A stretch of DNA of 37,180 bases from Bryobacteraceae bacterium. Its GTDB lineage: Bacteria > Acidobacteriota > Terriglobia > Bryobacterales > Bryobacteraceae. How positions within the stretch are numbered: the first letter of the stretch is position 1; the number at the start of each line of letters is the position of its first letter. The stretch covers positions 1-37,180 of the forward strand of contig JASHOO010000315.1 in assembly GCA_030041035.1 (NCBI GenBank), given 5' to 3'. The notes below the pieces were generated by a model, which searched no databases, was not told where the DNA came from, and saw only the letters and a program-made list of their open reading frames with translations. Below are positions 1 to 37,180 of this stretch, one piece after another. Made by a program: the position numbers and the translations under genes.

Positions 1-2055
1 TGCCTCGAGAATCTGCGCATATAGGGCCTCGGAGTCCACGTACTTGCTTTGCAGGAAGCAGACGCTTGCGAGGCTGAACATAGAATCGACGGTATCGAGA
101 TGCTCTGGTCCCAAGGTTCGCCCGCGGATACCCAGGACCTGACGGTCCAGAGCCTCGGCCTGTGCGTACTTGCCCTGTTCAGTGTAGACGTCCGCCAAAT
201 CTCCCATGGCACTCAGTGTCGACGGATGTTCGAGACGCAGAACCCGGCGCCTGATTTCCACGATTTGGTTGTCGAGGGCCTCAGCCTGGGCATACTTGCC
301 CTGCAAATTGTAGGTGACCGCAAGACTCTGCATCGAAGATAATGTGTTGGGATTTTCTGGCCCTAAGATCCGGCGCTGGGCCTCTAGGCATTGGCCGAGT
401 AGCGCTGCAGACTCGGCGTACCTGCCCTGGTAACGGGCGGCGGTTCCGAAGTTGCTGAAGGTCTGGAGGGTCTTTGGATTTTCTGGTCCCAATGTGCGGC
501 GGTACAATTCCAAAGCCCGTTCGAGTTGTTTCCGCGCCTCGGGGTATAATCCGAGGCCTATGTATGTCATCCCCATGGTGTCCCGGATGGCGGCCTCCAC
601 CTCCGGCTCATGCTCGAACTTCCCCGCGATTCGCTCAGCGGCCCGATCTAAGGCTGTCCGCACTTTCAGATCCGGATCCGGCTTGGCGTGACTCGCTAGT
701 TGCGTCTTGGCGCTGGCCTGTGCCAGCAAATCATTCCGTAAAAAATCAGTGACGGATTGTGCGATGGATGCTTCGCGGTTGGCGCGGTCCCGTTCAGCCG
801 CGATGCGGCGTAACTCCACGGCTTGCACTGCCGCGAATCCAATCAGAAGGAAGACGAGGCCCGAAGCCACTCCCACAGCAATGCGATGGCGGCGTGCAAA
901 TTTCGCCAGTTGATAGGTGGCGCTCGGCGGTCGCGCCGCAAGGGGTTCGTCACTCAAATACCGCTGAATATCCGCCGCCAGATCCGCAGCCGAGGCATAC
1001 CGCCGCTCCTTATCCTTTTCCAGGGCTTTGCCGACAATCGTTTCGATGTCCCCACGAAAATTGCGGCAGATCGAACTGAGCGATGTGGGCTCGTCCTCGC
1101 GAATCGTCCGCACCGCTTCGGGCAACTGCCGGTGGCTCACGTTGTACGGAAGCCGCCCCGAGAGCAATTCATATAGCATCACGCCCAGCGAGTAGACGTC
1201 GCTGCGGATATCGAGTTCCAGCGGGTCCGCCATCACCTGCTCCGGACTCATGTAGTTGAGCGTCCCGACGATTTCTCCCGCGCTCGTCTGGCGCGTGACT
1301 TCCGCTTCACTTGCGGTCATGCGCGCGACGCCGAAGTCGAGAATCTTCGGCTGCCCGGTGTCATCCACCAGGATGTTGCCCGGTTTCAGATCGCGATGAA
1401 TGAGCCCACGCTGATGCGCATGCTGCACGGCGTCACAGATGCGGGCCATTAACGCCAATCTTTGCCGCGTGTTGAGCTGATGACTTTCGGCATAAGCCAT
1501 GAGTGGCTTGCCACGGATCAACTCCATAGCGAAATAGGGCTGTGTGCCGAAACCCGTTTCCGCCATGCCTGCCTCGTGAATTTGCGCGATGCCCGGGTGC
1601 TGCAAGCGTCCCAAAGCTTGCGATTCATGTTCAAACCGCCGCAATACTTCGGGCGTGCACAGTCCGGATCTGATCACCTTGAGGGCTACAACGCGGCGTG
1701 GCTGCTCCTGTTCGGCTTCATACACGGCGCCCATACCTCCTTCGCCGAGTAGGCGAATGATCCGGTACCGGCCGATTGCTATAGGGGCGGCCCGCTGACC
1801 GCTCGTGCTTTCCGACTGGATTGCGTCAGTCTGGTCCAACCCGACGGTGGCCAGCGCTTTGGCCGCCACCTCTACCACCGCCCCTTCCAGCAGGTTGTCG
1901 GCACCCTTTGCCTGCTCAATAAGCGACGCTACTTCCTGGTTGAGAGACTCATCTCCGCTGCAGGCTTGCTCTAGAAAAGATCGTCTTTGGCTTTCCGGCA
2001 GGTCCAGGGCAAGATGGTAGAGGCGCTCGATTTGCTGCCAACGTTCGGCGTCCAC
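1..2055 (-). CDS. Serine/threonine protein kinase with TPR repeats (C-terminus cut by window edge)
   Basis: The minus-strand frame is open to the left edge, so it is missing from the ORF track; 685 residues are visible. An N-terminal helical segment (about 95 residues) precedes a Hanks-type kinase domain. The domain has a glycine loop GEGGMG (about 104-109), an ALKVI lysine, HRDLKPGN (H220-R221-D222), DFGVAR and a SPEQ activation segment. A single hydrophobic segment at about 390-412 anchors it. It is followed by tandem 42-residue TPRs of the kinesin-light-chain type, with GPE(H/N)P-type spacers and repeated GKYAQAEAL. By family it phosphorylates Ser/Thr on proteins, with kinase inside and TPRs outside the membrane. 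I chose GTG at 2055 because the product then begins with the DAERWQQIERLYHLAL sequence usual in this family; an upstream stop lies in the same frame near 2120. It is divergent to an ECF sigma gene, a pairing that suggests joint signalling. Plus-strand ORFs over this span are shadows. Confidence 0.93.
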   Translation of the reverse strand, partial: MDAERWQQIERLYHLALDLPESQRRSFLEQACSGDESLNQEVASLIEQAKGADNLLEGAVVEVAAKALATVGLDQTDAIQSESTSGQRAAPIAIGRYRIIRLLGEGGMGAVYEAEQEQPRRVVALKVIRSGLCTPEVLRRFEHESQALGRLQHPGIAQIHEAGMAETGFGTQPYFAMELIRGKPLMAYAESHQLNTRQRLALMARICDAVQHAHQRGLIHRDLKPGNILVDDTGQPKILDFGVARMTASEAEVTRQTSAGEIVGTLNYMSPEQVMADPLELDIRSDVYSLGVMLYELLSGRLPYNVSHRQLPEAVRTIREDEPTSLSSICRNFRGDIETIVGKALEKDKERRYASAADLAADIQRYLSDEPLAARPPSATYQLAKFARRHRIAVGVASGLVFLLIGFAAVQAVELRRIAAERDRANREASIAQSVTDFLRNDLLAQASAKTQLASHAKPDPDLKVRTALDRAAERIAGKFEHEPEVEAAIRDTMGMTYIGLGLYPEARKQLERALELYRRTLGPENPKTLQTFSNFGTAARYQGRYAESAALLGQCLEAQRRILGPENPNTLSSMQSLAVTYNLQGKYAQAEALDNQIVEIRRRVLRLEHPSTLSAMGDLADVYTEQGKYAQAEALDRQVLGIRGRTLGPEHLDTVDSMFSLASVCFLQSKYVDSEALYAQILEA

Positions 2056-2217
2056 TTGTCGCCCCCGCTGAACACATTCCGAAGCCCGTGCAGACCTCGG
2101 CCGTTCCCAGCAGGCTATCACTTTTTATGGTGGGTTTCCAGGATTTGCCAGTGGATGTTGCGCCTGGAACGAAAAAAATGTAGGCCATGTTAAAATCCGG
2201 GGAACGGAGGTACGGAT
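2056..2217. promoter_or_regulatory. Divergent kinase / ECF sigma intergenic region
   Basis: This 162-bp gap separates two divergent genes and must hold both promoters. On the plus side GGAGG at 2206-2210 lies 7 nt before the TTG start at 2218, a good ribosome-binding site that decides that unusual start. A TAAAAT hexamer at 2191-2196 could be a -10 box, but I find no convincing -35. No palindrome or clear operator is visible. Confidence 0.4.
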
Positions 2218-2811
2218 TTGAATTCGGCCCCTGTACCGGAAATTACGGGGCTGCTCCACGCCTGGAACGCCGGTGACCGTGAGGCGCTCGAGCGCATTCT
2301 GGTCTTGGTCTATCCGGAGTTGCACAGGATCGCGCAACGGTGCCTCCACGACGAGCGTAGTGGCCACACTTTGCAGGCCACAGCGTTGGTAAACGAAGCT
2401 TATCTCCGGTTCGTCGGCATCCAAAAAATCGACGTAGAAGATCGTGCGCATTTCTTTGCCATAGCAGCCAGACTGATGCGCCGCATACTGGTGGATTACG
2501 CTCGTACCCGAGGCTCGACCAAGCGTGGGGGTGAAGCCCAGCGTGTGGATTTCAATGATGCCCTCATCGTGTCAGCGGAGATGGATCCAGCCCTGGTGCG
2601 GATGGATGACGCGTTGCAGCAACTTGCTGCTTTCGATTCCCGCAAGGCACAAATCGTCGAGATGCGATACTTCGGTGGCTTAAATGTTGACGACATTGCC
2701 GTTGTGCTGGGAGTTTCAGTGCAGACAGTGCATCGCGATTGGAGCCTCGCAAAATCCTGGCTTGCTCGTGAGATGAGGGCCACTACAGAGCGGTCTAAGG
2801 ACATCAGGTAG
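2218..2811 (+). CDS. ECF-type RNA polymerase sigma factor (Sigma70_ECF/TIGR02999-like)
   Basis: This 197-residue protein matches the ECF subfamily often annotated TIGR02999 in Acidobacteria and Planctomycetes. The N-terminal region (about 8-95) carries [12 protein letters not shown] and [20 protein letters not shown], the region-2 signature of this group. Region 4 (about 135-190) has [20 protein letters not shown] and a helix-turn-helix [20 protein letters not shown]. It would direct RNA polymerase to a specific promoter set. No zinc-binding anti-sigma gene adjoins it; the divergent neighbour is a Ser/Thr kinase. In the ECF43 pair EcfP/PknT of Vibrio, kinase phosphorylation activates the sigma factor, so a similar relation is possible here but is inference. 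The start is TTG with a strong GGAGG 7 nt upstream. Confidence 0.92.
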
Positions 2812-2923
2812 TTTCACTTGGACGTATAGGTGCCTAACCGTTCCTGGGTAGTGGTCAAGTTTGATCTTCAGGACGGGCGGGCGATTCTTGGGTTGAGGTA
2901 GTGAATCCGTTTGACTGGGGGTG

Positions 2924-2949
2924 AAGGGCCGGGCGTGTGGCCGGCCCTT
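2924..2949 (-). terminator. GC-rich hairpin downstream of the secreted small protein
   Basis: AAGGGCCGG (2924-2932) pairs perfectly with CCGGCCCTT (2941-2949) around an 8-nt loop, directly after the stop codon of the minus-strand gene at 2955. No T-run follows on either strand, so it is at best a weak or Rho-assisted terminator, or an mRNA-stabilising 3' hairpin. Confidence 0.4.
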
Positions 2950-2954
2950 ACCGT

Positions 2955-3299
2955 TTAGCGGCGGCCGCGGGCGAAGCCGCGACCTACGAAGGCACGGCCG
3001 GCGTAATGGCCGGGGCCCCAATATGCATGTCCGCCCCAACCCCAATAAGCGTACGGAGCGACGTAGACGGGGGCGGGGTACGGATACGCGGGGTATGCGT
3101 TGTAGTAGCCGGGAGCGGGCGCGGGCACCGGGTAAACCGGCGCGGGAGCTACATAGGCAGGCGCGCCGACCACCACTGCCGGGCCGCCTACAGCGACGCC
3201 GATTCGCACGCCGGCTTTGGCTTGGGGAGCCGGGATCAGGATCAGCGCGGCGGCTAGCGTGAGTAGCGGGATTCCGATTTTCTTCAACATCTTTTTCAT
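2955..3299 (-). CDS. Secreted Ala/Pro/Tyr/Gly-rich small protein, unknown function
   Basis: The 114-residue product has a clear Sec signal peptide (lysine-rich start, IGIPLLTLAAALILIP core, cleavage near AKA/G). The mature part is low complexity: valine/glycine-rich, then proline/tyrosine repeats of the PAPVY and YPAYPYP kind, ending in a glycine/arginine tail (GRGFARGRR). I recognise no domain. Such YPAP-type proteins are common cell-surface or periplasmic proteins in soil bacteria. GGAGG abuts the first ATG (zero spacing) but sits 9 nt before the fourth codon, also ATG (first base 3290). Translation therefore probably begins there, giving MLKKIGIPLL. The gene stands alone, followed by a hairpin. 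Confidence 0.72.
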   Translation of the reverse strand: MKKMLKKIGIPLLTLAAALILIPAPQAKAGVRIGVAVGGPAVVVGAPAYVAPAPVYPVPAPAPGYYNAYPAYPYPAPVYVAPYAYWGWGGHAYWGPGHYAGRAFVGRGFARGRR

Positions 3300-3399
3300 C
3301 CTCCAGTCAGTTGGATGGAAGGGTGGGGGAATGGGTTGTTGGGTTTACGAGGATTTACATGAAGAAGGTTTCAGGTGCCAGGAGTGCGTTTACAGAAAC

Positions 3400-3786
3400 T
3401 TACTCGAGTGACAGGTGCACTTCTACTTCGGCGTTGGGGGACACGGCATAAACTTCAGTCAAGATGCGCAGGGTGAGTTGGGCGAGGCCGGCGGCGTAAT
3501 CGTCGGTGGGGAGGTCGTAGGTGCGGGAGAAGGTCTCGATGGGATTGCCGCCGAGGGTGAAGCCGAGCGCCTGCAACCGCGCAAGACCGGCAGGAGAGAT
3601 CTTGGCGTTATCGGACAGGTATTGGTTGGAGATGGCCTCGCAACGCAGGCGCTGGTTGCCGACATTGCCGGCGAACTGAACGTAGACTTCACCGGACGAC
3701 ACCACGAGAAAGCTGCCGGGGCCTCCTTCACTGGTGAGCGCGAGGATGTTGGAGGCAATCTCCTCTTCGGAATCGGTGAGGTTCAA
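3400..3786 (-). CDS. YbjN / type III secretion chaperone-like fold protein
   Basis: The 128-residue reading frame contains a motif pattern typical of YbjN and TY-Chap-like T3SS-chaperone folds: GSFLVVSSGEVYVQFAG, then a CEAISNQYL segment, and a C-terminal helix with DDYAAGLAQLTLRILTEVYAV. I base this on pattern only; confidence in the family is moderate. The listed start is TTG at 3786, with no Shine-Dalgarno. A 30-codon ORF begins with ATG overlapping the stop of the upstream DoxX-thioredoxin gene and ends in a TGA overlapping this TTG. Its peptide looks like a signal sequence. Either the two ORFs are translationally coupled, or one frameshift has split a secreted YbjN-like protein of about 158 residues. 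Confidence 0.62.
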   Translation of the reverse strand: MNLTDSEEEIASNILALTSEGGPGSFLVVSSGEVYVQFAGNVGNQRLRCEAISNQYLSDNAKISPAGLARLQALGFTLGGNPIETFSRTYDLPTDDYAAGLAQLTLRILTEVYAVSPNAEVEVHLSLE

Positions 3787-3875
3787 CCCAGCACCTGCCG
3801 GCCGAGCTGAGGAGATGGGAGCGTGGAGAGAGCGATGAGCGAGATCATAAGTTGGACAAGAGCCTTGACGGTCAT
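3783..3875 (-). CDS. Signal-peptide-like short ORF, probable frameshifted N-terminus of the YbjN-like gene
   Basis: ATG at 3875 overlaps the TGA of the DoxX-thioredoxin gene (ATGA), and the frame runs 30 codons to a TGA that overlaps the TTG start of the YbjN-like ORF (TTGA). The peptide starts MTVKALVQLMISLIALSTL: one basic residue followed by a long hydrophobic core, as in a Sec signal. It is below the length cut-off of the ORF track. A one-base slip would join it to the downstream frame, which stays open upstream of its TTG to position 3872 or beyond. A sequencing error, a genuine frameshift mutation or a coupled leader peptide are all possible. Confidence 0.4.
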   Translation of the reverse strand: MTVKALVQLMISLIALSTLPSPQLGRQVLG

Positions 3876-4804
3876 TTCACGAATCCGAGCTGGCGCAGAG
3901 TGGCGGCGGGTTCGGGGTCCTCGAACCTGGTGATGGGCGCTTTCTGGCGGCCGTTTTCCAGGGCGGCGATGAAAGGCGGGTCGCCGAAGGGGAAGGTCTT
4001 CTTGAGGAGGGCGAGGTCGGTGGAGATGCCAGCTTTGAGGCCGGTGTCGTGGAGGAAGTCAGGCGCGAATTGCGGGTGCACGGTGGGGACGCCGACGATT
4101 TTGGTGTCGATCCAATCCAGTTGGGAAAGGCGTTTGGCGACGTCGAAGCAATGCATGCATTCGGGGTCGAAGAAAAAGATGACGACGCGGCCGCGCTGAG
4201 TGGAGAAGGATTTGCCATCGACGGTGATGGTGGCGGGCGCCTGAATGCCACGCTGGCGGACGGCGGTGGTGCCGTAGGAAACGAGGGCGAAGACGGTGAC
4301 GGCGCAGAGCACGATGACGGCGCTGCGCTTGCTTTGGGAAGGCCGGGCCCAGAAGCCGGCGATGACGGCGAGGAACAGCATGACGGCGTCACCGATGAAG
4401 AATCCCGGGCCGACGGCGCGCTTGATCCAGGGGAAGCAGTTGCAGTCGGCGCCGCGCAGGGCGGAGTAGTTGATGCCGATGTAAATCATGAACGCGACGA
4501 GCAGGGCGGAGCCGAGCCAGGCGCCCCACTTGCGGAAGCGAGGCACAAGGACGAGAACAGCGGCGACGGTTTCGGCAATGCCGAGCACGATAGCGGCGGC
4601 GAGGCTGAGGTTCTGGGGGACCTTGGCCTGGGCGAGGCGGGCGGCGGCGGAGATGGGGTCGGTGATCTTCCAGAGACCGGCAACGATGAACAGAAGCGAC
4701 GTGAAGATGGCGGCGATCCAGTTGAGCGCCGACTTCCAAGCGGGCAAATCCAGCGGAAGGAGAGGTTCTTCCCGCTGTGCCATACTGTCGTTCATGATGT
4801 CCAT
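3872..4804 (-). CDS. DoxX/MauE-type redox membrane protein fused to a thioredoxin-like domain
   Basis: From ATG 4804 the protein has 310 residues. The N-terminal part has four to five membrane segments of DoxX/MauE type (SALNWIAAIFTSLLFIVAG with WKITDP, then LGIAETVAAVLVLVP) and a CNCF motif typical of MauE-like proteins. After a fifth hydrophobic segment comes a periplasmic thioredoxin-like domain with VVIFFFDPECMHCFDVAKRL, where C216 and C219 form the CxxC. MauE family members help form or transfer disulfides in the envelope; an integrated electron carrier and thiol oxidoreductase is a reasonable inference. The track start at 5056 is too early: GGAGAA lies about 8 nt upstream of ATG 4804, and the extension overlaps the divergent gene. 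Likely in an operon with the YbjN-like gene. Confidence 0.85.
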   Translation of the reverse strand: MDIMNDSMAQREEPLLPLDLPAWKSALNWIAAIFTSLLFIVAGLWKITDPISAAARLAQAKVPQNLSLAAAIVLGIAETVAAVLVLVPRFRKWGAWLGSALLVAFMIYIGINYSALRGADCNCFPWIKRAVGPGFFIGDAVMLFLAVIAGFWARPSQSKRSAVIVLCAVTVFALVSYGTTAVRQRGIQAPATITVDGKSFSTQRGRVVIFFFDPECMHCFDVAKRLSQLDWIDTKIVGVPTVHPQFAPDFLHDTGLKAGISTDLALLKKTFPFGDPPFIAALENGRQKAPITRFEDPEPAATLRQLGFVK

Positions 4805-4831
4805 TCTAGCGTTCTCCGGGGGTGAAAAAAT

Positions 4832-5332
4832 TTGCGCGCGATGAGCGCCGCAGTGCTGCTGCTGGCGCTGGTTGTGCCGGGTTTGCAGACGCTGACCGAT
4901 GAAGTTTTTCAAATCCCGGCGAAGGAATGGCGTTATGTCGCGCTGACCGTGAAGGAGGTGCCGGCGAGGGTGGACTGCAACTTCCACGTAATGTCCGGCG
5001 CCGGAGCGGTACGGGTGGCGCTGGTGAACGCGGACGGACTGGACGACTGGAAGCACGGGAATCGCAACGCGGCGGGCGCGCCGGCGCCGCAGGGCAGATT
5101 CAGCAGAACGGTGAGCGTGCCGGACGAGTACGCGGTGATTATCGAGAACAGCGGGCGCGGTGATGCGAGCGTGCGGCTGCGGGTCACGCTGGACAGTTCG
5201 GGGCGGGGCCAGCCGCAGGCGAGGTATTTATCACCGGAAAGACGACTGGCGGTGATCGCGATCAGCGCAACGGTATTTTTCGCGATCGTGAGCTACTCGG
5301 CGAAGAAGCTCCTGGGAGCGATGCGGCAGTAG
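4832..5332 (+). CDS. Exported membrane-anchored beta-rich protein, unknown function
   Basis: The 166-residue product has an N-terminal signal sequence (SAAVLLLALVVPGL), a beta-strand-rich domain of about 100 residues and a C-terminal membrane helix (RRLAVIAISATVFFAIVSYSAKKLLG). The middle (WRYVALTVKE, RVDCNFHVMSGAGAVRVALV, YAVIIENSG) resembles a small beta-sandwich such as a GOLD-like fold, but I cannot assign a family. The start is TTG at 4832: GGGGGTGA ends 6 nt upstream, whereas the ATG at 4841 would be 15 nt away. Its start lies 27 bp from the divergent DoxX-thioredoxin gene, so the two may share a control region. It converges with the 5342-5653 gene. Confidence 0.68.
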   Translation: MRAMSAAVLLLALVVPGLQTLTDEVFQIPAKEWRYVALTVKEVPARVDCNFHVMSGAGAVRVALVNADGLDDWKHGNRNAAGAPAPQGRFSRTVSVPDEYAVIIENSGRGDASVRLRVTLDSSGRGQPQARYLSPERRLAVIAISATVFFAIVSYSAKKLLGAMRQ

Positions 5333-5341
5333 GAGCCGCTT

Positions 5342-5653
5342 CTACCGCTTGGGTTCGACCTGCGTGAGGATACGGGCGACGAGGGGTTCGGAGGCGAGGT
5401 GGAAGAAACCTTGGGCATCCTGTTGGAGCGTGCGCGAGATTTCTTCGATGCGGGCGAATACGTGGAGGCGCTCATCGAGCGAAAGATGGGGATGGTGGAG
5501 TTTTTCGACGAGGCCGTCTAACTCATCGACCTTAACCCGCAGGCTGGCGACGATGGTATCGACGTTGTCGCGCAGGAAGCGCCCGGCTACCGATTCCGCG
5601 CGGCGCAACTCAGGCTCGCTCCACTTTGCGTAATCATTGCCCTGAGCACTCAT
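5342..5653 (-). CDS. Small helical cytoplasmic protein, unknown function
   Basis: The 103-residue protein is charged and predicted mostly helical, with heptad-like segments (FLRDNVDTIVASLRVKVDELDGLVEKLHH and DERLHVFARIEEISRTLQQ). No signal peptide, membrane segment or catalytic motif is visible, and I do not recognise the family. The ATG at 5653 has no good Shine-Dalgarno. Just upstream lie a perfect CRP-type palindrome and a TATAAT on the same strand, so this gene appears to have its own regulated promoter. It ends 10 bp from the convergent stop of the neighbouring gene. Confidence 0.6.
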   Translation of the reverse strand: MSAQGNDYAKWSEPELRRAESVAGRFLRDNVDTIVASLRVKVDELDGLVEKLHHPHLSLDERLHVFARIEEISRTLQQDAQGFFHLASEPLVARILTQVEPKR

Positions 5654-5663
5654 CGGCCGGGTT

Positions 5664-5685
5664 GAGTGTGAGCAACATCACACTC
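5664..5685. promoter_or_regulatory. CRP/FNR-type operator palindrome GAGTGTGA-N6-TCACACTC
   Basis: Perfect 8-bp inverted repeat with a 6-nt centre; its core TGTGA-N6-TCACA is exactly the consensus recognised by CRP-family regulators. It lies 10 bp upstream of the ATG at 5653 (minus strand) and directly downstream of a TATAAT at 5693-5698. As transcribed it would cover roughly +1 to +22. Bound protein there would be expected to repress this promoter. It could alternatively be a 5'-UTR hairpin. Confidence 0.6.
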
Positions 5686-5692
5686 TCTTACG

Positions 5693-5698
5693 ATTATA
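5693..5698 (-). promoter_or_regulatory. Candidate -10 box TATAAT for the 5342-5653 gene
   Basis: A perfect TATAAT on the minus strand predicts a transcript start near 5686, at the edge of the palindrome. A perfect TTGACA occurs at 5706-5711 on the same strand but only 7 nt away, too close to act as its -35. No -35 at 16-18 nt is convincing. Confidence 0.4.
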
Positions 5699-5735
5699 GT
5701 CAGCGTGTCAATCTGCCAAAGGATAACGGGAAACC

Positions 5736-6347
5736 TCAGCTGTTCAGAGGCCGGCCGACGAGCGACAGGAACTCGTCACGAGTGGTTTTGCGCGTGCGGA
5801 AGGCGCCCAGCATGGCGCTGGTGACGGCGCCGGAGTGCTGCTTTTCGACGCCGCGCATCATCATGCAGAAGTGGCGGGCTTCGCAGATGACGCCGACGCC
5901 GACGGGATCGATGATGTTCTGAATGCTTTGGGCGATTTCCTGAGTCATGCGCTCCTGAATTTGCAGGCGGCGGGCGAAGACATCGACGATGCGGGGGATC
6001 TTGCTCAGCCCGATGACCTGGCCTTTGGGCAGATAAGCGACGTGGACCTTTCCGAAGAAGGGCAACATATGGTGCTCGCACAGGCTGAAGAATTCGATGT
6101 CCTTGACGATGACCATTTCGTCGTACTGGACCGCAAACCGGGCGCCGTTGACGACCTGGCGCACATCGGTGTGATAGCCGCTGGTGAGGAAGCGCAGGGC
6201 CTTTTCGACGCGCTCCGGGGTATTGGCGAGGCCGTCGCGGTCAGGATCGTCCACCAACTGATCGATCACGCGCTGAATGAGGGGAGCGAAAGAGCTGTCG
6301 GCCGCGCGGAGTGCGGGCATTTTGACTACCTGTTTATGCTTGGCCAT
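5736..6347 (-). CDS. folE: GTP cyclohydrolase I
   Basis: FolE converts GTP to 7,8-dihydroneopterin triphosphate, the first step of folate, biopterin and queuosine-type pterin synthesis. From ATG 6347 the protein has 203 residues, normal for the family. Visible signatures are [20 protein letters not shown] with zinc-binding Cys and catalytic His residues, [25 protein letters not shown], and [11 protein letters not shown] with the second zinc Cys. The longer track start (6449) only extends into the upstream gene. ATG 6347 overlaps the preceding PTPS gene by 14 bp; ATG 6320 is an alternative. It is the last gene of a three-gene minus-strand operon with two PTPS/QueD paralogues, which use its product as substrate. 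Confidence 0.95.
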
Positions 6348-6771
6348 GGATTTGCCACACTTCAAAGATGTTGCGAGGGGTCTCGGCGATGCTGACTTTT
6401 TCGAGGGAGGGGCCATTGCCCGGGAAGGCCGATTTCCAATGCGTCTCAAGGCGGCGGAAGATCTCGGCGGCCAGATTCTCGGTAGTGGGCACGGAATTGC
6501 GGAATTCGGGGATTTCTTCGTTCAGGTTGCGGTGATCAAAGGGGCGCAACACGTGGGCTTCGACCAGGCGATCGAGGAGGGCGGGATCGAGGATGCGGCC
6601 GGAGCGCGGATCGAGAGGGCCGCGGGCGCTCACGGCAATTTCGTAATTGTGGCCGTGGCCGTAGGGGTTGTCACACTTGCCGTAGAGCTCGCGATTTTGC
6701 TCGTCCGCGAGTGCGGCGGCATGGAGACGGTGTGAAGCGGAGAAGCGGTACTTGCGGGTGATGCGGATCAC
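6334..6771 (-). CDS. 6-pyruvoyl-tetrahydropterin synthase / QueD family, catalytically complete
   Basis: The 145-residue protein belongs to COG0720. Zinc ligands are the His of FSASHRL and the two His of GHGHNY. The catalytic Cys33 lies in [12 protein letters not shown], followed by the FDH motif and ENLAAEIF. The spacing is Cys-x5-HGH, which in published motif schemes marks PTPS (tetrahydrobiopterin type). QueD (6-carboxytetrahydropterin) usually has Cys-x3-HGH. It therefore probably acts on the FolE product, but whether the product is 6-pyruvoyl- or 6-carboxy-tetrahydropterin cannot be settled from sequence. The GTG start overlaps the stop of the upstream paralogue (GTGA), implying translational coupling. 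Confidence 0.88.
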
Positions 6772-7184
6772 GCGGCGCCTCCGAAGTAGTCGACGTAGAG
6801 GTCCGGAGTTTCGAAAATGCGGACAGCGTGCAGGCGGCTGCCGTCTTTTGAGAGGTGCAGATCCAGGCGCTGCCAGACGTCGATGGCGATGTTCTCGGCG
6901 GTGGGCACGATGTGATCGAATGGCGGAACTTCGTGATTGAGGAAGCGATGGTCGTACACCTCGACCACTTCGCGATGGATCACGTCCTTGAGTTTTTTGA
7001 GATCCATGACCATGCCGGTGACAGGATCGGGATTGCCTTCGACGGTTACCTCAACCGCGTAGTTGTGCCCGTGGCCATAAGGGTTGGCGGCCGCGCCGAA
7101 CAACTCCTGGTTCTCGCGGTCGCTCAGCAGGGGGCTGCGACAGACGTGGGAGGCGGAAAATTCGACGCGCTTAGTAATCAGCAT
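6768..7184 (-). CDS. PTPS/QueD paralogue lacking the catalytic cysteine
   Basis: From ATG 7184 this is 138 residues, clearly homologous to its neighbour. It keeps the zinc histidines (FSASH, GHGHNY), the YDH pair, TAENIAIDVW and the FETPD glutamate. At the position of the catalytic Cys it has Ala32 ([14 protein letters not shown] instead of [12 protein letters not shown]). Another Cys15 follows FSASHV but is not at the known catalytic position. It may have another activity, as some Cys-less COG0720 subfamilies do, or form a mixed oligomer with the active paralogue. The track start at 7223 (TTG) lies within the divergent promoter region and is less likely. First gene of the operon with the active PTPS and folE. 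Confidence 0.85.
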   Translation of the reverse strand: MLITKRVEFSASHVCRSPLLSDRENQELFGAAANPYGHGHNYAVEVTVEGNPDPVTGMVMDLKKLKDVIHREVVEVYDHRFLNHEVPPFDHIVPTAENIAIDVWQRLDLHLSKDGSRLHAVRIFETPDLYVDYFGGAA

Positions 7185-7229
7185 CCAATAAGCCCGATGC
7201 CTCGGATGGCCGGCGGGATACAATATGAT

Positions 7230-7235
7230 TATAAA
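7230..7235 (+). promoter_or_regulatory. -10 box TATAAA placing transcription start at the ATG
   Basis: TATAAA is followed by exactly 6 nt and then the ATG at 7242, so the transcript would start at or next to the start codon. No Shine-Dalgarno is present, consistent with a leaderless message. The same A/T tract gives a TATAAT on the minus strand (7228-7233) for the divergent PTPS operon. No -35 is convincing on either strand. Confidence 0.45.
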
Positions 7236-7241
7236 TTAAGT

Positions 7242-7772
7242 ATGACGCAGACGAGCTTAACGGACCGAATTCTGCAACTGGCGATTGCCGTTCTTCTGGG
7301 CGCATTTGCGTGGGTGATTTACCTTTCGATCCATGAGCACGTTGTGCAGGTGGACGACACGGCTCCCGATTTCTCCATTACCGCGGAGAATGGGCGCACG
7401 ATTACGCGTTCCAATTTCGGGGGGAAGCTGTTGGTGCTGAATTTCTGGGCTTCGTATTGCCAGCCGTGCATCGAGGAATTACCTTCGCTCGATCAATTTC
7501 AGAGGGCGCTGGCGGATCAGGGAGTGGTGGTGCTGGGAGTCAGCATCGACAAGGACGCGAAGGCTTACCAGCAGTTTCTGCGCAGGTACGACGTTTCCTT
7601 CCTGACTGCGCGCGACCCGGACAACAAGATCAACGCCGAGTACGGCACCTTCAAAATACCGGAAACGTATCTCATCAACCGCGATGGCAAGGTAGTGGGC
7701 AAAATCATCAGTTCGACCAACTGGACCGATGAACGGATGGTGAGCTACGTGAAGTCGCTGTTGCAGGGATGA
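7242..7772 (+). CDS. TlpA/ResA-like membrane-anchored thioredoxin
   Basis: The true gene is the last 176 codons of the long track ORF 6855-7772; the upstream part is antisense to the PTPS genes. An N-terminal membrane anchor (ILQLAIAVLLGAFAWVIYL) precedes an AhpC/TSA-type thioredoxin domain beginning DDTAPDFSITAENG. The active site is FWASYCQPCIEELPSL, with C73 and C76 in a CxxC, and the cis-Pro region is KIPETYLINRDGKVVGK. Family members reduce disulfides outside the membrane, for example in cytochrome c maturation. Start choice: ATG 7242 is 6 nt after a TATAAA, suggesting a leaderless transcript. It is divergent to the PTPS operon. Confidence 0.9.
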   Translation: MTQTSLTDRILQLAIAVLLGAFAWVIYLSIHEHVVQVDDTAPDFSITAENGRTITRSNFGGKLLVLNFWASYCQPCIEELPSLDQFQRALADQGVVVLGVSIDKDAKAYQQFLRRYDVSFLTARDPDNKINAEYGTFKIPETYLINRDGKVVGKIISSTNWTDERMVSYVKSLLQG

Positions 7773-7812
7773 GGCCGGGTAGATCCGACCTCTACATCGA
7801 CGAAACGACGCG

Positions 7813-9255
7813 GTGAGCAGAATGCTTCCGGCCAAGGCCAAAGAAAAGCTGGCGCAACTGCTGGGACCGCGCGGGTATCTGGACCGGCCGGAAGACTTAA
7901 TCCTCTACGAATACGACGGCAGCGTGGATAAGGCGCGGCCGGACATCGTGGTGTTCCCGCGAACCACCGAGGATGTGGTGGCGATTGTCAGGATCGCGCG
8001 GGAGTTCGGCGTGCCCATCGTCGGGCGGGGCGCGGGAACGGGGCTGAGCGGTGGATCGATTGCACGCGCGGGGGGCATCACGGTTGCCTTTTCGCGCATG
8101 AACCGCATTCTGGAAATCGATTTGGAGAACGAGCGCGCGGTAGTGCAGCCGGGCGTAGTGAATCTGGATGTCACGCTGGCGGTTGATGGAAGCGGATATT
8201 TCTATGCGCCGGATCCCTCGAGCCAACGCGCCTGCACTATTGGCGGAAACGTATCGGAGAATGCCGGCGGGCCGCACACGCTGGCCTACGGCGTGACGAC
8301 GAATCACGTGCTGGGACTCGAGGTGGTGCTGCCGGACGGGACGGTGTATACGACTGGCGGCAAGGAACTCGATCTTCCGGGGTACGATTTGACGGGGCTG
8401 CTGACGGGTTCCGAGGGCACGATGGTGCTGGTGACGAAAGTCACCGTGCGGCTGATGCGGAAGCCTGAGCTGGTGAAGACAATTCTTGCGATTTACGATT
8501 CCGACGACGACGCGGGGCGCACGGTGGCAGAGATCACGGCGCGGGCGATTACGCCGGTGGCGGTGGAGATGCTGGATGGCGTGATGCTGAAGATGGTGGA
8601 ACAGGCCACGCATGCCGGCTACCCGCTGGATGCGGCGGCGGTACTGCTGATCGAACTGGAAGGAATTCGCGAAGTGGTGGAGGAGCAGGTGGAGCAGATT
8701 CGCGAGGCGGCGCAAAGCTGTGGGGCGAGGGAGGTGCGGCTGGCGAAATCGGCTGAAGAGCGCGAGCTGCTTTGGAAGGGGCGCAAGAACGCGTTCGGGG
8801 CAATTGGGCGGGTGAGCCCAACCTATTATGTGCAGGACGGCGTGGTGCCGCGCACCAAGATCGTTCCGACGCTGCGGTTTATCGGCGAAGTGAGCAAGAA
8901 GTATGGGCTGATCATCAGCAACATCTTTCATGCGGGCGACGGCAACATGCACCCCATCATTCTGTTTGACACGCGGAAGGCGGGCGATCTCGAGAAGACC
9001 ATCGCGGCGGGCGAGGAAATTCTCCAATACTGCATTGATGCAGGAGGATCGATCACGGGCGAGCACGGGGTGGGCATGGAAAAGAACGAGATGATGGGCC
9101 ACCTGTTTTCCGCGGAGACGCTGGACATGATGCGGAGATTCAAAGAGCTGTTTGATCCCGACAACCGGATGAATCCGGGCAAGGTGCTGCCCACCGGGAA
9201 AGGCTGCCTGGAGATTCGGCAGCCGGCGTTGGGGCCGGGAGCGGCAACCTATTGA
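7813..9255 (+). CDS. glcD: FAD-linked oxidase, glycolate oxidase subunit GlcD / D-lactate dehydrogenase type
   Basis: The 480-residue protein is full length for GlcD-type FAD_binding_4/FAD-oxidase_C flavoproteins. The FAD-binding part (about 45-225) contains VVFPRTTEDVVAIV, GRGAGTGLSGG and DPSSQRACTIGGNVSENAGG. The C-terminal half has the metal/substrate signatures IISNIFHAGDGNMHP and GGSITGEHGVGMEK. It should oxidise glycolate, D-lactate or a related 2-hydroxy acid and pass electrons to a quinone or to GlcE/GlcF partners, which are not seen here. The GTG at 7813 is the longest sensible start; ATG 7822 with GGTGAG 4 nt upstream is a good alternative. It lies 40 bp after the thioredoxin gene and may be cotranscribed. 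Confidence 0.88.
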   Translation: MSRMLPAKAKEKLAQLLGPRGYLDRPEDLILYEYDGSVDKARPDIVVFPRTTEDVVAIVRIAREFGVPIVGRGAGTGLSGGSIARAGGITVAFSRMNRILEIDLENERAVVQPGVVNLDVTLAVDGSGYFYAPDPSSQRACTIGGNVSENAGGPHTLAYGVTTNHVLGLEVVLPDGTVYTTGGKELDLPGYDLTGLLTGSEGTMVLVTKVTVRLMRKPELVKTILAIYDSDDDAGRTVAEITARAITPVAVEMLDGVMLKMVEQATHAGYPLDAAAVLLIELEGIREVVEEQVEQIREAAQSCGAREVRLAKSAEERELLWKGRKNAFGAIGRVSPTYYVQDGVVPRTKIVPTLRFIGEVSKKYGLIISNIFHAGDGNMHPIILFDTRKAGDLEKTIAAGEEILQYCIDAGGSITGEHGVGMEKNEMMGHLFSAETLDMMRRFKELFDPDNRMNPGKVLPTGKGCLEIRQPALGPGAATY

Positions 9256-9311
9256 CCGCAGAGTCGCCGAGAACCCCGAGAACCCCTTCAAATTAAGCAA
9301 CTTTAGTTAAG

Positions 9312-9340
9312 CTGACCCGTGCGCGCGGCTCCTGTATGAT
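9312..9340 (+). promoter_or_regulatory. Candidate sigma-70 promoter for the 2-oxoglutarate dehydrogenase gene
   Basis: CTGACC (9312-9317) and TATGAT (9335-9340) are separated by 17 nt and match the -35 and -10 consensus in four and five positions. They sit 25 bp upstream of the ATG at 9365. A purine-rich AGAGGAAG follows, somewhat far (about 12 nt) for a ribosome-binding site. Confidence 0.45.
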
Positions 9341-9364
9341 GGATAGAGGAAGTGCACCTCCTGC

Positions 9365-12300
9365 ATGGCAATCAAACCAGAACCTGATTTAGGGATCAAT
9401 AGCTGGCTCGAAGACGAGCTTTATCAACAGTACCTGCACGACCGTGGAGCGGTCGACGAGAGCTGGAAGCATGTTTTTGAAGAAGGCGGAAACGGGCTTC
9501 CGGCGCCGGCGAAGCCAGAGGAGCAGGCAGTGCGGAAGGTGGAGGAGGCGGGGCCAACGGTTTCGGGCGATGAACTGGCGCCACTACGCGGGGCAGCCGC
9601 GCGCATTGCGGAAAACATGGGCGCCAGTCTTGCGGTGCCGGTGGCGACCTCGCAGCGCACCATTCCGGTCAAGGTAATCGACGAGAACCGGCGCATCATC
9701 AATCACCATCGGACGCTGCTGGGGAAGAGCAAGGTTTCCTACACGCATATCATCGGCTGGGCGATTGTGCGCGCTCTCGAATATTTCCCAGGGCTGAATC
9801 ACGCGTACGCGGAGCAGAATGGCGAGCCGTTTCGCGTGGTGCGCAAGACCATCAACCTCGGCATCGCGGTAGATGTAGCGGCGAAGAGTGGCGCGCGGAA
9901 TCTGCTGGTGCCGAATCTGAAAAACGCCGGTGGAATCGATTTTCAGCAGTACGTGACGGCGTTTGACGATCTGGTGAGCCGGGCCCGCAGCGGAAAACTC
10001 ACCAGCGAAGATTTTCAAGCAACGACGATTTCCATCACCAATCCGGGCACGGTGGGAACGATGCAATCGACGCCGCGGCTGATGGTGGGGCAGGGCGCGA
10101 TCATCGCGGTGGGCACGATCGATTATCCGGCCGAGTACCAGGGTACTGCGCCGGAGATGCGCGCCGCGCTGGGAATCAGCAAGGTGATGACGCTGACCTG
10201 CACGTACGATCACCGCATCATTCAGGGCGCGGAGTCAGGCATGTTTTTGGGGAAACTCCAGGCGCTGGTGAACGGGGAAGACGGGTTCTACGAAGAAATT
10301 TTCGAGCACTTGAAGCTGCCTTACAACCCGGTGCGGTGGGAGCCGGACCGGCAGGTGAGCCTTCCCGGTGCAACGGGGCACACGGCGGAGGTGGCGAAGG
10401 AAGCGGCGGTACTTCAGTTGATTAATGCGTATCGCGTGCGCGGGCATCTGATCGCGGATCTCGATCCGCTCGGCGGTGAACCCAGTTACCATGCGGAACT
10501 GGATCCGCTGCGTTATGGGCTGACGATTTGGGATCTGGATCGCGAGTTTCTTACCGGCTCGCTGGGTGAGGCGATCGGAGAAGGGGCGCCGAAGTCGGTC
10601 GCCACGCTGCGCGAGATTCTGGAAACGCTGCGCCAGACTTACTGCGGCAAGATCGGGTGCGAGTACATGAACATCCAGCATCCGGAGCAGAAGCGCTGGC
10701 TGCAGCAGCGCATGGAGCCGGAGGCAAACAACTGGCCGCTGGATCGTGCAGTCCGGCTGCGGATTCTGGATGACGTGATCGGGGCCGAACAGTTCGAGCA
10801 CTTTCTACATTCGCGGTTCGTGGGACAGAAGCGGTTCTCGTTGCAGGGTGCGGAGACGGCGATCGCGATCCTGCACGAACTGCTGGACCGGGCGGCCGAC
10901 CGCAACGTGCATGAGATCGTGATGGGGATGGCGCACCGGGGGCGGCTCACGGTGCTTGCCAATATCGTGGGCAAACCACTGGCGCAGATCTTCTCGGAGT
11001 TCGAAGGCAACATGGACCCTTCGAGCACGCAGGGATCGGGCGACGTGAAGTACCATCTGGGTGCGCGCGGGGTGCGGCGGTCGGAATCGGGCAAGGAGAT
11101 TGTGGTTTCGGTGGCGCCCAATCCGAGCCATCTGGAAGCGGTTGATCCGGTGGTGGAGGGCATTGTGCGGCCGAAGCAGGACCGGCTGGGCGATATCGAG
11201 CGGGAGCGCGTGATTCCACTGCTGATTCACGGCGATGCGGCGTTTGCCGGGCAGGGAGTGGTGGCGGAGACGCTGAATCTTTCGCAACTGGACGGCTATT
11301 CGACGGGCGGCACGATTCACCTGATCATCAACAACCAGATCGGTTTCACGACGCTGCCGGACGAGGCGCGCTCAACGCCTTATTCAACCGATGTGGCGCG
11401 CATGGTGCAGGCGCCGATTTTTCACGTGAACGGTGACGATCCGGAAGCCGCCATCCGCGTGGCGCAGATCGCGTTCGATTACCGGCAGGAGTTCAAGAAG
11501 GATGTCGTGATCGACATGTTCTGCTACCGCCGCTGGGGCCACAACGAGGCTGACGACCCGAGTTACACGCAGCCACTGCTGTACAAGAAGATCAAGGACC
11601 ATCCCTCGGTGGCGGTGCTCTACGGAGAGCGGCTGGCGCGCGAAGAAGTGGTGAGTCCGGCTGAGGTTCAGGCGATCTACAAACGCAAAACGGCGCAGCT
11701 TGCCCAAGCCTTCGACGCCGCGCAGGAGCGTGCGGAGCAGTACGAACGGCAGGAACTGAGTGAGGTGCCCGAAGCCGAAATGATCACGATGCCGCACGCC
11801 ACGGCGGTGAGTGAAGCTTTGTTGGAACGGGTAGTGGTTGGTATCACGTCCTTCGCGGAAAATTTCCACCTGCATCCCAAGCTGCACGGCTTTGTGGAAA
11901 AACGTCGAGAGGCGTGGGAGAAAGGCGGGCCGATCGACTGGGCCTATGGGGAAGCGCTGGCGTTCGGGACGCTGGTGCTGGAAGGAACGCCGGTACGGTT
12001 GAGCGGGCAGGATTCTGGCCGCGGCACATTCAGCCAGCGTCATTTGGTTTTTTATGACGCCGAGACCGGGCACAAGTACTGCCCATTGCAGCACGTGGCG
12101 GACGGCCAGGGGCATTTCGATGTGTTCGACAGCTCGCTCAGCGAGTTTGCGGTGCTGGGATTCGAGTTCGGCTACAGCGTGGCCGATCCGCTGACGCTGG
12201 TGATGTGGGAGGCGCAGTTCGGCGATTTCGCCAACGGCGCGCAAGTGATGATCGACCAGTTCATCATGGCGGCGGAGTCCAAGTGGGGCCAGCCGAGCGG

Positions 12301-13042
12301 CCTAGTGATGCTGCTGCCGCACGGCTACGAAGGCCAGGGGCCGGAGCATTCGAGCGCGCGCATCGAGCGGTTTCTGGTTCTTTCGGCGGAGCAGAATGTT
12401 CAGGTAACGAACTGCTCGACGCCCGCGCAATACTTTCACCTGTTGCGGCGCCAGATGCGCGGCGGAGCCGACCGGCGTGGCATGCGCAAACCGCTGGTCA
12501 TTTTCACGCCCAAGCGCATGTTGCGCTACCCGCGCGCGGCCTCCACGTTTGCCGAGCTGATGACCGGCGGCTTCCGCGAGATTCTGGATGACCCGTCGGC
12601 GGATACGGGGCGGGTTTCGCGGCTGGTGTTCTGCACGGGCCAGATCTATTACGATCTGATGGCAGCGCGCGAGGGGGAGAAGGCAAATCACGCGGCCATC
12701 GTGCGGATTGAGCAGTTGTATCCATTTGCGGCGGAACAGGTGAAGGATGTGCTGCTGCGATACCCGATCACTTGCGAAGTGGTGTGGGCGCAGGAAGAGC
12801 CGCGCAACATGGGGCCGTGGCGATTCATTTCCGAGCAGATGAAGCCGCTGCTGGCTTCGACGCAGCGCGAACTGCGCTACGCAGGGCGTCCGGAAAGCGC
12901 CAGCCCGGCGACGGGTTCGTTGAAACGCCACCAGGAAGAGCAGTCGGACATTGTTCGCGAGGCCCTGACACCGGGAGGGACGCCGGGCGCAAGCAAAGTG
13001 CGGATGATGGTGCGGCGCAAGACATCGGTCCAGCGAAGCTGA
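9365..13042 (+). CDS. kgd: Multifunctional 2-oxoglutarate dehydrogenase E1 with N-terminal E2 succinyltransferase domain (Kgd type)
   Basis: The 1225-residue protein has the architecture of mycobacterial Kgd. A short N-terminal docking segment (SWLEDELYQQYLHD, residues 14-27) and an Ala/Pro/Glu linker come first. A 2-oxoacid dehydrogenase acyltransferase domain follows (about 75-320), with catalytic His283 in CTYDHRIIQGAESG and no lipoyl domain. The ThDP-dependent E1 follows: YRVRGHLIADLDPL, MGMAHRGRLTVLANIVGKP, GDAAFAGQGVV, DMFCYRRWGHNEADDPSYTQP and the C-terminal VVWAQEEPRNMGPW. It decarboxylates 2-oxoglutarate and transfers succinyl groups in the TCA cycle, needing a lipoylated E2 and an E3 from elsewhere. 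In mycobacteria GarA controls this enzyme; no FHA-domain gene is nearby. Confidence 0.95.
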   Translation: MAIKPEPDLGINSWLEDELYQQYLHDRGAVDESWKHVFEEGGNGLPAPAKPEEQAVRKVEEAGPTVSGDELAPLRGAAARIAENMGASLAVPVATSQRTIPVKVIDENRRIINHHRTLLGKSKVSYTHIIGWAIVRALEYFPGLNHAYAEQNGEPFRVVRKTINLGIAVDVAAKSGARNLLVPNLKNAGGIDFQQYVTAFDDLVSRARSGKLTSEDFQATTISITNPGTVGTMQSTPRLMVGQGAIIAVGTIDYPAEYQGTAPEMRAALGISKVMTLTCTYDHRIIQGAESGMFLGKLQALVNGEDGFYEEIFEHLKLPYNPVRWEPDRQVSLPGATGHTAEVAKEAAVLQLINAYRVRGHLIADLDPLGGEPSYHAELDPLRYGLTIWDLDREFLTGSLGEAIGEGAPKSVATLREILETLRQTYCGKIGCEYMNIQHPEQKRWLQQRMEPEANNWPLDRAVRLRILDDVIGAEQFEHFLHSRFVGQKRFSLQGAETAIAILHELLDRAADRNVHEIVMGMAHRGRLTVLANIVGKPLAQIFSEFEGNMDPSSTQGSGDVKYHLGARGVRRSESGKEIVVSVAPNPSHLEAVDPVVEGIVRPKQDRLGDIERERVIPLLIHGDAAFAGQGVVAETLNLSQLDGYSTGGTIHLIINNQIGFTTLPDEARSTPYSTDVARMVQAPIFHVNGDDPEAAIRVAQIAFDYRQEFKKDVVIDMFCYRRWGHNEADDPSYTQPLLYKKIKDHPSVAVLYGERLAREEVVSPAEVQAIYKRKTAQLAQAFDAAQERAEQYERQELSEVPEAEMITMPHATAVSEALLERVVVGITSFAENFHLHPKLHGFVEKRREAWEKGGPIDWAYGEALAFGTLVLEGTPVRLSGQDSGRGTFSQRHLVFYDAETGHKYCPLQHVADGQGHFDVFDSSLSEFAVLGFEFGYSVADPLTLVMWEAQFGDFANGAQVMIDQFIMAAESKWGQPSGLVMLLPHGYEGQGPEHSSARIERFLVLSAEQNVQVTNCSTPAQYFHLLRRQMRGGADRRGMRKPLVIFTPKRMLRYPRAASTFAELMTGGFREILDDPSADTGRVSRLVFCTGQIYYDLMAAREGEKANHAAIVRIEQLYPFAAEQVKDVLLRYPITCEVVWAQEEPRNMGPWRFISEQMKPLLASTQRELRYAGRPESASPATGSLKRHQEEQSDIVREALTPGGTPGASKVRMMVRRKTSVQRS

Positions 13043-13097
13043 GATCGACTGAAAGCAAAGGGCTTCCTGCCCCCGGTCTTTCAAACCGACTAGCACC

Positions 13098-13124
13098 TAA
13101 CCGGTAAACCTTTCTACAGTCTAA
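13098..13124 (+). promoter_or_regulatory. Candidate ECF-type autoregulatory promoter (TAACC-N16-GTCTAA)
   Basis: TAACC at 13098-13102 and GTCTAA at 13119-13124 are 16 nt apart, matching the AAC-type -35 and TC(T/G)AA-type -10 of many ECF promoters. They lie 11 bp upstream of the ECF sigma ATG. Autoregulation is common for ECF operons. Based on pattern only. Confidence 0.4.
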
Positions 13125-13135
13125 AGATCAGCCGG

Positions 13136-13711
13136 ATGGAACAGAGCGATGCCGAGGCGGTCGCACAGATCCGCGCCGGGAACGCCGATGCGTATCGTGT
13201 GCTGGTGGAGCGCCACAGCCGCAGTGTTTTCCGTCTGGCGTTTCGTATGACGGGTAACCAGCAGGACGCCGAAGATCTGGTGCAGGAAACCTTCCTGCGG
13301 GCATTCCGCCAGCTCCGGAAATACGACGGCCGCGCGGGGTTCGGCACATGGCTGTACCGTATTGCCGCTAACTGCTCGCTGGATCTGATCCGGGCCCGGA
13401 AGCGGCGCCAGGAACAACAGACGGCGGTGGACGAGGAAGGACAGGAAATGGCGGCCGCCGCATCCGGGGATCCGACACCAGACCGAATTGCGTTCAGCGG
13501 CGAGTTGCAGCAGTTGCTGGAGCCGGCGCTGAACCGGTTGAGCCCCACCGAGCGGACGGCGTTTGTGTTGCGACATTACGAAGGCATGTGCATTGAGGAG
13601 ATCGGGAAGGCGCTGGGTGTGCAGGCGGGCGCAGCCAAGCACAGCGTGTTTCGCGCCGTGCAGAAGCTGCGGCGGGCGCTCGAGCCGGCGGTGAGTACGG
13701 GAAGGCCATGA
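13136..13711 (+). CDS. RpoE-like ECF sigma factor
   Basis: This is a 191-residue ECF sigma factor. Region 2 (about 18-85) has YRVLVERHSRSVFRLAFRMTG, DAEDLVQETFLRAFRQL and FGTWLYRIAANCSLDLIRARKRR. Region 4 (about 125-180) has LSPTERTAFVLRHYEGMCIEEI and the helix-turn-helix GVQAGAAKHSVFRAVQKLRRAL. Its stop overlaps the start of the anti-sigma gene (ATGA), so the two are translationally coupled in a one-to-one ratio, as usual for sigma/anti-sigma pairs. It heads a five-gene run that includes three secreted proteins, likely targets or sensory partners. Upstream lies a candidate ECF-type promoter, suggesting positive autoregulation. There is no good Shine-Dalgarno before ATG 13136. Confidence 0.94.
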   Translation: MEQSDAEAVAQIRAGNADAYRVLVERHSRSVFRLAFRMTGNQQDAEDLVQETFLRAFRQLRKYDGRAGFGTWLYRIAANCSLDLIRARKRRQEQQTAVDEEGQEMAAAASGDPTPDRIAFSGELQQLLEPALNRLSPTERTAFVLRHYEGMCIEEIGKALGVQAGAAKHSVFRAVQKLRRALEPAVSTGRP

Positions 13712-14460
13712 AGCATCTGCACGAGGAAGAGCTGGTTCTGCATTATTACGGGGAAGGCGCGGAGTGGGCCGGTGAGCATTTGCAAATTTGCCAAGCGTGC
13801 CGCGCGTCGTTCGAGTCTTTAGAGCGCGTGTTGCGGGCCATGGACCGGCTGGAAGCGCCCGAGCCGGCGCACGGGTATGAGGGCCGGGTGTGGAACCGGC
13901 TTGCGCCGGGGTTGACGAAATCGCGAGCACGATGGTGGAGCGAACTCGGCGCATGGCTCACGCCACGGCGCCTGGCAACGGTTGCGGCCATGGCGGCCTT
14001 GCTGGTGGCGGCATTTCTGGCGGGAAGAGTTTCACAGCAGCGGCAGCAGACGGCTGGGCTCTCGGGCCCGGTGCGCGAGCGCATCATGCTGGTGGCCGTG
14101 GGCGAGCATCTGGAGCGCTCGCAGATGATCCTGGTCGAGCTGGTGAACAATTCGGCTACCGGACCGGTGGACATCTCGGAAGAGAAGCAGCGTGCACGGG
14201 ATCTGGTGGACGAGAACCGGCTTTACCGGCAGGCCGCGCTCAAGAACGGCGACCGGGGCGTTTCCAGTGTTCTGGATGAACTGGAGCGCACACTATTGGA
14301 GGTGGCGCACAGTCCGTCAAAGCTCGACTCGGCGGAGTTTGCGCGAATTCGCGAGCGCATCGAGGCGGATGGCATTTTGTTCAAGATTCGTGTGGTGGGC
14401 AGCAACTTGAGAGAGAGGGAGCGAACTCCGCTAGCGACCGGGAGCGGCGAGGCGCTTTGA
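13708..14460 (+). CDS. Membrane-spanning zinc-finger anti-sigma factor
   Basis: The 250-residue protein carries an N-terminal zf-HC2 (ZAS) motif, H24-x3-C28-x2-C31 (HLQICQAC), the sigma-binding module that holds ECF factors inactive. A single membrane helix follows at about 89-105 (LATVAAMAALLVAAFLA). The C-terminal 145 residues would be periplasmic and are mostly charged helices (REQ/RIMLVAVGEHLERSQMILVELVNN, then DLVDENRLYRQAALKNG). That domain presumably senses an envelope signal, directly or through the secreted coiled-coil and HEAT proteins encoded next. Coupled to the sigma gene by an ATGA overlap. Confidence 0.88.
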   Translation: MKHLHEEELVLHYYGEGAEWAGEHLQICQACRASFESLERVLRAMDRLEAPEPAHGYEGRVWNRLAPGLTKSRARWWSELGAWLTPRRLATVAAMAALLVAAFLAGRVSQQRQQTAGLSGPVRERIMLVAVGEHLERSQMILVELVNNSATGPVDISEEKQRARDLVDENRLYRQAALKNGDRGVSSVLDELERTLLEVAHSPSKLDSAEFARIRERIEADGILFKIRVVGSNLRERERTPLATGSGEAL

Positions 14461-14470
14461 GGGAGGGAAC

Positions 14471-14977
14471 ATGAGGACGTTCGCGACGGTGGTATTGCTG
14501 GCGGCCGGAGTCGGCATCATGATTACGGCGCAGGGATTGCAGACGACGCAAAACAGCAGCGAGCAGAAGGAGGCGGTGCGGCGCGCGCTCGAGCGGGATG
14601 AAGACGCGGACGAGCAACAGGCGGCAGCCGACGAACGGCAAGCCGAGCTTGACCAGGCCCAGGCCGAACGCGATGCAGCCCAAGCCGATCGGGATGAAGC
14701 CCAGGCTGAGCGTGACGAACTGCAGGCCGGACGAGATGAAGAGCAGGCCGATCGAGATTCTGAACAAGCGGATCGCGAGCAGCAGCAGGCTGAGCAGGAT
14801 CAAGCGCAAGCTGGGCGAGATCAGGACCAGGCGGACCTTGACCAGGAACAGGCCGACCGGGACCAGGTGCAGGCGGAATTCGATCAGGAGGGAGCGGAAC
14901 AAGAGCAACAAGCGAACGCGCCGGCTCCGCGCGCGGTTGTTCCGCGGCCGCCGGCGCACGATCAACGGGAGAAGTAG
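14471..14977 (+). CDS. Secreted polar heptad-repeat protein (DxxQAxR repeats)
   Basis: The 168-residue protein begins with a signal peptide or anchor (FATVVLLAAGVGIMITAQG) and a short linker. Fourteen consecutive heptads of consensus D-x-x-Q-A-(D/E)-R fill residues 47-144. A proline-rich, basic tail follows (PAPRAVVPRPP). The repeats contain almost no Leu/Ile/Val; alanine is the only regular nonpolar residue. A rigid, highly charged single helix or very polar coiled coil is therefore more likely than a classic leucine-zipper coil. GGAGGG sits 5 nt before ATG, a strong ribosome-binding site. It lies 10 bp after the anti-sigma gene and 2 bp before the TPR/HEAT gene. It may be a periplasmic spacer or ruler; function unknown. 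Confidence 0.82.
   Translation: MRTFATVVLLAAGVGIMITAQGLQTTQNSSEQKEAVRRALERDEDADEQQAAADERQAELDQAQAERDAAQADRDEAQAERDELQAGRDEEQADRDSEQADREQQQAEQDQAQAGRDQDQADLDQEQADRDQVQAEFDQEGAEQEQQANAPAPRAVVPRPPAHDQREK
14609..14902 (+). repeat. Fourteen 21-bp repeats encoding the DxxQAxR heptads
   Basis: The repeat unit is about 21 bp and in frame, with recurring cores such as CAGGCCGA. Copies differ at synonymous and non-synonymous sites, so the array is old rather than a fresh slippage product. The heptad register never breaks. Confidence 0.75.
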
Positions 14978-14979
14978 TC

Positions 14980-16476
14980 ATGCACATGGTTTTGAGAGTT
15001 GGATTGCATATATCGATTGCGCTGGGCGCAGCGTGGATGGTGCTGGGGCAAGACGAGTTGCCGCCACCACCGCCACCGTCTCCGCCGGGAGCACCGCAGG
15101 TCGCACCGGCTCCGCCTGCCCCGCCCGCGCTGCCGGATGTGCCGGAGATCTCGATCCCCCCGATTCCGCCGTTGCCTCCGATCATGGAAGAGACTCTGAA
15201 GGGGCTACCCGGGACGCTGGCGAAGGCCGAGGCCGCGCAGAAGCTGGCAGCAGAGACTCTGAAAATCTGGCCATTGAATCAGTTGGATGTTTTGGCGAAC
15301 GCGGAAACCCTCGGCGAGCAAGCCATGGCCTTGGCGATGCAGGCGCAAGGGCTGGCACATAGCAGCGACCAAGAGGATCGCTACTATGAGCGCGGCCAGA
15401 GCGACCTCGACGCGAGCCGTTGGGAAAAAGCTTTAGACGATTTTGGCGAAGTGGTTTCGCGCGGTGGTGCCCACGCTGATGGAGCACTTTACTGGAAGGC
15501 CTACGCCTTAAACAAGCTCGGGCGGCGTGATGAGGCGCTGGCCGCCATCGCCGACCTCCGCAAGAATTACGCCAGCAGCCGGTGGCTGGATGACGCACGC
15601 GCGCTCGAGATCGAAATCAGGCAGGAGGCGGGCAAGCCGGTTGCCCCGGAGTCGGCCGACGATGAGGAAATGAAGCTGATGGCCCTGAACGGGCTGATGA
15701 ATTCAGATCCGGATCGTGCGCTGCCGCTGCTCGAAAAGCTGCTGCACAGCTCACAGTCGCCCAAGATTAAAGAGCGCGCCATGTTTGTATTGACACAGAA
15801 CGATTCGCCCAAGGCGCGCGAGGTTGTGGTGCAGATGGCCAAGGGCGCTTCCAACCCGGATCTGCAAATGAAGGCCGTGCATTACCTCGGGGTCATGGGT
15901 GACAAGCAGGACTTGGGCGACGTGTATACCGCTACCAATGATGTCGAGGTGAAGCACGCCGTGCTGCATGCACTCATGGTGGGCGGGGCGAAGGAACAAT
16001 TGTTTGCCGCGGCCAAAAGTGAAAAGAATCCGGATCTTCGACGCGAGGCGATCCACTGGCTGGGAACCATGGGGGCGGATCAGGAGCTGTGGCAACTCTA
16101 CCAGAATGAGCCGGTTACCGAGGTTAAGGAGCAGATTGTCCATGCGCTGTTCGTAGGCGGGAGAACGGACCGGCTGCTGGACGTCGCCAAAACCGCCAAG
16201 GAAGCGAAACTGAGGGAGGAGGCGATTCACTGGCTGGGTGCCTTGGGTTCACACCAAGCAGGTGATGCACTGGCGGCGATGTACCCAAGTGAGTCCGATC
16301 AGGAGGTGAAGGGCCAGATCATCCATGCGCTGTTCATCCAGAACAACGGCAAAGCGCTGGTGGAGATTGCGCGAAAGGAAACCAATACCGAGCTGAAGAA
16401 GCAGATCGTGCACTGGCTGTCGGTCATGCATTCGAAAGAGGGCACGGATTACCTGATGGAGTTGTTGAATAAATGA
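14980..16476 (+). CDS. Secreted proline-rich TPR/HEAT-repeat protein
   Basis: The 498-residue protein has a signal peptide (VLRVGLHISIALGAAWMVLG), then a proline-rich stretch (residues about 25-70), a helical segment and a TPR-like region (RYYERGQSDLDASRWEKALDDF, ALYWKAYALNKLGRRDEAL; about 130-215). The C-terminal half is a HEAT array of about 31-residue repeats. It alternates two forms, LR(R/E)EAIHWLGxMG and VKxQI(V/I)HALFVGG. Such solenoids bind other proteins. In context it probably works with the anti-sigma factor or the heptad protein outside the membrane. ATG 14986 is an alternative start. Its stop overlaps the next ATG. Confidence 0.84.
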   Translation: MHMVLRVGLHISIALGAAWMVLGQDELPPPPPPSPPGAPQVAPAPPAPPALPDVPEISIPPIPPLPPIMEETLKGLPGTLAKAEAAQKLAAETLKIWPLNQLDVLANAETLGEQAMALAMQAQGLAHSSDQEDRYYERGQSDLDASRWEKALDDFGEVVSRGGAHADGALYWKAYALNKLGRRDEALAAIADLRKNYASSRWLDDARALEIEIRQEAGKPVAPESADDEEMKLMALNGLMNSDPDRALPLLEKLLHSSQSPKIKERAMFVLTQNDSPKAREVVVQMAKGASNPDLQMKAVHYLGVMGDKQDLGDVYTATNDVEVKHAVLHALMVGGAKEQLFAAAKSEKNPDLRREAIHWLGTMGADQELWQLYQNEPVTEVKEQIVHALFVGGRTDRLLDVAKTAKEAKLREEAIHWLGALGSHQAGDALAAMYPSESDQEVKGQIIHALFIQNNGKALVEIARKETNTELKKQIVHWLSVMHSKEGTDYLMELLNK

Positions 16477-17534
16477 AGGCTGTCTTGCTTACCCTGGCGG
16501 CGGTGAGCCTGCTGCCGGCGCAAGAGCCGCGGCTTACGAACGCTAAGATCGAAACGCGCACGGTCACATCGGGTCTCGATCGCGAGTTTCACGCGATCCT
16601 GACCTCCGAGAATGGCGCGGCATGGGTCGGTTACGCGGTGCGCGCAGTTCCGGGCGACCATCAGATGTGCTGTTACAGCTCGTTTGAGGATGCAGCGGGC
16701 AATCGCTGCTGCCGGGGTTGCGCGCTGGAAGCTTCCAGGGGCGGTGTTACGGTGGCGAATGCGCCCAGGCCGATCTCACTCGAATCCGCGGGGTATATTT
16801 TCGTACTGTTTCGCATCGAGCAACACGCTGTCGATCGCATCCGAACCTTCTCGGCCGACTGCGAGCTGGATGGCGGCGGACTTCCGGTTTACTGGTTCAC
16901 CGGAGTGCCGGCTGCAGAGAGCGTCGCCCTCCTCGCCGGCTTCGTTCCGCAAATAGCAGCGGAGCATCGCCAAAGCGCCCCGGCCATGGCGGCCATCGCG
17001 CTCCACGCCGATCCGGCGGCAGACCAGGCGCTCGAAAGGTTGGTTGCGCCGGGAGAGCCCGATTCGATCCGTGAAAAAGCGACGTTCTGGCTGGGTAGCG
17101 CGCGAGGCCGCCGAGGCTTCGAAGTGCTTCGGCGCATTGTGACGGAAGATGCGAGTGATCGCGTCCGGGAGAAGGCCGTTTTCGGATTAAGCGTCAGCCA
17201 AGAGCCGGAGGCTGTCGCGGTCATGGTCGGGGTAGCGAAGAACGACCGCAGCAGCCACGTTCGGGGCCAGGCGCTGTTCTGGCTGGCGCACAAGGCCGGC
17301 GAGATGGCTGCGGCTGCTATTACTGAGGCCGTTGAGAACGATCCGGATACGGAAGTCAAGAAGCGCGCGGTATTCGCGTTGCAGCAACTTCCTCCGGATG
17401 AAGGCGTTCCGCTGCTGATTCAGGTGGCGCGGACGAACAAGAATCCGGCGGTGCGTAAACAGGCGATGTTTTGGCTGGGCCAGTCCAACGACCCCCGGGC
17501 TGTCCGCTTTTTTGAGGAAGTCTTGCTAAAGTGA
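16473..17534 (+). CDS. Secreted HEAT-repeat protein with a cysteine-rich N-terminal region
   Basis: The 353-residue protein has a short signal peptide (AVLLTLAAVSLLPAQ). A beta-rich N-terminal domain (about 20-165) follows, with a striking Cys cluster, MCCYSS then NRCCRGCALE. A HEAT array from about 185 to the end has repeats such as IREKATFWLGSARG, VREKAVFGLSVSQ, VRGQALFWLAHKAG and VRKQAMFWLGQSND. The repeat style matches the preceding gene, so the two are probably related by duplication and divergence. Coupled by an ATGA overlap; last gene of the ECF operon. The Cys cluster could bind metal or form disulfides in the oxidising envelope. Confidence 0.83.
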   Translation: MKAVLLTLAAVSLLPAQEPRLTNAKIETRTVTSGLDREFHAILTSENGAAWVGYAVRAVPGDHQMCCYSSFEDAAGNRCCRGCALEASRGGVTVANAPRPISLESAGYIFVLFRIEQHAVDRIRTFSADCELDGGGLPVYWFTGVPAAESVALLAGFVPQIAAEHRQSAPAMAAIALHADPAADQALERLVAPGEPDSIREKATFWLGSARGRRGFEVLRRIVTEDASDRVREKAVFGLSVSQEPEAVAVMVGVAKNDRSSHVRGQALFWLAHKAGEMAAAAITEAVENDPDTEVKKRAVFALQQLPPDEGVPLLIQVARTNKNPAVRKQAMFWLGQSNDPRAVRFFEEVLLK

Positions 17535-17624
17535 GGGCCGGTCGGGCGTCTCAATTTCAGGGCACATTTCTTGGGAACCTTTGCCCTCTGATGTGCGTAA
17601 ATCCCATGTAACCGGAGGTACTGA

Positions 17625-18326
17625 ATGCAACCGCTGCTGCATCTGGAAGGCGTGACGAAGGTATTCACAACCGACGAGGTTGAGACGCACGCACTCGCCG
17701 GGATTCATCTGGAGATCAACAAGGGTGATTATATTTCCATTTCCGGACCCTCGGGCTGCGGAAAATCGACGCTGCTGGCCATTTTAGGCTTGCTCGATAC
17801 GCCCTCAGACGGCAAGTATATTTTGAATGACACGCCGGTGGAAACGCTCAAAATGCGCGACCGTGCGCGCATCCGAAATCGGGAAATCGGCTTCATTTTT
17901 CAGGCATTCAATTTAATTGGCGATCTCACGGTGTATGAAAACGTGGAGCTGCCGTTGACGTATCGCAACATGCCGGCGCGCGAGCGGAAGGGCCTGGTGA
18001 TGGAGGCGCTGGAGCGGGTGGGCATGTCACACCGCATGAAGCACTACCCTTCGCAGCTCTCGGGCGGACAACAACAGCGTGTGGCCGTGGCGCGGGCGCT
18101 GGTGGGAAAGCCCTCGATTCTGCTGGCTGACGAGCCTACCGGCAACCTCGACTCGGCCAATGGCGAGGCGGTGATGGAGTTGTTGCGCGATCTGCATCGC
18201 TCGGGTGCGACCATCTGCATGGTGACGCACGATCCGCGCTATGCCCGCACGGCCGATCGAGTGATCCAGTTATTCGACGGGCGCGTGGTGGAAGAAGGGC
18301 AGAACGCGGCGGCCGCTGTAAACTGA
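17625..18326 (+). CDS. ABC transporter ATP-binding protein, LolD/MacB type
   Basis: The 233-residue ATPase has the Walker A GPSGCGKSTL (about 42-51), a Q-loop in IGFIFQAFNLIGDLTVYENV, the signature LSGGQQQRVAVARAL, Walker B ILLADEPTGNLD and the H-loop MVTHDP. The FQ.FNL...TVYENVELPL context is typical of the LolD/MacB/FtsE branch, which drives lipoprotein release, mechanotransmission or peptide export with an FtsX/MacB-like permease. No permease is adjacent, so the partner must be encoded elsewhere. The start is set by GGAGG 7 nt before ATG 17625. A GGGAACC-type element lies further upstream. Confidence 0.92.
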   Translation: MQPLLHLEGVTKVFTTDEVETHALAGIHLEINKGDYISISGPSGCGKSTLLAILGLLDTPSDGKYILNDTPVETLKMRDRARIRNREIGFIFQAFNLIGDLTVYENVELPLTYRNMPARERKGLVMEALERVGMSHRMKHYPSQLSGGQQQRVAVARALVGKPSILLADEPTGNLDSANGEAVMELLRDLHRSGATICMVTHDPRYARTADRVIQLFDGRVVEEGQNAAAAVN

Positions 18327-18400
18327 TTTATCTCCAATAACCGATTTAAATACAGGAATTTCCGCAAATTCGGCCGTCGGGACATTTCCTGATTGCGCCT

Positions 18401-18429
18401 TTGACTTGGGCCCTTTATTCTCATATCTA
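18401..18429 (+). promoter_or_regulatory. Candidate promoter for the 48-residue protein gene
   Basis: TTGACT (18401-18406) and TATCTA (18424-18429) are 17 nt apart. They lie 43 bp upstream of the small ORF at 18473, which also has its own AGGAGG. The -35 is strong, the -10 weak. Confidence 0.4.
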
Positions 18430-18472
18430 AGGGAAACATCCCAATAACCCGCTTCGTTAATAGGAGGGTCCC

Positions 18473-18619
18473 ATGGAGCGCTACGTGTCCTTAACCTCGG
18501 ATTTGCTGGAAAGGCTGGGCTACTTGATCTGCCGGCTGATGCACAACGAGATCACGCGCCCGGTGCAGAGCCAGTACGTTTGCCTGAAGTGCATGCGCAA
18601 GCATTACGTGAATTTCTAG
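18473..18619 (+). CDS. 48-residue zinc-ribbon-like small protein
   Basis: This ORF is too short for the ORF track. It starts at ATG 18473 with TAGGAGGG about 6 nt upstream and ends with TAG at 18617-18619. The peptide starts MERYVSLTSDLLERLGYLIC and ends CLKCMRKHYVNF. C20-x3-H24 and C37-x2-C40 would form a four-ligand zinc site, with H44 as an alternative ligand. A strong ribosome-binding site, a TTGACT element and ordinary codon use all argue for a real gene. I do not recognise the family; a small nucleic-acid- or protein-binding regulator is possible but not shown. It converges with dedA, with one base between the stops. Confidence 0.68.
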   Translation: MERYVSLTSDLLERLGYLICRLMHNEITRPVQSQYVCLKCMRKHYVNF

Positions 18620-18620
18620 T

Positions 18621-19214
18621 TCAGACGGCGGGGCGCTTGCGGGCGCGAGACCACCAGACCACTAGCCCCACCACGATGGCGCCGACGGTAAGCCACAGCA
18701 GGACACTGTTTACCTGGTCGCTCATACGCGACCATTGCTCTCCCAGGAAGTAACCCAGGGAAACGAAGCTGATCACCCACAACAGGCCGCCACTATAAGC
18801 GAACAGAGCGAAGACATGCGGTTCCAGCTCGGAACTTCCTGCGACGATAGCCGTAAAATGACGAACCCCAGGCATGAAATATCCGAAGAACAGCGCCCAG
18901 CGGCCCAGGCGCTCGAACCAGTTGTGCACGCGGTCCAGGCGCTCCTTAGTGAGGTGCAGGTAAGAACCGTACTTGTGAATGAGGTATAAGCCACCGGTGC
19001 GGCCGATGGTGTAGCTGAGGGTGATGCCGCAGACGCTGCCGGCATATGTGGTGAGAATGGTCGGCAGGAAATGAAACTCACCGCGATAGACTAGGTATCC
19101 GGAAAACGTGAGCAGCGTTTCGTCCGGAACCGGAAGCCCGACGATTCCCAGAACTAATAAGCAGAAGACGGCGAGATGGCCGTAGTGCGAGATCAGATGA
19201 GCGACAATGTCCAT
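18621..19214 (-). CDS. dedA: DedA family membrane protein
   Basis: The 197-residue protein has the DedA/SNARE-associated (VTT) pattern: GIVGLPVPDETLLTFSGYLV near the N-terminus, LSYTIGRTGG, the conserved GYFMPGVRHFTAIVAG re-entrant motif, and a C-terminal membrane helix. Bacterial DedA proteins move lipid carriers or act in membrane homeostasis; one in Cupriavidus metallidurans was implicated in selenite uptake. Here the gene follows selD on the same strand with a 52-bp gap, so a link to selenium supply is a plausible but unproven inference. No good Shine-Dalgarno precedes the ATG. Confidence 0.9.
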   Translation of the reverse strand: MDIVAHLISHYGHLAVFCLLVLGIVGLPVPDETLLTFSGYLVYRGEFHFLPTILTTYAGSVCGITLSYTIGRTGGLYLIHKYGSYLHLTKERLDRVHNWFERLGRWALFFGYFMPGVRHFTAIVAGSSELEPHVFALFAYSGGLLWVISFVSLGYFLGEQWSRMSDQVNSVLLWLTVGAIVVGLVVWWSRARKRPAV

Positions 19215-19266
19215 GGGCGTTCGCGAGGAGACATGAGCGGGTGGTGTGCGGCCGCGTTGAGGCGCA

Positions 19267-20292
19267 TTATGACAGCCGGACCGGTTTGGGACCCTTCGTT
19301 AGGACACGCCCGATGCGGTAGCCGGCGGGCAAATTCCGCTCGAGTTGCGCGGCGTCCTCCTCCGGAAGCGCGATCAATAGCCCCCCCGAGGTTTGCGGAT
19401 CGTAGAGCAGTTTTTCCAGTTCCGGGGCCAGATCGCGCGTGAGCTCGACAGCGCATGACGCGAACTCGCGGTTGTTTTTCAGGCCTCCCGGCAAAGCGCC
19501 TTTGCGCGCGTAGTCGAGCGCACCGGGGAGGAAGCGGACAGCGCTGGTTTCTATTTCGAGTGTTACGCCGCTCGCTAGCGCCATTTCGCGTGCGTGGCCG
19601 ATCAACCCAAAGCCGGTGACATCCGTGCAACCGTGAACGTCGAACCCCAACATGGCTTCACAGGCCCGGCGGTTCAATGCCAGCATCGATTCGATGGCGG
19701 CCTGCACGTCGGACTCGGCTGCGATCTCCCGCTTCAGCGCGGTGGTGATGACACCGGTGCCGATGCGTTTGGTGAATACCAGGACGTCGCCGGCGCGTGC
19801 TCCCGAATTGGTTTTAACGCGCTCAGGGTGCACCGTACCCGTCACGGCATAGCCGAATTTCACTTCGTCATCGGCCACGCTGTGACCACCCAGAATCACG
19901 CAGCCAGACTCATGGATTTTGTCAGCGCCGCCCTTGAGAATCTGCTCCAATGTATCCAAATCCCCGTTGGCCGGGTACGCTAGTAGAGACAGGGCGGAGA
20001 GCGGCTTGCCGCCCATGGCGTAAACATCGCTCAGCGCATTGGCCGCGGCGACGGCGCCGTAAGTGTATGGATCGTCGACAATAGGGGTGAAAAAATCAAC
20101 GGTCTGCACGAGGGCGAGCTCCGGCGTCAGCTTGTACACACCGGCGTCGTCGGCAGTGTCAAACCCCACCAGCACGTTCTCGTTAGTGACGCGCGGGATC
20201 GCGGCCAATACCCGGTCCAATAACTTTGGACTCAGCTTGGACGCTCAACCCGCGGCTTTCACGTGTGCGGTCAGCTTGTGCTGCGTAATCAT
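19267..20292 (-). CDS. selD: Selenide, water dikinase SelD, itself a selenoprotein (in-frame TGA = Sec16)
   Basis: SelD makes selenophosphate from selenide and ATP, the selenium donor for selenocysteine and selenouridine. The track shows only 317 residues from a TTG at 20220 and lacks the active site. Reading upstream through a TGA (20247-20245) gives a start at ATG 20292 with GAGGA 5 nt before it. The N-terminus is then KLTAHVKAAG-U-ASKLSPKLL, aligning U16 with E. coli Cys17 and K19 with Lys20. The total is 341 residues, normal for SelD. Downstream, DTADDAGVYK, GGHSVADDEVKFGYAVTG and DVTGFGLIGH are intact. A SECIS-like hairpin follows the TGA. The gene is followed by dedA and divergent to the 20328 gene. 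Confidence 0.93.
20215..20231 (-). promoter_or_regulatory. Bacterial SECIS-like hairpin of selD
   Basis: On the minus strand GTCCAA (20231-20226) pairs perfectly with TTGGAC (20220-20215) around the 5-nt loop AGTTA. The apical loop starts 19 nt after the TGA, within the 16-37 nt range reported for bacterial SECIS elements, and has a G in its first two positions as that consensus requires. It lies inside the coding sequence, as bacterial SECIS elements do. A second GTCCAA copy nearer the TGA could pair with the same TTGGAC but would leave a 16-nt loop. Confidence 0.72.
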
Positions 20293-20303
20293 ACTGTCCT
20301 CAC

Positions 20304-20309
20304 TATAAT
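20304..20309 (+). promoter_or_regulatory. -10 box TATAAT between divergent selD and the Ntn-hydrolase gene
   Basis: A perfect TATAAT lies in the 35-bp gap between the two start codons. For the plus gene it predicts a transcript start near 20316, just ahead of the GGAGG (20318-20322). No clear -35 is seen. The complementary TATTAT could serve selD. Confidence 0.45.
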
Positions 20310-20327
20310 AGGGCACTGGAGGTGGTG

Positions 20328-21749
20328 ATGCCCCAGGTGTCTACCAAGACGTCCGCCGTTCTCGCGTCCTTGCTGCTGTTGCTGCTGGCGGTCTCTCTGA
20401 TTTCACGTGAACCGCAAGCCGATCCTCGCTTGAAGAATGCGTACCGCCGGCCGGAAATGAACGGCTGGACCTACGTACATTTGGAAGGCACGCCCGCGGA
20501 ACTCGGTTTTCAGCACGGGTATCTGCTGGCACCGGAATTGGGCGACGCCTTTAAGGTGACGCAGCTCGAGCTGACACACGACAACGGCAAGAGCTGGGAA
20601 TTCTTCCGCACCGCGGCCAAGGAAATGTTGTGGCCGCACATTGAGCAGGAATACCGGGACGAAATGCAGGGCATCGCGGAGGGCGCCGGCGCTCGCGGCG
20701 TCAAAGTCGATCTATGGGACATCGTGGCCATGAATGCCTCCATGGAGTGGAGCTATTACGTTAACCAGTATGACAAGGAGCGCGGCATTCACTCGCCGCC
20801 TTCGGTGACTGCGCCGTCTCACTGCAGCGCGTTCGTCGCCACCGGTAGCTACACCAAAGACGGGCGCATTGTGATGGCGCACAACAACTGGACCCAATAC
20901 CTCGACGGCGAGCGCTGGACCGTCATGTTCGACATTGTTCCGGCGCAGGGCCATCGCTTCATCATGGACGGCTATCCAGGTTTGATTCACAGCGGCGACG
21001 ATTTCGGCATCAACAGCGCCGGGATGATGGTAACCGAGACCACCATCTCCAATTTTCACGGCTGGGACGCGAACGGCATTCCCGAGTGCGTGCGCGCGCG
21101 CAAGGCGCTGCAATATTCCTCTTCGATTGACGATTTCGTGCGCATCATGAAGGAAGGCAACAACGGCGGCTATGCCAATAACTGGCTGGTGGCCGATCGC
21201 AAAACCAACGAGATTGCCGACCTGGAGCTGGGCTTGAAAAATGTAAATGTTGAGCGCACCAAGGACGGTTACTTCGCCGGCTCCAATTTCCCCATAAACG
21301 ACAAGATGATTCACGAGGAGACCGATTTCCCCGTGGGCAATTTATCCAACAGCGCCAACGCGCGCCACGTGCGCTGGGATCAGTTGATGAAGGAAAACAA
21401 GGGCAAGATCGACGTGGCGGCGGCGGAAAAATTCCTGGCCGACCACTATGACACCTACGAGCGCAAAGAGCAGGCCGACGAGCGCACCTTGTGCGGGCAC
21501 ATCGACCTTTCTCCACGCGGCGACCTGCCCTGGATGCCGGCTTACGGCATGGCCGGCGCGGTGATCAACAAGGTCTCGGATTCTGCCATGGCCGAGAAGC
21601 TGACGCTGGCCGCGGATGCCGGCCATGCGTGCGGCTTGAATTTCAAAGCCGCCGAGCACCTGAAGAAGCATCCCGAGTTCGCCTGGCAGAAATCCTTGCT
21701 GCGCGATATGGACGCGCATCGCTGGGCCACGTTCAGCGCCGGAATGTGA
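20328..21749 (+). CDS. Secreted phospholipase B-like / C45-type Ntn hydrolase
   Basis: From ATG 20328 (GGAGG 5 nt upstream; the track start uses GTG two codons earlier) the protein has 473 residues. A signal peptide or anchor (VLASLLLLLLAVSLIS) precedes the hydrolase. PSHCSAFVATGSYTKDGRIVMAHNNW is the N-terminal nucleophile region, with Cys166 as likely catalytic residue, resembling the CSA...HNTW motif of phospholipase B-like proteins and C45 acyltransferases. NNWLVADRKTNEIADLELG and FAGSNFPIN further match that fold. It probably cleaves amide or ester bonds outside the cytoplasm; the substrate is unknown. The conserved Cys might become N-terminal by self-cleavage, which is inference. Confidence 0.82.
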   Translation: MPQVSTKTSAVLASLLLLLLAVSLISREPQADPRLKNAYRRPEMNGWTYVHLEGTPAELGFQHGYLLAPELGDAFKVTQLELTHDNGKSWEFFRTAAKEMLWPHIEQEYRDEMQGIAEGAGARGVKVDLWDIVAMNASMEWSYYVNQYDKERGIHSPPSVTAPSHCSAFVATGSYTKDGRIVMAHNNWTQYLDGERWTVMFDIVPAQGHRFIMDGYPGLIHSGDDFGINSAGMMVTETTISNFHGWDANGIPECVRARKALQYSSSIDDFVRIMKEGNNGGYANNWLVADRKTNEIADLELGLKNVNVERTKDGYFAGSNFPINDKMIHEETDFPVGNLSNSANARHVRWDQLMKENKGKIDVAAAEKFLADHYDTYERKEQADERTLCGHIDLSPRGDLPWMPAYGMAGAVINKVSDSAMAEKLTLAADAGHACGLNFKAAEHLKKHPEFAWQKSLLRDMDAHRWATFSAGM

Positions 21750-21760
21750 GCTGCGGAAGA

Positions 21761-23047
21761 TTACCGATTCTCCAGCTGCCAAACCACTTTGCCTTGGACA
21801 ATGGTCGCGGCCGGCCCGCCGCGGAACTGCCAGCCATCGAAGGGCGTGTTCTTACTCTTCGAAAAACTGCGGTTGACGTCATAGGTCCAGGAGCGTTCGA
21901 TGTCGAAAAGCGTTACGTCGCCCACAGCGCCGGCAGCGAGCGTTCCACGGTCCAGATGCAGGATCCGCGCCGGGCCGGTGGTGAACAGTTCGACCACGCG
22001 CACCAGGCTGATCTTTCCCGTGTGGTAGAGCTTTTCCAGCGTTAAGCCCAGTGCGGTCTCGAGTCCAATGATGCCGAACGGGCACTTCTCAAATTCCTGC
22101 ATCTTTTCGCTGCCGGGGTGGGGCGCGTGATCGGTGGCGATAGCGTCCACGGTTCCGGAGACAATGCCCTCCAGCACTGCCGCCACATCGCAAGCCGATC
22201 GCAGCGGCGGCTTCATCTTGTAGCTGCTGTCGTAGCTGGTGATAGCGGCATCGCTCAGCGCGAAGTGGTGGGGCGTGGCCTCGCATGTGACCGAAAGCCC
22301 GCGTTTCTTGGCGAATTGCACCATGTGGAGGGAGTGGCGCGACGAGATGTGCGCTACGTGAAAACGCACGCCGGTGTTCTCGGCCAGCAGAATATCGCGC
22401 GCCACCATGACATCCTCGGAACTCGCGGGAATGCCGCGCAATCCGAGCCTGGTGGATGGCACGCCCTCGTGCATCTCGCCGCCCGCGCTCAGGTTCAAGT
22501 CTTCGCAATGGTCGATTACAGGCAGGTCGAACGACTTGGCCAGTTGCATAGCGCGGCGCATGACGCGCGCGTTCATCACCGGCCGGCCGTCATCCGAAAG
22601 GGCGACGATACCCGCGTTTTTCATCGAGCCGAATGCCGCCAGTTCTTCCCCCGCGCTGTTTTTGGTAATCGCGCCGATTGGAAACACGTTCACCACGGCT
22701 TGTTGACGGGCCCGCTCGATGATGTAACTCGTCACCGTGGCGTTATCGTTCACCGGGAGCGTATTGGGCATGCAACAGATGGAGGTGAAGCCGCCCGCCG
22801 CCGCCGCACGCGCCCCCGTTTCGATGGTCTCGGAGTGTTCGATGCCCGGCTCACGCAGGTGGACGTGCATGTCGATGAATCCGGGAGCGACTACCAGCCC
22901 GCTCGCGTCCAATATCTCGCCGCCTTTGCCGTCCAGTTGCCGCTCGATTGCTGCCACGCGTCCGTCTTCAATCAGTACGTCAGCCGGACCGTCGAATCCC
23001 GTAGCCGGATCGACGACGCGTCCGTTCTTAATGAGCAGCGAAGCCAT
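21761..23047 (-). CDS. pyrC: Dihydroorotase
   Basis: Dihydroorotase closes N-carbamoyl-aspartate to dihydroorotate in pyrimidine synthesis. From ATG 23047 the protein has 428 residues, typical of the type I (PyrC2-like) class. The metal site starts with GFIDMHVHLREPG, followed by GGFTSICCMPNT, HCEDLNLSAGG, VRFHVAHISSRHS and the catalytic ATDHAPHP. The track start at 23098 reads into pyrB; GGGAGA about 9 nt before ATG 23047 supports the later start. It overlaps the end of pyrB by 20 bp and is the last gene of the pyrR-pyrB-pyrC operon. Confidence 0.95.
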   Translation of the reverse strand: MASLLIKNGRVVDPATGFDGPADVLIEDGRVAAIERQLDGKGGEILDASGLVVAPGFIDMHVHLREPGIEHSETIETGARAAAAGGFTSICCMPNTLPVNDNATVTSYIIERARQQAVVNVFPIGAITKNSAGEELAAFGSMKNAGIVALSDDGRPVMNARVMRRAMQLAKSFDLPVIDHCEDLNLSAGGEMHEGVPSTRLGLRGIPASSEDVMVARDILLAENTGVRFHVAHISSRHSLHMVQFAKKRGLSVTCEATPHHFALSDAAITSYDSSYKMKPPLRSACDVAAVLEGIVSGTVDAIATDHAPHPGSEKMQEFEKCPFGIIGLETALGLTLEKLYHTGKISLVRVVELFTTGPARILHLDRGTLAAGAVGDVTLFDIERSWTYDVNRSFSKSKNTPFDGWQFRGGPAATIVQGKVVWQLENR

Positions 23048-23960
23048 TGGCGTGTTCTCCCACGATGCGCTCGAGCACCGCCATGCGCACGGCGACACCG
23101 TTCTCCACCTGGTTCAGAATTACCGAGCGCTGAAAATCGGCGACCTCCGAAGAAAGCTCGCGGCCGCGATTAATGGGGCCGGGATGCATGACGATGGCGT
23201 CCGGCTTGGCCAGCGCCATATGCTCCAGGCGCAATCCGTAGAATTGGAAATACTCTCCCGCGGAAAGCGGCGGATCGTGCATGCGCTCCAGTTGCACGCG
23301 CAGCATCATGATGACATCAGCCTCGCGGATGGCTTCCCGGATGTCGGTGGCGAGAGTCACGCCTGGTGCGATTTGCGTCAGCTCCGGCGGCAGCAAAGTG
23401 GCCGGCCCGCACAGCACAATGTCCACGCCGAATTTGGAGAGCAGGTGCACGTTCGATCGCGCCACACGGCTGTGCGCGATATCTCCGATGATGGCCACAC
23501 GCAGGCCTTCGAGAGCCGGCCGGTGGTCGAGAATCGTCAGCGCGTCGAGTAGCGCCTGAGTCGGATGCTCATGTGTTCCATCGCCGGCGTTGACGATGGG
23601 GATGGCAAGGTGCCGGGCCAGGAAATGCGGGGCGCCGGATGCGGAATGACGCATCACGATCGCATCGGGGCGCATGGCGGCCAGGGTGTTCAACGTGTCC
23701 ACCAGAGATTCGCCCTTGGAGACGCTCGAGCCCGACGCCGTGATCGACACCGCGTCCGCCCCCAGCCGCTTGGCGGCGATTTCGAAACTCGTACGGGTGC
23801 GCGTCGAAGCTTCAAAGAACAGGTTGACGATCATCTTGCCGCGCAGCGTGTCGAGCTTCTTGAAAGCCTGGCTTTGCAGCGGCTGAAAATATCTCGCCCG
23901 ATGCAGAATGGCTTCCACCTCGGCGCGCGTGAGTTCTTCGATTCCGAGCAGTCCAGCCAT
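23028..23960 (-). CDS. pyrB: Aspartate carbamoyltransferase catalytic subunit
   Basis: PyrB joins carbamoyl phosphate and aspartate, the committed step of pyrimidine synthesis. It has 310 residues, the usual length. The carbamoyl-phosphate motif FFEASTRTRTSFEIAAKRLG, HPTQALLDALTI, the hinge RVAIIGDIAHSRVARSN, and MHPGPINRGRE for aspartate binding are all present. No pyrI regulatory subunit gene is adjacent. An adjoining dihydroorotase (as in Aquifex or Thermus-type PyrB/PyrC complexes) is consistent with a joint complex, but that is inference. It sits 11 bp after pyrR and overlaps pyrC. Confidence 0.96.
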   Translation of the reverse strand: MAGLLGIEELTRAEVEAILHRARYFQPLQSQAFKKLDTLRGKMIVNLFFEASTRTRTSFEIAAKRLGADAVSITASGSSVSKGESLVDTLNTLAAMRPDAIVMRHSASGAPHFLARHLAIPIVNAGDGTHEHPTQALLDALTILDHRPALEGLRVAIIGDIAHSRVARSNVHLLSKFGVDIVLCGPATLLPPELTQIAPGVTLATDIREAIREADVIMMLRVQLERMHDPPLSAGEYFQFYGLRLEHMALAKPDAIVMHPGPINRGRELSSEVADFQRSVILNQVENGVAVRMAVLERIVGEHANGFAAH

Positions 23961-23971
23961 TCGGATGAATC

Positions 23972-24535
23972 CTAAGCGGTGTCTGCCGCCACTTTTTCCA
24001 CTAGCAACACCTTTTCCATCTGGTCGATTTCTTGAAACTTCACCTCGATAATTTCGTTGTCCGTGGTTTGCACCGTGCGGCCCACGAATTTGGCTTCAAT
24101 CGGCAGTTCCCGGTGGCCGCGGTCGATGAGCACCAGAAGTTGCACACGCGCGGGCCTTCCATGATCAAATAAAGCGTCGAGCGCGGCGCGGATCGTCCGG
24201 CCGGTGTAGAGAACGTCATCCATGAGGATGATGTCCTTACCGTGCACCGAAAAGGGAATCTCGGTAGCGTTCACCACGGGCTTGATATCTACCGTGGTCA
24301 GGTCGTCCCGGTAAAGGTTGATATCGAGGATGCCGACCGGAATCGAGCGTTTCTCGAGCGCTTCGATCTTGCGCGCCAGACGCTGCGCCAGCGGAACCCC
24401 GCGCCGGCGAATGCCTACGAACGCCAACCGGTCGAGATCCGCATTCTTTTCGAGAATCTCATGCGCCAGCCGGACGAGCGTGCGGTCCACTTCCGACGCA
24501 CTCATCAACTGAGCCTTTTCCCGCGTCGCAATCAT
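23972..24535 (-). CDS. pyrR: Bifunctional pyr operon regulator / uracil phosphoribosyltransferase PyrR
   Basis: The 187-residue protein contains the PRPP-binding motif IILMDDVLYTGRTIRAALDAL and VGIRRRGVPLAQRLA of the PyrR branch of phosphoribosyltransferases, plus YRDDLTTVD. In Bacillus, PyrR binds a leader RNA and causes termination when UMP is high; it also has weak uracil phosphoribosyltransferase activity. As first gene of the pyr operon here, it probably regulates pyrB and pyrC. I find no obvious anti-terminator or PyrR-binding loop in the short leader, which is only about 85 bp to the divergent larE start. The control may therefore act differently. ATG 24535 has no Shine-Dalgarno; ATG 24505 is less likely because the family N-terminus would be lost. 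Confidence 0.93.
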   Translation of the reverse strand: MIATREKAQLMSASEVDRTLVRLAHEILEKNADLDRLAFVGIRRRGVPLAQRLARKIEALEKRSIPVGILDINLYRDDLTTVDIKPVVNATEIPFSVHGKDIILMDDVLYTGRTIRAALDALFDHGRPARVQLLVLIDRGHRELPIEAKFVGRTVQTTDNEIIEVKFQEIDQMEKVLLVEKVAADTA

Positions 24536-24609
24536 AGGGTGGTTTATCGGCTTAAGGTTAGCACAAGGCGGGCGGCGCGACGGCGCGAAATTTGCCGATC
24601 TGCATCGCT

Positions 24610-24615
24610 TATAAT
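24610..24615 (+). promoter_or_regulatory. -10 box TATAAT giving a probably leaderless larE transcript
   Basis: A perfect TATAAT is followed by 6 nt (TTGACT) and then ATG at 24622, so transcription should begin at the start codon. There is no Shine-Dalgarno. No -35 at the usual distance is convincing; TTTGCC at 24591 would leave only 13 nt. Confidence 0.5.
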
Positions 24616-24621
24616 TTGACT

Positions 24622-25464
24622 ATGGCCACTGTGGTCGGCGTGATGGATGCCGCCGCTCTCCAAGCGAAGCAGGATAAGCTTTTTTCCCTCCTGCGCGACA
24701 TGGGGAGCGTCATCGTGGCGTACTCGGGCGGGACGGATTCGGCATACTTGGCTTGGGCTGCGCACTGCATCCTGGGTGCCAATGCCATCGCCATCACCGC
24801 GGACTCGGCGTCGATTCCCGAATCCCACAAGCACGATGCCGAACAATTCGTGCGTCAGTTTGGAATTCCGCATGAGTATATTGAAACGCACGAGTTCGAA
24901 AATCCCGATTACCTCAAGAACGACCAGAATCGCTGCTTCCATTGCAAAGATGAACTTTTTACCTGCCTGGAAGAGGTGGGCCGCGCCCGGGGCATTGCGC
25001 ACATCATCTACGGCGTGAACCAGGATGACTTGGGCGATTACCGGCCCGGCCAGAAGGCCGCCAAGATGCACCAGGTGAATGCGCCGCTGGTGGAAGCCGG
25101 GCTCCTGAAGGCCGAGATCCGCGAGCTTTCGCGCATGGCGGGTCTGCCCACGTGGGACCGCCCAGCCTCAGCCTGCCTCAGCTCTCGGATTCCATACGGG
25201 ACGCCGGTAACGATCCAGAACATAAAGACTGTCGAGCAGGGTGAAGAGGAGATCAAGGCCCTGGGATTTCGCCAGTTTCGCGTGCGGTTCCACGATGAGC
25301 TGGTGCGCGTCGAGATCGCCAAAGACGAGCTCGCGCGCGCTCTTACACCCGAAATGGCTGCGGCGTTCACCGCAATCTTCAAGAAGCTAGGCTTCAAGTA
25401 CGTGACGCTCGACCTCGAGGGCTACCGGCAGGGATCGCTCAACGAAGTCCTCCGGCTGAGCTGA
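24622..25464 (+). CDS. larE: LarE-type sulfur transferase (nickel-pincer cofactor synthesis), three-cysteine form
   Basis: LarE inserts sulfur into pyridinium biscarboxylic acid to build the nickel-pincer nucleotide of lactate racemase-type enzymes. From ATG 24622 it has 280 residues. The PP-loop SGGTDS (35-40) binds ATP, with ITADSASIPESH downstream. RCFHCK (C105, C108) and PASACLSSR (C185) are the three cysteines that hold a [4Fe-4S] cluster in the Thermotoga-type LarE. The Lactiplantibacillus enzyme keeps only the equivalent of C185 and sacrifices its sulfur. A catalytic, cluster-using LarE is therefore likely here. No larA, larB or larC is nearby. The TTG start at 24592 in the track is upstream of the -10 box and is rejected. 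Confidence 0.9.
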   Translation: MATVVGVMDAAALQAKQDKLFSLLRDMGSVIVAYSGGTDSAYLAWAAHCILGANAIAITADSASIPESHKHDAEQFVRQFGIPHEYIETHEFENPDYLKNDQNRCFHCKDELFTCLEEVGRARGIAHIIYGVNQDDLGDYRPGQKAAKMHQVNAPLVEAGLLKAEIRELSRMAGLPTWDRPASACLSSRIPYGTPVTIQNIKTVEQGEEEIKALGFRQFRVRFHDELVRVEIAKDELARALTPEMAAAFTAIFKKLGFKYVTLDLEGYRQGSLNEVLRLS

Positions 25465-25472
25465 TCCCGGCT

Positions 25473-26147
25473 CTAGCCTTCTTTCCAGAACAACTCGGCG
25501 TCGGAGCGCCGCACGTAATCGGCATCGATCTCGGCCGGATCCGTCGCCAGGCCCGCGGACCAGCGCTCGTACGCGATGCGGCCCACGGCGGTCGCAAGTG
25601 CACGCGGTACGGTGGTGATGCGCGATACCTCGAAGCGCGTGCCCAGGAGAGCCGTCCGGAACGGCTCGAAATCGCTTGAAAGAAACTCGATCTCGCCCGC
25701 GGGCAGCGTTTCCAGCCACGCTGGAAACCGCGTGACGACGGGCTCGCGCAGTACCTCGCCTGCCGCTCCATACACCGCACCATAAACTTCGCCCCGGCGA
25801 GCATCCAGGACCGTGGCCCGTTGCGCGGTTGAGCCGAAGCGCGCCATAGCTTCCAGATTTGAAAGCGCCACCACTTTGGTTTTGGTCGCCTCCGCCAGAC
25901 CCTTTACACACGCCAGCCCCACGCGCACGCCCGTGAAGGAGCCCGGTCCGGACGCCGCTGCGAAGCAAGCCATCTCATCCACACGCCTACTGTGGCGATC
26001 CAGCAAGCGCCCGATTTGCTCAAACAGAACGTGGCCGAAGCCATCCGGCGAGCGCAGCAGCAACTCCTCCACCGCTTCGCTTCCTTTGAGGAGGGCAATG
26101 CTTCCGAATTCGTGCGTGGTATCGAGCGCCAGGATGAGTGGCGTCAC
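25473..26147 (-). CDS. tsaB: tRNA threonylcarbamoyladenosine biosynthesis protein TsaB
   Basis: TsaB is the inactive, scaffold paralogue of TsaD in the complex that makes t6A37 in ANN-decoding tRNAs. The 224-residue protein shows the ASKHA-fold start LILALDTTHEFGSIALL, AAASGPGSFTGVRVGLACVKGLAEA, which is diagnostic, and VLDARRGEVYGAVY. The start is GTG at 26147, overlapping the stop of the upstream glycosidase-like gene (GTGA), so expression is coupled despite unrelated function. It converges with larE, with 8 bp between stops. Confidence 0.93.
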   Translation of the reverse strand: MTPLILALDTTHEFGSIALLKGSEAVEELLLRSPDGFGHVLFEQIGRLLDRHSRRVDEMACFAAASGPGSFTGVRVGLACVKGLAEATKTKVVALSNLEAMARFGSTAQRATVLDARRGEVYGAVYGAAGEVLREPVVTRFPAWLETLPAGEIEFLSSDFEPFRTALLGTRFEVSRITTVPRALATAVGRIAYERWSAGLATDPAEIDADYVRRSDAELFWKEG

Positions 26148-27952
26148 CGGGTGAGCTCGTAGGTGCGATCCGCAGAGTAGACCTTGCCGTTAGCATTCAT
26201 CCCGAACAAACGCACGTGGAAGACCGCCGGGAAACGGCGTGACATGTTGGCCGGGATCTGCAAAAAGCCTTTCTCGCCCGTCCCGATCACCCGGTAGCCC
26301 TGCGACTCGTCCGCAATGTCCGCCGTCCACAGATACAGCATGGAACGCGTGGCATGGGTCTCGCGAGTCATCTTGACGGAATAAGGGGGCGGAATTTGCA
26401 GGGAAATCGTGTCGCCGGGGGGCTCGGCGATCTTGAACGGCACCTTCTCGGCGTTGACTTCGATTTCCTGTTGTAGAATACGCCTGGATTCGAATTTGTA
26501 CGACTTCAGCATGCCTGCTTTGTGGCTTTCGCGCGAGATATGCAGCACCCAGTCGTGCGTGCGGTCTGGCGGCTCTCCGGTAAAGTGCTCTCCCTTCGCG
26601 TCTTTCAGCTTGACGATTTCGCCGTTGGCCGGGTTCATCCAGACGGTATCGTAGCTGTGGTGCTCGACCGTCACCTCGATCGGTCCGGGCTTATCGACAT
26701 AGATGATGTATTCAACATCCTCCAGCGCCAGCCCGCGGCCGCCGTCCACGTAGAAATACGGTTCGAGCTCCCAGTGGCGGTCGCTCGCAAAGAAATCGAA
26801 GAAGATCTTCATTTCCGCGGCTCCCTCGTCGTCCACGCCTGCCGCCGTCACGTATTGCCCGTTCATAGCCGCGTTCCACAAACGGTTCCGGAATCCGGCT
26901 CCCTTGGCGCTCGGCTTGCCCGCGAAGGCCATATTGACGAAAGGGACGGGATAGAGCTGGTGTTCGATCGCGCCCACGGCATCGTCTGCGGACTCCTCGG
27001 TGACGAAATCCATCCAGCCATCGTCCAGAAGCGGAGCGGAAGTCACGCGTGCGCCGGTCGAGCGGGGATGCTGATAAGGATCTTCCTGCTTCAGCAACGT
27101 GCCGATCTGGCGCATGAGGTCGCGGCCGTCGTCGTAGTCCTCGAAATTCTCCACGCCGCCCCAGGTGATGTTCAGCCCGGCATAGCGCGCTATGAGGTAG
27201 CGCGTGAAGCGCTGGCGCTGGTCCCAGTTGGGGAAAACCTTGCGCAGGCAATTGTTGCCGCCCGCGAGAACCAGGTCAATCGTCAAGCCCTTCTGGTTGA
27301 TGTAGAGCAGCCGATCGTCGAGGCGCCGGAAGTAAGCAATATCAGGCGCGTCCGGTGTGGGAAAAGCTTTGGTCAGATCATCTGCTTCCCCCGTAGCGCT
27401 CACGCGAATATGCGTGAACTTCTGCGCAGCGCGCGCGTCCACGAATTGACGGAACGCAGCGTCATCCATGAACGCACCTCGCATCAAAGTGTCGCCCATC
27501 CAGAGATGTGGCGTGTTGCCGTCCCCGCCGGTGTAGGCGAAGTGGTGCATGTTGGCGGCGCGGATGAATCCCGGGGCGTCCGACTCCGTCGCCGTGAACT
27601 GCCCAGTCTTCCCGTTGTACGTGTCCAGATTGCTCGTAATGCGGAAAACCCAGTCGCCGGGCTCGGTCGGCGCGAAGCGGATCACCATGCGCCGCTCGCC
27701 GTCCCAAAACGCCGGAAGCAGGAAGGTATGCTGGTGCGGGGAGCGGAATTCGGCTTGGATCTCGACGCTCTGGTAGGGACTGGCGTGTGCGCCGAAATCG
27801 GCGTCACTCAGATCGAACACCAGTTCGCAAGGGGAAAATGCTGGCGTGGGAGCGCAGATGGTTTGCGCGTGCGCCGACATCGCCACCAGAAATAAGCAGG
27901 CCGCAAAGAAACGCGAGGGGCCACGAATTTCGGAGGGTGCGCGGGAGCCCAT
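26144..27952 (-). CDS. Secreted DUF5060/DUF4038-like glycoside hydrolase
   Basis: The 602-residue protein has a signal peptide (FFAACLFLVAMSAHA/Q). An N-terminal beta domain (about 32-130; VFDLSDADFGAHASPYQSVEIQAEF, RFAPTEPGDWVFRITS) resembles DUF5060. A TIM-barrel-like domain follows (about 140-420; HFAYTGGDGNTPHLWMGDTLMR, FTHIRVSATG, ITWGGVENFEDYDD, GFRNRLWNAAMNGQYVTAAG) like DUF4038/GH140-type enzymes. Further beta segments end the protein. Acid residues around NFEDYDD and DFVTEESADD could be catalytic. It probably breaks down a plant or microbial glycan outside the cell. A TACACT 6 nt before the ATG may be a -10 box of a leaderless transcript. Divergent to hemH with 31 bp between. Confidence 0.78.
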   Translation of the reverse strand: MGSRAPSEIRGPSRFFAACLFLVAMSAHAQTICAPTPAFSPCELVFDLSDADFGAHASPYQSVEIQAEFRSPHQHTFLLPAFWDGERRMVIRFAPTEPGDWVFRITSNLDTYNGKTGQFTATESDAPGFIRAANMHHFAYTGGDGNTPHLWMGDTLMRGAFMDDAAFRQFVDARAAQKFTHIRVSATGEADDLTKAFPTPDAPDIAYFRRLDDRLLYINQKGLTIDLVLAGGNNCLRKVFPNWDQRQRFTRYLIARYAGLNITWGGVENFEDYDDGRDLMRQIGTLLKQEDPYQHPRSTGARVTSAPLLDDGWMDFVTEESADDAVGAIEHQLYPVPFVNMAFAGKPSAKGAGFRNRLWNAAMNGQYVTAAGVDDEGAAEMKIFFDFFASDRHWELEPYFYVDGGRGLALEDVEYIIYVDKPGPIEVTVEHHSYDTVWMNPANGEIVKLKDAKGEHFTGEPPDRTHDWVLHISRESHKAGMLKSYKFESRRILQQEIEVNAEKVPFKIAEPPGDTISLQIPPPYSVKMTRETHATRSMLYLWTADIADESQGYRVIGTGEKGFLQIPANMSRRFPAVFHVRLFGMNANGKVYSADRTYELTR

Positions 27953-27983
27953 GCCAATAGTGTAAACTCAACGCTTTCGAGTC

Positions 27984-28985
27984 ATGACGCGAAAGAAGAT
28001 CGGGGTAGTGCTGTTTCAGCTCGGTGGGCCGGATTCGCTCGAGGCAGTCGAGCCCTTCCTCTACAACCTATTCTCGGATCCGGATATCATCGACTTCCCG
28101 TTCGCACGCATCGCGCGCCAGCCTCTGGCCAGGCTGATCTCGGCCGCGCGGGCGAAGCACGTGGCCCACCACTACGCGGAGATCGGCGGAAAATCGCCGA
28201 TCCTCGAATTTACGCGCCGCCAGGCGAGCGCGCTCGAAGCCGAACTGTGCCGCGAATTCGACGCCCGCGTGGTAGTGGCCATGCGTTACTGGCGGCCGTT
28301 TACAGAGGAAGCCGTCGCCGAGCTGGCTGCCTACGCGCCGGAAGAGCTGGTGCTGCTGCCCTTGTATCCACAGTATTCCAAAACCACCACCGGCAGTAGC
28401 CTCAACGAGTGGAACCGCCGTTTCCATACCAACGGGTGGAATCCGCGCACGCACGTGGTGCGGGAGTTCTACGAGGAACCGGCCTATCTGGACGCGGTGG
28501 TGAAGGCGGTCGATCAATCCATCCGCGATCTCGATGATATCTCCGACCTAGATGTGGTTTTCAGCGCGCATAGTGTGCCCGTTGCCGTGATCGAGCAGGG
28601 CGATCCCTACCAGCGGCACATCGTGCGCACGGTCGACTTGGTTTGGGAGCGTGGCGGATGGCCGGCGCGCCGCCACATTTGCTATCAGAGCAAGGTTGGG
28701 GCGTCCAAGTGGCTTCGTCCATCGATGCATGAAACCATCCAGCGCCTGGCTGAGGCGGGCGCGCGGCGTGTTCTCGTGGTACCCATTTCGTTTGTCTCCG
28801 ATCACGTGGAAACACTGCACGAAATCGATATCGAACACCGCCGCCAGGCACGCCACCTCGGGATTCCGGATTTCCGTATGGTGCCCGGACTTAATGATTC
28901 GCCCTCCTTTATTGCGGCGCTCGCCGGGTTGGTGCGGGCCCACGTACGAGCGCCCCAGCGGATGTCGGCGCTGGCGGGGGGGTAA
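27984..28985 (+). CDS. hemH: Ferrochelatase
   Basis: HemH inserts ferrous iron into protoporphyrin IX or, in the coproporphyrin-dependent route, coproporphyrin III. The 333-residue protein shows GVVLFQLGGPDSLEAVEPFLYNLFSDPDII at the N-terminus, MRYWRPFTEEAV, LLPLYPQYSKTTTGSSLNEW, the iron-binding His in VFSAHSVP, ICYQSKVGASKWL and PISFVSDHVETLHEID with the catalytic Glu. It is slightly shorter than E. coli HemH at the C-terminus and has no [2Fe-2S] Cys tail. It heads a plus-strand run that ends with hemL, linking both ends of the haem pathway. Confidence 0.95.
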   Translation: MTRKKIGVVLFQLGGPDSLEAVEPFLYNLFSDPDIIDFPFARIARQPLARLISAARAKHVAHHYAEIGGKSPILEFTRRQASALEAELCREFDARVVVAMRYWRPFTEEAVAELAAYAPEELVLLPLYPQYSKTTTGSSLNEWNRRFHTNGWNPRTHVVREFYEEPAYLDAVVKAVDQSIRDLDDISDLDVVFSAHSVPVAVIEQGDPYQRHIVRTVDLVWERGGWPARRHICYQSKVGASKWLRPSMHETIQRLAEAGARRVLVVPISFVSDHVETLHEIDIEHRRQARHLGIPDFRMVPGLNDSPSFIAALAGLVRAHVRAPQRMSALAGG

Positions 28986-29053
28986 CTCGCGGGCTTTTCA
29001 GAACGCTCGAAATAGGCCCTGCACCAGGCGGGCTCGGGTGAACGGTACGCAAG

Positions 29054-29059
29054 TATAAT
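29054..29059 (+). promoter_or_regulatory. -10 box TATAAT upstream of the lipoprotein gene
   Basis: A perfect TATAAT ends 3 nt before ATG 29063. The expected transcript start (6-7 nt after the box) is near 29066, where the second codon is GTG. A leaderless message beginning at GTG 29066 would remove only one residue. It also gives the lipoprotein-GGR-hemL genes their own promoter apart from hemH. Confidence 0.4.
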
Positions 29060-29062
29060 CGA

Positions 29063-29470
29063 ATGGTGAAGCGACACTGGAGTTTTTGGGCCGCAATTCT
29101 ATTGCTTGGCGCCGGAGCAGCCTGCAAGCGTGGAAGCACGTGCAGCGAAGAGGCCGCGCGCCAGAGCGTGATTGATTATCTTTCCAAACGCGCGAACTTA
29201 AATGTAGCGGCTATGAACGTCACGGTAGTGTCGCTCGCCTGCCGCGAGAACGATGCCGACGCCACGGTCGCCTTCACGGCCAAGGGCGCCAATTCCGGGC
29301 AGCCCATGACGCGGCGCTACACGCTCGAGCGCCAGGGCGGTCAATGGGTGGTGAAACAGAGCGCGGACGTGGGCGGCAGCCCGCATGGGGCTGCCGGCGG
29401 TGGTATGCAGCCAGGTACCGCATTACCTCCCGGACATCCCGCGGTCGGAGGCGGCGCTCCAAAACCATGA
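29063..29470 (+). CDS. Small putative lipoprotein, unknown function
   Basis: The 135-residue protein begins with a basic residue pair and a hydrophobic core (WAAILLLGAGAAC), with a lipobox-like LGAGAAC ending at Cys21. The mature domain of about 75 residues (SEEAARQSVIDYLSKRANLN, MNVTVVSLACREND, ATVAFTAKG, MTRRYTLERQGGQWVVKQS) looks like a small alpha+beta cystatin or NTF2-like fold, a common lipoprotein type. It ends in a Gly/Pro/His-rich tail. The stop overlaps the start of the flavoprotein gene (ATGA). Its role in this haem/isoprenoid cluster is unknown. Confidence 0.72.
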   Translation: MVKRHWSFWAAILLLGAGAACKRGSTCSEEAARQSVIDYLSKRANLNVAAMNVTVVSLACRENDADATVAFTAKGANSGQPMTRRYTLERQGGQWVVKQSADVGGSPHGAAGGGMQPGTALPPGHPAVGGGAPKP

Positions 29471-30642
29471 AGCGTGTCGCCATTCTGGGAGGCGGTCCGG
29501 CGGGCGCGTTCGCGGCTGAGCAGCTCAGCTCCGCCGGCCTGGAAACGGTCGTTTTCGATGACAAGCTCGCTTGGGAGAAACCCTGCGGCGGCGGCCTCAC
29601 GTTTAAGGCGTATCATCAATATCCCTTCCTGATCGAAAACAGCACGCCCAAGAAAGTGATCGGCGAAACCGTGCTGGCGGCTCCGAAAGCCGGCGACGTC
29701 ACATTGCGCCTGCGCAATCCCATCCTGATCTACTCGCGCTTCGATCTGAATCGCATGCTCCTCGAGCGCGCTGAGCGAGCTGGTGCGCGTATTGAGCAGG
29801 CCCGTGTCACCGAAATGACCCGCTCAGGAGCCGGCTGGCAGATCAGAACCAAGTCCGGTTCGCTCGACGCGGACTACTGCATCGTGGCCACCGGCGCCCG
29901 AAACTCCCTGCGCAATGCCGGCACCGTGCTCACGCAATCCGACGCCATGTCGGCGCTCGGCTACTTTGTGCCCGGGGACCGCGAGCAGATCGATATTCAG
30001 TTCCTCCCCGGGCTTGAGGGTTACATCTGGGTGTTCCCGCGATGCGGCCATCTTTCGGTCGGCATCTGCGGCAAAGGCGAGCGGGCACAGTCGCTGCGCC
30101 AGCGCCTGGAAGCCTATATGGTGGAAAAGGGCATCTCCTGGAAGGGCGCGGCCTTCTTCAGCCACCTGCTGCCTTCGCTCGAGACCGCGTCCTGGAAGCG
30201 AAATCGCGTCGCCGGAGACGGCTGGATGGCTGTGGGCGACGCCGCCGGACTCGTCGATCCCATTACCGGCGAAGGCATCTACTACGCCATGCGCTCCGCG
30301 GATCTGGCCGCCAAAGCGCTGCTTTCCGAAATCAGCGAGCTTGCCGGCCAGGCCTACCACCGCATGCTCCGCCGCGATTTTGCCGCCGACCTAGAATTCG
30401 GCTCCCGCTTGGCCAAACGCGTGTTTTTCGGCCGCCTTTTTTTCGGCAGCGTACCCGCGCGCATGGTGCAGTTCACGCGCCGCAGCCCCCGGTTCGCCGG
30501 CGTCATGCAGGATCTGTTTGCGGGTTCGCAATCCTACCTCGGCCTGAAACGCCGTCTGCTCGACAATCTCAACGGCAGCCTGCTCGAAGTCGCCATGAAC
30601 GTGAGCCTTCACCGCCTGGTCCCGGGCCGGGTCCGCGCATGA
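29467..30642 (+). CDS. Geranylgeranyl reductase family FAD-dependent oxidoreductase
   Basis: From ATG 29467 the protein has 391 residues; the track start at 29344 reads through the upstream gene. The Rossmann motif [17 protein letters not shown] binds [41 protein letters not shown] and [26 protein letters not shown] are typical of geranylgeranyl reductase and related digeranylgeranylglycerophospholipid reductases. Family members hydrogenate isoprenoid chains of chlorophyll, lipids or menaquinone. Without chlorophyll genes in view, reduction of a quinone or lipid side chain is a reasonable guess only. It is coupled on both sides by ATGA overlaps, upstream to the lipoprotein and downstream to hemL. 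Confidence 0.86.
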
Positions 30643-31901
30643 CGCGCGCCAATTCCGAACGGCTCTTCGTCAGGGCTCAAAAACACATCCCCGGCGGCGT
30701 CAATTCACCGGTGCGGGCGTTTCGCAGCGTCGGCGGTTCCCCGCTTTTTATCGCGCGCGGAAAAGGCTCCCGCATTTACGACGCCGACGGCAACGAATAT
30801 ATCGATTATGTGGGCTCCTGGGGGCCGCTGCTCTTAGGCCACGCGCATCCTGACATCGTGGCCGCCGTCAGCGAAGCCCTCGCTTCGGGCACCAGTTTTG
30901 GCGCGCCCACCGAGCGCGAAATCGAGCTCGCCGAGCTGATCTCCGAAATCATCCCCTCCATCGACGTGGTACGACTGGTGAATTCCGGCACCGAAGCCAC
31001 CATGTCCGCCATCCGCGTGGCGCGCGGAGTCACCGGCCGTGACTGCATCGTCAAGTTCGAAGGCTGCTATCACGGGCACGTGGATTCGCTCCTGGTGAAG
31101 GCGGGCTCGGGCGTTGCCACGCTCGGCTTGCCCGATTCCCCAGGCGTCCCGAAGAGTTTCAGCGACACCACCATCGCTCTGCCCTTCAATTCCTTCGAGG
31201 CCATCGAGGAAGCTTTTCGCGCCCATGGCGACCGCATCGCCGCAACCATCGTCGAACCGGTCGTCGGCAACATGGGCTGCGTTCCGCCCGCGCCGGGCTT
31301 TCTCGAAAAACTTCGCGACATTACCACACGCCATGGGGCCCTGCTGATTCTCGATGAAGTGATGACCGGTTTCCGCGTGGCCCTGGGAGGCGCGCAGCAG
31401 CTTTACGGCATTCGCCCTGACCTCACCACTCTCGGCAAAGTCATCGGCGGCGGTCTGCCCATAGGCGCTTACGGCGGCCGCGCCGATCTCATGAGCTGCG
31501 TTGCGCCCGCTGGTCCCATCTACCAGGCCGGCACTCTTTCCGGAAATCCGCTGGCCGTCGCCGCTGGCCTCGCCATGTTGCGGTATCTGAAATCGCATCC
31601 CGAAACCTACACGCAGCTCGATGCCCGAACCGCCGCCATCTGCGCCGCCGCGCCGCGCGGCACTACGGTGAACCGGGTTGGCTCCATGTTCACCGTATTT
31701 TTTACCCCCGGGCCGGTCACCGATTACGCGTCCGCCAAGAAATCAGACACCACCCGGTTTGCCTCATTCCACCGCCAGATGCTGGAGCAGGGCGTCTACC
31801 TGCCGCCTTCGCAATTCGAAGCAGCCTTCGTGTCCGCCGCCCATAGCGACCACGATATCCAGGCCACCATCCAGCGTTTTCGCGAGTTTACGGGTAGTTA
31901 A
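30639..31901 (+). CDS. hemL: Glutamate-1-semialdehyde 2,1-aminomutase
   Basis: HemL isomerises glutamate-1-semialdehyde to 5-aminolevulinate in the C5 tetrapyrrole pathway. From ATG 30639 it has 420 residues, normal length; the 619-residue track ORF adds an out-of-frame extension through the preceding gene and is rejected. Signatures are [76 protein letters not shown] and the PLP lysine in [33 protein letters not shown] completes the site. It overlaps the stop of the flavoprotein gene. hemA and other haem genes are not in the window. Confidence 0.96.
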
Positions 31902-31948
31902 CCAAGGCAAACTGGCCCCGCTCCTGCGCATCGGGAAACAATAAATTG

Positions 31949-32257
31949 ATGCGCTTCCTGAAGCAGCGGCCCTCCCTCACAGTGTTCGTTTTCCTGCAAG
32001 TTCTCGACATCCTCACCACGCTGATCGGGATGCGCCTCGGCGCCGGTGAAGCCAGCGCATTCGTCGGAAGTCTTATGCACCTCGGCGTTGTGCCGGGCCT
32101 GATGATCTCGAAGATTCTGGCCGTCATCCTGGTCTTGATCGCATTGCGCCGCAAGAGGCCGCAGATCGTCGTCATGGCCAACATCTGGTTTGCCGGACTG
32201 GTCACCTGGAATCTGGTGTTGATCTTCTCCCAGGGCTGGAAACACGTCCGCGTGTAA
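31949..32257 (+). CDS. DUF5658-like integral membrane protein
   Basis: The 102-residue protein has three membrane helices. VFVFLQVLDILTTLIGMRLGAGEASAFV is the pattern of DUF5658 proteins, in which a D-x-x-(T/S)T segment in helix 1 is followed by a GA-E-N/S turn. LMISKILAVILVLIAL follows, then a final helix. Function unknown. I prefer ATG 31949 over the TTG at 31946 given by the track; a weak GGGAAA lies upstream. It follows hemL by 47 bp and may be cotranscribed. Its stop is 2 bp from the convergent cupin gene. Confidence 0.72.
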   Translation: MRFLKQRPSLTVFVFLQVLDILTTLIGMRLGAGEASAFVGSLMHLGVVPGLMISKILAVILVLIALRRKRPQIVVMANIWFAGLVTWNLVLIFSQGWKHVRV

Positions 32258-32259
32258 CT

Positions 32260-32721
32260 CTAAGGCGTATCCACCTTCACCACTTCATAGGTGATGTGCT
32301 TGCCCTGTGGCACCATCACCTGGTGTGCGGTCTTGGCTGGGATGTGCACAATGTCACCCGGGCTCAGGCGCTTCGTTTCGCCGCCCTGGATCGACGCGCC
32401 GCGCACTTCGTGCGGCGAGACGTTCTGCGGATCCACCACCGTCCCTCCCACCACCAGCGTTCCCTCGCCGCTCTGCACAATGAAGACATCGGCCTGCGTT
32501 TCGTGCCACTCCGCCTGCCCGCTCGCCTCCCTGTGGACCAGCATCAGGTTGTGATTGCCCCAGGAGGCCAGCACTTCGGTTGCGATCTTGCTCTCGTTCA
32601 TCTTGGGCGCCAGCTTCTTGGCGGCCTCTTTCAGTTCGGCGCTGGTCCATTGGCCGAATCCTTCAGGATCTCCCGCCATCATCCAGGCTGCCGATGCCAT
32701 AAACAGTACGATAATTTTCAT
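32260..32721 (-). CDS. Secreted cupin-domain protein
   Basis: The 153-residue protein has a signal peptide (IIVLFMASAAWMMAG) and a single cupin barrel. Motif 1 appears as HETQADVFIVQSGEGTLVVGG and motif 2 as LSPGDIVHIPAKTAHQV, keeping His/Glu/His-type metal ligands (H in WHETQAD, H in KTAHQ). Substrate and activity are not apparent; secreted small cupins often act on sugars or bind metals. A GAGGG lies 5 nt before ATG. It follows the GH172 gene by 25 bp on the same strand, so a role in glycan use is plausible. Confidence 0.83.
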   Translation of the reverse strand: MKIIVLFMASAAWMMAGDPEGFGQWTSAELKEAAKKLAPKMNESKIATEVLASWGNHNLMLVHREASGQAEWHETQADVFIVQSGEGTLVVGGTVVDPQNVSPHEVRGASIQGGETKRLSPGDIVHIPAKTAHQVMVPQGKHITYEVVKVDTP

Positions 32722-32746
32722 CTTGCCCTCTTGATTTCCAACTCAC

Positions 32747-33898
32747 CTACGCCGGCTGCGCCCCGCCCTCGCCAGCCACGACTTTCAGGTTTGGAATGCG
32801 CGCTGCCGCCGGCGGTAGCGGCGGAAAATCCGTGAACGGCTCGGACTGGTACCAGTACGCCACCGAAAAGAAGTTATCCGCACGGTCGTTGGCGTGTCCG
32901 TGCTCCATGGTGTGCTTGAGATAGCGTGTGAACGTCACCGGATTATCGGCATGCCAGCGATACAGGCAGTACCGCCCGCCCGCGCGTTCGGCATCGACGA
33001 TGAGCGGCGCGCCGTTATAAAGATGCGCGAACGGAATCGCGCCGTCGCGCCCGCCGAAATCCCAGGCGCCGTTGAAATAGTCTTCGGTACCCGTGCCGTT
33101 GATCACTGGTGTGGTTTCGTCGTCCACGAAAATCATATCGTCGCCTTCGCCCATCCAATGATCCGTGTTTTGCAGAACGCCCAGCGTCACCCCCATCAGG
33201 TGGCCCCGTCCGCGGGTCTCGACGTACACGTAATTGTGCCGCCCGTCCAGGTTCTTATCGGATTCGGTGTGCGCTACGTTGGGCGTCGTCTGTCGGTACT
33301 GTGCGTGGAAATACATCGCGTCGGCGGGCAGCGCTGGCACAAGCTGATAGTCGATATTCGAATAAAAATCGCCCACCTTCCTGGTTCCCTCGTTAGTTGC
33401 CGTCAACCGCGCCGACTTCCGGAACGGCATGGCGAAGTAGCAGTTCAGCGCTTTGACCGACGAGCAGTTCAGAAATGCCGATTGATACACCGTGTACTGC
33501 CCCAGATTCAGTCCGAAAAAATCTCCCACCGGCACTTCGATGCTCGGCTTGTCGTTGCCCTCCCAGTACGCGCGGATCACGACCTCCTTCAGATGATTCG
33601 GGCTCTCGGCCGCTATCGTGAACCAGATATGGGAAATTATCCCCGGCCCCGCAGAGTTGAAGATCTCCTTCGTCGCGCCGGCCTCGATCGGCCACGCGTC
33701 TGCATTGCCGCCCGTACGGTCATAGCTCGATTGTTTCCGCGACTTGTAGTTCTGCTCGCGCGCGTAATGCGGCAGAGTCCGCGCGTCCCCGCTGCCTTGT
33801 GGTTGCTGTGCGGCTGCCCGCGACCCCGCCGCTGCGGTCAGTCCCGTAAATCCCCCGATGCGGCGCAAAAAGTTGCGGCGTGCATCTGCCAGCGGCAT
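32747..33898 (-). CDS. DUF2961 / glycoside hydrolase family 172 protein, Tat-exported
   Basis: The 383-residue protein matches DUF2961, now GH172, whose characterised members act on fructofuranosides and arabinofuranosides. An N-terminal Tat-like signal, ARRNFLRRIGGFTGLTAAAG, predicts export in folded form. The fold signatures are GPGIISHIWFTIA, VIRAYWEGNDKPSIEVPVGDFFG, NCYFAMPFRKSARL, and INGTGTEDYFNGAWDFGG, which contains the catalytic acid region. GGAGG lies 4 nt before ATG 33898. It probably forms an operon with the cupin gene. GH172 proteins are often multimeric. Confidence 0.88.
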   Translation of the reverse strand: MPLADARRNFLRRIGGFTGLTAAAGSRAAAQQPQGSGDARTLPHYAREQNYKSRKQSSYDRTGGNADAWPIEAGATKEIFNSAGPGIISHIWFTIAAESPNHLKEVVIRAYWEGNDKPSIEVPVGDFFGLNLGQYTVYQSAFLNCSSVKALNCYFAMPFRKSARLTATNEGTRKVGDFYSNIDYQLVPALPADAMYFHAQYRQTTPNVAHTESDKNLDGRHNYVYVETRGRGHLMGVTLGVLQNTDHWMGEGDDMIFVDDETTPVINGTGTEDYFNGAWDFGGRDGAIPFAHLYNGAPLIVDAERAGGRYCLYRWHADNPVTFTRYLKHTMEHGHANDRADNFFSVAYWYQSEPFTDFPPLPPAAARIPNLKVVAGEGGAQPA

Positions 33899-33957
33899 AC
33901 TTCCTCCCTTTCACGAACTAAACATCATATCCGAGAGCAGGGAAGCCGGCAGCGGAA

Positions 33958-36468
33958 TCAGCTGCTGGGCGGCGGGTTGATCGCAATATAGGCAGGCAGG
34001 CTGGTCTCGCCGTTGATGGAGACGGTCACAGGAATCTGCGGGCCCGTGGGAACGCTCGGATCCAGCGCGAATTGCACCTGATAGGTGGGCGTCGTGCCTA
34101 CCTCCGAAACCACTGCGGCTATCCGGGTTACGCCGCCGACCGTCACCTGTACCGTCGTGGGATTGATCGTAGTTCCCGCCGCGGCCAGGCCCGTTACCAG
34201 CAGCGTCAGGCTGTTGCCCGGCTGCGGCGCATTGGCCGCGGCCACGGGTGCACCGGAGGCGCCCTCTACACCCGTGATGACGGGCGGAACCGAGACTAGC
34301 GTCACCACTATCGGGTACGCATTGCTGCTTCCGTTACTGAACTTTAAAACCGCCTGTCCCGGGTTGAGCGAGGAAGGAACCACAAAAGTGACCTGAGTTG
34401 CCGTGACATTCAGGATGTTGGCTGCCTCGCCGCCGATCGTGAGAGTGGCTTGGGATCCCGCCAGATTTACGCCGCTCAAGTTCGCTTTCGCACCGGGAAA
34501 TACTCCGCTTGCCGGCCAGACCGCGTTCACCAGCGCCGGATCCACTACCGGCATCGTCGCATTGGCAGCGCCAATCTGCAGAGCGGCCGCTTGCGAAGCA
34601 ATCTGGAACCCGGATATTACGGTAGCGCTCAGCGTGCCCTGCGGCGCGTTCGGCGAGACTTCTACATCGACCAGCGCGTGCGTGGGGCTCAGCACCCACA
34701 GCCCGCGGATCAGTACGTCGCTCGACGCGTAGCCCACCGTCGCCAGGCCGGTGACAAAATTCGTGTTGACGCCCTCAATTTCGATCTCCGCCTCTGCTCC
34801 CGCCGGCAGCGTGCTGGGTGAAAACGTGACCTGCGGAGTCGGTGAAGACGGGTAGCTGAAGGTCGGAGGTGTCGGATTGGTGAAGGTCGAATCCTGCCCG
34901 TCACTGTTGTACACGATGATCGCCGCCGTCTGGTTACTCGCGCCTGGTGGCGGTACCGCCGTTAAGTGGGAGTCGTCCACCATGGTCGTGGCGGCCGGCA
35001 GACCGTCAAAATAAACCTCGCTTGCCAGATTGAAATTGGAGCCCGTCACCACCAGATTTCCGTTGCCGTCGGTATTGAGGTTTGCAATCGACGGCGGATT
35101 GCTGGACACCAGGTTCAGTCCCCGCGGCAGCACATACGCGCTGTTGTCCACCGTAAAGATGAAATGCTGCGGTCCCGGCGTGGCGATCTCCGAGAAGTTG
35201 GGATACATCGCCAGATAGGTGGGAGTCGTGCCGTACCCCTGGTATCCGTTCTCTGCCGGTATCGACGTGAACCCCAGCGACGCCACATTGAGGCCTGCCG
35301 CAGCCTGCCCGTTGGCTCCCAGACCAATCCCCGCCGCCGTGAGGGACGCCGAGCCCGTCATGAGATTCGCATAGGCCGGATGCGCGCCATTGGGATTCGG
35401 GTAGCTGTAGGTCGAGACATCGTATATCGGCATGGAATGCCGCGGGCTCACCGCGAAGTTGATCCCGCTGGTCATGGCCCCCGCCGTTACCGTCACCGGC
35501 GTCGCGCTCGTGATCTCGATCGTATTCGGGTAAAACACGCCGTTGAACGCCCCGAAAGGATTGACCGGATTCCCGTCCGGATCCACCGGCGGGATGATGT
35601 TCGCGTCCGGAGGCAGTGGACTGACGTATACGAAATACTCACCGGGAGGAATGCCGTCGATCTCATAGGTGCCGTCCGGATTGGTCAGCGCGCTGATCGA
35701 CGGGGCATTGGGCTGCAATACCCCAACGTACGCCATGTGCACTCCGTTGCCTCCCGCGGTCACCGTGCCCGTGATCTTGCCCGTGTTGGCTCCAAAATTG
35801 GCTGTCGGATAGAGCAGAGACAGCCCCACAATGTCGTCGCTGTCCAACGGCTCCAACGTGGAGGTGGCATTGGTGGTCAACACCGACATCACGCTGGACG
35901 TGTAGGTGTGTTGCAGGCCCAGTGCATGCCCGATCTCGTGCACCATGACCCGGAAGAAGGGACTGAAATAGCTTGGTCCGGGAAGCGTGGTCAGATCGGA
36001 ATGCATGTGAATAATCGACTGCGTGATCGGGAAAAACGATCCGCTCGGCTCGGTGACCATCGTGGTCGACGCCACTGGAACCGTATAGGCCAGCAACCCC
36101 GGGGGAACCTCGTCGTCAAATACCACTTCCGCGCTGGGCGTCGATTCCGGCGTCCCGTCTACGAACAGCCCGCCAAAGGCCACGTGAATAGCCGAAGTCG
36201 CAACCGTGTTCCACGCCAGCGCCGCCCGCTCGATCTGCGTCAATATCGACGGCAGCCCATCGATCGACGCCAGTTTGGTTGGCCCGGTTGTCGACACAAA
36301 CACGGTTACGGTATTGTTCGGCAGCGCCGTCAGATCAAATCTCTCAAAAACGGGGTTGTAGGGCGCTGTCTTGCTGGTGTAGTGGACGAAGTGGTAGTAA
36401 GCGCTGGCGGAAGAAAGACAAAGCACCCCGCCCAAGACCACCGCCGCCGCTCTTCGGTATCCTCGCAT
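33958..36468 (-). CDS. Secreted matrixin-like metalloprotease with regulatory-like and IPT/TIG-type repeats
   Basis: From ATG 36468 it has 836 residues (the track start at 36564 overlaps the upstream gene). A signal peptide (VVLGGVLCLSSASA) is followed by a metzincin domain: HEIGHALGLQH (about 177-187) binds zinc, with the Met-turn SSVM seven residues later. A short Cna-B/carboxypeptidase-regulatory-like domain (GKITGTVTAGGNGV...DGTYEIDGIPPGEYFVYV) follows. A long Ser/Asn/Pro-rich half contains IPT/TIG-like modules (VVTGSNFNLASEVYFDG, NLSGVNLAGSQATLTIGG...VTFVVPSSLNPGQAVLKF), resembling the TIGR03437 domain of Solibacter. It probably digests extracellular protein. It lies 2 bp after the 36471 gene, so they form an operon. 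Confidence 0.85.
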   Translation of the reverse strand: MRGYRRAAAVVLGGVLCLSSASAYYHFVHYTSKTAPYNPVFERFDLTALPNNTVTVFVSTTGPTKLASIDGLPSILTQIERAALAWNTVATSAIHVAFGGLFVDGTPESTPSAEVVFDDEVPPGLLAYTVPVASTTMVTEPSGSFFPITQSIIHMHSDLTTLPGPSYFSPFFRVMVHEIGHALGLQHTYTSSVMSVLTTNATSTLEPLDSDDIVGLSLLYPTANFGANTGKITGTVTAGGNGVHMAYVGVLQPNAPSISALTNPDGTYEIDGIPPGEYFVYVSPLPPDANIIPPVDPDGNPVNPFGAFNGVFYPNTIEITSATPVTVTAGAMTSGINFAVSPRHSMPIYDVSTYSYPNPNGAHPAYANLMTGSASLTAAGIGLGANGQAAAGLNVASLGFTSIPAENGYQGYGTTPTYLAMYPNFSEIATPGPQHFIFTVDNSAYVLPRGLNLVSSNPPSIANLNTDGNGNLVVTGSNFNLASEVYFDGLPAATTMVDDSHLTAVPPPGASNQTAAIIVYNSDGQDSTFTNPTPPTFSYPSSPTPQVTFSPSTLPAGAEAEIEIEGVNTNFVTGLATVGYASSDVLIRGLWVLSPTHALVDVEVSPNAPQGTLSATVISGFQIASQAAALQIGAANATMPVVDPALVNAVWPASGVFPGAKANLSGVNLAGSQATLTIGGEAANILNVTATQVTFVVPSSLNPGQAVLKFSNGSSNAYPIVVTLVSVPPVITGVEGASGAPVAAANAPQPGNSLTLLVTGLAAAGTTINPTTVQVTVGGVTRIAAVVSEVGTTPTYQVQFALDPSVPTGPQIPVTVSINGETSLPAYIAINPPPSS

Positions 36469-36470
36469 GG

Positions 36471-37010
36471 CTAGCGCACCACTCCCTTGCCCAAAGTCGC
36501 CGAAAGCTTGGAGCTCAGTTCCGAAAATGGGATCTCGAGGCCGGTGTCTTTCACCGGTCGCCACGTTCCGTGCTCCACCATGGTTTCGCCTGCCGGGGCG
36601 CGTGTCGCCATCAGCTTGTTCGCGCTGTCCTTGGATAGCTCAAACACCCCCTGGCCCCATCCGGTCAGGTAGGTCGCGCCGCTCTTCGACGTCCACAGAA
36701 ACAGCACGTACTCTTTCCCCACGGTCAACTCGGGTGCTCCGGGAACGCTTTGCCGGTACCCGCGCACGCTCCCGCCGGGAACCAGCACCTCGGCCGCGGC
36801 CCCGCCTTTCCACTGTTCCTCCACCTGCAGCTTCCAGTGGGTGAAAAGCTCGACGCCCCGAAAATTGGCAGACGATCCCACAACCTTGGCGCGCACAATC
36901 GCCGTAGATTTCTGGATCAGGTCATCGAGCGAAAGTTGCTCCAGGGTGGCTGCCGCGAGCGTCCCGGGCCCGAAGGCCAGCAGGAGGACGAGAAGCGGAT
37001 AGCGCCGCAT
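36471..37010 (-). CDS. Secreted protein of unknown function, partner of the matrixin gene
   Basis: From ATG 37010 the protein has 179 residues; the 190-residue track start would put 11 polar residues before the signal peptide. The signal is RRYPLLVLLLAFGPGTLAA. The mature domain (LDDLIQKSTAIVRAKVVGS, FTHWKLQVEEQWKGG, VLVPGGSVRGYRQSVPGAPELTVGKEYVLFLW) is beta-rich and resembles a conserved acidobacterial family often found next to matrixins, whose function is unknown to me. CAGGG lies about 8 nt before this ATG. A TTGATA/TATCAT promoter lies upstream. Confidence 0.72.
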   Translation of the reverse strand: MRRYPLLVLLLAFGPGTLAAATLEQLSLDDLIQKSTAIVRAKVVGSSANFRGVELFTHWKLQVEEQWKGGAAAEVLVPGGSVRGYRQSVPGAPELTVGKEYVLFLWTSKSGATYLTGWGQGVFELSKDSANKLMATRAPAGETMVEHGTWRPVKDTGLEIPFSELSSKLSATLGKGVVR

Positions 37011-37049
37011 GACCGACCCTGGAGCATCCCGTTTGCCAGTCATATCTAT

Positions 37050-37076
37050 ATGATAACAGAAGCTTTATGCTATCAA
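37050..37076 (-). promoter_or_regulatory. Candidate promoter for the 36471-37010 gene and matrixin
   Basis: On the minus strand TTGATA (37076-37071) and TATCAT (37055-37050) are 15 nt apart, each one or two bases from consensus. The expected start lies near 37043, about 33 bp before ATG 37010. The spacing is short. Confidence 0.38.
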
Positions 37077-37131
37077 ACTTCAGCCTGGCTGTGTTCCACC
37101 GACACGCCCGCGCGTCAACTTGTCTCAGCCC

Positions 37132-37180
37132 CTACTGCAGCCAGTCTATTTCGAGGTAGCGCGCACCACCAGAAGGGGGA
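37132..37180 (-). CDS. C-terminal fragment of an unidentified gene
   Basis: The minus-strand frame entering at the right edge reads through to ...GARYLEIDWLQ and a TAG at 37134-37132. The composition is protein-like, while the other two minus frames are less convincing. Only 15 codons are visible, so the product cannot be named. Confidence 0.3.
   Translation of the reverse strand, partial: PPSGGARYLEIDWLQ

Follow-up and report, generated by a model that had tools for sequence, protein, structure and literature searches.

A perfect palindrome of 22 bases, GAGTGTGA-gcaaca-TCACACTC, is found on the minus strand (5664..5685) of an acidobacterial contig, in front of a gene for a small helical protein. 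The whole stretch of DNA analysed, which is called the window below, is 37,180 nt long. The palindrome contains TGTGA-N6-TCACA without mismatch, and is probably a regulatory switch of a familiar kind, kept before the same gene in other genera. The reading that we favour, with moderate confidence, is a CRP-type operator that would cover the transcription start and probably repress the gene. The site type is ordinary and the phylum is little studied, and the proposal is better supported now than in the earlier note on this DNA, by other arguments.

Position and chance expectation of the palindrome

The palindrome is composed of the arm GAGTGTGA (5664-5671), the spacer GCAACA (5672-5677) and the arm TCACACTC (5678-5685), and the 8-bp perfect inverted repeat with CRP half-sites and spacing that had been noticed before is exact at all positions. 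TTGACA (5711-5706) comes first along the minus strand, followed by TATAAT (5698-5693), the palindrome and the ATG of the gene (5653-5651), with the palindrome beginning 7 bases after TATAAT and stopping 10 bases before the ATG. Its location between a TATAAT and the ATG of a helical gene is as the earlier note had described, and three helices are indeed predicted for the protein. The further statement that it lies inside a promoter holds for TATAAT, a candidate -10 box, but not for a -35 box, since none was found at the usual spacing of 16-18 in the promoter scan upstream of TATAAT. The TTGACA (5706..5711, minus strand), located inside TTTGGCAGATTGACA, which is common to the window and genome G002, is only 7 bases before TATAAT and too near for a normal -35. 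Consequently, it is the -10 box by itself that places the palindrome inside a promoter. A sigma-70 promoter with both hexamers was rejected, as the scan returned none, and so was the palindrome as an intrinsic terminator of the neighbouring gene folE, because there is no T-run and the terminator scan was empty. If TATAAT is the -10 box, the predicted +1 would be near 5686-5687, and the palindrome would span about +1 to +22.

Could such a palindrome occur by chance? A perfect 16-base palindrome had been regarded as unlikely at random, which is not borne out: the 37 kb contain 2 perfect 8-bp inverted repeats whose arms are 6 bases apart, versus about 1.0 in simulated sequence, and 8 versus 8.0 when spacers of 3-10 are allowed. 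Since the counts in the window are close to the simulated ones, the palindrome by itself is unsurprising. However, unlike perfect 8-bp inverted repeats generally, the exact CRP core is rare in the window, where TGTGA-N6-TCACA has this sole exact copy. Based on the squared local frequency of TGTGA, about 0.005 exact cores are expected in the window and 0.9 in its genome, compared with 1 and 5 observed, respectively, so that the genome scan proposed in the earlier note did reveal more sites than expected.

The downstream gene and the recurrence of the site

According to ORF translation, structure prediction and family searches, the gene (5342..5653, minus strand) encodes an uncharacterised three-helix protein of 103 aa. 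The model of its three helices is confident (pLDDT 87), and the fold search with this model returned only generic helical bundles, with no solved structure at an E-value <0.001. The small subunit of exonuclease VII was rejected as its identity, the scores being sub-threshold in both Pfam (16.7 bits versus 24) and NCBIfam (17.3 versus 35). The gene is narrowly distributed, being present in 10/237 Bryobacteraceae genomes with a refined profile, while an earlier profile, run over the same 237 genomes, additionally listed G067, weakly. Orthologues were found neither in other families of the same order nor in 396 genomes of the phylum, save the window's own, and the named records with relatives of the protein are acidobacterial (Terriglobia, gp3).

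The upstream neighbour of the gene is folE (5736..6347, minus strand), which encodes GTP cyclohydrolase I, and this order is conserved in the genus only. Two adjacent ORFs precede folE (window 5736-7223, minus strand), in the same order in the same-genus relatives. The ORF next to folE (6334-6771, minus strand) encodes a 6-pyruvoyl tetrahydropterin synthase/QueD-type protein, and the one beyond it (6768-7223, minus strand) reads like a second protein of this type. On the other side, a convergent ORF on the plus strand (4832-5332), which has a C-terminal hydrophobic stretch and no family above cut-off, is kept beside the 103-aa gene in both same-genus relatives.

Among the ten orthologues, TGTGA-N6-TCACA before the gene is exact in 3/10 (the window's included), near in 2/10 and absent in 5/10. 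The other exact sites are TGTGAaccaaaTCACA in G203 and TGTGAgtcaaaTCACA in G206, both of a second clade. Also in the second clade, G062 has TGTGAgttcgcTTACA, with one mismatch, and G001, which is of the same genus as the window, has CGTGAtgtttcTCACT, with two mismatches, retaining GTGA-N6-TCAC. Each of these four sites is located 10-13 bases past a -10-like box. Across the CRP-like sites the length of the six-base spacer is constant while its sequence drifts, which is what would be expected of a dimer site.

The earlier note had made its proposal depend on the palindrome accompanying the gene and on a CRP-family protein being encoded. The former holds in part: the site recurs exactly in another clade, but G177, G197, G024, G070 and even the same-genus G002 keep the gene without the half-sites, and these five of the ten orthologues argue against the operator. 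The latter holds throughout, as described in the next section.

How independent are these occurrences? G203, G206 and G062 have a recognisable common leader in the alignment and were therefore counted as one lineage, with the window's genus as the other; note that the gapped leader alignments are meaningless end to end for G203/G062 and G206/G177, and that the boxes of G000 and G001 are not lined up. The neighbourhoods of the gene differ between the two clades, which suggests that the site stays with the gene. Moreover, exact sites are scarce (G000, G203 and G206 have 3-5 each), so the chance of a copy within 220 bases of the 103-aa gene is about 1e-4 for a given genome. For a repeat in another clade it is about 1e-3, given that the window site was found first and about six further genera were examined.

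Different palindromes are found at the same place in two of the orthologues. In G177, ACTAGA-N6-TCTAGT (L043, G177:C19:47318-47335) precedes the gene by about 150 bases and has this single occurrence among the ten genomes, which would be strange if they shared one regulator. The palindrome in G002 is GCGCGA-N4-TCGCGC.

Exact sites elsewhere and CRP-family regulators

Exact copies of TGTGA-N6-TCACA number 33 in the ten genomes versus 15 for a reversed-pattern control; the excess is only about twofold, which speaks against the operator, over a control that is not composition-matched. By a home-made codon score, which is not a gene prediction, 24/33 are non-coding-like, or 21/30 when the three at the 103-aa gene are set aside, whereas positions drawn at random from the same loci reach 38%. 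In the window's genome, 3/4 of the other exact sites are non-coding-like. A-T-rich intergenic DNA may be a partial explanation for this preference for non-coding DNA.

Some of these sites are located near the starts of five genes with the CarboxypepD_reg domain (L126, L127, L133, L150 and L153; three genomes), four of which also have an outer-membrane barrel domain in the part that was read, a combination that resembles Oar-like TonB-dependent receptors. Such receptor-like genes are numerous in these bacteria, and the five with nearby exact sites could possibly belong to a CRP regulon. Exact sites are also found next to CRP-family genes. In G002, one exact site (L144, ~1500-1550; G002:C6:78642-78657) lies between divergent genes for a CRP-family protein and an ScdA_N/hemerythrin (iron-sulphur repair-like) protein, an arrangement that suggests autoregulation, and G177 has one exact site upstream of a CRP-family gene.

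A search for regulators of the CRP/FNR family, which the earlier note had called for, was successful. Four proteins in the window's genome have both the cyclic-nucleotide domain (PF00027) and the Crp-type helix-turn-helix (PF13545), and CRP-family proteins, the majority having the R-E pair found in the E. coli recognition helix, are encoded in 10/10 genomes. One of the four, on C411 (G000:C411), has VRELVSR, with the R-E-x-x-x-R residues that give E. coli CRP its specificity. In a near-ubiquitous regulator group, R-E is followed by His, and the most widespread groups carry His or Phe at the third of these residues, E. coli Arg185, which speaks against the operator. No protein of the C411-type group was seen in G203, a genome with an exact site, and this group is consequently not an obvious match for the regulator.

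Operator, hairpin and other readings

If the palindrome is an operator, a dimeric CRP/FNR-family regulator would bind it over about +1 to +22 of the small helical gene's promoter. Since the palindrome covers this region, a dimer on it would prevent initiation or early elongation, and the control would presumably be repression.

The palindrome could also be a 5'-terminal mRNA stem-loop that acts on stability or translation, in which the pairing matters and the CRP match is incidental; we consider this rather unlikely. As RNA, the palindrome folds into an 8-pair hairpin, the pairing reaches beyond the CRP core, and folding z-scores are as low as -5.3. An inverted repeat begins about 6-10 bases past the -10 in 7/10 orthologues, those of G177 and G002 having quite different letters, and both sides have changed in 6/8 pairs across these stems. 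However, the pair counts are biased, as the seven rows were picked for having palindromes, and the dyad symmetry of a DNA operator covaries equally. Three single departures, including those in G206 and G062, would be G-U pairs in the sense-strand RNA, and the stem of G001 pairs with one bulge, both of which lean weakly to RNA. On the other hand, the two clades have in common the inner TGTGA/TCACA letters and a spacer of six bases, neither of which a bare hairpin needs; G197, G024 and G070 have no stable hairpin at that place, and Rfam 15 gave no match. We judge the operator to be likelier than the RNA hairpin, and both can coexist. The particular combination of a protein operator and a 5' mRNA hairpin in one start-site element, dedicated to the small lineage-restricted protein and keeping its symmetry while the letters swap between close relatives, seems improbable to us.

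Little credence is also given to a dyad operator of some other dimeric repressor, possibly dedicated to this gene, with its specificity switched in G177 and G002. The palindromes with changed letters at the same place in these two genomes would fit, as would the uniqueness of the G177 version among the ten genomes, but the core is the exact CRP consensus and no obvious conserved regulator is present in the neighbourhood of the gene. Finally, an accidental palindrome without function, with which the common inverted repeats of this size in the window and the genome's exact sites, only a few above expectation, would agree, is already unlikely and receives hardly any weight from us, in view of the recurrence before the same gene in the second clade (about 1e-4 per genome, or about 1e-3 once the number of genera looked at is taken into account).

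With the CRP-type operator as the preferred reading, the small 103-aa protein gains its first regulatory clue. No CRP regulon is described for Acidobacteriota in the open-access literature searched, and a perfect site that accompanies one gene in two clades, together with further sites close to genes for outer-membrane receptors, provides a starting point for one.

Two known systems can be compared with the palindrome. Stabilising stem-loops occur at the 5' terminus of mRNAs, such as that of ompA, and the palindrome resembles them in its perfect stem, which starts close to the predicted +1; unlike the ompA-type stem-loop, the window palindrome has conserved inner letters and a fixed spacer, and its role as RNA is putative. 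The putative operator in the window is identical to the E. coli CRP operator (consensus TGTGA-N6-TCACA) in half-sites, spacing and symmetry, but it lies over the predicted start, whereas the E. coli operator is located upstream at activated promoters.

Follow-up and report, generated by a model that had tools for sequence, protein, structure and literature searches.

In a Bryobacteraceae genome and in relatives across Acidobacteriota, the gene for an ECF sigma factor is grouped with those for a single-pass ZAS-type (RsiW/ChrR) anti-sigma factor, a predicted secreted TPR-HEAT solenoid and, usually, a second predicted secreted HEAT protein, and these genes stand behind one nearly invariant promoter. 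From sequence comparisons, we consider it rather probable that they form a phylum-wide autoregulated ECF envelope-stress switch with an rpoE-rseA-rseB-like layout, in which the TPR-HEAT solenoid is the secreted partner. An earlier note on this DNA had read five genes as a dedicated envelope-sensing unit. Its sigma/anti-sigma pair with secreted scaffold partners, conserved gene order and putatively autoregulatory ECF-type promoter stands, but neither the five genes as a unit nor the heptad-repeat protein as a core part was borne out, and the core consists of sigma, anti-sigma, TPR-HEAT and HEAT.

Gene layout and encoded proteins

The window is the whole stretch of DNA that was analysed, 37,180 nucleotides of contig JASHOO010000315.1. 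A predicted autoregulatory ECF promoter (CTAACC-N15-AGTCTAA, 13097..13124, + strand) has the end of its −10 element 11 nt upstream of the sigma ATG, which leaves a very short leader. It is followed on the same strand by the ECF sigma factor (191 aa, 13136..13711), the anti-sigma factor (250 aa, 13708..14460), a polar heptad-repeat protein (168 aa, 14471..14977), the TPR-HEAT solenoid with a Pro-rich N-terminus (498 aa, 14980..16476) and the HEAT protein (353 aa, 16473..17534). All five reading frames are present and as tightly packed as had been claimed, with ATGA overlaps or gaps of at most 10 bp: in order, a 4-bp ATGA overlap, 10 bp, 2 bp and another 4-bp ATGA overlap. The signal peptides previously assigned to the last three products agree with N-terminal hydrophobic segments that appear signal-peptide-like by hydropathy. 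An accessory gene for an orphan LolD/MacB/DarD-type ABC ATPase (17625..18326, +) starts 90 bp downstream of the HEAT gene.

Two neighbouring genes deserve a brief description. A 2-oxoglutarate dehydrogenase fused with an E2-type acyltransferase domain is encoded upstream of the module (9365-13042, +), an arrangement seen so far only in the window's genus (L014, L015); in L179 and L182 the fusion gene lies a few kb downstream of the module. The selD gene (19267-20292, −) was listed with a TTG start, and an upstream ATG is found at 20292-20290. Read by eye from this ATG, the frame gives MITQHKLTAHVKAAG-TGA-ASKLSP, with the TGA at 20247-20245, and because the reading runs through this in-frame TGA, the protein seems to be a selenoprotein in which that codon specifies Sec.

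The sigma factor contains Sigma70_r2 (8e-23, residues 23-91) and Sigma70_r4_2 (1.4e-11, residues 128-178) and lacks regions 1 and 3; two regions joined by a short linker place it among ECF (group IV) factors. Its best NCBIfam matches include the SigE and SigW models, all under their cut-offs, and its closest relatives among about 30 ECF paralogues in the same genome are 38-42% identical. As a rule, an ECF sigma factor is restrained by an anti-sigma factor encoded alongside it and is autoregulated (PMC8103513). The anti-sigma factor has no Pfam match; in profile comparison, RsiW matched it at E 1e-6 and ChrR at E 0.01. The motif H24-x3-C28-x2-C31 is invariant among 36 homologues and lies within an N-terminal helical domain, as in class I ZAS proteins. 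One membrane helix separates it from an extracytoplasmic domain of ∼120 aa. The predicted structure (mean pLDDT 88.5) is all helical, including the outer domain, for which a comparison with PDB structures gave no match at E ≤ 0.001.

The predicted secreted heptad protein repeats [QE]-x-Q-A-[DE]-R-D with 57% identity at lag 7, Ala being its sole regularly hydrophobic position, and its length ranges from 122 to 186 aa in relatives. We rejected it as a core part on finding the gene only in the window's genus, and regard it as a genus-specific accessory. The TPR-HEAT protein matches TPR_6/TPR_16 and HEAT_2 (8e-25), and the HEAT protein matches HEAT_2 (4e-20); homologues of both have a common '...AQ' segment in the signal-peptide-like N-terminus. 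Both also end in similar conserved tails ([YF][LM]xE[IL]LxK and FFEEVLxK; L147-L226), and this similarity suggests that the two proteins arose by an old duplication.

The HEAT protein model (mean pLDDT 88.2) consists of an N-terminal beta domain and a solenoid matching alphaRep-type repeats. Two cysteines of the beta domain, C66 and C130, are near-invariant among homologues. The protein has an extra Cys cluster as well, and many homologues add an MCC...CCGxC cluster. These residues lend some colour to the idea that the system senses metal or redox state through the cysteine cluster instead of envelope damage. The extra cysteines depend on lineage, however, and several lineages have only the two, consistent with a plain structural disulfide; some loci, moreover, are without this gene. 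Metal or redox sensing is therefore judged improbable. Because C66 and C130 persist while the additional cysteines vary, a core disulfide between them is suggested.

Conservation and displacement of the core genes

A search with the TPR-HEAT protein recovered the module in 15 of 41 genomes of near relatives. These belong almost without exception to the same family, and the module in them runs sigma, anti-sigma, TPR-HEAT, HEAT. For a wider sample, a named-genome search was run, and 80 of 224 relatives were kept, which are Acidobacteriota MAGs (gp2, gp3, gp6, Luteitalea, gp18 and Bryobacterales) except one. The exception (L187, JAIEMQ010000005.1) is labelled Cyanobacteria and carries an acidobacterial module; this MAG is probably mis-binned or mis-named.

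Spacing within the module is tight throughout this sample. Gaps of at most 30 bp separate sigma from anti-sigma in 69 of 72 loci (ATGA-type overlap in 60), anti-sigma from TPR-HEAT in 62 of 73 (overlap in 29), and TPR-HEAT from HEAT in 68 of 74 (overlap in 49). An independent search with the anti-sigma factor covered 247 genomes of the phylum and matched in 65; 19 loci, spread over several families, were read among the best matches, and all of them have sigma, anti-sigma and TPR-HEAT in that order. On this evidence the predicted switch is found across Acidobacteriota. Of the five-gene order, whose conservation the earlier note suggested mapping in other genomes, the four-gene core is kept, and the heptad gene was seen only in the window's genus. 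At every locus read, TPR-HEAT lies downstream of the anti-sigma gene, and here only the heptad gene intervenes. The HEAT gene is absent from several loci, some with ample flanking sequence, and is encoded in trans in other relatives; its absence indicates that the HEAT protein is not essential to the switch.

The earlier note had named, as grounds for dropping its reading, the secreted genes lying elsewhere in relatives or having unrelated promoters. They are displaced in three relatives, yet the same promoter is kept. One genome (G006) has, besides its operon copy, a second TPRHEAT-HEAT pair directly downstream of an exact promoter and away from an intact sigma gene. In G063 a HEAT gene remote from any intact sigma gene has the exact promoter directly upstream, and the same holds for a small TPRHEAT-HEAT pair in G049. 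Since they retain the promoter, the displaced genes appear to behave as regulon members. TPR and HEAT folds are generic, so the two genes might be unrelated passengers downstream of a sigma/anti-sigma pair; the tight order over the phylum speaks against this, displaced copies with the same promoter contradict it, and we give it almost no credence. A separate reading frame in G049 (L102, G049:C58, 1059-1517, +) joins sigma residues 1-42 in frame with HEAT repeats; its promoter is intact, and it resembles a module remnant as after an internal deletion.

The promoter and its other sites

The earlier note had proposed TAACC-N16-GTCTAA at 13098-13124 as a candidate ECF promoter, and wider comparison upholds it: the element precedes sigma genes across the phylum and is spacing-specific. 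It is the only exact copy in the 6.85-Mb genome. Allowing N16 or N17 and at most one mismatch, we found it upstream of 67 of 72 sigma genes (N16 in 55 exact and 5 one-mismatch cases, N17 in 7 exact cases), and the sigma ATG usually lies about 7-13 nt downstream of the −10 element. The consensus over loci is CTAACCGC...c[A/T]GTCTAA. The same 67 loci agree by sequence with an autoregulated ECF promoter bearing an AAC −35 box, whereas the −10 element, GTCTAA, differs from the CGT typical of ECF promoters (PMC8103513). Among 61 genomes of the family there are 56 exact N16 sites, 30 of them directly upstream of a module gene. In these genomes a control spacing of N18 gave 9 sites, and no module or ADOP gene followed any of them. 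This spacing-specific signal argues for a real ECF promoter, and by these counts the promoter is conserved far beyond chance.

Some apparent variants proved to have other explanations. Matches at a spacing of 21 upstream of sigma are accounted for by an overlapping duplicated −35 element: L189 and L216 have two copies of this element offset by 5 bp (TAACCTAACC), and twelve other loci show a one-mismatch version. The motif search that the earlier note recommended for defining the regulon gave no callable regulon in the genome itself: only a single site is exact, and at up to two mismatches the motif has 22 sites versus 145 for the reversed pattern. Certain weak sites upstream of PadR/ADOP genes resemble palindromic repressor boxes (GTAGAC..GTCTAC) rather than promoters. 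Such GTAGAC-N-GTCTAC boxes, seen upstream of PadR/ADOP genes in L108 and L083, are likely repressor operators of ADOP clusters.

The remaining 26 N16 sites in the family genomes point to a small set of further genes, many with a start 5-40 nt downstream and mostly encoding envelope or secreted products. ADOP permease genes follow exact sites at +6 to +10 in four genomes (G005, G052, G002, G041) and at +38 in G066, a genome in which the search found no module promoter; in G010 a further ADOP gene follows a site and seems to carry a frameshift close to its start. All six ADOP assignments tested exceed the TIGR03434 family cut-off. An HlyD adaptor gene adjoining LolD-type ATPases lies at +71 in G049, a PPIC-type PPIase gene begins 8 nt downstream of a site, and other sites precede genes for an outer-membrane beta barrel protein and a DUF3738 protein.

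In several lineages, ABC genes of ADOP or LolD type are also found next to the module itself. In 12 of 63 loci, mostly of one gp2 clade, an ADOP gene precedes sigma by 73-254 bp, and in two others one lies directly downstream of the module. A LolD-like ATPase gene stands after the module in G006 (L018), in L178 and in the window's genus, with overlap or near-overlap in the first two. The genome under study encodes at least 67 ADOPs, and we rejected ADOPs as general targets when 3 of 40 ADOP upstream regions examined there had an N16 site (at most two mismatches). The gp2 ADOPs adjoining the module showed no such promoter upstream. Because few ADOPs of the genome carry the site and the gp2 neighbours carry none, the suggestive ABC link is limited to a subset, and another of the approximately 30 ECF paralogues might read ADOP-type sites. 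It remains doubtful, in our estimate, that the module as such regulates orphan ADOP permeases and in certain lineages provides their ATPase, with the TPR/HEAT solenoids as periplasmic parts of a MacB-like export system. In Granulicella under high sugar, the transcript of a sigma factor named SigW and the MacA/MacB proteins rise (PMC7074687), which we take as a lead only.

These sites bear on whether the HEAT proteins regulate at all. They could instead be effectors only, secreted chaperones or adaptors that guard envelope proteins or dock MacB-type (ADOP) exporters, with the anti-sigma factor sensing alone. Relocated HEAT genes that retain the sigma promoter, the extra pair in G006, repeat numbers that vary among HEAT-type homologues, and the ABC and PPIase genes that adjoin the module or share its promoter would all suit such a role. 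The position of TPR-HEAT immediately after the anti-sigma gene, often overlapping it, is instead what is expected of a stoichiometric regulator, and we hold a purely effector role to be the less likely case, one still worth serious attention.

Proposed mechanism and known systems

In the envelope-stress switch that we infer, including its signal, binding partners and phenotype, the ZAS domain would tether sigma at the membrane, and a signal from the envelope would act on the helical extracytoplasmic domain and release sigma through proteolysis or a conformational change. Free sigma would read its own CTAACC-N16/17-GTCTAA promoter, giving positive feedback, and also a limited, variable group of envelope genes, some of them for ADOP/MacB-type ABC permeases. 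By analogy with rpoE-rseA-rseB, the secreted protein whose gene comes next after that of the anti-sigma factor may bind the outer domain of the latter. TPR-HEAT seems the better candidate for this partner, because it lies directly downstream of the anti-sigma gene almost everywhere and the HEAT gene is more often lost or displaced. As an RseB-like partner, TPR-HEAT would bind the anti-sigma domain or extramembrane clients and set threshold and shut-off, and the second HEAT protein would be a more dispensable client-binding effector; these are the least certain steps.

The DNA signature CTAACC-N15/16-[ACT]GTCTAA just upstream of a start codon should make regulons predictable in any cultivated carrier strain. 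In addition, secreted HEAT/TPR solenoids would be assigned to a sigma/anti-sigma pathway, a link apparently undescribed, and a handle is offered on the unexplained expansion of ADOP permeases. Our literature search, whose scope did not extend to the 2021 ECF reclassification, returned no paper that brings together HEAT repeats, an anti-sigma factor, a periplasmic location and an operon, and no description of this ECF system in Acidobacteria. The sigma factor could fall within a group of that reclassification (10.1093/nar/gkaa1229).

ADOP (acidobacterial duplicated orphan permease, TIGR03434) is a possible target family that adjoins the module or shares its promoter, and is distinct from the system itself. 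The SigW-RsiW and ChrR systems share the ZAS domain with its HxxxCxxC motif, but the outer domain of the present anti-sigma factor is unrelated to theirs, and we know of no secreted HEAT partners in those systems. A close parallel in layout is sigmaE-RseA-RseB of Gammaproteobacteria, where rpoE-rseABC encodes a sigma factor, a single-pass membrane anti-sigma factor and a secreted partner in one operon under an autoregulated AAC/GTC-type promoter. The acidobacterial module likewise joins a sigma factor, a membrane anti-sigma factor and a predicted secreted partner, behind a promoter of AAC/GTC type. No RseC gene was seen here, and the anti-sigma factor is a ZAS protein whose helical outer domain is without a significant fold match. 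A LolA-like RseB in third place was sought as well and dismissed: the third core gene encodes TPR-HEAT, and the fifth gene of the window's module a beta domain with a HEAT solenoid, so that TPR/HEAT solenoids stand where rpoE-rseABC has the LolA-like RseB. The parts are of known kinds, and their combination seems to be undescribed.
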